A stretch of 64,000 bases of DNA from a virus: positions 1-64,000 of IMG/VR virus record IMGVR_UViG_3300044998_000260; one strand, 5' to 3'. Under the pieces are notes generated by a model. It was not told where the DNA came from, made no database searches, and was given only the letters and a program-made list of their open reading frames with translations. Of the stretch, positions 1 through 64,000 are shown in pieces; position 1 is the first letter of the stretch; every line of letters starts with the position of its first letter. The position numbers were made by a program, and so were the translations under genes.

Positions 1-133
1 TATGTTCAGCAATTGTATCTGCTATTTTAGTATACAATTGACCTTGGAATTGTTCACATCCTTCCGCCGACACTACAACTAAATGTATATCGGAAGAATT
101 TTGTATTGTGTTTAGCAGTTTATTTATATCCAT
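1..133 (-). CDS. Partial CDS, N-terminal 44 residues of an unknown protein
   Basis: Reads leftward from an ATG at 131-133 and runs off the left edge, so only the start is visible (begins MDINKLLNTIQ, then a hydrophobic stretch HLVVVSAEG). No motif identifies it. It lies 31 bp downstream of the poly-Thr fibre gene in the same direction, so it is probably the next gene of the same operon. The start is chosen because it is the first ATG of the frame; a TATAAATA string overlaps codons 2-4 and is probably a coincidence. Confidence 0.55.
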   Translation of the reverse strand, partial: MDINKLLNTIQNSSDIHLVVVSAEGCEQFQGQLYTKIADTIAEH

Positions 134-164
134 AAAATAACCGAGTAAAGAAATTTAAGTTAAC

Positions 165-2333
165 TTATTGCTCGTATTCATTACATTTAAACAGACTACC
201 GCCACACAAATAACTATCCGTACAGAGATCTTCACCGCAGAATCCATCGGCAACAACTGCGGTCGTGCCGATGCAGTATAAGAATGTGCCTTGTGGCGGA
301 CAACTTGTTGTGGTTGTTGTAGTTGAAGTCGTTGTAGTTGAAGTCGTTGTAGTTGAAGTCGTTGTAGTTGAAGTCGTTGTGGTTGAAGTCGTTGTTGGTG
401 GTGATGTAGTGGTGGTTGTCGTTCCAGCTTCTGTAGTCGTGGTTGTAGTTGAAGTCGTTGTTGGTGGTGATGTAGTTGTGGTTGTAGTTGAAGTCGTTGT
501 TGTAGAAGTCGTTGTTGTAGTTGTGGTTGGCACAGAACATACGGGATCATTTGTAACGAATTGCACTCCACAGAAACCATCCGCGTATACACCCGTAGTA
601 CCGACACAGTATAAGAATGTACCGGCAGGTGCACAAGTTGTCGTCGTCGTGGTCGTCGTCGTCGGCGCAGCCGTGGTCGTGGTCGTGGTTGTCGTCGTCG
701 TCGGCGCACCTGTGGTTGTCGTCGTCGTCGTGGTTGGTCCGGCCGTGGTCGTCGTGGTTGTTGTCGTGGTCGGATCAGCCAATTTTTTAGGAACAAATAT
801 TGTTTGTGATATTTTAGTAGCATCAGGAATATTTACATTGTAATTTGTTTCAAATATACAAAAATAATCATGATCTGCCCGAGGCAATACAAAATTGTTA
901 TTAACAACGATTGGTGTGGGAGAATTATTCGCCGGTAACAACTCTGCTGCTATTTCATACGGACCTTCCAATGACGAGGTGATGTTATATACACTGGATG
1001 TTAATATGTAATATACATTTTGTACGTTACTCCCAGTAACGGATTCATAATGAAATTGTATTGCGTTATTGACCATCTCGGTTGGATATACCACCAATCG
1101 TGCGTTGTCAACTACAATTGGTGGAATTAATACAGAACTGTAAGCCGGCAACCGAACGATATTAAGTATTGGTGAAAACGCCACAAAATCAACGGTTGTA
1201 ACATCTCGATAGTTACTTCTGATGATACGCCAGAAACTTTGTGTAAATGATTGAGAAATAAACTGTGCAAATGTTGCATTTGTAAATTTTCGAATTTGTA
1301 CTGATGGCGTAACTTGATTTAGTGGATCGGATGCATTTACTCGAATAATAGATTCGGTTAAACTAACATTTGATAAAACATCACTAAACATTAGAATTGG
1401 ACGTGGGGTAGCATTACCACCAACAACTTCAAAATTACCAGATATTACAAGTGTATTGGTTCGTGAATTATAAGAAAGACGATTACCTAAACTGAATACC
1501 GGCCCTATGCTGGACGATCCAACAAGGAACGGCGTGTTCACATTATTAAAATGTCCGGCACCAATAAAAATAGCCGGTGCATCACTTTCCACGCCAGCAG
1601 ATCCAGTAAATCCTCGTGCTGTTAAAGTGATGCCGTTGATGTCAGATACATCGCCTACTGTGATAGTCCCGCCAAGATAGTTATTTTTACCTTGAATAAA
1701 TACATTGCCACCATCGAACGGTTGTATATCACTCGTAAGTTCTACAGGAAATAGGTTGTTGTTTGAATCATATAGTTCAACCTTAAATTGTAGATTTTCC
1801 AACCGTTTATTATTTAATACCGTTGATGAAAACGCCGTAGCTGGATTAAATCCATATGCAGTGGCAGATGTAACACTTACATTTGAAATGTTCCATATAC
1901 CCGAATACACCACAAATCGTAGATATGCGGTACCTGATCTACTAATTTTTAAATTTTTACTTTGAACTTCATAAATTTTATATCGATTGGTTTTGTCTAC
2001 TACAAATGTGTCGAGCAAATATCCCAAATAATTCGATTCGGGAAATGCATCGCCGACCAGGTAAACTTCCAATTTGCTATCAACCGTATACTCAGAAAAC
2101 GACGTGAGTGTGGGTTTATATGTAATGGTGTATTCTTCATCTTTATTGAATGTTAACGGCTTTTTGGGACCAAAAAAATATAACGGAGTAGATGTATTCG
2201 CATTGGTATAGTCAGCACCGGTCAATCGTACCGCATCAATGGCATAGGTGGAGTCATAAATAAGATTTAGATCTCCACCAACATTGTCATCGAAATCAGA
2301 AAACGGTACAAAACTAAACGGTAATAAAAACAT
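165..2333 (-). CDS. Tail fibre/adhesin-like protein with poly-Thr linkers and Cys-rich modules
   Basis: 722 aa. The first ~520 residues look beta-rich with no recognised domain. The last ~200 residues alternate long threonine runs (with Pro, Ser, Ala, Gly breaks) with two homologous ~35-residue modules sharing GTFLYC(V/I)GTT and ADGFCG plus further cysteines. Such Thr/Pro tracts behave as extended, mucin-like spacers, and the paired cysteines suggest small disulfide-bonded tip domains; this is inference. It is the last complete gene of the fibre block and is followed leftward by a partial gene. The Thr tracts are coded by ACN repeats, so replication slippage is likely and length may vary between relatives. 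The valine-rich frames on the opposite strand are shadows of these repeats. Confidence 0.75.
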   Translation of the reverse strand: MFLLPFSFVPFSDFDDNVGGDLNLIYDSTYAIDAVRLTGADYTNANTSTPLYFFGPKKPLTFNKDEEYTITYKPTLTSFSEYTVDSKLEVYLVGDAFPESNYLGYLLDTFVVDKTNRYKIYEVQSKNLKISRSGTAYLRFVVYSGIWNISNVSVTSATAYGFNPATAFSSTVLNNKRLENLQFKVELYDSNNNLFPVELTSDIQPFDGGNVFIQGKNNYLGGTITVGDVSDINGITLTARGFTGSAGVESDAPAIFIGAGHFNNVNTPFLVGSSSIGPVFSLGNRLSYNSRTNTLVISGNFEVVGGNATPRPILMFSDVLSNVSLTESIIRVNASDPLNQVTPSVQIRKFTNATFAQFISQSFTQSFWRIIRSNYRDVTTVDFVAFSPILNIVRLPAYSSVLIPPIVVDNARLVVYPTEMVNNAIQFHYESVTGSNVQNVYYILTSSVYNITSSLEGPYEIAAELLPANNSPTPIVVNNNFVLPRADHDYFCIFETNYNVNIPDATKISQTIFVPKKLADPTTTTTTTTTAGPTTTTTTTTGAPTTTTTTTTTTAAPTTTTTTTTTCAPAGTFLYCVGTTGVYADGFCGVQFVTNDPVCSVPTTTTTTTSTTTTSTTTTTTSPPTTTSTTTTTTEAGTTTTTTSPPTTTSTTTTSTTTTSTTTTSTTTTSTTTTTTSCPPQGTFLYCIGTTAVVADGFCGEDLCTDSYLCGGSLFKCNEYEQ

Positions 2334-2352
2334 TATAAAAACTCAGATATTA

Positions 2353-3393
2353 TTAGGAAAGTTGTAAAATCTTGTTTTCGTGTGATTCAACGGCCTCGTC
2401 ACTTGACATGTATACATGTGAAAAGTTTTCAGAAAGGCGGGCGACATCCGAAACTACTTGATTTAGAGGGTATGTCCAATCACCAAATATTTTCTGCTGG
2501 TATAGTGTAGCGTTGGAATACCACCGAATGGAATTGTTTGCCCAGATATAATACGGTAAACACGGGATGATAATTCGAGTATCAATTCCCATCGCCGCAC
2601 TCATATGAGCCACGCTCGTACAACTCGTCACCACTACATCCATTTGACTAAGCCACCATTGTGTATCATACCAATCATGTAATTCATGTTGAAGATCTGT
2701 AATCGTGGAAGGCAAACACTCGGTGTTTTCATCTCGTTGAAAACTATATACTTCCGCATTATTTATTTCTGCAAGCTGAAACAATGGTGTGGGATCAAAT
2801 CGACGATGTTGTTCATGTTCAAACTCGGGACTGCCGCTCCACCGAAGTCCTATACGAAATTTTGTGTGTGGCTGTTGGTGTAGTCTGGGAATATAAGGTG
2901 TTGGATCAATCGATGTCATCCCCAATACATATGCGGCAGCCATTCCAGGTACCCAATAATCGTGATCTACATATGCAGCGCCATTGACATCCACTAATTG
3001 ATGAATGAATTCAAGTTGTCGAAAAACCGGAAACATTGAACGATCTGTAGATACAATCACCTTGGCACCCATATCGTGAAAATATTTTGCGAACCGAACA
3101 TTAATAATGTGATCACCAAGTCCACCTTCACTATGAAATAGTAATGGTCGATCATGCAAGGGTTGATCTTTCCAGATTGGTTTCGTTGACGCCGGTGGCG
3201 ATCCGAATACCCGTATCCAACGACCTACATTTAATGATTCAAATCCACCCAATAAATCACCGTTTCGAATTTTATAAAATCCTAAATTATACTGTGCTCG
3301 TAAATCATCGGTAGGTAGCGATTGCAATATTGCGTAAGCCTTGTCAAATTCACCATGTAAACTATACTGTAACGCTTGATCGAGTGGGTGCAT
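2353..3393 (-). CDS. TPR plus GT9-like glycosyltransferase
   Basis: 346 aa. An N-terminal TPR-like helical repeat (DQALQYSLHGEFDKAYAILQ, residues ~5-55) leads into a GT-B fold resembling the ADP-heptose:LPS heptosyltransferase (GT9) or SPINDLY-type catalytic half: FHSEGGLGDHI near residue 88, a central Trp-rich segment, and VVVTSCTSVAHMSAAMG near residue 255, where this family binds the nucleotide sugar. Proteins with this TPR-GT9 layout modify proteins or surface glycans. Placed between an adhesin gene and an RCC1 gene, it may glycosylate the Thr-rich fibre or another virion protein; that target is inference. The start ATG at 3391-3393 has only a weak upstream GAGAG. Confidence 0.7.
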   Translation of the reverse strand: MHPLDQALQYSLHGEFDKAYAILQSLPTDDLRAQYNLGFYKIRNGDLLGGFESLNVGRWIRVFGSPPASTKPIWKDQPLHDRPLLFHSEGGLGDHIINVRFAKYFHDMGAKVIVSTDRSMFPVFRQLEFIHQLVDVNGAAYVDHDYWVPGMAAAYVLGMTSIDPTPYIPRLHQQPHTKFRIGLRWSGSPEFEHEQHRRFDPTPLFQLAEINNAEVYSFQRDENTECLPSTITDLQHELHDWYDTQWWLSQMDVVVTSCTSVAHMSAAMGIDTRIIIPCLPYYIWANNSIRWYSNATLYQQKIFGDWTYPLNQVVSDVARLSENFSHVYMSSDEAVESHENKILQLS

Positions 3394-3399
3394 AGTTGT

Positions 3400-4500
3400 T
3401 TATACTCTCAGTATTAGTGAATGACCATCGCCTAGTTTGTTTGGTAAATCTGTAACGGTGCCGCCATGTGACCCCAATTGCACCGGTGAACTGCGGTTTG
3501 CGGTGTCACCGAGACCTAATTGACCGTTGCTATTATTTCCCCACACCCATAGCGAACCGTCAGTTTTTTGAGCCATAGTGTGATAACTACCACAAGAAAT
3601 GTTTTTCCAATCGGTTAGTGAACCTACTTGCACCGGTGAACTGCGCCTTGTGGTGTCGCCAAGACCTAATTGACCGGTGTTATTATTTCCCCACGTCCAG
3701 AGTGTTCCATCAGTTTTGACTGCGGCGGAGTAATAAATACTTCCGGCGACCCGTGCCCAATTGCTTAGTGTACCTACTTGCACCGGTGAACTGCGGTGTG
3801 TGGTGTCACCTAGACCTAATTCACTTAATATATTACCTCCCCACGCCCAGAGTGTTCCGTCGGTTTTGAGTGCAAGAGTGTGATAATAACCTCCGGCGAC
3901 CTGCGCCCAATTGCTTAGTGTACCTACTTGCACCGGTGAACTGCGGTTTGTGGTGTCACCGAGACCTAATTGACCGTAGGCATTATATCCCCACGCCCAG
4001 AGTGTTCCGTCGGTTTTGAGTGCAATGGTGTGATAATAACCTCCGGCGACCTGTTTCCAATCAGTTAGTGACCCTACTTGGACCGGTGAACTGCGGTTTG
4101 TGGTGTCACCGAGACCTAATTGACCGTAGGCATTCCACCCCCCCACCCAGAGTGTTCCATCGGTTTTGACTGCAAGAGTGTGAAAACCACCACAAGAAAA
4201 ATTTTTCCAATCAGTTAGTGAACCTACTTGGACTGGAGAACTGCGGTTTGTGAGATCGTTGAGACCTAATTGACCGTAGTTATTGCGTCCCCACGTCCAG
4301 AGTGTTCCATCAGTTTTGACTGCAACGGAATGTGATTGACCACAGGAAACATTTTTCCAATCAGTTAGTGACCCTACTTGGACTGGAGAATTGCGGTCTG
4401 TGGTGTCGCCGAGACCTAATTGACCATCGGCATTATATCCAAAACTGAAAATCTTGAAACCACCATCAACGGATGCCCTAAAAAATCTATCTCGAATCAT
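3400..4500 (-). CDS. RCC1-repeat beta-propeller protein
   Basis: 366 aa made almost entirely of about seven ~50-residue repeats of the RCC1/ATS1 type (pattern GTLWxWGxNxxGQLGLGDTTxRSSPVQVG followed by W..V.CG..H..A.K.DG). Seven such blades close a beta-propeller. RCC1 propellers usually mediate protein or ligand binding. Between fibre genes this one is best read as a virion surface or receptor-binding component; no enzymatic residues are visible. The blades are very similar at DNA level (the ACCGGTGAACTGCG string recurs in every repeat), indicating recent tandem duplication or gene conversion. The next gene begins 3 bp upstream, so the two are probably co-translated. The start ATG lacks a clear SD. 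Confidence 0.85.
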   Translation of the reverse strand: MIRDRFFRASVDGGFKIFSFGYNADGQLGLGDTTDRNSPVQVGSLTDWKNVSCGQSHSVAVKTDGTLWTWGRNNYGQLGLNDLTNRSSPVQVGSLTDWKNFSCGGFHTLAVKTDGTLWVGGWNAYGQLGLGDTTNRSSPVQVGSLTDWKQVAGGYYHTIALKTDGTLWAWGYNAYGQLGLGDTTNRSSPVQVGTLSNWAQVAGGYYHTLALKTDGTLWAWGGNILSELGLGDTTHRSSPVQVGTLSNWARVAGSIYYSAAVKTDGTLWTWGNNNTGQLGLGDTTRRSSPVQVGSLTDWKNISCGSYHTMAQKTDGSLWVWGNNSNGQLGLGDTANRSSPVQLGSHGGTVTDLPNKLGDGHSLILRV

Positions 4501-4503
4501 AAA

Positions 4504-5433
4504 TTATTGTCCCTTAAAACTAAGAACACCAAAGGTTCTACTACCGCTTGCAATGGTTATAAACGATAGGATATCAATGGCCCCTGAAACCGACGAAATC
4601 GAGGGTGCGGTATTTCCCGGCCACAAAATGGACGGGTGCCATGTAACAGTACGGGGACCGTCATATCGACAAATTAAAGTTGTGCTTTTAGCAAACGAGT
4701 TGCTGGGAAACCCCGTTAAATTCACGTACATACTAGTGCTCACTATTACATCATACACCGTGCCTAGCGATAGGTCTAAACTTAAAGTATTTGCAGAAAG
4801 AGAAGAACTTATTACTCGTTCTTCATAATTGGAAAACCGCACCGACCCGGTTAATGAACCAGTAACCGAACCAGAAAGTACTGTAGGTATCGGCGACCAA
4901 CTTGCGGTCAAGGCATATGAAGATGAAACAACGTTCGTTGGTGTCGGTGCCCAACTTGCGGTCAAGGCATATGAAGATGATCGAGCGGTAGATGCGGTAC
5001 TACTAAACGAAGACGACACGACGGACCCGGTAATTGAACCGGTTACGATCATAGACCCCGATACTACTAAGCTACCCGTGATTGTTACAGTTGATACATC
5101 ATAATCATATGTAACGGTTTTGTCTGCGGGAAGACCGGAAAACACATATTTCACCCCGGGCGAAAAATTTACCGGGGCGTCATTGTTGGTACTCCTATAC
5201 ACCACTTCACGAACTAATGATATGACACTAGTAGATGTAATATATCCGTATCCGGTTTCCCATTCAGACGGATTGGCATCAGCATTGACAATGGTATAAA
5301 ATGTTCTACTGCTAGTACCATAAGCAGATAAAAATGTTGAATAATTGTTGACCGAATCGGACAATATAAAATTGCCCAGTCCGGTAGACGTTGACAATTG
5401 TTTAACCCGATCACGCAATACAGGTCGAGTCAT
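4504..5433 (-). CDS. Tail-fibre-like structural protein with SSSYALTASW repeats
   Basis: 309 aa. A central low-complexity region (residues ~115-200) holds repeats of GS(L/M/I)xVTGS and two copies of SSSYALTASW(A/S)P(T/I)PT, a repeat style common in phage fibre and neck proteins of marine T4-like phages. The C-terminal ~90 residues are beta-rich and may form the tip. No enzymatic motif. The ATG overlaps the stop of the upstream gene (ATGA), and GGGAG lies 9 nt before it, so it is translationally coupled to the 5430-6533 gene. Function as a fibre or fibre adaptor is inferred from composition and neighbours. Confidence 0.65.
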   Translation of the reverse strand: MTRPVLRDRVKQLSTSTGLGNFILSDSVNNYSTFLSAYGTSSRTFYTIVNADANPSEWETGYGYITSTSVISLVREVVYRSTNNDAPVNFSPGVKYVFSGLPADKTVTYDYDVSTVTITGSLVVSGSMIVTGSITGSVVSSSFSSTASTARSSSYALTASWAPTPTNVVSSSYALTASWSPIPTVLSGSVTGSLTGSVRFSNYEERVISSSLSANTLSLDLSLGTVYDVIVSTSMYVNLTGFPSNSFAKSTTLICRYDGPRTVTWHPSILWPGNTAPSISSVSGAIDILSFITIASGSRTFGVLSFKGQ

Positions 5434-6533
5434 GGTAACGAACTCCCGGTATAATTCGAAGTAGTATCTAGAAACGATCCAAATGTCCAGTGCATATCAA
5501 CAATGTGTTGATTGGTCGTTTTCCCCGCCGAAACCAATTCATTCGACGCATGACGAGACAATAATAAATCTTTAGGCGTTATCTCTGAATCATCAATCAA
5601 TGTATAAACGGAATTATCGAATTCGTCAACAGAACGTACATATAACTTTGACCGATATATTTGTCCGGCAAAAGTTTGTAAATTTTGATATTCTACATCC
5701 ACATATGAACGAGTGTAATTGGTAATCGCAAAAACGGAACTTCCGGTATACGAAATTTTATAATCGTTGGTGATGATTGGATCAAACGAATTTGTTAAAT
5801 TCAATGACGAGGAAATGATCGCGGTACTTTTATTCAATACATCAACGACCGATCCTGTGAATGATTGTGCATTGTAAGTAAATTGTACAATACCATTGCC
5901 TATGGCCAACGATTTAAATTCATTCGTTGTATCTTGTAATTGAACCGCATAATATACAGATTTCTCTCTTTGAGGAACTATAATTGGATATGCTAACAAA
6001 CTGCCGCCACCGGTATACTCAACGAGATCGGCCACCGCCGTCTTATACGGAGCCAACCGTTCATTAACTTGAATGGTCGGTTTGGTATAGGTTCTAATAC
6101 GAGTATTGGGTAATCTAGTTGGATCAATAATAATACTGCGCGACCATCGAACGTTGTATACACCAATAAATTCGTCCGGAGGAACAACGCCGTTTATATC
6201 ACGTGCTACCTGCCCCAAGATGATCAATGTTGCCGGGCCGGGCGGCGTATCTTCATAAACTTCCACCGACACAATACGAGAAAGACCCTCTAAATAATTT
6301 TTAATGGGTCGAGTATATATGGGATTACCATTGACATCTAAAATTTCAATCAATAATTGGGTGGAATTGACCAGCCACTTTGTACCGTCAATTAAAAACG
6401 CATTTTTTCCCGCTGTAAATACATCGGGAAATTCTGAAATATTAAAATATATTGAATTTTTATCGGTATCCTCAATCCAAACTCGATATTTTTGAAGATC
6501 CTGTAAAAATGTTCTGTTGGGGATTAGTGGCAT
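5430..6533 (-). CDS. Virion structural protein, beta-rich, unknown
   Basis: 367 aa from the ATG at 6531-6533 (MPLIPNRTF...). An in-frame TTG at 6588-6590 would add 19 residues, but that extension would run almost to the nuclease gene stop and lacks an SD, so the internal ATG is preferred. The protein is rich in beta-type segments with Ser/Thr/Tyr and contains no recognised motif. It ends in an ATGA overlap with the next fibre gene. The ATATTTATAG motif at 6559-6568 stands ~25 nt before the ATG. The position at the head of the fibre block suggests a tail or fibre-attachment role. Confidence 0.55.
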   Translation of the reverse strand: MPLIPNRTFLQDLQKYRVWIEDTDKNSIYFNISEFPDVFTAGKNAFLIDGTKWLVNSTQLLIEILDVNGNPIYTRPIKNYLEGLSRIVSVEVYEDTPPGPATLIILGQVARDINGVVPPDEFIGVYNVRWSRSIIIDPTRLPNTRIRTYTKPTIQVNERLAPYKTAVADLVEYTGGGSLLAYPIIVPQREKSVYYAVQLQDTTNEFKSLAIGNGIVQFTYNAQSFTGSVVDVLNKSTAIISSSLNLTNSFDPIITNDYKISYTGSSVFAITNYTRSYVDVEYQNLQTFAGQIYRSKLYVRSVDEFDNSVYTLIDDSEITPKDLLLSRHASNELVSAGKTTNQHIVDMHWTFGSFLDTTSNYTGSSLP

Positions 6534-6558
6534 CGATGTGTAAAATAAAAGAAGACTT

Positions 6559-6568
6559 CTATAAATAT
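6559..6568 (-). promoter_or_regulatory. Candidate late-promoter decamer (ATATTTATAG)
   Basis: One of nine intergenic copies of a CTATAAATAG-like near-palindrome. On the coding strand it reads ATATTTATAG and sits between the Mre11-Rad50 fusion and the 5430-6533 structural gene. T4 gp55-dependent promoters use TATAAATA, so a link to the gp55-like sigma of this window is plausible but not shown; the direction cannot be fixed from the sequence alone. Confidence 0.35.
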
Positions 6569-6592
6569 TACTTTTATAGGCAATTTTCAAGA

Positions 6593-9500
6593 TTAGACGG
6601 AAATATAGGAAAACCCATCCTCTCGTTTGATTTCAATCAGACTGTCGGCAATATCTCGGACCACATCCAAGTGACTGATCAGTATAATAAAGTCAAATTG
6701 CGTCTTCAGCACGTTGAACATCATAAACATAGATGACAAATTTTCGCTGTCAAGCACACCCAACCCCTCGTCAATGACTAGGAAGTTGGATTTTGGTAGA
6801 TTACTAACTGACATTAAAGCAACCCGAATCGCCAAACTACTAATGAACTTTTCCATACCCGACGCCAGCTCCAGCGGCCAGGTACGGTCGTCGTCATAAA
6901 TAATCTTACCATTGATGTTCTTGCCGTCCACGTCCAATGCAACCGTGAACTCAACTATCTGTGATAAAATATTGTTGACTTGGGTTTGTAGTTCCGGGAT
7001 TACCGTAGCAATGAGATGATACGGAAGCCCATCTCGGCCAATTACCGATAAATAGGTTTCATAAGCTTCGTATGTCTCCTCAAGCTCCTCAGCTTCCTTA
7101 ATACGGCTCTTTAGATCGTCGCGCTGACGCTTTAATACAGCCAATTCTGCATATGACTTCTGATACGCATCTTCCAATAATTTAAGCTCTCGCTGGTAAG
7201 ATGCACGATTTTGTACTTGTTCTTCTATGGCCTGTTCTAATAAGCGGTTTTTTTCAATAGAAGTATTGTTAGCCATATACTTCTTGTATAAATCCATCTT
7301 ACGATGGAGTTCACTATCGCAATTGGCCTGATCGGTTCTTAATTGTTCTCGTTCGAGACGAGCCAGTGAACTCTTGTGTTGTGCATCAGAAATTTGCTGT
7401 TTTAACAGAGTAATTTGATTATATTGTTTGGCAGCCTCTTGGGTTGTTTCCAAAAACGACGAACAGTTTTGTATATCCGCGAGAACGGATTCGAGATCAG
7501 AATGTAACCGTTCTAAAATTGACGCCGTTTTTTGAGCGTCTTTTACGAACACATTATTTACGCAATATTCACAGTTCGGATCATATTCGTGCTCTTTAAG
7601 CTTATCAAGCTTTTCCTTTTTGTTTTGAATGTCTACCAGCAAAGTCTTTCTTTTACCGTCAAGCGCGATCAATGTCTTCTCTGACTTGTTTCGCTTTTCT
7701 ATAATGGATTCAATACTCGTAATATCAGGTAGATTGCTTAACTCCTGGGTCAGCCTCAATAATACGGCGTTTCTCTGATCAATCGTATGATCAACTTCAA
7801 CAATTTTTGTGGAGAGTTGAGAAAGCTTATTTTGTATTATTTGTAATTCTTGTTCTATATCATTAATATTTTTGAGTTTAGCCAGTTCAGGATCAATCGG
7901 TAATTTTTGGCTATTTAGTAATTCGATCTCGGTTATACAGCCTTCAATTTTGTTTTTAATGTTTGTAATTGATGTTTCACTTTTTTTGCAAGTTTCTTCG
8001 TATACATCAATATCGCGTTGGAGGTCCGCTAACCTCTGTGTGAAATCATCTTTCTTGAAAGTTTTTAATGCGCCGGCCACCTCTTTAATTTCATCAGATG
8101 CTATCGTAAACAGTCTGTCAAAAATGGTAAGACCGATAAACTGACTGAGCAGTTCTTTACGATCACTCTGACCCGTATCAATGAACAAACTATTTTGATT
8201 TTGTACAGAAAGTGTAGTCAATACAAAGTCTTCATATGTTCCTACATAAGAACGAATGTTAGCATTGGTATCGCGTCGGTCTTCCCCATTTAATGATGTA
8301 ATTTTGTCATCATCGTCTTTACGATAGAAATTAACATCTACCTTCACATCACCATTCTTTTTTCTGGTGCCGGTTCGTTCAATCACATACCGCTTGTTCT
8401 CAATATCTATTTCTAGCTCACATGAAAAAATGTTACGACGAGTATTCATAATGTGACTACCCTTGAAGGCTCGAGGCGTCTTGTCGTATAGAGCGAAACA
8501 CATAGCGTCAAATGCCGAGGTCTTACCGGTGGCATTTGGACTGAATACGCCGTATAATCCTTCCATACCATCAAATTTGATTTCATTACCTTCTCCATAC
8601 GAGAATAGGTTGTCAAACTTGAGATGGATGGGACGCCAAGTAATATTCTTGGGAAGTTCTTCATCACCAATCAACATATTGGTTTTTGTGTTCACATCCA
8701 AGACTTTCTGAATCACATCTGTTGAAATATTTGGATAATGTTCTTCAATATATTTCTTGATAAGACCATTCTGGTGACTGATATCCGTGATATTATCAAT
8801 GGCGCTCTGCTGCACCGAAGACGACCGCGTGGTTTTCTTGACCAACTTGTTTACACTGAGTTCCACGACATTATGCTTTTTTCTAATTGTCGAGATTGCC
8901 TTCTTGATAAAGCTGGCATCAACATCGTCCACAAATATACGAAGACGAGCATTCTTGGGGAAGTGTGAAGTTACGGGCATGGTCTTAGAATCTATTGTAA
9001 TAGTACAATAGCCATAATCGTTTGGAACTTCTACATATTCCACGATAGACGACGACGATACATCCCACACAAAGAACCCATGATTTTTAAGAGACTCGCC
9101 GTGGTTCTGCTGTATCAAACTACCGGGATAAGCAATCTCGGGTATTCCCGGGGCCTTCCGCTGAAGAATTTGCATCCTGTGAATATCACCGAGCAATACC
9201 ATATCATAACCATTAAAAGTCTCAACTGTGACTTTGCTGGTTACTGGGTATCCTAGATCGGTCTGTGCTTTGTTTACTGATGCATGATACAGTGCAATTT
9301 TTGGTCTATTATCCATATCATCGACCGACGGCCAATCTGATGGATCACCAATAATTGAATGCACAGCAAACTGAACATCAGCGAAACTATACACTCCTGA
9401 CTCTCGTAGATAATGTAATCTTTCATGACCAAGATTATCTACAATAGGCGTAAGCGCGTCCAAACGGTGCGGATTTGCAAGATTGAGATCGTGATTACCA

Positions 9501-9778
9501 GCAATAATAATGGTATCGGTTTTATCGGCCAGCGACTTCAAAAAGTCTGATGCTACTCGTACCATCTCTGGACTCATATCGGTTTTTGCGTGAACAATAT
9601 CACCCGCAACAACAATCACCGACTCTCGTAAATCTCTATTATCAAGCAAACCATAAAGTGTCTTAAACACTTGATCATATTCTTGATGTCTTTTAAACAG
9701 ACGAATATGAATGTCTGACAAGTGTACAATGTTTTTTACATTCTTCAGCTTCGTATTTACTGTAAACTTTGTGCTCAT
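6593..9778 (-). CDS. Fused Mre11-Rad50 (SbcD-SbcC, T4 gp47-gp46) recombination nuclease
   Basis: 1061 aa. Residues ~15-330 are an Mre11/SbcD metallophosphoesterase: HLSDIHIR, VVAGDIVH, IIAGNHDLN and GDIHR carry the metal ligands. Residues ~370-1061 are Rad50/SbcC: Walker A PNATGKTS near 415, long coiled coils with a CEYC zinc hook near residue 735, the ABC signature region LASGMEKFISSL near 985, Walker B NFLVIDEGLGVLD near 1015 and a switch His in ISHLD. In T4, gp46 and gp47 are separate and form the DNA-end-resection complex for recombination-dependent replication; here both are one polypeptide, about the sum of the two usual lengths. It overlaps the primase stop by 4 nt (ATGA), so the two are co-translated. 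Confidence 0.93.
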   Translation of the reverse strand: MSTKFTVNTKLKNVKNIVHLSDIHIRLFKRHQEYDQVFKTLYGLLDNRDLRESVIVVAGDIVHAKTDMSPEMVRVASDFLKSLADKTDTIIIAGNHDLNLANPHRLDALTPIVDNLGHERLHYLRESGVYSFADVQFAVHSIIGDPSDWPSVDDMDNRPKIALYHASVNKAQTDLGYPVTSKVTVETFNGYDMVLLGDIHRMQILQRKAPGIPEIAYPGSLIQQNHGESLKNHGFFVWDVSSSSIVEYVEVPNDYGYCTITIDSKTMPVTSHFPKNARLRIFVDDVDASFIKKAISTIRKKHNVVELSVNKLVKKTTRSSSVQQSAIDNITDISHQNGLIKKYIEEHYPNISTDVIQKVLDVNTKTNMLIGDEELPKNITWRPIHLKFDNLFSYGEGNEIKFDGMEGLYGVFSPNATGKTSAFDAMCFALYDKTPRAFKGSHIMNTRRNIFSCELEIDIENKRYVIERTGTRKKNGDVKVDVNFYRKDDDDKITSLNGEDRRDTNANIRSYVGTYEDFVLTTLSVQNQNSLFIDTGQSDRKELLSQFIGLTIFDRLFTIASDEIKEVAGALKTFKKDDFTQRLADLQRDIDVYEETCKKSETSITNIKNKIEGCITEIELLNSQKLPIDPELAKLKNINDIEQELQIIQNKLSQLSTKIVEVDHTIDQRNAVLLRLTQELSNLPDITSIESIIEKRNKSEKTLIALDGKRKTLLVDIQNKKEKLDKLKEHEYDPNCEYCVNNVFVKDAQKTASILERLHSDLESVLADIQNCSSFLETTQEAAKQYNQITLLKQQISDAQHKSSLARLEREQLRTDQANCDSELHRKMDLYKKYMANNTSIEKNRLLEQAIEEQVQNRASYQRELKLLEDAYQKSYAELAVLKRQRDDLKSRIKEAEELEETYEAYETYLSVIGRDGLPYHLIATVIPELQTQVNNILSQIVEFTVALDVDGKNINGKIIYDDDRTWPLELASGMEKFISSLAIRVALMSVSNLPKSNFLVIDEGLGVLDSENLSSMFMMFNVLKTQFDFIILISHLDVVRDIADSLIEIKREDGFSYISV

Positions 9779-10683
9779 GAAAGTACCCGTAGCTTCACCA
9801 AGTCGGTGAAGGAAAGCAACTTAGCATCTTTGATAAGTCGTGTCATTTCCAAAAACCCAATTTCCGATGGGTCTTTGTCGGTCAACGATACGATATGTAC
9901 GTTTCGACCGTCCTGCAAAAGCGTTTGTGCATGATCCAGCGTAGACTTAATAGCATCGGTGTCCAACGCAAGATATATATCACGAACATTATATTCAATA
10001 ATACGAGACATCAACCGCGTAGGTATTTGTTTGCCGAGTAGTGGAATGGCATTTCGTTTTATTGCCATTGCATCATACACACCTTCACATAGTACAATAG
10101 GATAGTCCCAGTTGATACTATTTTCAAATATTACTGTATTTTTGCTTACTTGTGGATTCTTATACTTCATTCCATCTTCATAAAAACTACGACCAACAAA
10201 ATAGTTGAGTTTGTTGTCTGCATCATATGAAGGAACAATAATACGATTTTGATATTGACCCTCAAAACAATACCCAATACGATATCGCAATATATCAGAT
10301 GCGGTCAACCCTCGATCTAATACATACTTTAAAGCATGCCGATAATCAATGCGAGCGAGTGGCTCATACAGAGGATGATATTCTTTCGGAAGAGATAAAT
10401 TCGTTACAACCGTATCATTATGAACTAACGGGATGTCTTCCTGTAAAATTCTTGACAGTTCGGCGATTTGTTCTTTAGAACAATCTAGTTTTCTAAACAG
10501 CGAAAGCAGTCTTCGACCCGAAGAATTACACACCCAACAATGCCAAGCACCTTTATTCAAGTTAATTGCTAACTTTGGATTATGATGGTGGCAAAAGGGG
10601 CACAACCAATAATATTCACTGTTGGCGTGCCTCTTGTGTGGTCCTAAAATATTGTCGAGTAGATAGATGATTTCATGTTGCAT
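9775..10683 (-). CDS. DnaG-type DNA primase (zinc finger plus TOPRIM)
   Basis: 302 aa from the ATG at 10681-10683; the frame can be extended to a TTG at 10690. A zinc ribbon CPFCHHHN...CWVC occupies residues ~28-53, and a TOPRIM domain contains VLCEGVYDAMAI (~residue 195) and the acidic ALDTDA pair (~240). It would make RNA primers at the replication fork. The length resembles short phage primases without a C-terminal helicase domain. A sigma-70-like promoter lies at 10691-10719; with normal spacing its start point would fall at or just before the ATG, so this mRNA may be leaderless when read from that promoter. It is coupled to the downstream nuclease gene. Confidence 0.85.
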   Translation of the reverse strand: MQHEIIYLLDNILGPHKRHANSEYYWLCPFCHHHNPKLAINLNKGAWHCWVCNSSGRRLLSLFRKLDCSKEQIAELSRILQEDIPLVHNDTVVTNLSLPKEYHPLYEPLARIDYRHALKYVLDRGLTASDILRYRIGYCFEGQYQNRIIVPSYDADNKLNYFVGRSFYEDGMKYKNPQVSKNTVIFENSINWDYPIVLCEGVYDAMAIKRNAIPLLGKQIPTRLMSRIIEYNVRDIYLALDTDAIKSTLDHAQTLLQDGRNVHIVSLTDKDPSEIGFLEMTRLIKDAKLLSFTDLVKLRVLS

Positions 10684-10690
10684 ATGATAC

Positions 10691-10719
10691 AAGATAACCC
10701 ATTAGGTTGATTTAGTCAA
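10691..10719 (-). promoter_or_regulatory. Sigma-70-type promoter, primase
   Basis: TTGACT at 10714-10719, 17-bp spacer, TATCTT at 10691-10696. The predicted start point (~10684) abuts the primase ATG, implying a leaderless or near-leaderless transcript. Confidence 0.6.
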
Positions 10720-10722
10720 GTA

Positions 10723-11199
10723 TCAACGACGTCGGCCACCGGCTAATCTGAATGCAACTTCTTTACTCAAATGTTCGGGCAATTTTTTTAGCCATTTTAG
10801 TAAAATCAAAAAGTCTTCTTCTGAAAGACTGCCTTTCATATTGTTGGCAAATCTGGAGATGACTTGAATATTTTCTCTGGTGGATGGTCCTCCCCTGGAA
10901 ATGGGGATAATGTGGTCATATACAATGTTTTCAATAGTGAGCGACCGACCTGTATACCGACACTCGGTTCCGTAAGCTTCGTGAGTAAGTTCACGAATAT
11001 CATCAAGCGTAATAGTGCAATCTACTTCAGCTTCAGCGGAACGCTTTTTCATAGCGGTAAGGGCCGCCGAGGTCTTTCGCATTAACTTTTTAGCCTTGAC
11101 CTCTACATTTCGTTTATGAACAGTCTTGAGCTTCTCAATGAACTTAAGCTCCCAACCTGAGACTTTCTTTTTTCTGGTAGTCCCTTTGTGTTTTCGCAT
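10723..11199 (-). CDS. HNH endonuclease
   Basis: 158 aa. Lys/Arg-rich N-terminal helices (residues 1-60) followed by an HNH core: CRYTGR, then YDHIIPISRGGPSTRENIQ with the catalytic DH pair near residue 105, and FANNMKGSLSEEDF closing the beta-beta-alpha metal fold. The second Cys pair of zinc-bound HNH proteins is absent. It could be a free-standing homing nuclease or a nuclease acting on host or phage DNA. It sits alone between the primase and a strong hairpin, and the start has only a weak AAGAAA upstream. Confidence 0.8.
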   Translation of the reverse strand: MRKHKGTTRKKKVSGWELKFIEKLKTVHKRNVEVKAKKLMRKTSAALTAMKKRSAEAEVDCTITLDDIRELTHEAYGTECRYTGRSLTIENIVYDHIIPISRGGPSTRENIQVISRFANNMKGSLSEEDFLILLKWLKKLPEHLSKEVAFRLAGGRRR

Positions 11200-11227
11200 A
11201 ACATTTCTTAATAAAATCTACAAGACG

Positions 11228-11271
11228 AACAGCCCCTCCGCCAAGAAAACTTTTCCGGCGAAGGGGCTGTT
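11228..11271 (-). terminator. Strong stem-loop before the HNH gene
   Basis: AACAGCCCCT pairs with AGGGGCTGTT, extended inward by CCGCC/GGCGA with one mismatch; the loop is A/T-rich. On the coding strand it is followed by GTTCGTCTTG, not a clean T-run, so it may stabilise mRNA ends or terminate weakly. A second A/T-rich hairpin lies at ~11308-11333. These fill the 150-bp gap between 11199 and 11350. Confidence 0.55.
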
Positions 11272-11349
11272 GGCGACTACTTTACGTAGAAAATCTAAGA
11301 CATTCTCTTCTCTGTTTTCAAAGAGAAGTTTGCTTAGTAGAATCATTTA

Positions 11350-11676
11350 TTATCTGTTGCCCGTACCAATCTGCGTTTCACCTGGTGAGCGGCCCGGAAC
11401 ATAATATTTGTTCTTTGGGTTCCATTGATTTAATGGAATCCCCTCTTCGTGACGAATAAAACTTTCCGGAATCACCATCTCGGCAAGCTCGGTGTCATAA
11501 TAACCAAGAGCTTTTTCCGTCCATGAAGTCGGATCACCCTTCTTCTGATTGTTCGTCCATCCCGCTTGGAAATCACCCTGACGGTCAAAAAAGTCAACCG
11601 TGCGCTCCGGGATTTCACGAGCCTGCACAGGGCGAAGCTTCTTGGAACGGTTATAAATATCAACTAGCTGACTCAT
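11350..11676 (-). CDS. Small protein at the end of the tail operon, unknown
   Basis: 108 aa, rich in charged residues, Trp and Pro; no known motif recognised. GGAG 7 nt before the ATG supports the start. It is the last gene of the long structural operon (13 bp after the 11689 gene) and precedes two hairpins, so it is likely a virion or tail-assembly component; this rests on position only. Confidence 0.55.
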   Translation of the reverse strand: MSQLVDIYNRSKKLRPVQAREIPERTVDFFDRQGDFQAGWTNNQKKGDPTSWTEKALGYYDTELAEMVIPESFIRHEEGIPLNQWNPKNKYYVPGRSPGETQIGTGNR

Positions 11677-11688
11677 CAGCGTTCTCCA

Positions 11689-12579
11689 TTAGGCGTCAAA
11701 TCGAACAATAACCGTCTGTTGCGTTGTCGGAACTCGGCGTATAGCGCGTGGAAATTTGGCTACTGCAACAAGTTCAAATTTATCATTGTATAAACCAACC
11801 GTCGTAATATACGGACTAAGACTTCCACTAAAAAAAGTATCAGTGACAGATTCACCCTCTTGAGTTACGAAAGTTGGACCACCAGAAAAGCTACCACTGA
11901 GAACCTTAGAACGCATTGTAGGGTTGACCGAGAAATTGAATTCTCCGGGATCAGCCGTGCAAATAATCTGATGCTCATAAATAGTATGCAATCCTTCAAA
12001 TTGAACTTGTACTTGCGATCCGGTCGTTAAAAACAGTCCCTTATCCGTAACTAAACTGCCACTATAAGATCCAGTGAATTGCCCAACAACAGCAATGCCC
12101 AATGAATAGAATATGTTACCAACAACGCCTTGAATATTTTCCGAAGATACCAAGCGACCCATTCCATCGTCAAATATACTTGCCGTAGAAACCGGACTGG
12201 TAATTCTAAATGTACCTGGACTTACTGTTTCACCGAATACTTGTTGCGGAATGTTTACAACATAAAATTGCGATTCAATCGGTTGAAATCCCTTGTTTTG
12301 TGGACCCCTTAAAAACCTTACACTGGAACTTGAGTCCGGAGATCCGGTTTCATAGAATAAATTCTGCACCGACCGATATAATGTTCTCCGGTATATACCA
12401 CTTGAGTTTTTCGCCTCTGATACGGTATTGAATTCACCCCATGTAGACGGAGGAGCCACCGCAAGGTCAATAAACACTTGCGGTGGATTACTGGCACTTA
12501 AAAATGTATGAGTGACATTCCAACCCTTACGAGCTCTGAATGGACGAATCAGGTAGTTATCAGACGTAATGGGCTTCAT
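11689..12579 (-). CDS. Tail structural protein, paralogue of the 12652-13716 gene product
   Basis: 296 aa. Its C terminus (YITTVGLYNDKFELVAVAKFPRAI, split here by position ~255-280) matches YVTTIGMYNDQNELLAVAKLSRP of the neighbouring 354-aa protein, and both begin with short charged segments followed by long Gly/Ser beta regions, so the two are diverged tandem duplicates. Proteins with this VGLYND..ELVAVAK ending are typical virion proteins of marine T4-like phages. Function is presumed structural (baseplate or fibre). A weak AGAG precedes the ATG. Confidence 0.65.
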   Translation of the reverse strand: MKPITSDNYLIRPFRARKGWNVTHTFLSASNPPQVFIDLAVAPPSTWGEFNTVSEAKNSSGIYRRTLYRSVQNLFYETGSPDSSSSVRFLRGPQNKGFQPIESQFYVVNIPQQVFGETVSPGTFRITSPVSTASIFDDGMGRLVSSENIQGVVGNIFYSLGIAVVGQFTGSYSGSLVTDKGLFLTTGSQVQVQFEGLHTIYEHQIICTADPGEFNFSVNPTMRSKVLSGSFSGGPTFVTQEGESVTDTFFSGSLSPYITTVGLYNDKFELVAVAKFPRAIRRVPTTQQTVIVRFDA

Positions 12580-12651
12580 GAATTTTCTCTAGTAACACAT
12601 TTGAATTGGAAGCGAGGATGCCAGTCCAAAACTAACTTCTACCAGAAGTTC

Positions 12652-13716
12652 TTACCAGTCGAGACGCACACGTACAAGCAGTTCGCGGTCAAAACTCTTC
12701 AGTGTCGGACGACTCAACTTTGCAACGGCCAAAAGTTCGTTTTGGTCATTATACATACCAATTGTTGTTACATACACTTGCGGATCCTTGATAAATGTAT
12801 TGAATGCCAAGTTGCCATTTGTTTCATCAAAGAACGTTGGATTATTGCTATAGTTGAAGTCCTTGTTACGAATTCTTACAAAATAATTTGTGCTTGAAAT
12901 GGTTTCGGACGAACGGGCCTGGAAATCTCCACCCAAACGAATTGAATTATACAAGCCTGCATGGTTATACTGGTGTACGTTTGATGAACCCGTATTTGGT
13001 CCAAATGGTCGGCTACCTGAAATGATGAATGATCCTGATACGAAGCCTACCGTACCAGCAATAGCCGCTGGATTGAGCACGATAATACCGAGACTTGGAT
13101 AAAACAATCCAAAATTTCCCCATACAGAAGTTGACGCGGCAATGGTAGATCCGCTCGGGCCGGTCAAGTTACCGGACACTACAGTAAATACATTGCCAGC
13201 TTTACCAACTGTCGGGTCAAGTGTTTGACCACTATCATCAATAAAAAATCGCCTGCCGTTGGAACCCGATAGCGTCAAAAGCCAGTTACCTGGATCCATA
13301 CGCTCTCTCAATCGAGCACGTGCAACATTGATAACATAAATTTGATCACTGTTTACACTACCAAATGTAAATTGTGTATCACCTGGGTCAAGTAACAAGT
13401 TACGATATTGCGAATACACGGCTCGTGTGCTCAATGTAGCAATATCACTGTCAGTCAATGTTGGAGCACCACCACCAGTACGATGACCATAAGCTACGGA
13501 AAATTGTACTTCGGGAATTGGTACTGTTGAAGGAATATTGGGATTTGATTGATACACATCCCAATAATATTGTCCGCTCAACGAGGATGATGCCTGAGCA
13601 GAAGAAGTAAAGAACGATGAAAGACTACCTGTATCACCACTCCACAATCCCACTGTGACTTCAGTAGGATTGCCCGGTACTATATCGTCCTGTTCAAAAC
13701 GCTTATAGACACTCAT
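12652..13716 (-). CDS. Tail structural protein, paralogue of the 11689-12579 gene product
   Basis: 354 aa, about 60 residues longer than its neighbour because of an extra Ser/Gly-rich N-terminal half. The conserved C-terminal beta-hairpin TTIGMYNDQNELLAVAKLSRP links the two. No enzymatic motif. GGAG lies 14 nt before the ATG, with ATAATATTAT between. Presumed baseplate or fibre part from gene order. Confidence 0.65.
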   Translation of the reverse strand: MSVYKRFEQDDIVPGNPTEVTVGLWSGDTGSLSSFFTSSAQASSSLSGQYYWDVYQSNPNIPSTVPIPEVQFSVAYGHRTGGGAPTLTDSDIATLSTRAVYSQYRNLLLDPGDTQFTFGSVNSDQIYVINVARARLRERMDPGNWLLTLSGSNGRRFFIDDSGQTLDPTVGKAGNVFTVVSGNLTGPSGSTIAASTSVWGNFGLFYPSLGIIVLNPAAIAGTVGFVSGSFIISGSRPFGPNTGSSNVHQYNHAGLYNSIRLGGDFQARSSETISSTNYFVRIRNKDFNYSNNPTFFDETNGNLAFNTFIKDPQVYVTTIGMYNDQNELLAVAKLSRPTLKSFDRELLVRVRLDW

Positions 13717-13737
13717 ATAATATTATTCTCCTATCTA

Positions 13738-14373
13738 TTACGTCGTTGGACGAGGCTTGATGATAACCGGAATGGTGATTGTGGCACCGGTCTGGTTACC
13801 GATAATGGTCAACTGTGTAGTGACCTGTGATGGAACATTCTTCGGCGTGAGCGTAAATTCAACACCTTGTGCAACCACGGCATTTGCTGTAGTAGAATCA
13901 CCAAGAATTGCTGGAGATGTTGCTCTGAAGTTGGCCGGCAATCCCGTTCCAACGAGAACGGCAGAGTCTGCGTCGTAAAGAATTGCAGTGTATCCAAAGC
14001 CAGCACCATTGAGTCCCTGCGTCGTTGTAGGACGAATGGGGATGGCGTTTGCTTGTCCAGCAGTGAGGGTAATATTGTCAAATCCAAGTGAAATAATTGG
14101 AATTTGCTTTGTTCCCCGAGGCAGAGTTACCAGCTTGTATCGCATCACCTGCGTTTCGTCTGGTGATGCCTCTACAAGCGGCATATTCTCAATGATACTG
14201 CCGTAAAAGTTAGATCCAAGGGGATGTGCAGTCGTATAGAGTCCGTAGTCTACCTCGTCATCGGCGAGGGCAAACTGCGTAATCTGAAACCCCGCACCCT
14301 TGGACAGTAGTTCACGACCCTTCTTTGTTAAAATCGCGTCTACTGTAATTGTGCTATTGTTAAGATATGCCAT
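13738..14373 (-). CDS. Virion structural protein with ILTKKGRELL motif
   Basis: 211 aa. The N terminus (STITVDAILTKKGRELLSKG, then FQITQFALADDEVDYGLY) is a recurrent signature of tail-associated proteins in T4-like phages; the remainder is Ile/Thr/Pro-rich beta structure, possibly an Ig-like domain near residues 150-211. AGGAG stands 9 nt before the ATG. It follows the 1447-aa baseplate-like gene with the CTATTTATGG motif (14401-14410) in the gap. Confidence 0.65.
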   Translation of the reverse strand: MAYLNNSTITVDAILTKKGRELLSKGAGFQITQFALADDEVDYGLYTTAHPLGSNFYGSIIENMPLVEASPDETQVMRYKLVTLPRGTKQIPIISLGFDNITLTAGQANAIPIRPTTTQGLNGAGFGYTAILYDADSAVLVGTGLPANFRATSPAILGDSTTANAVVAQGVEFTLTPKNVPSQVTTQLTIIGNQTGATITIPVIIKPRPTT

Positions 14374-14400
14374 TGCTAGAGTCTCCTCAAAGGATTACCA

Positions 14401-14410
14401 CCATAAATAG
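14401..14410 (-). promoter_or_regulatory. Candidate late-promoter decamer (CTATTTATGG)
   Basis: Lies in the 49-bp gap between the 1447-aa gene and the 13738-14373 gene, ~28 nt before that ATG. Same recurring decamer as at 6559, 29510, 36119, 40024, 44783, 46233, 57551 and 63584. Confidence 0.35.
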
Positions 14411-14422
14411 TAGGTTTTTTCA

Positions 14423-17400
14423 TTATCTTACATCAAGAATTGGTCCGGCATTATCATTTCGGCGTTGTACTGGTTCTGCACCCGTAGATACGAACAAGAT
14501 ATCGCCCGCCGATGGAATAATTTCAACTGCCGGGCCGCCGTCAAAGGTCGTATCGTCACTTTGCTTACACCCCAACCAAATTCTACGAAGTGTACCAAGT
14601 CGAGTATCTCGGCGGAAACGATAATGTTCGTTTATATAACCCACAAATGGAGTATAACCACTTCCAGAATTTACTAATTCAATCTTTCCATTTATCCTAG
14701 ACACTACTCGAACATCATATGCCGGAACCGTCGTATATTTAGTCCGACGCCAGTTATCGGTATCGAGAGAGGGCGGATTATAGCTAATAAACGATCCACT
14801 TCGAAGTGGGGTAACACATACATATTCAAATCCATTACCCGATTCGGCCGCTCCGACTTGATTTGATTGGGTTACATACTGTCCTGGAATATAAGTAGAA
14901 CCTTTATTCCATATACCTGCTGAAATTAAAGAATTTTCACCTACACGAACTTGTTTCTGTGTCTCAACCAAGAAAATACCATCACGCTGTGTAAAATAAT
15001 TTACTACACCGATATCGGAAAAATCAATATATGGTTCTATTGGACTTACATAGAAATTTTCACCAATTCCAGAATTTAATCCCGTATTTATGCTAATGTT
15101 GGACCCAGGTGTATATGTGACTAAAAGTTGTATAAATGCTGCTTGATATTGTGGCGGAATATGTGCTATACTTGTGGCTTGAAAACGCTGTAATAAGAAG
15201 TTTTGATAATTCAGTACCGACATGGCATCGTCGATATAGAAGAAATCAGTATTCAAATCATCAATACCATCCAACCCATACTTGGTTGCTTCAAATGTGT
15301 CAAATGATGCTTGAATCGGTTCTTCATCTTGCGCTTCAAATGTTGTCTCGTAAGTCAACCAGTCGGTTCGGGGCTGGTCGGTTTCCGACATATCATATCG
15401 GGCATCAAATATATCGTAGGTAGCTACAATAACTTCTGACGAGATGGGTTGTTCAAGAATTGCCGTCTGTACATTATAAGAAGCTTGAATTACACTAGGT
15501 TGTGATGTAAATGGATCGGCTTCAAGAGTTGGGTTGACATTTTCCTCAAACGTTCCCTTACCCGAGATATCAATTTTTTTCCATTGAATCTTGTTTCTTT
15601 CCAAAATGTGTGGTTCGAGAACAATACCAGTTAATAGTTTTGCTCGTGCCGGCACAAACTGTTCGGCCTGTTTGAACAGCGGTGCCAACAAAGTATCTAC
15701 AAACTCCACAAAACTATTGTAGTTGTAGTTATAGGCATAGTTTGACCAGTACAATTTGTTAATTTCATCAAGATCCTTGTATCGAACCTCATACAAATTC
15801 GACGGGTCACCAATGTAATCTTGTATATCTACATTGCCAACAGAACGAATAATATTATCATTAATTGCATCAGTGATGGAGAAGAAGAAACCAATTATGT
15901 TATTAGATTGAACAGCATTTTCTTTTTGTTCAATTGTAACCATACTCTTTTTATGAGACAATACAGGTATACCTGAGCCCGAATCATCATTTAATGTTCG
16001 AAACACCGGAGGATCTGCAATTGTGACTTTGTTAGTAACATACTGACTGCCACCAGCATTTGGAGCAAATCGTAGTACATTTCGCGTAATAACTTCCATG
16101 CTGTTTGGATAACTGGTTTCGTTCGGAAACGCCGATGCACTAAACTGTAACAGCCTATTGGATCGCCCAGCGACGCGAATATACGGCGTTTCGTTTAGAA
16201 CAAAACGATTTAATGGATTGACAGATCCGAGATTTCTTGGCTTATTGAAGCTGAGTCGTACCGGCAAAGAGTCACGAGCCGATGATACGGTATTACCATT
16301 ATACAGTCCCGGATACTTCGTATGAAAATTTATTGTATCAGGAGACAATACTTCCGTCCACATACGGAACTCATCAATCAATCCGGCAAATGGTTGTGCC
16401 GTAGGTATGGTTCCACTCGAACCCAAATACAAAATTGTACCCGATCCCCAAATACCCACCGAATTAATGCTTGATGTCACATATGAATTATATGTAAAAT
16501 CACCATCGTCATCGGTTTGCTGTACCCACAAATTAATAGAATTATTTGTTCTTTGTAGTGTGGTGCTATAAAACGTACCATCGTAAATCGGAAACACCGA
16601 TGAAGTAGCGGCGACGGTAGTTCCACTAACATAAGCAACTCGTCCAAAACTTCTTGACACCGGAATGAGTTGAAGTGACCAATTTTTATCTACATTATAC
16701 AATACACTGCGTGTGGCCGTCGTTGTGGCAAATCGCGTCTGTACTGTGGTGATAAATTCTAGTCCTGATCCGCTCCACGGAATTTGTACGAAAGAACCAC
16801 TTGGAATTTTAAGAGCATTGGTTTGTTCTTCAATAATTTCATATGACTGCGTGGTGTAAAATGACGGCGTAGCCGTTTCACGAATTTGAATCGTAGTTGG
16901 TAGGAAGCCATACGCATTCAATAATCCGCGAAGTGCTTGCTTGGTTCCCTTTGATTTTGCCAAGTAAATGTGATTATGCAAGAAGCGCTTCCATGTCTCA
17001 GCAGCAACTTGACGATATATCTTTGGAGAAACTTGACCAATTTCTCCGATAGTATAATCTACCAGAGCTTTAACGGCATACTGATTAGGTAAACTGATGC
17101 CGACTGATTCGGCAACACTCCAAATCATATCCATAGACAAGCCAACAAACGGATTGCTGTTTCGGTCATAGATATCAGGCATAGCATCTGCATATGCTTT
17201 TAGGATATCAAAATGGTGACCAACCAAATCCATAAATTTAATAAAGTCTTGTGAACGCGGATCGTTTACAAGATATTCGGGAAGATTATTGACCAAACGA
17301 TTTTGATTTTGACGGTCATATTCTTCAGCAATATATTCAATTGCATCAAGCCATGAGACAAAGCCAAACCCACCGTCTTCAGGCGCCGGCAATACATCCG

Positions 17401-18766
17401 GTCCCACCAATACAGGATACAAATTTGCATTACTTGCCGATGCTACTGAAATTACCGATCCGTTGACCTTTGGCCATTCAAATGGCTTCATAAAGTACAA
17501 TTGGTCAACTATGTCGGAAAATGATGACGAATATTGACTGCCGGATGCGTAATATAGGTGACGTTCAAATCCGTCAAATGAACGAATTAATTCTTCGCGC
17601 TGTTGTGCTATACGGAGAACAGTGGGATATGATACCGATGAAGTAAATCCGCTTAGTCCTGTAGTAATTGTAGCAATACTAGACGACTGTTGTGCAATGA
17701 CTGCATCGTAATTTTCAATTGTCAACAATTTTTGCTTGAATGCTTGTATACGAGCTTTTGCAGAACTATAGAAAACAAAGTTTGAAAAATTTGTATAGTC
17801 AATGTTTAGTTCAGCACCTTCAAGAGATGTAACATACCATTCATTGATGATTGGGTCATTTGGCTTTGCCACATCAAACGAACTCGTAGTAAACAATGAT
17901 GACAATGTAACATTGTTTATTTCATTACCATCCAACACACGCACATTAATATTTCTATTTGGTGGACGCAAATATACACGAAGACCTTCACCGGGAATAA
18001 AGACCACATATAACTGGTCAATTAATGATGGCGAAAGTTCTCGATCAATCCAGAGTTCCGAAAACACTTCTGCATCGGTTGGCAACGGGCGATATGTTTT
18101 AACAAGAATAGTTCGTCCCGTTGGTTCCGATTCGTCATACTGCCAATTCACAATTGGCATTTGATAGTCTTCACCAAAATTCAACAATGTCTTTCCTACT
18201 CGGTCTTCATCAAAATAAGATGCAATCTTATTTTGAAGAAGACGACGAGCCGCAGCAATAACTGAATTCGTCAGTGCAATTGGGATTGGACGAATTAAAA
18301 GTTCCCAATCTATACTGATGTTATCAGGACTAAATGTTGGAATTGCGGGGAATACATCCAAATTCGCAATAATATTAATTTGTGCAGGACGTGGAGGAGA
18401 ATATACGCCTACTCGAATTTGGAGATATTGCGACCCGTTTGACACCGGTGGCGGTGGCGGTGCAATATTGGTGTAATCAGGTAATTGAATCGGTGGCACC
18501 GGACCTGTGTAATCCGGTGGTAAAATTTGAATAGATGGTGGCGGGGCCGGGGGAGGTACAACCAGATATACGCCGCTGATGGCGTATCGGCTTCGATCAT
18601 ACGTGCCATCAGGCAGTTTATTATTTAAACCAAGCTGATCTGCCGTAATTCCCGGCTGCGCCCAAATTAAGGTGCCATCCGGCGCCGTGAACAATGTAGC
18701 GTTGTCGGGTATCCGATTACCTTCTTTTAAGAGACGAATCTCTTCTGGAGTATAAAAAGTTGCCAT
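14423..18766 (-). CDS. Giant baseplate-wedge-like protein with LamG-like domain
   Basis: 1447 aa. Residues ~470-640 contain the segment KSKGTKQALRGLLNAYG, typical of tail proteins that initiate baseplate assembly (P2 gpI or T4 gp7 style). Residues ~690-810 resemble a LamG/concanavalin jelly-roll (FYSTTLQRTNNSINLWVQ, then PFAGLIDEFRMWTEVLS), a carbohydrate-binding fold. The N terminus is Pro-rich. Its length exceeds T4 gp7 (about 1030 aa), consistent with an added surface domain. It follows the Big2 and PA14 genes and lies in the same operon as gp6 and gp25, supporting a baseplate role. Assignment to gp7 is inference. Confidence 0.65.
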   Translation of the reverse strand: MATFYTPEEIRLLKEGNRIPDNATLFTAPDGTLIWAQPGITADQLGLNNKLPDGTYDRSRYAISGVYLVVPPPAPPPSIQILPPDYTGPVPPIQLPDYTNIAPPPPPVSNGSQYLQIRVGVYSPPRPAQINIIANLDVFPAIPTFSPDNISIDWELLIRPIPIALTNSVIAAARRLLQNKIASYFDEDRVGKTLLNFGEDYQMPIVNWQYDESEPTGRTILVKTYRPLPTDAEVFSELWIDRELSPSLIDQLYVVFIPGEGLRVYLRPPNRNINVRVLDGNEINNVTLSSLFTTSSFDVAKPNDPIINEWYVTSLEGAELNIDYTNFSNFVFYSSAKARIQAFKQKLLTIENYDAVIAQQSSSIATITTGLSGFTSSVSYPTVLRIAQQREELIRSFDGFERHLYYASGSQYSSSFSDIVDQLYFMKPFEWPKVNGSVISVASASNANLYPVLVGPDVLPAPEDGGFGFVSWLDAIEYIAEEYDRQNQNRLVNNLPEYLVNDPRSQDFIKFMDLVGHHFDILKAYADAMPDIYDRNSNPFVGLSMDMIWSVAESVGISLPNQYAVKALVDYTIGEIGQVSPKIYRQVAAETWKRFLHNHIYLAKSKGTKQALRGLLNAYGFLPTTIQIRETATPSFYTTQSYEIIEEQTNALKIPSGSFVQIPWSGSGLEFITTVQTRFATTTATRSVLYNVDKNWSLQLIPVSRSFGRVAYVSGTTVAATSSVFPIYDGTFYSTTLQRTNNSINLWVQQTDDDGDFTYNSYVTSSINSVGIWGSGTILYLGSSGTIPTAQPFAGLIDEFRMWTEVLSPDTINFHTKYPGLYNGNTVSSARDSLPVRLSFNKPRNLGSVNPLNRFVLNETPYIRVAGRSNRLLQFSASAFPNETSYPNSMEVITRNVLRFAPNAGGSQYVTNKVTIADPPVFRTLNDDSGSGIPVLSHKKSMVTIEQKENAVQSNNIIGFFFSITDAINDNIIRSVGNVDIQDYIGDPSNLYEVRYKDLDEINKLYWSNYAYNYNYNSFVEFVDTLLAPLFKQAEQFVPARAKLLTGIVLEPHILERNKIQWKKIDISGKGTFEENVNPTLEADPFTSQPSVIQASYNVQTAILEQPISSEVIVATYDIFDARYDMSETDQPRTDWLTYETTFEAQDEEPIQASFDTFEATKYGLDGIDDLNTDFFYIDDAMSVLNYQNFLLQRFQATSIAHIPPQYQAAFIQLLVTYTPGSNISINTGLNSGIGENFYVSPIEPYIDFSDIGVVNYFTQRDGIFLVETQKQVRVGENSLISAGIWNKGSTYIPGQYVTQSNQVGAAESGNGFEYVCVTPLRSGSFISYNPPSLDTDNWRRTKYTTVPAYDVRVVSRINGKIELVNSGSGYTPFVGYINEHYRFRRDTRLGTLRRIWLGCKQSDDTTFDGGPAVEIIPSAGDILFVSTGAEPVQRRNDNAGPILDVR

Positions 18767-18770
18767 ACTA

Positions 18771-20585
18771 TTATCTTAATTGCGAACGTGAGGTTACCAC
18801 TCTCACAGTACCACCGGCCAAAATACCCTGGAAATTATTTATTGTTTTCTTTGCAGAGACATTTACCCCGGCCACGCCATTATTATATGCATTTTGCCAT
18901 GTTGCTAATGGTATGTTCGTTGGCGGAGCTACAATTTCCGCGTTAATTTCAATAATACCAGGATTAATTGCTACTAATGTAGCATCTACCGATCCGTTTG
19001 GACTATCGATGACAGCAACACTCTGATTCAAAGATTTCCAAATTACACCATTTACCGGGAACAACAACTGTTTAGAATTTGTTGCATTCGGTGTAACATC
19101 CGGCGGACCAGCATAAATTGCAAACTGAATAGGCATGCGTTCACCAACTACCATTGATGCTCGCGGTGGACTAATCTGTGCATAAATTTTTGCGTTTGAG
19201 CCTAAAACCTGTACTGAATTTCCTCCAACCGGTAATACTACCGGGGGTTGTGGAGAATTCAGCTGGGGATCTTGTTTAGGCGGCGGATTAATAGTAATCA
19301 ACGGAGGTAGATTTCTCAATACATAGATGGGACCACTAACATTCAATGGAGACACAAACCACTCAAGTTTTTGAGAAAATGTTCTAGAATTCATAGTACT
19401 CTTATTTTTTGCATCGGATTCTTTAAGTCGAATGGTTACCACTATTTCTGACTGAGGATCCATATCAATCAACGTAGGTGATTCGGTTTCGGCCCATTCA
19501 GGTAAATAAAACTGAAACCGCAATACTGCGTTTACTGTATTATTTCTAAACTTGTATTGCAATGGTTTAATAGAAGGTGGCCTACCTATTTCATAAATCC
19601 ACTGGTAACTAGCAGCATTTGGAGAAAAACTGTACAATTCCGTAACGTTACGAGCACGAAATGTGTTTTGTGGATCCGCGAACGGTTTTACCAACTTCAC
19701 AAATGGATTTGGCAATTGACCGGTAGCCGGTGGTTGCGACATGGTAGATGGAATAAACTGGGGGCGCAATCCATCGGCCTGAAGAATCTGAACTCGTCGA
19801 ATTTCTTGTTGAATTATCGGTGGTACTAACGGCGGCGTTGGTAATGGCGTTGGTCTTGGATCTGTCGTTGGTGTATTAATACGTTCAAGATCATTTTGTA
19901 TTCGTTCAATCTTGTTCCAACGAATACGAACGGTGTGCAACAAACCTGGCTGTGGATTTACTAACGCTTGTCCGCCACCACTGGTTCCTTCCCATGGACT
20001 ATAAAAACCAAAATCACCAAACGGCGTAGAAACTACATTTTGTACAGTGATTCGATATCCAAATTGAATCGGGCCGCCCATTGGAAGTTCCGCTTGAACT
20101 ATTCGTTCATTTGGATATACCACATACGGCAATCCTCTACCTTGTGTTCTATTATTTGGTAAATGCCTAAATCCACTATTGATGTCATCTCTGATATTCT
20201 GTGGATACTGCGCTAGTAAATTTGGATCTACCGAATCAAAATTTTCAATTGTTGAGTTTGTACCAAATTGTCCATCAATTACCGTAGTAGGATTGTACCC
20301 TTCAGGTAAACCAATGTGTTCAACGCGGAGAACGCCGTATCCAGGAGCCGCCGTTGTGGCTTTTGATGGTGCCAACTGTGAAGGTTGGTACGCAGGATAT
20401 AATACAGACTGATTATCTTGTGGATAAAATGCCTGTGAGATGGTTCTATCGGCACTAATTAACACGAACGTACCGACACTAGAATCAAATACGGGTTCAA
20501 ACTCTTGTCCGTATACAGATTTTAGGCGCCGGCGCTCATCATCTAGTTGCTTGTTGTATGTAGGTCCAAAATCAACTGATGCCAT
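18771..20585 (-). CDS. Structural protein with C-terminal bacterial Ig-like (Big2) domain
   Basis: 604 aa. The last ~110 residues (VGERMPIQFAIYAG... NGVIWKSLNQSVAVID... ATLVAINPGIIEINAEI) have the Big2/BID_2 pattern of surface-exposed Ig domains. The middle is Pro-rich (PTPLPTPPLVPP). Tight spacing to neighbours (4 bp to the 1447-aa gene start, 1 bp after the PA14 gene stop) shows a single operon. Likely a baseplate or fibre component exposed on the virion surface. Confidence 0.65.
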   Translation of the reverse strand: MASVDFGPTYNKQLDDERRRLKSVYGQEFEPVFDSSVGTFVLISADRTISQAFYPQDNQSVLYPAYQPSQLAPSKATTAAPGYGVLRVEHIGLPEGYNPTTVIDGQFGTNSTIENFDSVDPNLLAQYPQNIRDDINSGFRHLPNNRTQGRGLPYVVYPNERIVQAELPMGGPIQFGYRITVQNVVSTPFGDFGFYSPWEGTSGGGQALVNPQPGLLHTVRIRWNKIERIQNDLERINTPTTDPRPTPLPTPPLVPPIIQQEIRRVQILQADGLRPQFIPSTMSQPPATGQLPNPFVKLVKPFADPQNTFRARNVTELYSFSPNAASYQWIYEIGRPPSIKPLQYKFRNNTVNAVLRFQFYLPEWAETESPTLIDMDPQSEIVVTIRLKESDAKNKSTMNSRTFSQKLEWFVSPLNVSGPIYVLRNLPPLITINPPPKQDPQLNSPQPPVVLPVGGNSVQVLGSNAKIYAQISPPRASMVVGERMPIQFAIYAGPPDVTPNATNSKQLLFPVNGVIWKSLNQSVAVIDSPNGSVDATLVAINPGIIEINAEIVAPPTNIPLATWQNAYNNGVAGVNVSAKKTINNFQGILAGGTVRVVTSRSQLR

Positions 20586-20586
20586 A

Positions 20587-22614
20587 TTAGATTAAGAATT
20601 GATCTTCAAGAGTAAATCCTCCGCCGCCAACAAATCTGTCGCGAGTACCAAAACTAGTGTCGTTGGAAAAATCATTAAAGAACGTAGGTTGTTCAACTAT
20701 AAATACCTGTGGCACCGGTGGCGGTGGAGGAGGTGGCGGCGGAGGAGCAATTAATACTGGCGGTACAGGATTAATTACTTCTACGGTAGTATTGGTTGTT
20801 GTCGCTGGTCGTGATGGATCAAATGTTCCGCGGCTGCCATCAATTGCTGAAACAATTGTGGTTGGTCGTGCGGCACGATCAAAATCTCGCAAAACATATG
20901 GATCATTTGGCGGATACCAAGCTCCTCCAAATGGATCTTGTACCCATCCGGCCGGAGGTAGTCCAAGTGATAATCCGCCTGCACCAGTACCATCTACCCA
21001 CACCGTTGTGACTGGTGGAGTTGGTGGTGGCAGAGGTACTGGTGGTGGGGGCGGCGGTGGTGAAAGTATTTGAATTGGCGGTTCAAAGATAGGTGGCGGT
21101 GGCGGTTCGTCATATACAACATTTACTACTTCAGATGTTGCTAACTGCCATTGTACTGTAGCCGTACCAATACCACGATCATTATAGTATTCAATAAAAA
21201 TACTTCTCAGTCCAGATAGTCCATCTACATAAAATGTGTATGTAGTAGGTGGTTGATCTCGCCAAGCATCTAGTACCAATCTACCATCAACAAATACACG
21301 CATACCATCATCGGTACGAACATCAAATTTGTATCTACGACCTTGTTGCAAATTGATTAATTTTCCCCATGTAATAAAATACGGGGCAGGGAGTTCACCA
21401 TTAGCATAAGCAATTTCAGGAATAGTTCGTACTAGTTCTGGCTGTATTTGTCTAGATTCAAATACACTTCTATTTGCATTTATTGGTCGAGGAATCCCGG
21501 CTTGTGACAATTGTGATGGACCATATCTACGTTCTACCCAACCATCTTCCTGAATTGGCGTAGACGGTGTAGGTGTAGGTGTGATTGGCGTACTTGGCGT
21601 TGGAGTAAACGGCGGCAATACAGGTGGCAACGGTTGCGGCTGCGGAGGTGCAGGTGGTGTCGGTGGCGGTGGTGGTAACGGATCAAAAATAGCTGAATTG
21701 CTCGTCAAATTGACAACACAATTTACTGCACTGACTCCTTCAGGATATGAGTCAATGACAGTAGGATCAAACAATACATCTACATCAATACTCGACGCTT
21801 TAGGCAAATCAAAAGTATGTGGATTGAAAGATACACCGGCCAAACCCAACATAGTCACCGTGATATCTACTTCCGATGAATTATTGCTCACCCGAATTTT
21901 TTCTTTTGGAATATCACGCAAGGTACCTTTAATATACTGTCGATCAATTGTATATGCCGACAATGTTACCAAATCACGAAGATTAATGGTTCGAACGGTC
22001 GGTGGTGGTGGCGGTGGTGGTGTTGGTGCCGGCGGAGATATTATAACCGGAGGGTTAACAGGTAGAACTGGATTAGTGCCCACCGGCGTAGTAACCTTAT
22101 CATCCGGGGGTAAAATTGGATTGGTGCCCACCGGCGTAGTAACCTTATCATCCGGGGGTAGAACTGGATCTTTTTTGTTAATTGGCGGAAAGTATCCATT
22201 ATATTGACCGCCATTACTATTTTGGAATCGTCCTGCTAGTCGTGACCCATCAGGAAGTCTATCGAACCGTAACAAACCGGTATTAGCATCAACCCATGCG
22301 CCAATTTGATCGGGGCCGCGTGTGTCACTATACCCTTTCATACCCGGAACGGGCTGATGAATTTCATTGAATCGACTACCGAACGGCCCTTCCACGCCCG
22401 TACCAGGAGGAATATCAGGTCTACCACCAAGTACAATTTGCGAAGGAGAAATGACGAGGCCAATATTTTGCTGCATTCGTTGAAATACTGCTAGATCTTC
22501 GGTGTATTTAGCCCAATCAATACTATACTGTGCCCAAGCAGCTAAATTAGTTGCTGGACTCCCTTCCGGTGGAGTTGGCGGTGTTGGTGGTGTTGATATT
22601 TGTATTAGTTCCAT
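20587..22614 (-). CDS. Proline-rich tail protein with PA14 domain
   Basis: 675 aa. Residues ~360-500 form a PA14-type beta-barrel: WVERRYG..., FITWGKLINLQQGRRYKF, VRTDDGMRVFVDGRLVLDAW, then SIFIEYYNDRGIGTATVQW. PA14 domains bind glycans. Long Pro runs (PPPPPPP near residues 205, 310, 540 and 640) flank it and act as rigid spacers. Direct DNA repeats encode LPPDDKVTTPVGTNP twice near residues 155-185. It is likely a receptor-binding or baseplate peripheral protein in the same operon as the Big2 protein. Confidence 0.75.
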   Translation of the reverse strand: MELIQISTPPTPPTPPEGSPATNLAAWAQYSIDWAKYTEDLAVFQRMQQNIGLVISPSQIVLGGRPDIPPGTGVEGPFGSRFNEIHQPVPGMKGYSDTRGPDQIGAWVDANTGLLRFDRLPDGSRLAGRFQNSNGGQYNGYFPPINKKDPVLPPDDKVTTPVGTNPILPPDDKVTTPVGTNPVLPVNPPVIISPPAPTPPPPPPPTVRTINLRDLVTLSAYTIDRQYIKGTLRDIPKEKIRVSNNSSEVDITVTMLGLAGVSFNPHTFDLPKASSIDVDVLFDPTVIDSYPEGVSAVNCVVNLTSNSAIFDPLPPPPPTPPAPPQPQPLPPVLPPFTPTPSTPITPTPTPSTPIQEDGWVERRYGPSQLSQAGIPRPINANRSVFESRQIQPELVRTIPEIAYANGELPAPYFITWGKLINLQQGRRYKFDVRTDDGMRVFVDGRLVLDAWRDQPPTTYTFYVDGLSGLRSIFIEYYNDRGIGTATVQWQLATSEVVNVVYDEPPPPPIFEPPIQILSPPPPPPPVPLPPPTPPVTTVWVDGTGAGGLSLGLPPAGWVQDPFGGAWYPPNDPYVLRDFDRAARPTTIVSAIDGSRGTFDPSRPATTTNTTVEVINPVPPVLIAPPPPPPPPPPVPQVFIVEQPTFFNDFSNDTSFGTRDRFVGGGGFTLEDQFLI

Positions 22615-22616
22615 TA

Positions 22617-23441
22617 TTATGTGACCTCAAATCGATTATCTATTTCACCACGGTCTCGCATATCCCGTACTACTTCTTGAATAGCTTCTGACATATATCG
22701 TTCAAGATCTATCTCTTTAATATTACGAGTTTGTCTATCTTCTGCCATCTTATTTAGAACAATGGGATATGCTCGATCTAATACAGTAATAGTCATAATT
22801 TCATAGGCAACCATTGCATTAGCATACTTCAGACGAGCAGAGGTATCATTGATAAATATATCCGCGTCTAGTAATACCTTGTCAGAATCAAGTTGTTCTT
22901 CAGGAAGTGCGTCTAAACTTTGTCCAAAAGTCTGATCTATCAAACCTTGTGCAATCAATTTAGGAACAGACGGTACAGTAAACTCATAAATTTCTTGCAT
23001 GATGCTATTAGTTGGACGCGCCGCAGTTAACCGCAGTTCAGTACGATCTTCACTAATAGCTTCTAATGTGAGCTTTTCACCTGTTTCAGAACCAACTTCA
23101 TTTCTAAAAATATTAACAACCAGTCCATATCGTCCTTGTTCTAAAGCTAGGCGACGAATGACATCACCAAAATCTATATTCAAGAATTCATATGCACCGG
23201 TATTATCCAAGGCAGTAGATAATCGGATTGCCGGGTCGTATACAGGCAATGTAATGTGGCCAGCAATTCTACCATCGGGAAAATAAATCCAAATTTCAAT
23301 AACATCTCGTTCAGTAATACCAAAAAGAACCGGCTTTATTCCGGTTTGGAACTGTCTAGTATCAACAGAAGCAAGTCGCGATGGTCGTTCAAGAATAAGT
23401 TTGTCAGGTAACTTATCTGGAAAATTTAGTTGATTAGGCAC
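22617..23441 (-). CDS. Baseplate-region structural protein, unknown
   Basis: 274 aa, mixed alpha/beta, beginning MPNQLNFPDKLPDKL. No recognised catalytic motif. The C-terminal half is helical and acidic. Its start overlaps the stop of the 23434-23781 gene by 8 nt, so it is translationally coupled within the baseplate operon. Confidence 0.6.
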   Translation of the reverse strand: MPNQLNFPDKLPDKLILERPSRLASVDTRQFQTGIKPVLFGITERDVIEIWIYFPDGRIAGHITLPVYDPAIRLSTALDNTGAYEFLNIDFGDVIRRLALEQGRYGLVVNIFRNEVGSETGEKLTLEAISEDRTELRLTAARPTNSIMQEIYEFTVPSVPKLIAQGLIDQTFGQSLDALPEEQLDSDKVLLDADIFINDTSARLKYANAMVAYEIMTITVLDRAYPIVLNKMAEDRQTRNIKEIDLERYMSEAIQEVVRDMRDRGEIDNRFEVT

Positions 23442-23781
23442 GGCGCTGCCCCAATTGTGTGAATGCTCTACGTTGTGGACTAATTACACGTTCATATTGT
23501 GCTCTATTCCACCGTGGTGCATACAAATTAATAGCAAAATATTGTGAATTATTATTATTTGCGTCAACTTGTAGAAAGTCTGCAAAATCTCGTAAAATTT
23601 GATTGGGCAAAACATCCAATTGTTGAACGAGTGTTCTCTGTCGAAAACGATCATCAGGAGAAAACTCAATGGGATCATTCAAATAACCATCAGTAAATAA
23701 CTGATCTGGATATCGTATTCGATCTACTTCACTCGGCGTTGCTACTGTGATGTTATTGAGTTGAATATTTTCCATTCCCAT
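23434..23781 (-). CDS. Small baseplate-operon protein, unknown
   Basis: 115 aa, polar with an Asn run (VDANNNNSQYFAIN) near residue 75. The start is in a TAATG overlap with the upstream gene and its end overlaps the downstream start, so it is firmly embedded in the operon. A structural or assembly role is inferred from position. Confidence 0.6.
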   Translation of the reverse strand: MGMENIQLNNITVATPSEVDRIRYPDQLFTDGYLNDPIEFSPDDRFRQRTLVQQLDVLPNQILRDFADFLQVDANNNNSQYFAINLYAPRWNRAQYERVISPQRRAFTQLGQRRA

Positions 23782-24842
23782 TAGACATTCTCTACAGTAA
23801 AGATGTATCCGTTATCAATAATATGTTCAAATCCACCATCTACTACTTTGAACAATATCTTGTAATACCTTCCCGCATACATGGATTTTACTTTGAAATC
23901 AAAGAAATTAACGGTTCCATCACAACTAATTTTTGAAAAGTCATCAAATGGAATTACTACAGTATTACTTTGTTGGTCTACAATACTAAAGTATGATGTT
24001 ATCGGCAATCTATTATTTCCAGCGTATGCAGAATACACAGTATCAAATGTCTTCTGAGGGTATCGTTCTCGCACCGATAGTGTCACTCGTACTGTTTCGC
24101 CAATTTTGTATTTTGGTTTTAAATTGCGAGGGAGTACAACCACATCACTTGGATTTGATGCCGACATTGAACCAGTCAAATATATTTGACTGTCCCATTT
24201 TGCCGACAAAGTTGGTAGATGAATCGTGTGACTATTTCTAGAAAAGAATCGAATGTTACCAGCGTTCTTTGTATCTGCTTCGGATTGTGTATCAAATCGT
24301 AACAAGAATCCGTTATTTGGCACTGTGCCGGACACCCACGCCAATACTAAATTTGTAACATCAATTGATAGATCCTTCACGGGAGACGCAATGGACTTTG
24401 ATACAATAGCACCAATTCCAATACTACCACTTGTTGACCATGTAGATCCACTTTCACGATATTTCCATGTTGTTCCATCATTTTCAAAATATCCGCCACT
24501 TGGATCTCGGCTAGACGTATACGGAACATTGGTATTTTGATAGAAATACCCCGTTCCCTCCACCCAACTTTCACTCACAGCTTGAATAAAAATTTGTTGG
24601 TTAATCTTGAGATCGTCAGCTCGAGCAACAAAAAGATTAAGATCAAATTTTGTATCAAGCGGAATATTACCTTCTACAAAACTACTTGAAATTTCTGAAA
24701 CATCAAACATGATAAGTGACCGAATCCTTTTCGTTCCGGACTCGTCCTTACCAACTTCAAGAATTTCATCAAGACCTGTATTTTTCCAACTATACTTTTC
24801 GTATATCGAAGCGTCTTGTGTAGGAGAAAAGTGAATACGCAT
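23781..24842 (-). CDS. DNRLRE-like structural protein
   Basis: 353 aa. The N-terminal ~200 residues (FSPTQDASIYEKY..., RSLIMFDVSEI, WVEGTGY, LSIDVTNLVLAWVSG, NGFLLRFD) follow the DNRLRE/CBM-like jelly-roll pattern found in surface and carbohydrate-binding proteins. The C-terminal ~130 residues form a second beta domain. TAATG coupling joins it to gp6 upstream and to the next gene downstream. In T4 the corresponding place after gp6 is occupied by gp7/gp8; equivalence to gp8 is possible but not demonstrable here. Confidence 0.6.
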   Translation of the reverse strand: MRIHFSPTQDASIYEKYSWKNTGLDEILEVGKDESGTKRIRSLIMFDVSEISSSFVEGNIPLDTKFDLNLFVARADDLKINQQIFIQAVSESWVEGTGYFYQNTNVPYTSSRDPSGGYFENDGTTWKYRESGSTWSTSGSIGIGAIVSKSIASPVKDLSIDVTNLVLAWVSGTVPNNGFLLRFDTQSEADTKNAGNIRFFSRNSHTIHLPTLSAKWDSQIYLTGSMSASNPSDVVVLPRNLKPKYKIGETVRVTLSVRERYPQKTFDTVYSAYAGNNRLPITSYFSIVDQQSNTVVIPFDDFSKISCDGTVNFFDFKVKSMYAGRYYKILFKVVDGGFEHIIDNGYIFTVENV

Positions 24843-26782
24843 TACTGAACCGCCGAACCAATGATGTCTTTTTCAGGATAACGAACTTCAAAAATACACG
24901 GATCTAACGATGGATAAATGACACCGCCTTGTGTTGCATCTTTGATATCATATAAGTAATCTTCATAGTCGGCACCATCGCGGAATCGGTATCGGTTAAA
25001 TACATCCACGCCAAGTACACTTTGTACACCCTCTACAGATGCAATTTCCATATACAAATCACTGAGAATGATAGGCTGATTAAGTTGCCATTTATCAATA
25101 TTGAAAAAGTTGGCTACGGCGTCGATAGCTCGAGCCAATACCTCATTCATATTGTAGTTTTTATATACGCTAATTTTAAATCTCACACCAATATTAACAG
25201 GAAATGCGTCGAGAATACGTACCTCATCAGTTAACATTCGATATTGATCAAGATAGGTCTTAAGATTCTTTTTTGTATCAGGATTCAATCGCGTCAATTT
25301 CTTCTGTTGATTGTAACCCAACACATACATGTTAATAATACCTTGACCTGGGCGATTCTCTACAAAGATACCGTCAGGAATAATTTCTGCTTGATTTTGT
25401 GTTGCTCGCAAAATATTATTGATTTGTTCATCGCGAGTTACAAATACTTTTGATACACCGCCGTATTTTGGTGGCATGGCATATGCACGAACAATATAGT
25501 CTTCTACGGTAACCAATCGATTTTGTGCATTAAAAAACGCCAAGGCATTTTGACGAATTTCTTCAATGGTATCCTCGCCTTTACCTCCAGTAGCAGGCTC
25601 ACTATTATTTACGGCAATAGACCGAACCACTTCGTTCCACAAAGCACGTTCTTGTGGCGTAAATGCATTTACATCATTTATAGGTTCTACCGTAACTACT
25701 CGGTTAATAGAGTTTGATGGAACATTTGATTCAATGCCGCCACCGACCGTATATGTTATCGTCATATCTATGTTACTTGGTGCCAATCCATATGACCGAG
25801 ACGATAAGAAATCACTTGGATCAAGTGAGGTAGAAACTAGATTCGTTTCATATTCACTATTAGCAATTTTCTTAGATTCAAGATTAATTGAGTCGTCCAT
25901 GTCATTAATTACACCAGAACCAAAATTTATCTGTAACTTAAAATCTTCGGTATATCGTGTTACAAACCGTCGAGGTGTACGACGAATGCGAATCAAATAT
26001 GTAGGAGGAACGCTAAAATCGGTATTATTGGCAGCAGCCGTGTTAATAACGTCCTCAAATATTAAATCTTGTGCCAGGTAATCTACTTCATACCAACGAT
26101 TGCCATTTGAATCGGTGACAGACACTATATCAAGTACCTTTTCATCGGGAAGTTCAATTGATGTAAATCGTTCTGGATTTCCAAATGATTTCGTGTAAGT
26201 CTTAATAGTACCTGATACTACTTTGGCTTTCTTTCTGATCAGATATGTTAATGGACGATTATTAGTATCGGTAGCATATACCGTTATTTCGCGATCATTC
26301 GGATCAGCAAAATTAAGCTCTTGAATCGTTCGAAATGTCACATTTGTAAATTCGTCCGATGAAAACACAGCATTGGGCGCGAGACGTAAATAAAATCTTT
26401 CGTCGGGTTGATAGTTGCCTGTGATATCTTTTGCCGGACATAACTGAAATAAATCAACTTCACAAATTGCCGCCGTAGCAGGCTTTGTTTTATATCCAAA
26501 TGCTTGTGCCATTGAAATAATATTATCACGTTCTTCCGCATATTGTAGTAGATTTTCACGGAAGTTTGTGTCAATATAATAACCTAATACATCGCCTACA
26601 TAGGATGCCATTTCTATGAACATCATACCAGGAGAAGCTTCATTAAAATCCGTATAGGTATCAGGAAAATATACCTTAGCAAATTCTATGAGATTCTGGC
26701 GAAACTCAGGAAATGTTTTGCTAAGATATTTGATATCTCTATTTGACGGAGCAAATGACTTGTTAATTCGTCTAAGTGCCAC
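24842..26782 (-). CDS. gp6: Baseplate wedge subunit gp6 (baseplate J-like)
   Basis: 646 aa, close to T4 gp6 (660). The N terminus (FPEFRQNLIEFAKVYFPDTY, then ASPGMMFIEMASYVGDVLGYYID and NLLQYAEER.NIISMAQAFGY) is the strongly conserved gp6 signature; the C-terminal half contains the J-like ring-forming domain. gp6 dimers join neighbouring wedges into the baseplate ring. Adjacent to gp25 as in many T4-like genomes. Coupled to the next gene by TAATG. Confidence 0.92.
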   Translation of the reverse strand: MALRRINKSFAPSNRDIKYLSKTFPEFRQNLIEFAKVYFPDTYTDFNEASPGMMFIEMASYVGDVLGYYIDTNFRENLLQYAEERDNIISMAQAFGYKTKPATAAICEVDLFQLCPAKDITGNYQPDERFYLRLAPNAVFSSDEFTNVTFRTIQELNFADPNDREITVYATDTNNRPLTYLIRKKAKVVSGTIKTYTKSFGNPERFTSIELPDEKVLDIVSVTDSNGNRWYEVDYLAQDLIFEDVINTAAANNTDFSVPPTYLIRIRRTPRRFVTRYTEDFKLQINFGSGVINDMDDSINLESKKIANSEYETNLVSTSLDPSDFLSSRSYGLAPSNIDMTITYTVGGGIESNVPSNSINRVVTVEPINDVNAFTPQERALWNEVVRSIAVNNSEPATGGKGEDTIEEIRQNALAFFNAQNRLVTVEDYIVRAYAMPPKYGGVSKVFVTRDEQINNILRATQNQAEIIPDGIFVENRPGQGIINMYVLGYNQQKKLTRLNPDTKKNLKTYLDQYRMLTDEVRILDAFPVNIGVRFKISVYKNYNMNEVLARAIDAVANFFNIDKWQLNQPIILSDLYMEIASVEGVQSVLGVDVFNRYRFRDGADYEDYLYDIKDATQGGVIYPSLDPCIFEVRYPEKDIIGSAVQ

Positions 26783-26793
26783 AGATCTTCTCC

Positions 26794-27162
26794 TTAGAAG
26801 ACGAGGGTAATACTATCAGTGATAGTTACGCTAGTATTGATGGAAAATGTAATGGTGGCAAATATTGAGTTTCTATTTTCATCCCGTTGTATTTGTACAG
26901 CTTCAATATTCACATATGGGAGCCATATTTTTACAGCGGACTCAATAGTACCACGAACATTGGCTACATTATCATCTGTGATAGGTTCAAAAATAACCCT
27001 ATGAATATCACACCCAAAGTCAGGTTGTAAAACTCGTTCTCCCTTTTTAGTAAGTATCAAATTAGTTAGATTACTCTTTACTTGCGAAAGGATGTCTCGA
27101 CCCTGAGCAAAATATCCGTTGTTACCACGTTCTAAAGGAAGTGTGATACCTAAATTAGCCAT
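26794..27162 (-). CDS. gp25: Baseplate wedge subunit gp25 (GPW/gp25 family)
   Basis: 122 aa, the usual length. Shows the family core: DILSQVKSNLTNLILTKKGERVLQPDFGCDIHRVIFEP, with the conserved ER and PDFG elements, and a C-terminal beta-rich segment. It joins gp6 in the wedge and helps nucleate the sheath. Its start overlaps the preceding gene by 8 nt. Confidence 0.92.
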   Translation of the reverse strand: MANLGITLPLERGNNGYFAQGRDILSQVKSNLTNLILTKKGERVLQPDFGCDIHRVIFEPITDDNVANVRGTIESAVKIWLPYVNIEAVQIQRDENRNSIFATITFSINTSVTITDSITLVF

Positions 27163-27667
27163 TAAGTTTACCCATTTGTTGCATATGCTTCATTAACGCA
27201 GAATAATCACGAGTAATAGCCGTAACAGTTTCGCTGTCTATAGGTAATTCATCGCTGTGGTCAAGAATAGATTCTACTTCGGAATTGTTTACCATAGAAG
27301 ACGCGGTTTCTGCCAAAATATTACCTACAAGGCCGCCACCAAATGTTGATGAGTCTACACCAATTACAGATGGAGATTCTTGTATGGATCTCATTCGATC
27401 ACGAATACGTTTACGTTCTGCTTCAACATTTTCATTGGTTTTTTTTGAAACAGTTTTAGTAGGCATTGCTCGGGTTTGGGGTATATCAGGCCTTAGAATA
27501 GACGACATTTTTGCCGGCGGACCCTTAGCGATGCCTTCTGCCAATAACGAAGCAAGAGCACCAGCCACGGCTTCCTGTACAAGAGGTTTCACCATTTTAG
27601 GAATAACAGACTTGAGTTGTTTAGAAACTTCAGCTTGTATTAATGCCTCAAATTCACTTTTTTTCAT
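27155..27667 (-). CDS. Small structural or assembly protein next to gp25, unknown
   Basis: 170 aa. An N-terminal amphipathic helix with repeated VxKQLKSVIPKMV and Ala-rich segment (residues 10-45), then a basic KRIRDRMRSIQ helix and an acidic C terminus. No family recognised. Located between the hub protein and gp25 with overlap on one side, implying a baseplate or tail-completion role. Confidence 0.6.
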   Translation of the reverse strand: MKKSEFEALIQAEVSKQLKSVIPKMVKPLVQEAVAGALASLLAEGIAKGPPAKMSSILRPDIPQTRAMPTKTVSKKTNENVEAERKRIRDRMRSIQESPSVIGVDSSTFGGGLVGNILAETASSMVNNSEVESILDHSDELPIDSETVTAITRDYSALMKHMQQMGKLNG

Positions 27668-27670
27668 TAG

Positions 27671-29122
27671 TTATCCCTCTTGATATGGACTGATATTTCT
27701 TGCTTGCTGTGGAGGACTGTTGGTTCTGGTAGTAAAATTATCAAGACTTAGAATTCTTGCATTATTTTCACCACCAAGATATTGTTGTTTCCACTGTAAA
27801 AATTGTTGAATTCTTGAAGGATTTTGCGGCGATGGACTGCCAGGAACACCCGTAGTTTGTACAATCGGTTCAAGAACGAGGATTTGAATTAGTTTTTCTA
27901 ATGCCTGTCTTAGTGTTGCTCCTAATACCAAAGGTTCACTTGTAGACGACTGAGTGCCGATATGAATCTTGGAACCCAAAAAACTAATACTTCGAGCCGA
28001 AAATGTTTGTGTATTTCCGGCAATTTGAATAATATTTCCCATTGCCGATCTATCAATGTTTCCGCCCACCGTCTCACGATAGTTCCGAACAACCCGGTCA
28101 TTTCTATCTCGGGTAGTCCAAGAAATATGATCTTGGTCGGCGTCCATTGTAATATTTGCTTTTGTTGTCATATGAATGCCGTCATTCGTATCAACAATGA
28201 CTCTCCGACGGGCATTAATGACTACCAAACCTGTATTAGCGTAAATTCCTGCTCCATCAAACCGTTTCGGATAATCCGGGATACTAATTTGATGAATTGG
28301 GTGTTTAGTCGGTTTTATTGACTCAACTCGTAATGGAACAATTTGGTCTGTGGTCATCCACCATGAGGTAACATCTTTATTAATATCCTCAATGACTTGT
28401 CCAAATATAGTATCTACGGTTCTAACCGCATCTGGATCTGGACCCACCCTAATAAGTAGATTCGGTTGTTGGTCTTTTTCTGTGGATTGCCACGGAATCT
28501 TTTTGTCTCTGGCCGTGGAGTTGACCTTGCCTCGCAGCCAAGCCGCTCCGAATCGAACTGTTTGGCCCGACCGACCTTCTAATAAGAAGTCGCCTTCAAA
28601 GTGCTTGAGGCGATATACCTTTTCTAAATCCTGAAAATACTCTCCTAGCGGCGGTTTTCCGGTAGAACCGACCTTTTTTGGTGCGACCGTTGATCGGTAG
28701 TCATCAGATCTTTGAGATGCTGTATCTCCGGGGCCTGTTTCGGGAATAAGTTCCGGCAAATCTTGGGCAGTTACTCGGTTCGATACATTAAATTTAATTA
28801 GGTAATACCATCGATTCAAACCCCGAAACACATATACAATCTCACCGATAAGAGGGTATTGACTGATATTTGCATACATCGGATACGCCCAGTCCAGTTG
28901 TTCTTCCGGTTTAAACGCATTGCTAGTAGTGCGTCGAAACTTTACCATGCCTACATTATATCCGTCTTTGGCATAGTCAGGATGTTCATTATTTACAATG
29001 ACATCAGTGACAATGGCCTCTTCAAATTGATCATGTTGAACAGCAGATCCCAACCCGCTGGGCGGGGTGGGTTGAAATGGATTATAATTTCCGGCTACCG
29101 TAAAATTACGAATTCTGTCCAC
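27671..29122 (-). CDS. Baseplate hub/spike protein with OB-fold (gp5-like)
   Basis: 483 aa. Residues ~35-120 fit the OB-fold of gp5/gpV-type spike proteins (VTDVIVNNEHPDYAK..GMVKFRR... WAYPMYANISQYPLIGEIVYVFRG). Residues ~300-400 (GLVVINARRRVIVDTNDGIHMTTKANITMDADQD) resemble a short beta-helix as in gp5 C termini. The lysozyme domain of T4 gp5 is absent. It would form the cell-puncturing or hub piece. Starts inside the last 17 nt of the upstream gene. Confidence 0.75.
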   Translation of the reverse strand: MDRIRNFTVAGNYNPFQPTPPSGLGSAVQHDQFEEAIVTDVIVNNEHPDYAKDGYNVGMVKFRRTTSNAFKPEEQLDWAYPMYANISQYPLIGEIVYVFRGLNRWYYLIKFNVSNRVTAQDLPELIPETGPGDTASQRSDDYRSTVAPKKVGSTGKPPLGEYFQDLEKVYRLKHFEGDFLLEGRSGQTVRFGAAWLRGKVNSTARDKKIPWQSTEKDQQPNLLIRVGPDPDAVRTVDTIFGQVIEDINKDVTSWWMTTDQIVPLRVESIKPTKHPIHQISIPDYPKRFDGAGIYANTGLVVINARRRVIVDTNDGIHMTTKANITMDADQDHISWTTRDRNDRVVRNYRETVGGNIDRSAMGNIIQIAGNTQTFSARSISFLGSKIHIGTQSSTSEPLVLGATLRQALEKLIQILVLEPIVQTTGVPGSPSPQNPSRIQQFLQWKQQYLGGENNARILSLDNFTTRTNSPPQQARNISPYQEG

Positions 29123-36792: not shown

Positions 36793-37557
36793 TCAGGTCC
36801 AAAGTGACTCTCTAATTTGTAATACTTCAATAGCTTTCTCTGTAGCTTCTTTATATCGACGATTTTCTTCGGCCATTGCGGCGCGTGACGCCGCGTGATA
36901 CTCGTTCCAAGCGGGATCATCCTTATGAAGATTTAATTCAAACATAGTGGGATTACCGCTCTCATCCCAATCACATGGAGTATAATCCAACAGTTTACCA
37001 GGTGGATCAGGGAGCATATCCCACGGATCGTTATACTTGTTGTATACATCATTATACCACAAGTAGAGTTCTTTTTGTTTTCTTGCCGACTCGGCTTGAT
37101 GGGGGAGATCACATTCATTGATTTCCCAGTCAAGATATTCCATAGCGAGTTGTCTACTAAGTTGCTTTCTCCACTTACGAGGCAAATATCGCAACTTCCA
37201 CTTAGTCACTCGGTCATACTTTTTCGGCTGACAAATTACTTCCATCCAAGCTTTTTGATTTTCGATGAATTCACAGAGAAGTTCAAATGTGGCTTCGAAT
37301 AATCGGGTATCAGTTTCAATCCAAGTCTTGCCACTAAATTTTGTCAGTTTGACCTTGTTGTGACCGCGAAAAATAATATTATAAAGAGCATATCGAAAAT
37401 TACTCAACATCAAAAATGGCGCAGAATAATTGATATCAAATCGAATGTTGCCTATCTTACTATTCAGTTTTCTGCGCCACTTCGGAATTTTTGATGTTCC
37501 ATTAATCTCTTCCGTGTCCGACATTGCACTCTTTATTGCGTGTGAAGCTTTTAACAT
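36793..37557 (-). CDS. Trp/Lys-rich phage protein, unknown
   Basis: 254 aa, basic, helical, rich in Trp and Arg (IPKWRRKLNSKIG, LRYLPRKWRKQLSRQ). No motif recognised. GAGG lies 7 nt before the ATG at 37557. Probably an early or middle gene in the unit that begins with the AAA+ ATPase; function unknown. Confidence 0.6.
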   Translation of the reverse strand: MLKASHAIKSAMSDTEEINGTSKIPKWRRKLNSKIGNIRFDINYSAPFLMLSNFRYALYNIIFRGHNKVKLTKFSGKTWIETDTRLFEATFELLCEFIENQKAWMEVICQPKKYDRVTKWKLRYLPRKWRKQLSRQLAMEYLDWEINECDLPHQAESARKQKELYLWYNDVYNKYNDPWDMLPDPPGKLLDYTPCDWDESGNPTMFELNLHKDDPAWNEYHAASRAAMAEENRRYKEATEKAIEVLQIRESLWT

Positions 37558-37699
37558 TAGCGTTCCTCAGTAATACCCACCAGGCACCTCCCGCTACCTG
37601 AAACGTCATTAGTGACGTTAAAGGCAGTGGAAGTGTCGATGGAGTTCCGACTACAAATGATCCCACAAAAAACAACGTGGGTAAAAATGTCTTAAGCAT
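37502..37699 (-). CDS. Possible small membrane protein
   Basis: 65 aa from the ATG at 37697-37699 with GAGG 9 nt upstream. Two hydrophobic segments (TFLPTLFFVGSFVVG and LTSLMTFQVAGGAWWVLL) suggest a two-span membrane protein. It fills the otherwise empty 134-bp gap before the 36793 gene and overlaps that gene's first 56 nt in another frame and the ATPase stop by 8 nt. Could be an anti-host or holin-like peptide; uncertain. Confidence 0.45.
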   Translation of the reverse strand: MLKTFLPTLFFVGSFVVGTPSTLPLPLTSLMTFQVAGGAWWVLLRNANVKSFTRNKECNVGHGRD

Positions 37700-39290
37700 A
37701 ATTTTCTGCCTCACCAAGAGCATTTACAAACTCTTGACCGTATTTAGACATCTTTAGTAGATGATGTTGTGTAACCTTGGTCCCCTCGGCGTGAGCAATC
37801 GTTTGTGCCAACCGAATACTGTTCTTAATTTGACGACCGTTAATCTCAATCTTAGACAAAACATCCAGATCAAAAGTTGAATAATCAATTTTTGCCGCAC
37901 TGAGTAGGTTCTTCCGGATTGACCGTCGAATCTCGTCGGTCATTTCACCGTAATGAATTGCCAATGAAATGCGGCTGTGGAATGCTCGGTCAAAATTCTT
38001 TACACGGTTCGTGGTGAGGAACATAACACCATTGAAATATTCGAGCAACCGAAGGAAGATACCAACCATTGCATTTCTTTCAAGATCATGGTCAGTACGC
38101 TGTTCTAGGAAAATGTCTGCTTCGTCAAGCAACAATACAGCATTCCATCGGCCGGCAAGTTCAAGAATCTGTCCCAGCTTGGTTTCAAGCTGTTGTGGAT
38201 TCGTACCCAATTCACCAACAGACACCACATATAGTGGACGCTGAAGTGTTTCGGAGGTAGCTTCTGCGGTCAGCGTTTTACCAACACCAGGTGCGCCGTG
38301 TAACAGAAAAATGAACCCACCACTCTTACCACCAACGATATCGCTAAATCCCGATCCGTTGTGTTCTACTAGAGACTTGATGATAAACTTACGATCTTCG
38401 TCAAGTACCAACTGATCAAACACGCCGGTATTGAACACCACCGGAGAAACAAAGTCTACCTTACCAATCGCCCAACGCTTATGACGGAAACTGAATACTG
38501 GAATAAACGGCGAAGTCATATAGAGCTGGTCGTCGGGGATGACGAGTTCTGACTGTTGTGTATCGTCATTGTTGTGACGATGTTCCCACGAACGCATGCT
38601 CAGCGCGTCAAGTATGTTTGGTTCGTCGTTTCTCATACCCAGTCCATCAACCATTACTCGACCGTTACCAGACATAGGGAACCATCCTATCCATGATGGA
38701 CGGAAGATTTCTCCTTGGTAGTTCATGTATGATGCCTTACTGGTAACTTCTCGGAATACTCGACCACGTGCAACAAGCTTATCAAGCTCTGCGCCCGCTT
38801 CGAGCTTGCGGAATGGAAGCTCATTCATCGTGCGGGTACCTTCCCACCCGCGAAACGTTTGACTGTTTACCGCCAGTTCAATTGTGCCGCGCTCACCAAT
38901 AGAAATACAACGATATGAAATCTGAATCGTGGGACCGAAAAATCCATAATTGATGTTGATACTGACCAGTTCTCCACCAACGGATTCACCCATATAATTG
39001 ACAATGATCTTGTCACCACAATTGAACACGTCGGTTATATCGTCTACAATATAGTTACCACTTTCAAAGCGAAGCTTACGATTCTTTTCGTTTTCTCGCT
39101 TCTCGGCACGTGTCAGTTTTTCACGAACGCGACGATCTTGGTCTTCGTTGGCAGTTGCCACTGCTTCCATTGCCTCCATCAAATCGTGTACAACACTTCT
39201 TGACGGCTTGCGGCGTGGTGCCTTTTTTACAGGCGTCTTTTTGGTAGCAACTTTCTTTACAACTTTCTTTGGGGTCTTTATAGTAGGCAT
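37692..39290 (-). CDS. AAA+ ATPase with N-terminal basic tail
   Basis: 532 aa. A Lys-rich N terminus (PKKVVKKVATKKTPVKKAPRR), an intermediate beta domain (~80-290) and a C-terminal AAA+ module: Walker A LLHGAPGVGKTLTAEA near residue 330, Walker B LLLDEADIFLEQR near 385, sensor 1 FLTTNRV near 425 and the arginine finger region FHSRISLAIHY. The sequence around WNAVLLLDEAD and EYFNGVMFLTTNRVKNFDRAF is strikingly like AAA+ ATPases of unknown function widespread in fungi and some bacteria, not like phage clamp loaders or ClpX. It may unfold or remodel a protein complex. Confidence 0.85.
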   Translation of the reverse strand: MPTIKTPKKVVKKVATKKTPVKKAPRRKPSRSVVHDLMEAMEAVATANEDQDRRVREKLTRAEKRENEKNRKLRFESGNYIVDDITDVFNCGDKIIVNYMGESVGGELVSININYGFFGPTIQISYRCISIGERGTIELAVNSQTFRGWEGTRTMNELPFRKLEAGAELDKLVARGRVFREVTSKASYMNYQGEIFRPSWIGWFPMSGNGRVMVDGLGMRNDEPNILDALSMRSWEHRHNNDDTQQSELVIPDDQLYMTSPFIPVFSFRHKRWAIGKVDFVSPVVFNTGVFDQLVLDEDRKFIIKSLVEHNGSGFSDIVGGKSGGFIFLLHGAPGVGKTLTAEATSETLQRPLYVVSVGELGTNPQQLETKLGQILELAGRWNAVLLLDEADIFLEQRTDHDLERNAMVGIFLRLLEYFNGVMFLTTNRVKNFDRAFHSRISLAIHYGEMTDEIRRSIRKNLLSAAKIDYSTFDLDVLSKIEINGRQIKNSIRLAQTIAHAEGTKVTQHHLLKMSKYGQEFVNALGEAENYA

Positions 39291-39302
39291 CTTTTAGTTT
39301 AG

Positions 39303-40016
39303 TTATTCGTCGATTCCGGCGAGCCACTCCTGCTTGAGTGGGTCACGTTCAACGGTGGTTGCCATATGATCTGCCCAATGAATTACATAAGGCAGGTTGG
39401 TGTGAATTGGAAATTTACCATAGTTGACATAGTATGACTTATTGCTTTCATCATACAAACCATCGGAAAGCTTGATAGACAACCATTCCTTATAAGTTAG
39501 TTCAATTCCGCGAGACTGAAGAATGAACAACGCGCCATCAGTGACCTTCATGTAAGGCAATCGGTCATTATTCTTGAACATTTCGTTCTGATTTTTGCGG
39601 TGCCAATCAGAATCTTGTGGAATATAATAGGGTTCTCCTCCGGGCAAACCCAACTTCCAAAGGTCGTGATGAATTGCTGCCATAGTCAATTCACTCTTTG
39701 TAAAGTCTAACGAACCCCCTTTCTTATGAAGCACCTTAGCGAAGTCCATTGCACAATCATATACATGTAATACGTGGTCAATGTAGCCGCCGGCATAAGC
39801 ATTATGATAATGGAGCTTGCTTGACGCCGGAGCTTCCGTGAGTCGGCTGCCATAATCTTCATACATCGAAACTAACTTGTCCATTCGAGAACTGTGTTTG
39901 CCAAAGGCGTCTTCCATTACCGAAAAAAGTCGAGTCTTCTGTGCCTCAAGACGTTCCATCTCGGTTGTATATTCAGTTACAGCGTCTTGAATTTCAGGTT
40001 CAACGGTCGTGGTCAT
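39303..40016 (-). CDS. HD-domain phosphohydrolase
   Basis: 237 aa. HD residues: HNAYAGGYIDHVLHVYD, AAIHHDLWKLG and VIHWADHMA supply His/HD/D metal ligands. A coiled N-terminal helix (~20-60) precedes the domain. HD proteins of this sort hydrolyse nucleotides or nucleotide second messengers, but the substrate is unknown. A sigma-70-like promoter at 40058-40086 and a hairpin leader (CCTCT/AGAGG) precede it; 12 bp separate it from the ATPase gene, so both are one unit. Confidence 0.75.
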   Translation of the reverse strand: MTTTVEPEIQDAVTEYTTEMERLEAQKTRLFSVMEDAFGKHSSRMDKLVSMYEDYGSRLTEAPASSKLHYHNAYAGGYIDHVLHVYDCAMDFAKVLHKKGGSLDFTKSELTMAAIHHDLWKLGLPGGEPYYIPQDSDWHRKNQNEMFKNNDRLPYMKVTDGALFILQSRGIELTYKEWLSIKLSDGLYDESNKSYYVNYGKFPIHTNLPYVIHWADHMATTVERDPLKQEWLAGIDE

Positions 40017-40023
40017 AAATCCT

Positions 40024-40033
40024 CTATAAATGG
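40024..40033 (-). promoter_or_regulatory. Decamer copy (CCATTTATAG) in leader hairpin of HD gene
   Basis: Sits between the promoter at 40058 and the ATG at 40016, in a CCTCT...AGAGG hairpin. Variant of the recurring decamer. Confidence 0.3.
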
Positions 40034-40057
40034 AGAGGTCCGTATCATTACACCGGT

Positions 40058-40086
40058 AATATAGTGTGTTGATACGGACTCGTCAA
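40058..40086 (-). promoter_or_regulatory. Sigma-70 promoter, HD gene/AAA+ ATPase unit
   Basis: TTGACG at 40081-40086, 17 bp, TATATT at 40058-40063. GGACT/AGTCC inverted repeat brackets the -35 box, a layout shared with the promoters at 50906, 59530 and 61588. Confidence 0.7.
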
Positions 40087-40107
40087 GTCCCAATTTAATT
40101 GTAAAAA

Positions 40108-40638
40108 TTAAATAGTTCCGTTCCGTCGGGCTTTGCTACCGGCGCGTGCCCACAATTCAAAAATAGTTGGAATCGTGGGAGTTTTTCTCAGTTCCATACC
40201 AATTTCGTCAAGCAAAAAGTCGGCTTTTTTGTTATTACATGTAGAACACGCGGTAATAACATTCTTCCATTCGTCTTTACCACCCCTACTTTGCGGACGA
40301 ATATGATCGCGGGTAAGAAATTCACTGGGCTTGAGATCTTGTCTATGCCGAGAGCAATATCCGCACCGGTAACCATCACGAAGAAATAAATTTCTCTGCG
40401 TAAGAATGGCCGGAACTCTGTGTGTTGGACGGCTCTTAACAAATTCCTTTAAAACTATCTGTGTGGGAACGGGCCAAATATCTTTAACAGAACTTACAGT
40501 GTATTCAGGATGTTCGGCCACAATATGAGCTTTTCCTTCAATGACGAGAATGAGTCCGCGCTTAGATGATACAACCGCCAATGGCTCGTAGCTTGCATTG
40601 AGAACAGTACATCGGACTTGATCTAATACGGACAACAT
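40108..40638 (-). CDS. HNH endonuclease (RCTVLNASYEPL family)
   Basis: 176 aa from the ATG at 40636-40638 with AGGAG 9 nt upstream; the frame extends upstream but without support. N-terminal beta domain VRCTVLNASYEPLAVVSSKR (residues ~8-70) is characteristic of a widespread bacterial/phage HNH family. The nuclease core has RNLFLRDGYRCGYC, TRDHIRPQSRGG and NVITACSTCNNKKAD with two CxxC zinc pairs. Length is typical. May process DNA or act as a homing or packaging nuclease. Confidence 0.85.
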   Translation of the reverse strand: MLSVLDQVRCTVLNASYEPLAVVSSKRGLILVIEGKAHIVAEHPEYTVSSVKDIWPVPTQIVLKEFVKSRPTHRVPAILTQRNLFLRDGYRCGYCSRHRQDLKPSEFLTRDHIRPQSRGGKDEWKNVITACSTCNNKKADFLLDEIGMELRKTPTIPTIFELWARAGSKARRNGTI

Positions 40639-40648
40639 TAATAAACTC

Positions 40649-40915
40649 CTATGAAGGTCGTCTGCTCTCGTTTTGTTTGTGCCGCGCCAATGTATCCCTA
40701 CACCGTGCAGCCAGTTCATAATTTTCTTTCTTTACAAAATACGTCATCAGCGTATTCAACTGAGTTTCATATTCATGCCGTGAAAGTTGTGCCAGTTTGC
40801 GAGAGGGACCAAACTGGAACAGCATGACATACGACATATCTTCCCTTACGGCTTTACGAATACGCTTGAGAATATACTTGTATACCAAATCCTCATGTAA
40901 TTCCGTCAATTGCAT
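40649..40915 (-). CDS. Small UVR-like helical protein
   Basis: 88 aa from the ATG at 40913-40915, just after the stop of the upstream gene. The C terminus (YETQLNTLMTYFVKKENYELAARCRD) resembles UVR-type helical hairpins that bind UvrB- or Clp-type proteins. The frame stays open upstream to 41152 but that part overlaps the 40932-41444 gene in another frame and is low complexity, so I do not include it. Confidence 0.55.
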   Translation of the reverse strand: MQLTELHEDLVYKYILKRIRKAVREDMSYVMLFQFGPSRKLAQLSRHEYETQLNTLMTYFVKKENYELAARCRDTLARHKQNESRRPS

Positions 40916-40931
40916 GAGAGCAACCGGATTA

Positions 40932-41444
40932 TCACTTGGAATAATTACGAGGTCGTCGTTTTGTAACGGAAGACTTTTTGACAGACTTGGTTCTTCCGCT
41001 TGATTTTTCTGATTTAGCGGATTCAGCTTTGACTGATTTTCTGTCTTTTGGATTTTTACTATTACTGTTCTTGTTGGCGGGATCGGCGGTTGTCGTCCTT
41101 TTACGAGTTCGCGAAGCGACTGTTTTAGTTGGTTGAATAGGTTCCGATTCATCTACTTTCACTCCCCGGCGATATAGAACACCGTCTGGTGCTCGATACT
41201 TTTTCATAAACTGCCATCCTCGCGGGCGTCTCTCTTCTGGTGGCTTTGGCGTGTTATGTGATTCCGGCAAAGGCACCATTTTCGTAACGCATATAGAACA
41301 AATTACAGATACAGCGTTCGGTGAAACTTTTGTTTCAATACGGCCACAGTTTTTACACGCCATCTCTTTTAATGACAGACCAGCCAATTTTCGTGACTCT
41401 TCAATTTCTTTCTTGGTAACTTTTTTTCTGTGGAATTGGACCAT
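40932..41444 (-). CDS. Zinc-ribbon protein with basic tail
   Basis: 170 aa. N-terminal zinc ribbon CKNCGRIE...VICSICVTK (residues ~31-56), then a folded segment RPRGWQFMKKYRAPDGVLYRRG and a Lys/Ser/Thr-rich basic tail of ~60 residues resembling nucleic-acid-binding tails. No family recognised. Its start overlaps the upstream gene by 44 nt. The paired zinc ribbon and basic tail suggest binding to DNA, RNA or RNA polymerase. Confidence 0.6.
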   Translation of the reverse strand: MVQFHRKKVTKKEIEESRKLAGLSLKEMACKNCGRIETKVSPNAVSVICSICVTKMVPLPESHNTPKPPEERRPRGWQFMKKYRAPDGVLYRRGVKVDESEPIQPTKTVASRTRKRTTTADPANKNSNSKNPKDRKSVKAESAKSEKSSGRTKSVKKSSVTKRRPRNYSK

Positions 41445-41643
41445 ATCTGTATTTTATAAGAAAAATTTGTTTATTCAAAACTTCAATCAATTTGGAACGC
41501 AATTCTTGATCTATATTCGACGGCATTTTTTTGAGATATAATTTGGTGTATTGAACGGCCGAATTATATTGCGAAACTGTGCGGCAACTCTTGATTACTT
41601 TTACCACTTTTGAATAAATAGAAAGCAGTTCCTTGTAGTACAC
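41401..41643 (-). CDS. Small helical protein, unknown
   Basis: 80 aa with a GTG start at 41641-41643; GGAG 7 nt upstream supports it. Entirely helical, basic (YSKVVKVIKSCRTV, KLYLKKMPSNIDQELRSKL). No family recognised. Overlaps the zinc-ribbon gene by 44 nt. Confidence 0.55.
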   Translation of the reverse strand: MYYKELLSIYSKVVKVIKSCRTVSQYNSAVQYTKLYLKKMPSNIDQELRSKLIEVLNKQIFLIKYRYGPIPQKKSYQERN

Positions 41644-41665
41644 ATTGGGTCTCCAAGGGTGCTCA

Positions 41666-41920
41666 TTAATTTATCTGAATAGCACCCCATTCCACATAAT
41701 CCGGTAAAAGAATCTCGTGCTTCGCACAAATCTTTCTCACTCGATCAGTTAACTTGTTAATATCTTCCTGCTTAGTATTTTTAAATTGGCCAGGATTACT
41801 TGTGACAGCCGCCAAAGCTTGAATACATGCCACTAGTGCAGTGTAATCGTTAAGTTCTACGACGAGATCGTGAATACGTAACTGACATTCCTTTACTCGA
41901 TTAGTAATATTAAGTTCCAT
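41666..41920 (-). CDS. Small helical protein, unknown
   Basis: 84 aa, two or three amphipathic helices (NRVKECQLRIHDLVVELNDY). No motif. A GAGAG precedes the ATG by 6 nt. Lies between two other small genes in the same direction. Confidence 0.55.
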   Translation of the reverse strand: MELNITNRVKECQLRIHDLVVELNDYTALVACIQALAAVTSNPGQFKNTKQEDINKLTDRVRKICAKHEILLPDYVEWGAIQIN

Positions 41921-41933
41921 AATCGTCTCTCAA

Positions 41934-42335
41934 TTACTTACCTGCAACTTTTACGGCCAACTTCTCCATATACTTCTTAGCAACCGTCCACATTTCGTTG
42001 TGCGCTTCTAGCTCAATTACAAGTTGTGATCTTTCCTCGTCGATTTCCTTGATACGTGCTGTAATTTCCTTGATACGATTTTCCGCACCATCATTTACAG
42101 CACGAATAAGGTTAATCTTACTACCCGTTATCTTGGTAGGCATATCTGGTAGTGGATATGCAATCTCCTGAGTGTTATTGCTTCGTTCCGACATAGGAGG
42201 AGCATAAACACGATTCAGATTGTCGAGAATACGTTCTGAATCAGGACGATTCACTCGCTTCTTACGCGACAAACCCAATCCAAGCAAAGTAGTCAAGGTG
42301 CCTCCAATTATGAATAGTAAGTTTTTCTTTTTCAT
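41934..42335 (-). CDS. Membrane-anchored coiled-coil protein
   Basis: 133 aa. N-terminal Lys patch and membrane helix (NLLFIIGGTLTTLLGLGL, residues 5-22), a Pro-rich linker, then a coiled coil ENRIKEITARIKEIDEERSQ (~85-125). It begins 9 nt after the 3' end of the tmRNA gene. Function unknown. Confidence 0.6.
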   Translation of the reverse strand: MKKKNLLFIIGGTLTTLLGLGLSRKKRVNRPDSERILDNLNRVYAPPMSERSNNTQEIAYPLPDMPTKITGSKINLIRAVNDGAENRIKEITARIKEIDEERSQLVIELEAHNEMWTVAKKYMEKLAVKVAGK

Positions 42336-42343
42336 ATGTTAAG

Positions 42344-42686
42344 TGGACCTGAGGGGGAATCGAACCCCCTGTCCAAAGCATTATACTAAGTGACTCTTCT
42401 CCGTGCGCAGTTCGTTGTCTCATTTTTGATTCAATGTATCACACCGAACAAATCTACATTGTCTCTATCCGATTGTCAATCTCGATCTTATCGGAGTCTG
42501 TCAAGATTTACCCCTTATCGTGAGTTTTTCGTTATCAGGGGATTAACGAAAAACTTCTCGGCTATATTAAGCAGCGAGAGCAAGCGCAGGATTTGCACTT
42601 AAAAGTTTGATTCCATTTAACGAGATCGAATCAGTCTCGGCACGCTTCATTCACACTTCTAACCTCTGTCGAAACCTGGCAGGCCC
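42344..42686 (-). ncRNA. ssrA: tmRNA (ssrA), tag peptide ANPALALAA
   Basis: 343 nt. The tRNA-like domain has a 7-bp acceptor (GGGCCTG with CAGGTCC) including the G3-U70 alanine identity pair, the conserved GGTTTCGACAG start and a T arm with GGTTCGATTCC. The 5' pseudoknot region GTGCCGAG...CTCGTTAAA matches bacterial tmRNA, and a tag reading frame at 42567-42596 begins GCA after TAAGT and encodes ANPALALAA then TAA. Three more stem-rich segments follow, as expected of the other pseudoknots. CCA is not encoded. It would rescue stalled ribosomes and mark the nascent chain for proteolysis. The tag ends LAA like host tags, so host ClpXP-type proteases may recognise it. Confidence 0.95.
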
Positions 42687-42697
42687 TTTGTTGCTTA

Positions 42698-43240
42698 TCA
42701 AACTTCAATAAGCAGCTCATCAAGATAATCAAACAGACTATCAATTACAACAACCTGATCTGTGTCAAACTTGTGATAATTTGACTGCATTGCCAACTTG
42801 AAATCGTCGTGTTCCTTTCTATACATATCCACCAAACGACCACCTGATTCCACATTGGCAATGCGATCAGCCACCTTCACCAACACCGCTTTGTAGTTCT
42901 GGGCAATACGCGGATACGCCTGCGCATGTCGCCACTTGCGATTGCCGCCCTTCGGTTCAGTGACCGCCGCCACAATGTCAGCAATTTCACGACCGAAGAA
43001 AGTAATTAAATCTTCGTATTCGGCATCAGTATCTTCAAGAACATCGTGCAGCCATGCGGCGACACGAAGATCTTCATCAAAAATACCAAATCGAAGTAAC
43101 ACACTTTCTACTGCCTGTAAGTGTAGAGCATACGGAAACTCGTCACCATACTTCTGCTCACCGTGGGCACGGACGGCAAATCGCTTTGCGCGGTATACCT
43201 TGTCTACGGCTTCGCGAGCCACAATGTTTACATCGGTCAT
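42698..43240 (-). CDS. HD-domain alarmone hydrolase-like protein (MESH1/SpoT type)
   Basis: 180 aa from the ATG at 43238-43240 with AGGAG 6 nt upstream. Matches the hydrolase half of RelA/SpoT enzymes: RFAVRAHGEQKYGDEFPYALHLQAVE, AAWLHDVLEDTD, FGREIADIVAAVTEP and VKVADRIANV provide the HD ligands. Length fits the small single-domain MESH1 group. It could degrade (p)ppGpp and so counteract the host stringent response during infection; the substrate is inferred. Directly upstream of the tmRNA gene, with its own promoter at 43265-43293. Confidence 0.82.
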   Translation of the reverse strand: MTDVNIVAREAVDKVYRAKRFAVRAHGEQKYGDEFPYALHLQAVESVLLRFGIFDEDLRVAAWLHDVLEDTDAEYEDLITFFGREIADIVAAVTEPKGGNRKWRHAQAYPRIAQNYKAVLVKVADRIANVESGGRLVDMYRKEHDDFKLAMQSNYHKFDTDQVVVIDSLFDYLDELLIEV

Positions 43241-43264
43241 ATTATCTCCTAGATGCTTTGTTCT

Positions 43265-43293
43265 AATATACCACACCTAGGTCTCAAAGTCAA
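43265..43293 (-). promoter_or_regulatory. Sigma-70 promoter, HD hydrolase/tmRNA unit
   Basis: TTGACT at 43288-43293, 17 bp, TATATT at 43265-43270; the ATG is 25 nt further. Confidence 0.7.
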
Positions 43294-43316
43294 GTAACAA
43301 TTGTAACAGGTTTGTA

Positions 43317-43721
43317 TCAGTCGGTTACAATAATTTGACGCTCTAAAAGCTCCTCAATCGCTTCCCGAATCTGCTTTCTAGTACGATTTGTAGGATATCG
43401 CATTTTTCTTTCAATCGTCCATACAGATTCGCACACTTCGTCTTCGGTCATGAATCTTGTAGACGACACAGATCGAATAATATCACCGTATTTACGACTT
43501 ACATCCCGCATAATCGAACCACCAAAAATAGGCTTAACGATACCAGAATCAGAATACAAATTGAGTTTATAACGAACTGGTGTATCTACTACAGTTACGG
43601 ACTTTTGTGGTTCCGACTTGGGCTCCGGCGCAATCTCCGGCTTCTTTTCCACAGCCTTCGTGGGTTCCGTCTTGACCGATTCTACGGTCGGAGTAACATT
43701 TTTTTCAGTAACATCAGACAT
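43317..43721 (-). CDS. Small protein with C-terminal winged-helix-like domain
   Basis: 134 aa from the ATG at 43719-43721 (GGGGATAATATT upstream). Residues ~10-50 are Pro/Lys/Glu-rich and disordered; residues ~60-134 are alpha/beta with FMTEDEVCESVWTIERKM and NRTRKQIREAIEELLERQ, a pattern that fits a winged-helix or replication-type DNA-binding domain. No family recognised. Confidence 0.55.
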   Translation of the reverse strand: MSDVTEKNVTPTVESVKTEPTKAVEKKPEIAPEPKSEPQKSVTVVDTPVRYKLNLYSDSGIVKPIFGGSIMRDVSRKYGDIIRSVSSTRFMTEDEVCESVWTIERKMRYPTNRTRKQIREAIEELLERQIIVTD

Positions 43722-43816
43722 AATATTATCCCCAAAAATGGGCAAAGAAAGGTCTACTATTGTAAATATCAATCAGATTGAAATAAATCAATGAACACTA
43801 TTCATCATTTATTTTT

Positions 43817-44476
43817 TTACACAAGAATCATTTCGAATTCGTCGAGGATTCTGCACTTTCCATCAATAACACTTCTGTGCATATGTCCACAATACATCTG
43901 CGGATTACCCAAACTATCCCAAATATTCTGGACAATATCAGCATTATGATCGCGCCAATCCATAGGCACACCAAAAAATTGAAGAGCATCCTTACTGAAA
44001 TTGCCTTGAATAACATTCTGTGGCGGAACATGCGTAATTAGCATGTCCACCTTATTGTTGTTTTGGCCAAGCTCCAAAAGCAATCGGTCCACATCCTGTT
44101 GGCGGATGTTTTCTTTATCGCTCCAATGCATACCATATATGAGTCTAATATTCTTGTCAATCGAGGCGGCACCGCCCATAAAGGCAATCGTGCGTCCATC
44201 AATCGTTAATACACGTCCTCGCGGTACAAAAAAACAGTTATTATGAATATCGACCAAATCATCGGCATCAAGAAAAAGAGCATGTTGCTCATGATTACCA
44301 TCAATCCAATAGACCGGCAACGGCAACTTGTATTGAAACAAACGATTTATCACTCCATCGTAATATCCAAAGTCACCGACTTGAATGAGTGCGTTAGCGC
44401 CGGCTTCGTGCGCCTTAACTGCACGATCTTCCAACACTTCAAACGCGCCGTGAATGTCACCGAGAATTGCAATCAT
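43817..44476 (-). CDS. Calcineurin-like metallophosphoesterase
   Basis: 219 aa. Metal-binding motifs in order: ILGDIHG (residues 4-10), QVGDFGY (~32), DGNHEQ (~59), LITHVPP (~147) and GHMHR (~198). Similar small phosphoesterases act on phosphoproteins, dinucleotides or nucleic acids; substrate unknown. A clear sigma-70 promoter lies at 44506-44534 and the gene stands alone. Confidence 0.85.
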   Translation of the reverse strand: MIAILGDIHGAFEVLEDRAVKAHEAGANALIQVGDFGYYDGVINRLFQYKLPLPVYWIDGNHEQHALFLDADDLVDIHNNCFFVPRGRVLTIDGRTIAFMGGAASIDKNIRLIYGMHWSDKENIRQQDVDRLLLELGQNNNKVDMLITHVPPQNVIQGNFSKDALQFFGVPMDWRDHNADIVQNIWDSLGNPQMYCGHMHRSVIDGKCRILDEFEMILV

Positions 44477-44505
44477 AAAAATGACCTAGTTGGGGATGAC
44501 TTTGA

Positions 44506-44534
44506 AATATACCTACTAGAAAAGAAAAAATCAA
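44506..44534 (-). promoter_or_regulatory. Sigma-70 promoter, phosphoesterase gene
   Basis: TTGATT at 44529-44534, 17 bp, TATATT at 44506-44511, 30 nt before the ATG. Confidence 0.65.
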
Positions 44535-44580
44535 GGGTATTTGCCTTGACTTTTTCGGTATTACTAATTTGTTACATTAG

Positions 44581-44667
44581 CGGAAGACACGGGACTCGAA
44601 CCCGCAACTCCCTTGTGGGGAGCACCTCGTTTCCAGCGAGGCTCCTAATCCAATTCGGATATCTTCC
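44581..44667 (-). tRNA. tRNA-Ser (GGA)
   Basis: 87 nt, class II with a long variable arm. Anticodon loop CTGGAAA; acceptor GGAAGAT/GTCTTCC; discriminator G as usual for Ser. First member of the array reading from the right-hand end leftward; the 125 nt to its right (44668-44792) show no gene. Confidence 0.95.
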
Positions 44668-44782
44668 AAACGGGCCGACCTATACCACCTTCATCGAGAA
44701 GGTTTCTCTTGGCAAACGGTCCTAATTTACCCGGCAAGGTTATATTAAGCGTAACGGAAGACCAAGATTCGACCCAAGGTGA

Positions 44783-44792
44783 CTATAAATAG
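44783..44792 (-). promoter_or_regulatory. Candidate late-promoter decamer (CTATTTATAG)
   Basis: Perfect copy directly after the stop of the MazG-like gene and 116 nt before tRNA-Ser(GGA). Confidence 0.35.
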
Positions 44793-56896: not shown

Positions 56897-56968
56897 ATGG
56901 AGTGAAAGGAATTGAACCTTTATCATCGCTTTCAGAGAGCGAGGTAATTGCCGTTATACGACACTCAA
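56897..56968 (-). tRNA. tRNA-Gln (CUG), second copy
   Basis: 72 nt. Acceptor TTGAGTG/CACTCCA with one mismatch, anticodon stem TCGCT/AGCGA, loop CTCTGAA. Confidence 0.82.
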
Positions 56969-56973
56969 ATAAA

Positions 56974-57531
56974 TCAAATTAGTTCATACTTTTTTGCCCA
57001 CTTACGAACTGCGTTATCAGACACATTATATTTTCTACCTATCGCAGCCCATGAATATTTTTCTAAATCATGTTGTAATTCAATTTTTGTTGGTCTTTTC
57101 ACAACACGACGATTTAAAGATTTACAATCATCACAACATCTACGACTTTTACTAAATGTATTTAATGTAGTGTTACAATATTTACAAGTTCGAATCTTTG
57201 GTTGTCTTACTTCACGATAATTTATATACGATTCATCAAACTTAATATAGTTATTTGGCAACTTTGTAACACCTGCTTCAACTTCTCTATGACAATTTGA
57301 ACATAAAAGAACACACCTACGCAGTTCTTCTACAACAACATTCCATTTTTTTGGATTTGCTATTACTTGTGATATACTAAAGTTTTTTGTTGACGGATCT
57401 ATGTGATGAAAATCCATTGCTTCTATGCATGAACAGTATCCACATATAACACATTTACCGCCCATAGAATCTACCATTAATTTTTTTGTAGATTTACGCC
57501 ACTTGTTTACTTTTTTACTATTACTACTCAT
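56974..57531 (-). CDS. HNH homing endonuclease with C-terminal HTH
   Basis: 185 aa from the ATG at 57529-57531 with AGGAG 8 nt upstream; an earlier in-frame ATG at 57546 is less likely. Basic N terminus, HNH core CVICGYCSCIEAMDFHHIDP and LRRCVLLCSNCHREVEAG, zinc pair CKYCN...CCDDC, and a C-terminal helix-turn-helix (YSWAAIGRKYNVSDNAVRKW), the NUMOD-like module of intron-homing enzymes. Abuts tRNA-Gln(CUG) by 5 nt. Confidence 0.9.
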   Translation of the reverse strand: MSSNSKKVNKWRKSTKKLMVDSMGGKCVICGYCSCIEAMDFHHIDPSTKNFSISQVIANPKKWNVVVEELRRCVLLCSNCHREVEAGVTKLPNNYIKFDESYINYREVRQPKIRTCKYCNTTLNTFSKSRRCCDDCKSLNRRVVKRPTKIELQHDLEKYSWAAIGRKYNVSDNAVRKWAKKYELI

Positions 57532-57550
57532 AGAATTACTCCTCATTTAT

Positions 57551-57560
57551 CTATAAGTAG
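57551..57560 (-). promoter_or_regulatory. Decamer copy (CTACTTATAG) before HNH gene
   Basis: Variant decamer 20 nt before the preferred HNH start codon. Confidence 0.3.
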
Positions 57561-57595
57561 TTCGAACTATCGAAAAAGTAACATATACTGTTATA

Positions 57596-57667
57596 CAGGA
57601 GCGGAAAGATTCGAACTTTCATTGACGGAGTAACAATCCGTGGGCTTGCCTTTTAGCCGACACTCCT
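57596..57667 (-). tRNA. tRNA-Asn (GUU), second copy
   Basis: 72 nt. Acceptor AGGAGTG/CGCTCCT, anticodon stem ACGGA/TCCGT, loop TTGTTAC, discriminator G as in Asn. Confidence 0.92.
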
Positions 57668-57715
57668 AAAAATGAAGGTTCCTCGCCGGCCTGCGCCGTC
57701 ACCTACAACCGACAG

Positions 57716-57789
57716 GGTGAATGACGGGATTTGAACCCGCGTCTGCAGCCTTCACAGGGCTGTGTAATATCCGCTATACTACATTCACC
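57716..57789 (-). tRNA. tRNA-His (GUG)
   Basis: 74 nt including G-1 at 57789, which pairs with C73, the His identity element. Acceptor GTGAATG/CATTCAC, anticodon stem CAGCC/GGCTG, loop CTGTGAA. The 146-nt spacer to its right holds GATCCGT/ACGGATC and a GCCGAAAGGC hairpin and a stray T-arm-like string. Confidence 0.95.
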
Positions 57790-57935
57790 ATAATTGGCAG
57801 TTTTGTCGCCGAAGCGCCAGTGTCGAACTCTGCCAAACGACATTTTTGTTGTGTAAGGTGCCTTTCGGCTTTAAATGATCCGTTATCCTCTCTCCCACTC
57901 TGACGGATCAAGCAGGTCAATTGACACAACATATA

Positions 57936-58008
57936 TGCACCGCCTGGGACTCGAACCCAAATCTTACCGGTTAAGAGCCGGATGTAATAGCCATTATACT
58001 AACGATGC
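57936..58008 (-). tRNA. tRNA-Lys (CUU)
   Basis: 73 nt. Acceptor GCATCGT/GCGGTGC with wobbles, anticodon stem TCCGG/CCGGT, loop CTCTTAA. Confidence 0.93.
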
Positions 58009-58012
58009 GTTA

Positions 58013-58087
58013 TGCCCCTGGTAGGATTCGAACCCACACCTGATAGATTAAAAGTCTACTGTGCTCGCCGTTAAACACCACAGAGGC
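58013..58087 (-). tRNA. tRNA-Lys (UUU)
   Basis: 75 nt. Acceptor GCCTCTG/CAGGGGC, anticodon loop CTTTTAA. Confidence 0.94.
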
Positions 58088-58099
58088 GTTGTACTACAG

Positions 58100-58175
58100 T
58101 CTGGACGACTGGATTCGAACCAGCGTGCTCCTCCTCCCAAGGGAGGCGAGGTAAACCAGGCTCCTCAACGTCCAG
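58100..58175 (-). tRNA. tRNA-Pro (UGG), second copy
   Basis: 76 nt. Acceptor CTGGACG/CGTCCAG, anticodon stem CCTCC/GGAGG, loop CTTGGGA. Confidence 0.93.
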
Positions 58176-58181
58176 ATAAAG

Positions 58182-58253
58182 TGCCCTCATCAGGATTCGA
58201 ACCTGAAATCGGAGTTCCGTAGACTCCTGTGATGTCCATTTCACTACAAGGGC
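58182..58253 (-). tRNA. tRNA-Arg (ACG)
   Basis: 72 nt. Acceptor GCCCTTG/TGAGGGC, anticodon stem GGAGT/ACTCC, loop CTACGGA; needs A34-to-I editing by the host for full CGN reading. Confidence 0.93.
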
Positions 58254-58328
58254 ATAGTCCGATATTTGTATTGCGTGTCGGAATCAGCACGCTTGCCGTT
58301 ATGGCTTTATGTCAAAAATCTACTTCAG

Positions 58329-58416
58329 TGCGTGTGGAGGGAATTGAACCCCCGACGGGCTTTTACACCAACGGATTTACAGTCCGGTGCCACCAACCAG
58401 CATTGGCCTCACACGC
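58329..58416 (-). tRNA. tRNA-Tyr (GUA)
   Basis: 88 nt, class II. Acceptor GCGTGTG/CACACGC, anticodon loop CTGTAAA, variable arm of Tyr type. Confidence 0.95.
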
Positions 58417-58504
58417 GACATCAAGTTAAGAATTTGCCAAACCGGCATACTTTCTTGATGTTTCGACTCCAACGAGTCATCATCAGGCGTGTCCTACTTT
58501 TTGT

Positions 58505-58533
58505 ATTATACCTAATATCAACTTATTTGTCAA
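58505..58533 (-). promoter_or_regulatory. Consensus sigma-70 promoter in tRNA array
   Basis: TTGACA at 58528-58533, 17 bp, TATAAT at 58505-58510, a perfect consensus. Drives tRNA-Tyr and the tRNAs to its left. Confidence 0.85.
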
Positions 58534-58538
58534 GCCAA

Positions 58539-58625
58539 CGGAAACGGCCGGAGTCGAACCGACATTGCCTTTTGAGGGGCTTGACTGTTTTCGAAACAGC
58601 TTGCTACACCAATTGCCGCGTTTCC
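58539..58625 (-). tRNA. tRNA-Ser (CGA)
   Basis: 87 nt, class II. Acceptor GGAAACG/CGTTTCC, anticodon loop TTCGAAA, discriminator G. Confidence 0.95.
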
Positions 58626-58639
58626 AAATTCACTATCAG

Positions 58640-58728
58640 CGGAAAGTAAGGGATTCGAACCCTTTAAACCGTTTTACAGGTTTACTGCTTAGCAGGCAGT
58701 TGCACCGCGCCATCTGTGCCGACTTTCC
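58640..58728 (-). tRNA. tRNA-Ser (GCU)
   Basis: 89 nt, class II. Acceptor GGAAAGT/ACTTTCC, anticodon loop CTGCTAA, discriminator G. The genuine Ser AGY reader. Confidence 0.95.
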
Positions 58729-58732
58729 AAAG

Positions 58733-58804
58733 CGCCCCAAGAGGGATTCGAACCCCCACTAAAACGTTCGAAGCGTTTCGTGCTCTCCGTTACACTATCG
58801 AGGC
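58733..58804 (-). tRNA. tRNA-Arg (UCG)
   Basis: 72 nt. Acceptor GCCTCGA/TTGGGGC, anticodon stem AAACG/CGTTT, loop CTTCGAA, discriminator G. Confidence 0.92.
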
Positions 58805-58820
58805 ATATCACAACATCAAG

Positions 58821-58892
58821 TCCCACTGGCAGGGATCGAACCTGCCTCTCCGGTTCTTCAGACCGGCGCTAATCCATCTCAGCTACTGTGGG
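58821..58892 (-). tRNA. tRNA-Phe (GAA)
   Basis: 72 nt. Acceptor CCCACAG/CAGTGGG with one A-A mismatch, anticodon stem CCGGT/ACCGG, loop CTGAAGA, discriminator A. Confidence 0.93.
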
Positions 58893-58916
58893 ATATCTTG
58901 AACCCACACCTATACA

Positions 58917-58990
58917 CAGGTCGGGAGGGAATCGAACCCATCTTTAAGGCAGTTTTGGAGACTGCTGTTCAACCGGAGAACATCCGACCC
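58917..58990 (-). tRNA. tRNA-Trp (CCA)
   Basis: 74 nt. Perfect acceptor GGGTCGG/CCGACCT (one G-T), anticodon loop CTCCAAA, discriminator G as in Trp. Confidence 0.93.
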
Positions 58991-58994
58991 ATAG

Positions 58995-59060
58995 TTTTAT
59001 GACTTTTGCGTGCAATTTTCTGTGACAGTTGGCACATAAAACTACACATTTACTAATTTC
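58995..59060 (-). pseudogene. HNH endonuclease C-terminal remnant
   Basis: 22-codon frame without start: EISKCVVLCANCHRKLHAKV, matching the last zinc pair of the local HNH family, bounded by a TAA upstream and running into tRNA-Trp. Confidence 0.65.
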
Positions 59061-59071
59061 TTAAATTTTGA

Positions 59072-59146
59072 CGGGATGTACGGGAATCGAACCCGTCTGT
59101 TGTCCGCAGTGACAGTGCGGTGGCCCCACCTTTGGCCCGACACCCC
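59072..59146 (-). tRNA. tRNA-Asp (GUC)
   Basis: 75 nt. Acceptor GGGGTGT/ACATCCC, anticodon stem CCGCA/TGCGG, loop CTGTCAC, discriminator G. Last member of the array at the promoter-proximal end. Confidence 0.94.
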
Positions 59147-59181
59147 AATTATTACACAACAATTATCAACATAGGTAAAAC

Positions 59182-59217
59182 AAAAATCCCGCTTTGGCTT
59201 TTCTGCCTCAGCGGGAC
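59182..59217 (-). terminator. Rho-independent terminator after the 42-aa gene
   Basis: CCCGCT/AGCGGG stem with inner GGC/GCC, followed on the coding strand by ATTTTTG. Ends the unit started at 59558. Confidence 0.8.
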
Positions 59218-59241
59218 GGTGACTTCGGGTATTACCGATTA

Positions 59242-59370
59242 TCAAGTTGTGATAATCACTCCAAAATTCACGCCCGCGTTTGGCGCAGACTCAATATTGC
59301 GACCGCTAAAGCGAGGCTTAGCGGCTTTGGTATCGTGTTGTGTATAGTGCCAAATATAAGAACGGGTCAT
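59242..59370 (-). CDS. Small protein (42 aa), unknown
   Basis: MTRSYIWHYTQHDTKAAKPR, then FSGRNIESAP and a hydrophobic end. AAAGG lies 8 nt before the ATG, and promoter (59530) and terminator (59182) frame it, so it is a complete single-gene early unit with a ~150-nt leader containing GGTTG/CAACC. Confidence 0.65.
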   Translation of the reverse strand: MTRSYIWHYTQHDTKAAKPRFSGRNIESAPNAGVNFGVIITT

Positions 59371-59529
59371 AGTAAATTCCTTTGGGGTTTGATAATACAT
59401 AGTTGCTACGGTTAGAAAACCTCTGATTTTCTATTACTTTGTAAGATATTACACAGTTGGTTGTTTATCAACCTACGTTTCGTAACAGGTTTGTAACACA
59501 CCAACCATATCGTTCATCTAACTTTAGGT

Positions 59530-59558
59530 AATGTAGGGGGTAGAAAGGTATTTGTCAA
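59530..59558 (-). promoter_or_regulatory. Sigma-70 promoter with 8-bp inverted repeat at -35
   Basis: TTGACA at 59553-59558, 17 bp, TACATT at 59530-59535. GTAGGGGG (59560-59567 complement) and CCCCCTAC flank the -35 box perfectly. Confidence 0.75.
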
Positions 59559-59676
59559 GCCCCCTACGCAGCGTTACTTATCTGTTACAATTCGTCTACG
59601 GTTAATCCACAGGCAAATAAGATAGAAGATAGTCGCATATGTAATTTTGTTAGATGATAGTCAACGCTTTATTTTC

Positions 59677-60018
59677 TTATTCGTGAATTTCCTTCCAGTG
59701 ACGTATACGATGACAATTACTGCATCGTAACTCACACTTATCTAGTTCTTTTTTCAACTCAGACCAACGAAAAATATAGTTACCACTAATCTTAAATTCT
59801 TTTTCGCTGGGATTTTTGTGATCAAAGTCAAATGCAACGGGATGACCTTTATAACCGCAATCTTTGCAGACGCCTCCGAGATATTTGACCGCTCGTGCTT
59901 TTACATCTGATGCTTTTGTAAGTTTAATACATGTTGAACACTTTACGCGGTCGTCATTGTATTTCTTTTTCGGAACATACTTTGCGCCACAATCACAAGT
60001 ATAAGTTTTGGTCAGAAT
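59677..60018 (-). CDS. HNH endonuclease, non-ATG start or frameshifted
   Basis: 113 codons with no ATG, GTG or TTG at the front; the frame opens at ATT (60016-60018), 7 nt after GGAG. An ATG at 60021-60023 is in another frame (ATG CCA TTC TGA), so either ATT initiates or one base is missing. The protein has CDCGAKYVPKKK, CSTCIK, VCKDCGYKGHPVAFDFDHKNPSEK and LDKCELRCSNCHRIRHW, a complete zinc-type HNH. Confidence 0.7.
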   Translation of the reverse strand: MLTKTYTCDCGAKYVPKKKYNDDRVKCSTCIKLTKASDVKARAVKYLGGVCKDCGYKGHPVAFDFDHKNPSEKEFKISGNYIFRWSELKKELDKCELRCSNCHRIRHWKEIHE

Positions 60019-60078
60019 GGCATATCTCCGATATAAACCGTGCCAGGTGATTATACATATCGGAGGCTCTACTTAATT

Positions 60079-60333
60079 TTAATTTGCTGGAATTACCATC
60101 CGGTCATGGCCAGTGACCACCTGAAGACTCTTGCCAAGTGCAGCGGCTACGTTTCGGAGCTTCGCGACATCAAAGTTCAAATCAATATCACCATACCAGA
60201 AGTCTCCGTCTTCTACTGTGCCTACTACGGCATTTGCAAGTACATGTTCCTTAATCTCAAGAAATCGTCCGGTAAACAGACCGTTCTTGTTCATAAGTTC
60301 TGCGGCTTCTTCCTGCACTTCTTCGTTAAACAT
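60079..60333 (-). CDS. Small acidic protein, unknown
   Basis: 84 aa with GAGG 8 nt before the ATG. Helical N half (EEVQEEAAELMNKNGLF), then GTVEDGDFWYGDIDLNFD and a helix. No family recognised. Coupled to the 60334 gene: stop and start are 1 nt apart. Confidence 0.65.
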   Translation of the reverse strand: MFNEEVQEEAAELMNKNGLFTGRFLEIKEHVLANAVVGTVEDGDFWYGDIDLNFDVAKLRNVAAALGKSLQVVTGHDRMVIPAN

Positions 60334-60699
60334 TTAGTATTCCTCGTTAATGTATTCGAGGTAGTGGGCTCCACATAACGGAGGACTTCCGCTCTCGTCT
60401 TTCCGTCGTCGCCCGTAATTTCCACAAATCATGCACGTTAGAGCGGAATCTATCATAATCGTCCGTGCTACACGATTGAAGATGTCTATATGACCACCTT
60501 CACCCTTAACATACAAGGTGCCATTTTTAATGTCAAGGGTATGAACTGTAACTTGACAGACAGTAGCAGCATCAAAAATAATCTGAACGAATTTATGCCA
60601 TCCGATAGGCAAAAAATCGGTTACTTGATGTCTATCAAGTAATTTATTATCGTTTGATAATGTTTTTGAATTGCCGTTTATTACGATGGATCGAATCAT
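60334..60699 (-). CDS. Small protein with C-terminal zinc knuckle
   Basis: 121 aa. The C terminus LTCMICGNYGRRRKDESGSPPLCGAHY has a CxxC...CxxH pattern that could bind zinc. N-terminal part alpha/beta. No family recognised. Confidence 0.6.
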   Translation of the reverse strand: MIRSIVINGNSKTLSNDNKLLDRHQVTDFLPIGWHKFVQIIFDAATVCQVTVHTLDIKNGTLYVKGEGGHIDIFNRVARTIMIDSALTCMICGNYGRRRKDESGSPPLCGAHYLEYINEEY

Positions 60700-60945
60700 A
60701 TTTTATGTCTGTGGGAAATATGTTATGAAGAAGTAGGACCGGAATTCAAATGTCAACTCTCAATTATCAAATTTCAATGCCTGGTGTCCGAATCAAGTAT
60801 CAAATATCAACCGTCCGAAGACTGGAAAATAATAATTACGGAGTTCAATGGCTGAATAGTTTGAGGAGTTTCAATCCTTGAAAGATTTGTGGTTTCCATG
60901 TTCTACTTCAAACATATACATACTTGTCGATACTGTGTTAGCTAC
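60700..60945. other. Intergenic region, no gene recognised
   Basis: 246 bp. Contains short direct repeats of ATCAAATATCAA type and TTTCAA/TTGAAA hairpin; only two ORFs under 31 codons (METTNLSRIE..., MYMFEVEHG...) without SD. Nothing supported. Confidence 0.4.
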
Positions 60946-61560
60946 CTATCCCACAGACTCTCTGTTTAGATCGGCCAGACCCGCCATTGTAAGGGTTACA
61001 ACAGTTTCAGTAGACAATTCAATATACTTTGAGGAATTGATAGTTTCCAAACGTTCCTGAATATCATCAAGACGAACCTGAATATTTTGCAGTATCGTGT
61101 GTGCTCCTGATATCATCTCTTCCGTAAGGAATGGTATAGACATCGTTGCAATATTTCCAAAAGCACGCGCACCACCGCTCTTGTTAATGTCAACTTGACC
61201 GGTCTGACGAGCGGTAATTTGCTCAACTGTGGGACGTATATTGGCGTGAGAAACAATACGCAAAACCACTGCACGTTGGCCAAGCAGCGCTGCTTGTTCT
61301 GTAAGTAGAGCATCTACGCCTTCTGCTGCATTGATTTGACCAATCGACTTGCGAATTTCCATCAAAGCAACTGATAGTGCCATATACCGTGCAAAGGCTT
61401 CGTTGAAGTGATCTGCTTCGTCATGTAGTTGATTGATCACATCAGGATCATAAATGTTTACTTCCTTATCCAGACGTGTAAGTTGACGGTCGTTGATTTC
61501 CTGCAATTTTGCAGAAACGCGATTGCGAATCTTAGCAGCTCTCCGCAATGTAATTTTCAT
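60946..61560 (-). CDS. Helical coiled-coil protein, unknown
   Basis: 204 aa with AAGGAG 5 nt before the ATG. Long helices (AKLQEINDRQLTRLDKEV, LHDEADHFNEAFARYMALS) and a C-terminal coiled coil. Ends in TAG. No family recognised. A sigma-70 promoter lies at 61588-61616. Confidence 0.65.
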   Translation of the reverse strand: MKITLRRAAKIRNRVSAKLQEINDRQLTRLDKEVNIYDPDVINQLHDEADHFNEAFARYMALSVALMEIRKSIGQINAAEGVDALLTEQAALLGQRAVVLRIVSHANIRPTVEQITARQTGQVDINKSGGARAFGNIATMSIPFLTEEMISGAHTILQNIQVRLDDIQERLETINSSKYIELSTETVVTLTMAGLADLNRESVG

Positions 61561-61587
61561 ACAATCTCCTTATTTTGTATAGACAAA

Positions 61588-61616
61588 AGTATAAAAGGGA
61601 ACTGATTAGAAATCAA
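61588..61616 (-). promoter_or_regulatory. Sigma-70 promoter with inverted repeat at -35
   Basis: TTGATT at 61611-61616, 17 bp, TATACT at 61588-61593. AAAGGGA/TCCCTTT brackets the -35 box. Confidence 0.7.
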
Positions 61617-61651
61617 GTCCCTTTAAATTATACTAATTTATGGTAATACCA

Positions 61652-61960
61652 TCAAATATTTTGAGCCCATCGTCTGAGAATATTTCGTACCTGTCTGTCC
61701 GATAGTTGATTGACAATTTTTCTTTCCATTGTTAGCACCCATGTCTCAGATGCCTGTGGGTAGAAATAATGCAATGCTTCGTGGATCAATGTTGGTAGTA
61801 TCGGATCTCTATGATCGAGATGGATTTCAGTGGGCTTATAGTCAATATAAATTTGACCTCGACGGTGAGGCATTTTACGAAATTTGAAGTCGTGTCCTTC
61901 ATCTAGAAATCTGTATAATTTCCGAGTAAAACGTCCGACATGATTCTTGGTTACAGTCAT
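61652..61960 (-). CDS. HExxH metallopeptidase-like protein
   Basis: 102 aa with GGAG 7 nt before the ATG. ILPTLIHEALHYFYPQASE is a zinc-metallopeptidase HExxH helix followed by a possible third ligand; the rest is basic. Short relative to most families (SprT-like domains are about 150 aa). May be a minimal protease or zinc-binding protein. Confidence 0.7.
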   Translation of the reverse strand: MTVTKNHVGRFTRKLYRFLDEGHDFKFRKMPHRRGQIYIDYKPTEIHLDHRDPILPTLIHEALHYFYPQASETWVLTMERKIVNQLSDRQVRNILRRWAQNI

Positions 61961-62322
61961 GACAGGGCTCCAAATGAGGTATAATGATATTTAGTCTGTT
62001 AACCTGGTCTTGCGTTTTTTCTGATAAAAATTACTACAGATATCTAATTTAGTTGTAAAAAATTTAGTCAAGATACACTTCTGGCAGCTTCTAACAAGAA
62101 AGTTAGAACTAGAAAATAATGGCGCTTCGCTTGTTTTTAAATGTTTTCTTTCTTTGGCCTACCTTTCTTTCTTTTGGCGAGAAGAAAGAACGCAGCACAA
62201 ATTACCCGCCGTATTAGAGTGCAATAGGGCGCTAATAATTAGTGCCATCTTTTAGCGTCCGGAACGCCAATGTGGCCGTTTTTTTATCCTACAAGTTGAC
62301 CTATACGTTCTCGATCAACCTA
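61961..62322. other. Intergenic region, no gene recognised
   Basis: 362 bp, A/T-rich. TTGACT at 62066-62071 with a weak -10 (ATTAGA) could drive the HExxH gene. A C/T-rich block at ~62145-62190 (CTTTCTT repeats, GGCGAGAAGAAAG) forms a hairpin resembling bacterial REP-type sequence. GGCACTAATTATTAGCGCC (62234-62252) is a near-perfect palindrome. No protein-like frame. Confidence 0.35.
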
Positions 62323-62586
62323 TTAAAACTCTACTATATCTGAACGTATCCATACAGCCCAACCGTTGTCAAGGGCCAAGTACCAATATGAGGGATCATC
62401 TTTGGATCGTGTCCAGTCATCCATCGGTGGTAATTGATGAATCGGCGCATCATTTGAGCGAAAATAATCAAAAAACCAACAGTTTATATCATACAAAAGT
62501 TTTGTTCTTGATGATTGGACTACGGTTTTTATTGTCTTTCCATTGTGAATAATGGCACCGATATGAACGGTTTTTACCAAGGCCAT
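62323..62586 (-). CDS. Small Trp-rich protein, unknown
   Basis: 87 aa with GAGAA 7 nt before the ATG. Beta-like N half (VHIGAIIHNGKTIKTVVQ) and a Trp-rich end. No family recognised. First gene after the 362-bp gap. Confidence 0.55.
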   Translation of the reverse strand: MALVKTVHIGAIIHNGKTIKTVVQSSRTKLLYDINCWFFDYFRSNDAPIHQLPPMDDWTRSKDDPSYWYLALDNGWAVWIRSDIVEF

Positions 62587-62594
62587 AGAAGTTC

Positions 62595-62828
62595 TCAGTA
62601 ATAAAGTTTTTTCATTTCCTTGAATAACCGATCAGCGTTTATATCTCGTAGTGTCGGATCATCACCGTCGTTGTAATTATGAGTTTGTTTCCTGTGATGT
62701 AAATTCTTATGTTCAATTTTATCGGAACTTTCTGTTTGTGAGACAGTCGCCGACGCTTTTCTATTTTTTTGAGCGAGAGCCACCACGGGATCTACACGAG
62801 TATGTTTCTTACCAGTATTTTTGGGCAT
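62595..62828 (-). CDS. Small basic protein, unknown
   Basis: 77 aa from the ATG at 62826-62828 (MPKNTGKKHTRV). Lys/His-rich and disordered; C-terminal DINADRLFKEMKKLYY. It overlaps or abuts the 62830 gene end. The longer frame upstream is shadowed by that gene and is not used. Confidence 0.5.
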   Translation of the reverse strand: MPKNTGKKHTRVDPVVALAQKNRKASATVSQTESSDKIEHKNLHHRKQTHNYNDGDDPTLRDINADRLFKEMKKLYY

Positions 62829-62829
62829 T

Positions 62830-63102
62830 TTATATTTGGCGAGATCGAGAGAGTTCAAGAATTTGTAATTCCAATTTACGAATGCGATTTTCATGATCGT
62901 CAAGTCTACGATCCTGTTCAATATTTTTAGTTTCTATAGGCGAGACTCGACGTTCATTATAGTCTACCACCGCTTCGGAAATTGCAGTTTCAAATTTCGT
63001 ATCTCTGTTTGAGATGAAACTTTGATTGTTACCGAATATCTCTGCGGTAAATTTATTAAATTCTTCGGTAAGCCGGCCACGGAGAAAAGGTTTATTACTC
63101 AC
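62830..63102 (-). CDS. Helical protein with C-terminal coiled coil
   Basis: 90 aa with a GTG start in a GTGA overlap with the upstream gene's stop; AAGGAG lies 11 nt before. C-terminal coiled coil (RLDDHENRIRKLELQILELS). No family recognised. Confidence 0.6.
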   Translation of the reverse strand: MSNKPFLRGRLTEEFNKFTAEIFGNNQSFISNRDTKFETAISEAVVDYNERRVSPIETKNIEQDRRLDDHENRIRKLELQILELSRSRQI

Positions 63103-63491
63103 TTTTTCCAAGGCTCCTTGTCATCATCGTCATCATTTGATTCACCTGTAATTTTTTCAAATACTGATTTAATGGCATTAATCTCGTCTGGCGTAAGTGG
63201 ACCATCGGGGTCGCCGGCCATCATAGACAACAATTCTTCGAATGAACCAGCCGTGTATTTCCCATCAGCACTTTTCCAAATCTCTGACATGTTGTTATTA
63301 TCGTCAATTTGTAGATTAACATCGGCTGATAGCTTAGTAATTAGTTCTTCGGTTTTTGTCAAGCGTGATAACAGTTCCGGAATCCGTGTCGTGTCACGTG
63401 AAACTAGTAACAGAGTAGCGAATAATACTCCACTAGCAGCGAGGCCTACAATCAGTAATACTAGTAATACTGCGAGAGTTTCTACGCTCAT
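63099..63491 (-). CDS. Small membrane protein with acidic C terminus
   Basis: 130 aa with GAGG 7 nt before the ATG. One membrane helix (LAVLLVLLIVGLAASGVLFATLL), a coiled-coil segment, then an Asp-rich tail (GESNDDDDDKEPWKK). Topology suggests a cytoplasmic acidic domain. Function unknown. Confidence 0.6.
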   Translation of the reverse strand: MSVETLAVLLVLLIVGLAASGVLFATLLLVSRDTTRIPELLSRLTKTEELITKLSADVNLQIDDNNNMSEIWKSADGKYTAGSFEELLSMMAGDPDGPLTPDEINAIKSVFEKITGESNDDDDDKEPWKK

Positions 63492-63583
63492 ATACCGTCC
63501 TCGTTTAAGTGAGTCTTGTATGGATAATTCAACATGATAAAATAATTTTATCGAGACGGATCAATCCATATCAGAAGTTACCT

Positions 63584-63593
63584 CTATAAATAG
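63584..63593 (-). promoter_or_regulatory. Candidate late-promoter decamer (CTATTTATAG)
   Basis: Perfect copy, 93 nt before the ATG of the 63099 gene and after the macro-domain gene stop. Confidence 0.4.
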
Positions 63594-63601
63594 GTCCGGT
63601 C

Positions 63602-64000: not shown

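What the first reader, a model, noticed from the sequence alone, without database searches (positions are those of the whole stretch)
42344..42686. Phage-encoded tmRNA with tag ANPALALAA
Complete tmRNA with tRNA-Ala-like ends (G3-U70), the GGTTTCGACAG start, first-pseudoknot region and a tag frame ending LAA. Phage tmRNAs are uncommon and the tag differs from the E. coli type. It sits beside an alarmone-hydrolase-like gene, which suggests joint control of stalled ribosomes and stress.
Basis: seen in the sequence. Interest (0 to 1): 0.75.

Follow-up and report, generated by a model that had tools for sequence, protein, structure and literature searches.

The report
Working phage tmRNA with short tag
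A large, tRNA-rich phage carries its own complete copy of the RNA that bacteria use to free stuck ribosomes and mark the half-made protein for destruction; related phages keep it in the same place and natural selection preserves the tag ending it encodes, so it is a real, functional-looking example of a known but uncommon phage gene.

Summary
Window 42344-42686 (minus strand) is a complete one-piece tmRNA: Rfam RF00023, 127.4 bits, E 2e-49. It has a G3-U70 acceptor stem, four pairable pseudoknots and the tag ANPALALAA-stop. It lies in a 105-kb virus record with myovirus baseplate genes, 44 tRNAs and a GOLLD RNA. It is a new member of a known kind (about 2% of sequenced phages carry a tmRNA).

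New here: three related viral contigs carry the gene at the same place, same strand and gene order, with tags GNQNLALAA, ANNTLALAA and GNQQLALAA. In the LALAA part all 25 pairwise codon differences are synonymous (0 nonsynonymous), and PK1, acceptor and T arms keep pairing through compensatory changes. The tag is therefore very probably translated and selected, with ribosome rescue plus LAA tagging for proteolysis the best explanation.

The 'joint control with an alarmone hydrolase' idea is not supported. The neighbour is a real SpoT/MESH1-type HD gene, but it is absent from the three nearest tmRNA contigs and found in 5 of 29 related records, never adjacent.

Side result, more surprising than the window itself: other members of this phage clade encode long tags (about 24 or 36-39 aa) with conserved inner motifs.

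The parts
42344..42686 (-). tmRNA (ssrA) body, one-piece, 343 nt without CCA; 5' end at 42686, discriminator A at 42344
   Evidence: Rfam RF00023 127.4 bits; ARAGORN
42680..42686 (-). acceptor stem P1, 5' strand GGGCCUG (pairs with 42345-42351; G3-U70 is the alanine identity pair)
   Evidence: kept in three relatives with two compensated pairs and invariant G-U
42345..42351 (-). acceptor stem P1, 3' strand CAGGUCC
42608..42639 (-). pseudoknot PK1 (CGAGA/UCUCG and UGAUUC/GAAUCA), just before the resume codon
   Evidence: exact complements; both stems re-formed with different bases in three relatives
42567..42596 (-). tag reading frame GCA AAT CCT GCG CTT GCT CTC GCT GCT TAA = ANPALALAA-stop
   Evidence: LALAA codons differ 25 times synonymously and 0 times nonsynonymously among four phages
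42556..42579 (-). helix H5 with the stop codon in its loop
42511..42554 (-). pseudoknot PK2 (GUUUUUCGUUA/UAACGAAAAAC and CCCCU/AGGGG)
42468..42508 (-). pseudoknot PK3 (AAUCUUGA/UCGAGAUU and UCCGAU/AUCGGA)
42410..42461 (-). pseudoknot PK4 (CAAUGUA/UACAUUG and GUUCG/CGAAC)
42353..42369 (-). T arm GGGGG-UUCGAUU-CCCCC
42698..43276 (-). upstream gene, SpoT-HD/MESH1-like (p)ppGpp hydrolase-like protein; ends 11 nt before the tmRNA; not part of a conserved unit with it
   Evidence: Pfam HD_4 3e-12, NCBIfam spoT_relA 7e-18, PDB MESH1 and RelA chains; not adjacent in relatives
41934..42335 (-). downstream ORF of 133 aa, start codon 8 nt after the tmRNA; no family match
39303..40016 (-). HD-fold protein that marks the orthologous location: the tmRNA lies about 2-2.5 kb upstream of it, same strand, in the window and its nearest relatives

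Best explanation
This is a functional phage tmRNA of the ordinary one-piece type. Shown by sequence: all tmRNA parts, conservation at one genomic place in related phages, and selection on the encoded tag. Inferred: it is transcribed with its neighbours, cut out by host RNases, completed with CCA by the host enzyme, and charged with alanine by host AlaRS through G3-U70. It then joins host SmpB (none was found in this record) and enters ribosomes stalled on broken or non-stop mRNAs during infection. The ribosome switches to GCA, adds ANPALALAA and stops at UAA. The LALAA end sends the product to host ClpXP-type proteases. The benefit, like that of the tRNA array, would be to keep ribosomes free while mRNA is degraded or host tRNAs are cut.
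For: Rfam and ARAGORN; every helix present. Three viral relatives keep the gene about 2-2.5 kb upstream of the same HD gene, same strand and gene order. Compensatory pairing in P1, PK1 and T arm. LALAA codon differences 25 synonymous to 0 nonsynonymous, whereas the other two frames give 1:24 and 0:24. On a tree of the neighbouring HD protein the short-tag phages group together, and tag types need 4 changes against 10.3 in shuffles. [quoted passage not shown]
Against: No RNA or protein data exist for this phage. No SmpB was found in the record, although the record may be incomplete. The host and its own tag are unknown. Four sequences are few for a selection test.
Confidence: 0.85

Rival explanations
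1. Decoy: the phage RNA competes with host tmRNA for SmpB or ribosomes and blocks host rescue rather than carrying it out, as proposed for the TLD-only RNA of phage DS6A.
For: DS6A-type RNAs inhibit tmRNA (PMC4131195; PMC11915505). Short tmRNA-like RNAs without an evident tag occur in two huge phages (112 nt in LR756508, 137 nt in LR756511).
Against: This RNA is full length and its tag end is under purifying selection, which a decoy would not need.
Confidence: 0.06
2. Passenger: a leftover from prophage integration at a host ssrA gene, or chance capture with the tRNA array, without function.
For: Many integrating elements use ssrA as attachment site (PMC11915505, abstract listed); the gene lies at the end of a tRNA-rich region.
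Against: The gene is complete, there is no integrase match in the record, it keeps its place in related phages, and its tag and helices are conserved by selection.
Confidence: 0.05
3. tmRNA and the neighbouring alarmone hydrolase form one stress and ribosome-rescue unit.
For: Only 11 nt separate them, and the HD gene is a credible (p)ppGpp hydrolase relative.
Against: Not adjacent in any relative examined; absent from the three nearest tmRNA contigs and from 24 of 29 related records.
Confidence: 0.04

Closest known systems
Bacterial one-piece tmRNA (ssrA, RF00023)
   Same: Acceptor stem with G3-U70, PK1, resume GCA, LAA-ending tag, H5, PK2-4, T arm
   Different: Phage-borne, no encoded CCA, 9-codon tag (most frequent length is 10, PMC11915505)
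Phage tmRNAs of cluster C mycobacteriophages (Tonenili here), Bacillus phage G, huge phages LR756508, LR756511 and LR756504
   Same: Complete phage-borne tmRNA, in tRNA-rich genomes in Tonenili and phage G
   Different: Other tags: ATDTDATVTDAEIEAFFAEEAAALV, AKLNITNNELQVA, 36 aa, ANPEFAMAA and about 23 aa; no detectable DNA similarity beyond the T-arm end
Marine two-piece phage tmRNAs (Melnitz, PMC9004378)
   Same: Phage-borne ssrA
   Different: Those are permuted and two-piece; this one is one-piece
DS6A TLD-only RNA
   Same: tRNA-like end of tmRNA in a phage
   Different: DS6A lacks tag and pseudoknots; this one has all of them

Membership tests
tmRNA (RF00023) | Covariance-model match over the curated cut-off | tested here: met
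   127.4 bits, cut-off 47, model 1-374
tmRNA (RF00023) | tRNA-like ends with G3-U70 and T arm | tested here: met
tmRNA (RF00023) | PK1 upstream of the resume codon | tested here: met
tmRNA (RF00023) | Open tag frame with hydrophobic small end, then stop | tested here: met
   ANPALALAA-UAA, selected
tmRNA (RF00023) | PK2-PK4 | tested here: met
   exact complementary segments; covariation of PK2-4 not tested because the alignment there is poor
tmRNA (RF00023) | Transcript, alanylation, SmpB binding, tagging | not testable with these tools
   needs experiment; no SmpB in record
Two-piece (permuted) tmRNA | Permuted gene order | tested here: not met
   linear one-piece order
TLD-only phage RNA (DS6A type) | No tag frame or pseudoknots | tested here: not met
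Prophage att-site ssrA fragment | Partial ssrA 3' end beside an integrase | tested here: not met
   complete gene; no Phage_integrase match in the record

The most novel reading that the evidence does not exclude
In the phage clade to which the window belongs, the tmRNA is a long-kept gene whose tag has been re-invented by lineage: a short LALAA tag here, a ~24-aa tag of the form INAEELSSFTFEDAMAFVGADYAVAA in dozens of contigs, and a 36-39-aa tag of the form G-x-x-SLxGLxIDWHLA...QPTYAYAA in others. The long tags may carry a second, phage-chosen signal (an adaptor, phage protease or localisation signal) in addition to the terminal degron, so that rescued proteins are sent where the phage wants. 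The window holds the short-tag form.
Probability: 0.3. Interest if true: 0.75.

Novelty: new member of a known kind. Interest (0 to 1): 0.42.

Why it matters
It is a clean case of a phage keeping its own ribosome-rescue RNA, with evidence of selection on the tag peptide itself. The comparison also exposes a phage clade in which tag sequence and length change by lineage while the gene stays in place. That makes the open question of why phages carry tmRNAs testable by exchanging tags or deleting the gene in a cultured relative.

Tried and rejected
A genome-contig scan for ANPALALAA+TAA gave one match, inside a Bryobacterales protein gene and not a tmRNA, so no host tmRNA with this tag followed by TAA was found; that search was exact and the host stays unknown. 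The same tag and looser ANP tags gave no IMG/VR match. No DNA relative of the tmRNA region in the phage collection; only T-arm-sized matches for the tmRNA alone. Genome-wide TAG recoding, considered because of a CTA tRNA, was rejected: 7 of 67 minus-strand ORFs end in TAG. The search for related loci with the HD_4 protein found nothing. The 26-aa long-tag peptide had no match in the phage collection, although tblastn is weak for so short a query. Searches for papers on long phage tags found none in the held library, which is not proof that none exist.

Full report
Observation. ARAGORN and Rfam agree on a complete one-piece tmRNA on the minus strand, 42344-42686: RF00023 127.4 bits, E 1.9e-49, the only match over the cut-off in the 105,488-base virus record. 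The fold of the whole strand is only mildly better than shuffles (z -2.2), as expected for a pseudoknotted RNA scored without pseudoknots. Exact complementary segments exist for the acceptor stem, P2, both stems of PK1-PK4, H5 and the T arm. The acceptor stem has G3-U70. The resume codon GCA follows PK1, and the frame reads ANPALALAA-UAA. No CCA is encoded, as in all 44 tRNAs ARAGORN finds in the window, so a host CCA enzyme is presumed; no PolyA_pol family protein was found in the record.

Setting. The record is a phage: baseplate wedge protein, with relatives in Microcystis phage Mel-JY01, the 484-kb huge phage LR756508 and Flavobacterium phage immuto. Upstream of the tmRNA lies a tRNA-rich stretch with a GOLLD RNA and a group I intron. 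No SmpB and no integrase were found, so host SmpB is presumed and an integration scar is unlikely.

Relatives. The window's own DNA has no match in the phage collection. Probing IMG/VR with an alignment of the HD protein 39303-40016 gave loci from the same place in related phages. In 50 of their records, 11 have a tmRNA over the cut-off. Three of these are the closest kin of the window tmRNA: G090/L294 (GNQNLALAA), G102/L309 (ANNTLALAA) and G105/L313 (GNQQLALAA). Each lies about 1.9-2.5 kb upstream of the HD protein on the same strand, with homologs of window genes 40932 and 40108 in the same order between them.

Selection. In the four short-tag RNAs the LALAA codons show 25 synonymous and 0 nonsynonymous pairwise codon differences; the shifted frames give 1:24 and 0:24. 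The first four codons vary freely apart from N2 (4:15). PK1 is re-formed with different bases in each sequence, and P1 and the T arm carry compensatory changes, while G3-U70 never varies. These results argue that the RNA works as a tmRNA and that the degron-like end of its tag matters to the phage. On a tree of the HD protein the short-tag group is one side of a branch in 70% of bootstrap trees, and all tag types need 4 changes against 10.3 in shuffles, so the gene is mostly inherited with the phage.

Other tags in the clade. Relatives found through the baseplate protein and a pattern search carry much longer tags. Type F: about 24 aa, typically INAEELSSFTFEDAMAFVGADYAVAA. It was seen in 65 loci of uniform length with 42 distinct nucleotide sequences; outside the searched motif, pairwise differences at codon positions 1, 2 and 3 are 0.28, 0.25 and 0.54, the signature of a selected peptide. 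Type W: 36-39 aa, for example GELSLEGLDIDWHLAEYDYSAELPIGNDQPTYAYAA (G030, G098, G115, G119, G121). G112 and G116 carry a 21-aa tag, A[NK]NVIAYDFTPEGVEAEYAVA. Long phage tags as such are not unheard of: cluster C mycobacteriophage Tonenili encodes 25 aa. The conserved inner motifs were not found described in the papers held.

Alarmone hydrolase. The gene 42698-43276 is a credible SpoT-HD/MESH1 relative. Its nearness to the tmRNA is not conserved. It was found in 5 of 29 related records: about 8 kb upstream in G023 and LR756508 (positions), about 9.5 kb from the tag motif in G138, and not within 9 kb in G140 or G141. In loci L252/L264 it lies 4-5 kb upstream. In L294 and L313 the gene upstream of the tmRNA is a homolog of window 50583-50930, which suggests that the tRNA and HD stretch was inserted in the window lineage. 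Joint control is therefore not supported.

Known or new. Phage tmRNAs are known: 402 of 18,146 phage genomes, 133 unique structures (PMC9004378). They occur in huge phages, some with SmpB (PMC7162821; SmpB also found here in LR756501 and LR756504), in mycobacteriophages (PMC4131195) and others. The Wildcat tmRNA is its most highly expressed lytic gene (PMC7474061). The window gene is a new member of that kind. The new elements are the evidence of selection on the tag in an orthologous set and the lineage-specific long tags in its clade.

Limits. The host is unknown and its own tag could not be compared. The viral records are fragments, so absences are weak. The codon counts rest on few sequences for the short-tag group. 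Function in infection is inferred.

Noticed in passing
L199-L283 (IMG/VR loci), e.g. L205, L215, L250; G025 (L097), G085 (L156): Large set of viral tmRNAs with a conserved ~24-aa tag (INAEELSSFTFEDAMAFVGADYAVAA and variants); third codon positions vary about twice as much as first and second, so the peptide is selected. Not matched in the named phage collection.
   Followed up: partly
G030 (L099), G098 (L376), G115 (L380), G119 (L378), G121 (L375): Viral tmRNAs with 36-39-aa tags sharing SLxGLxIDWHLA and ending QPTYAYAA or similar.
   Followed up: partly
L095 (LR756508.1 414804-414915) and L191 (LR756511.1 2250-2386): Short tmRNA-like RNAs (112 and 137 nt) with both tRNA-like ends and no evident tag, each in a huge phage that also has a full tmRNA; like the DS6A TLD-only RNA.
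   Followed up: partly
47903-48369 (-): GOLLD RNA (198 bits) with a tRNA-Ser(gct) inside it (48228-48302); GOLLD also lies about 0.7 kb downstream of the tmRNA in G023 (L098).
   Followed up: no
47207-47279 (-): tRNA with anticodon CTA (ARAGORN 'Pyl'), a possible amber suppressor; genome-wide TAG recoding is not supported (7 of 67 minus-strand ORFs end in TAG).
   Followed up: partly
49806-50007 (-): Group I intron match (64.9 bits) inside the tRNA cluster; host exon not identified.
   Followed up: no
42335-42345 (-): The next ORF starts 8 nt after the tmRNA; the only AGG-like ribosome-binding sequence lies in the tmRNA acceptor strand, so tmRNA 3' processing would remove it.
   Followed up: no
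54167-54266 (-): Rfam tRNA match of 100 nt missed by ARAGORN, unusually long (long variable arm or intron).
   Followed up: no
37692-39290 (-): AAA ATPase resembling phage ATP-dependent protease phrog_29662, near the tmRNA locus; could be a phage protease for tagged proteins, not tested.
   Followed up: no
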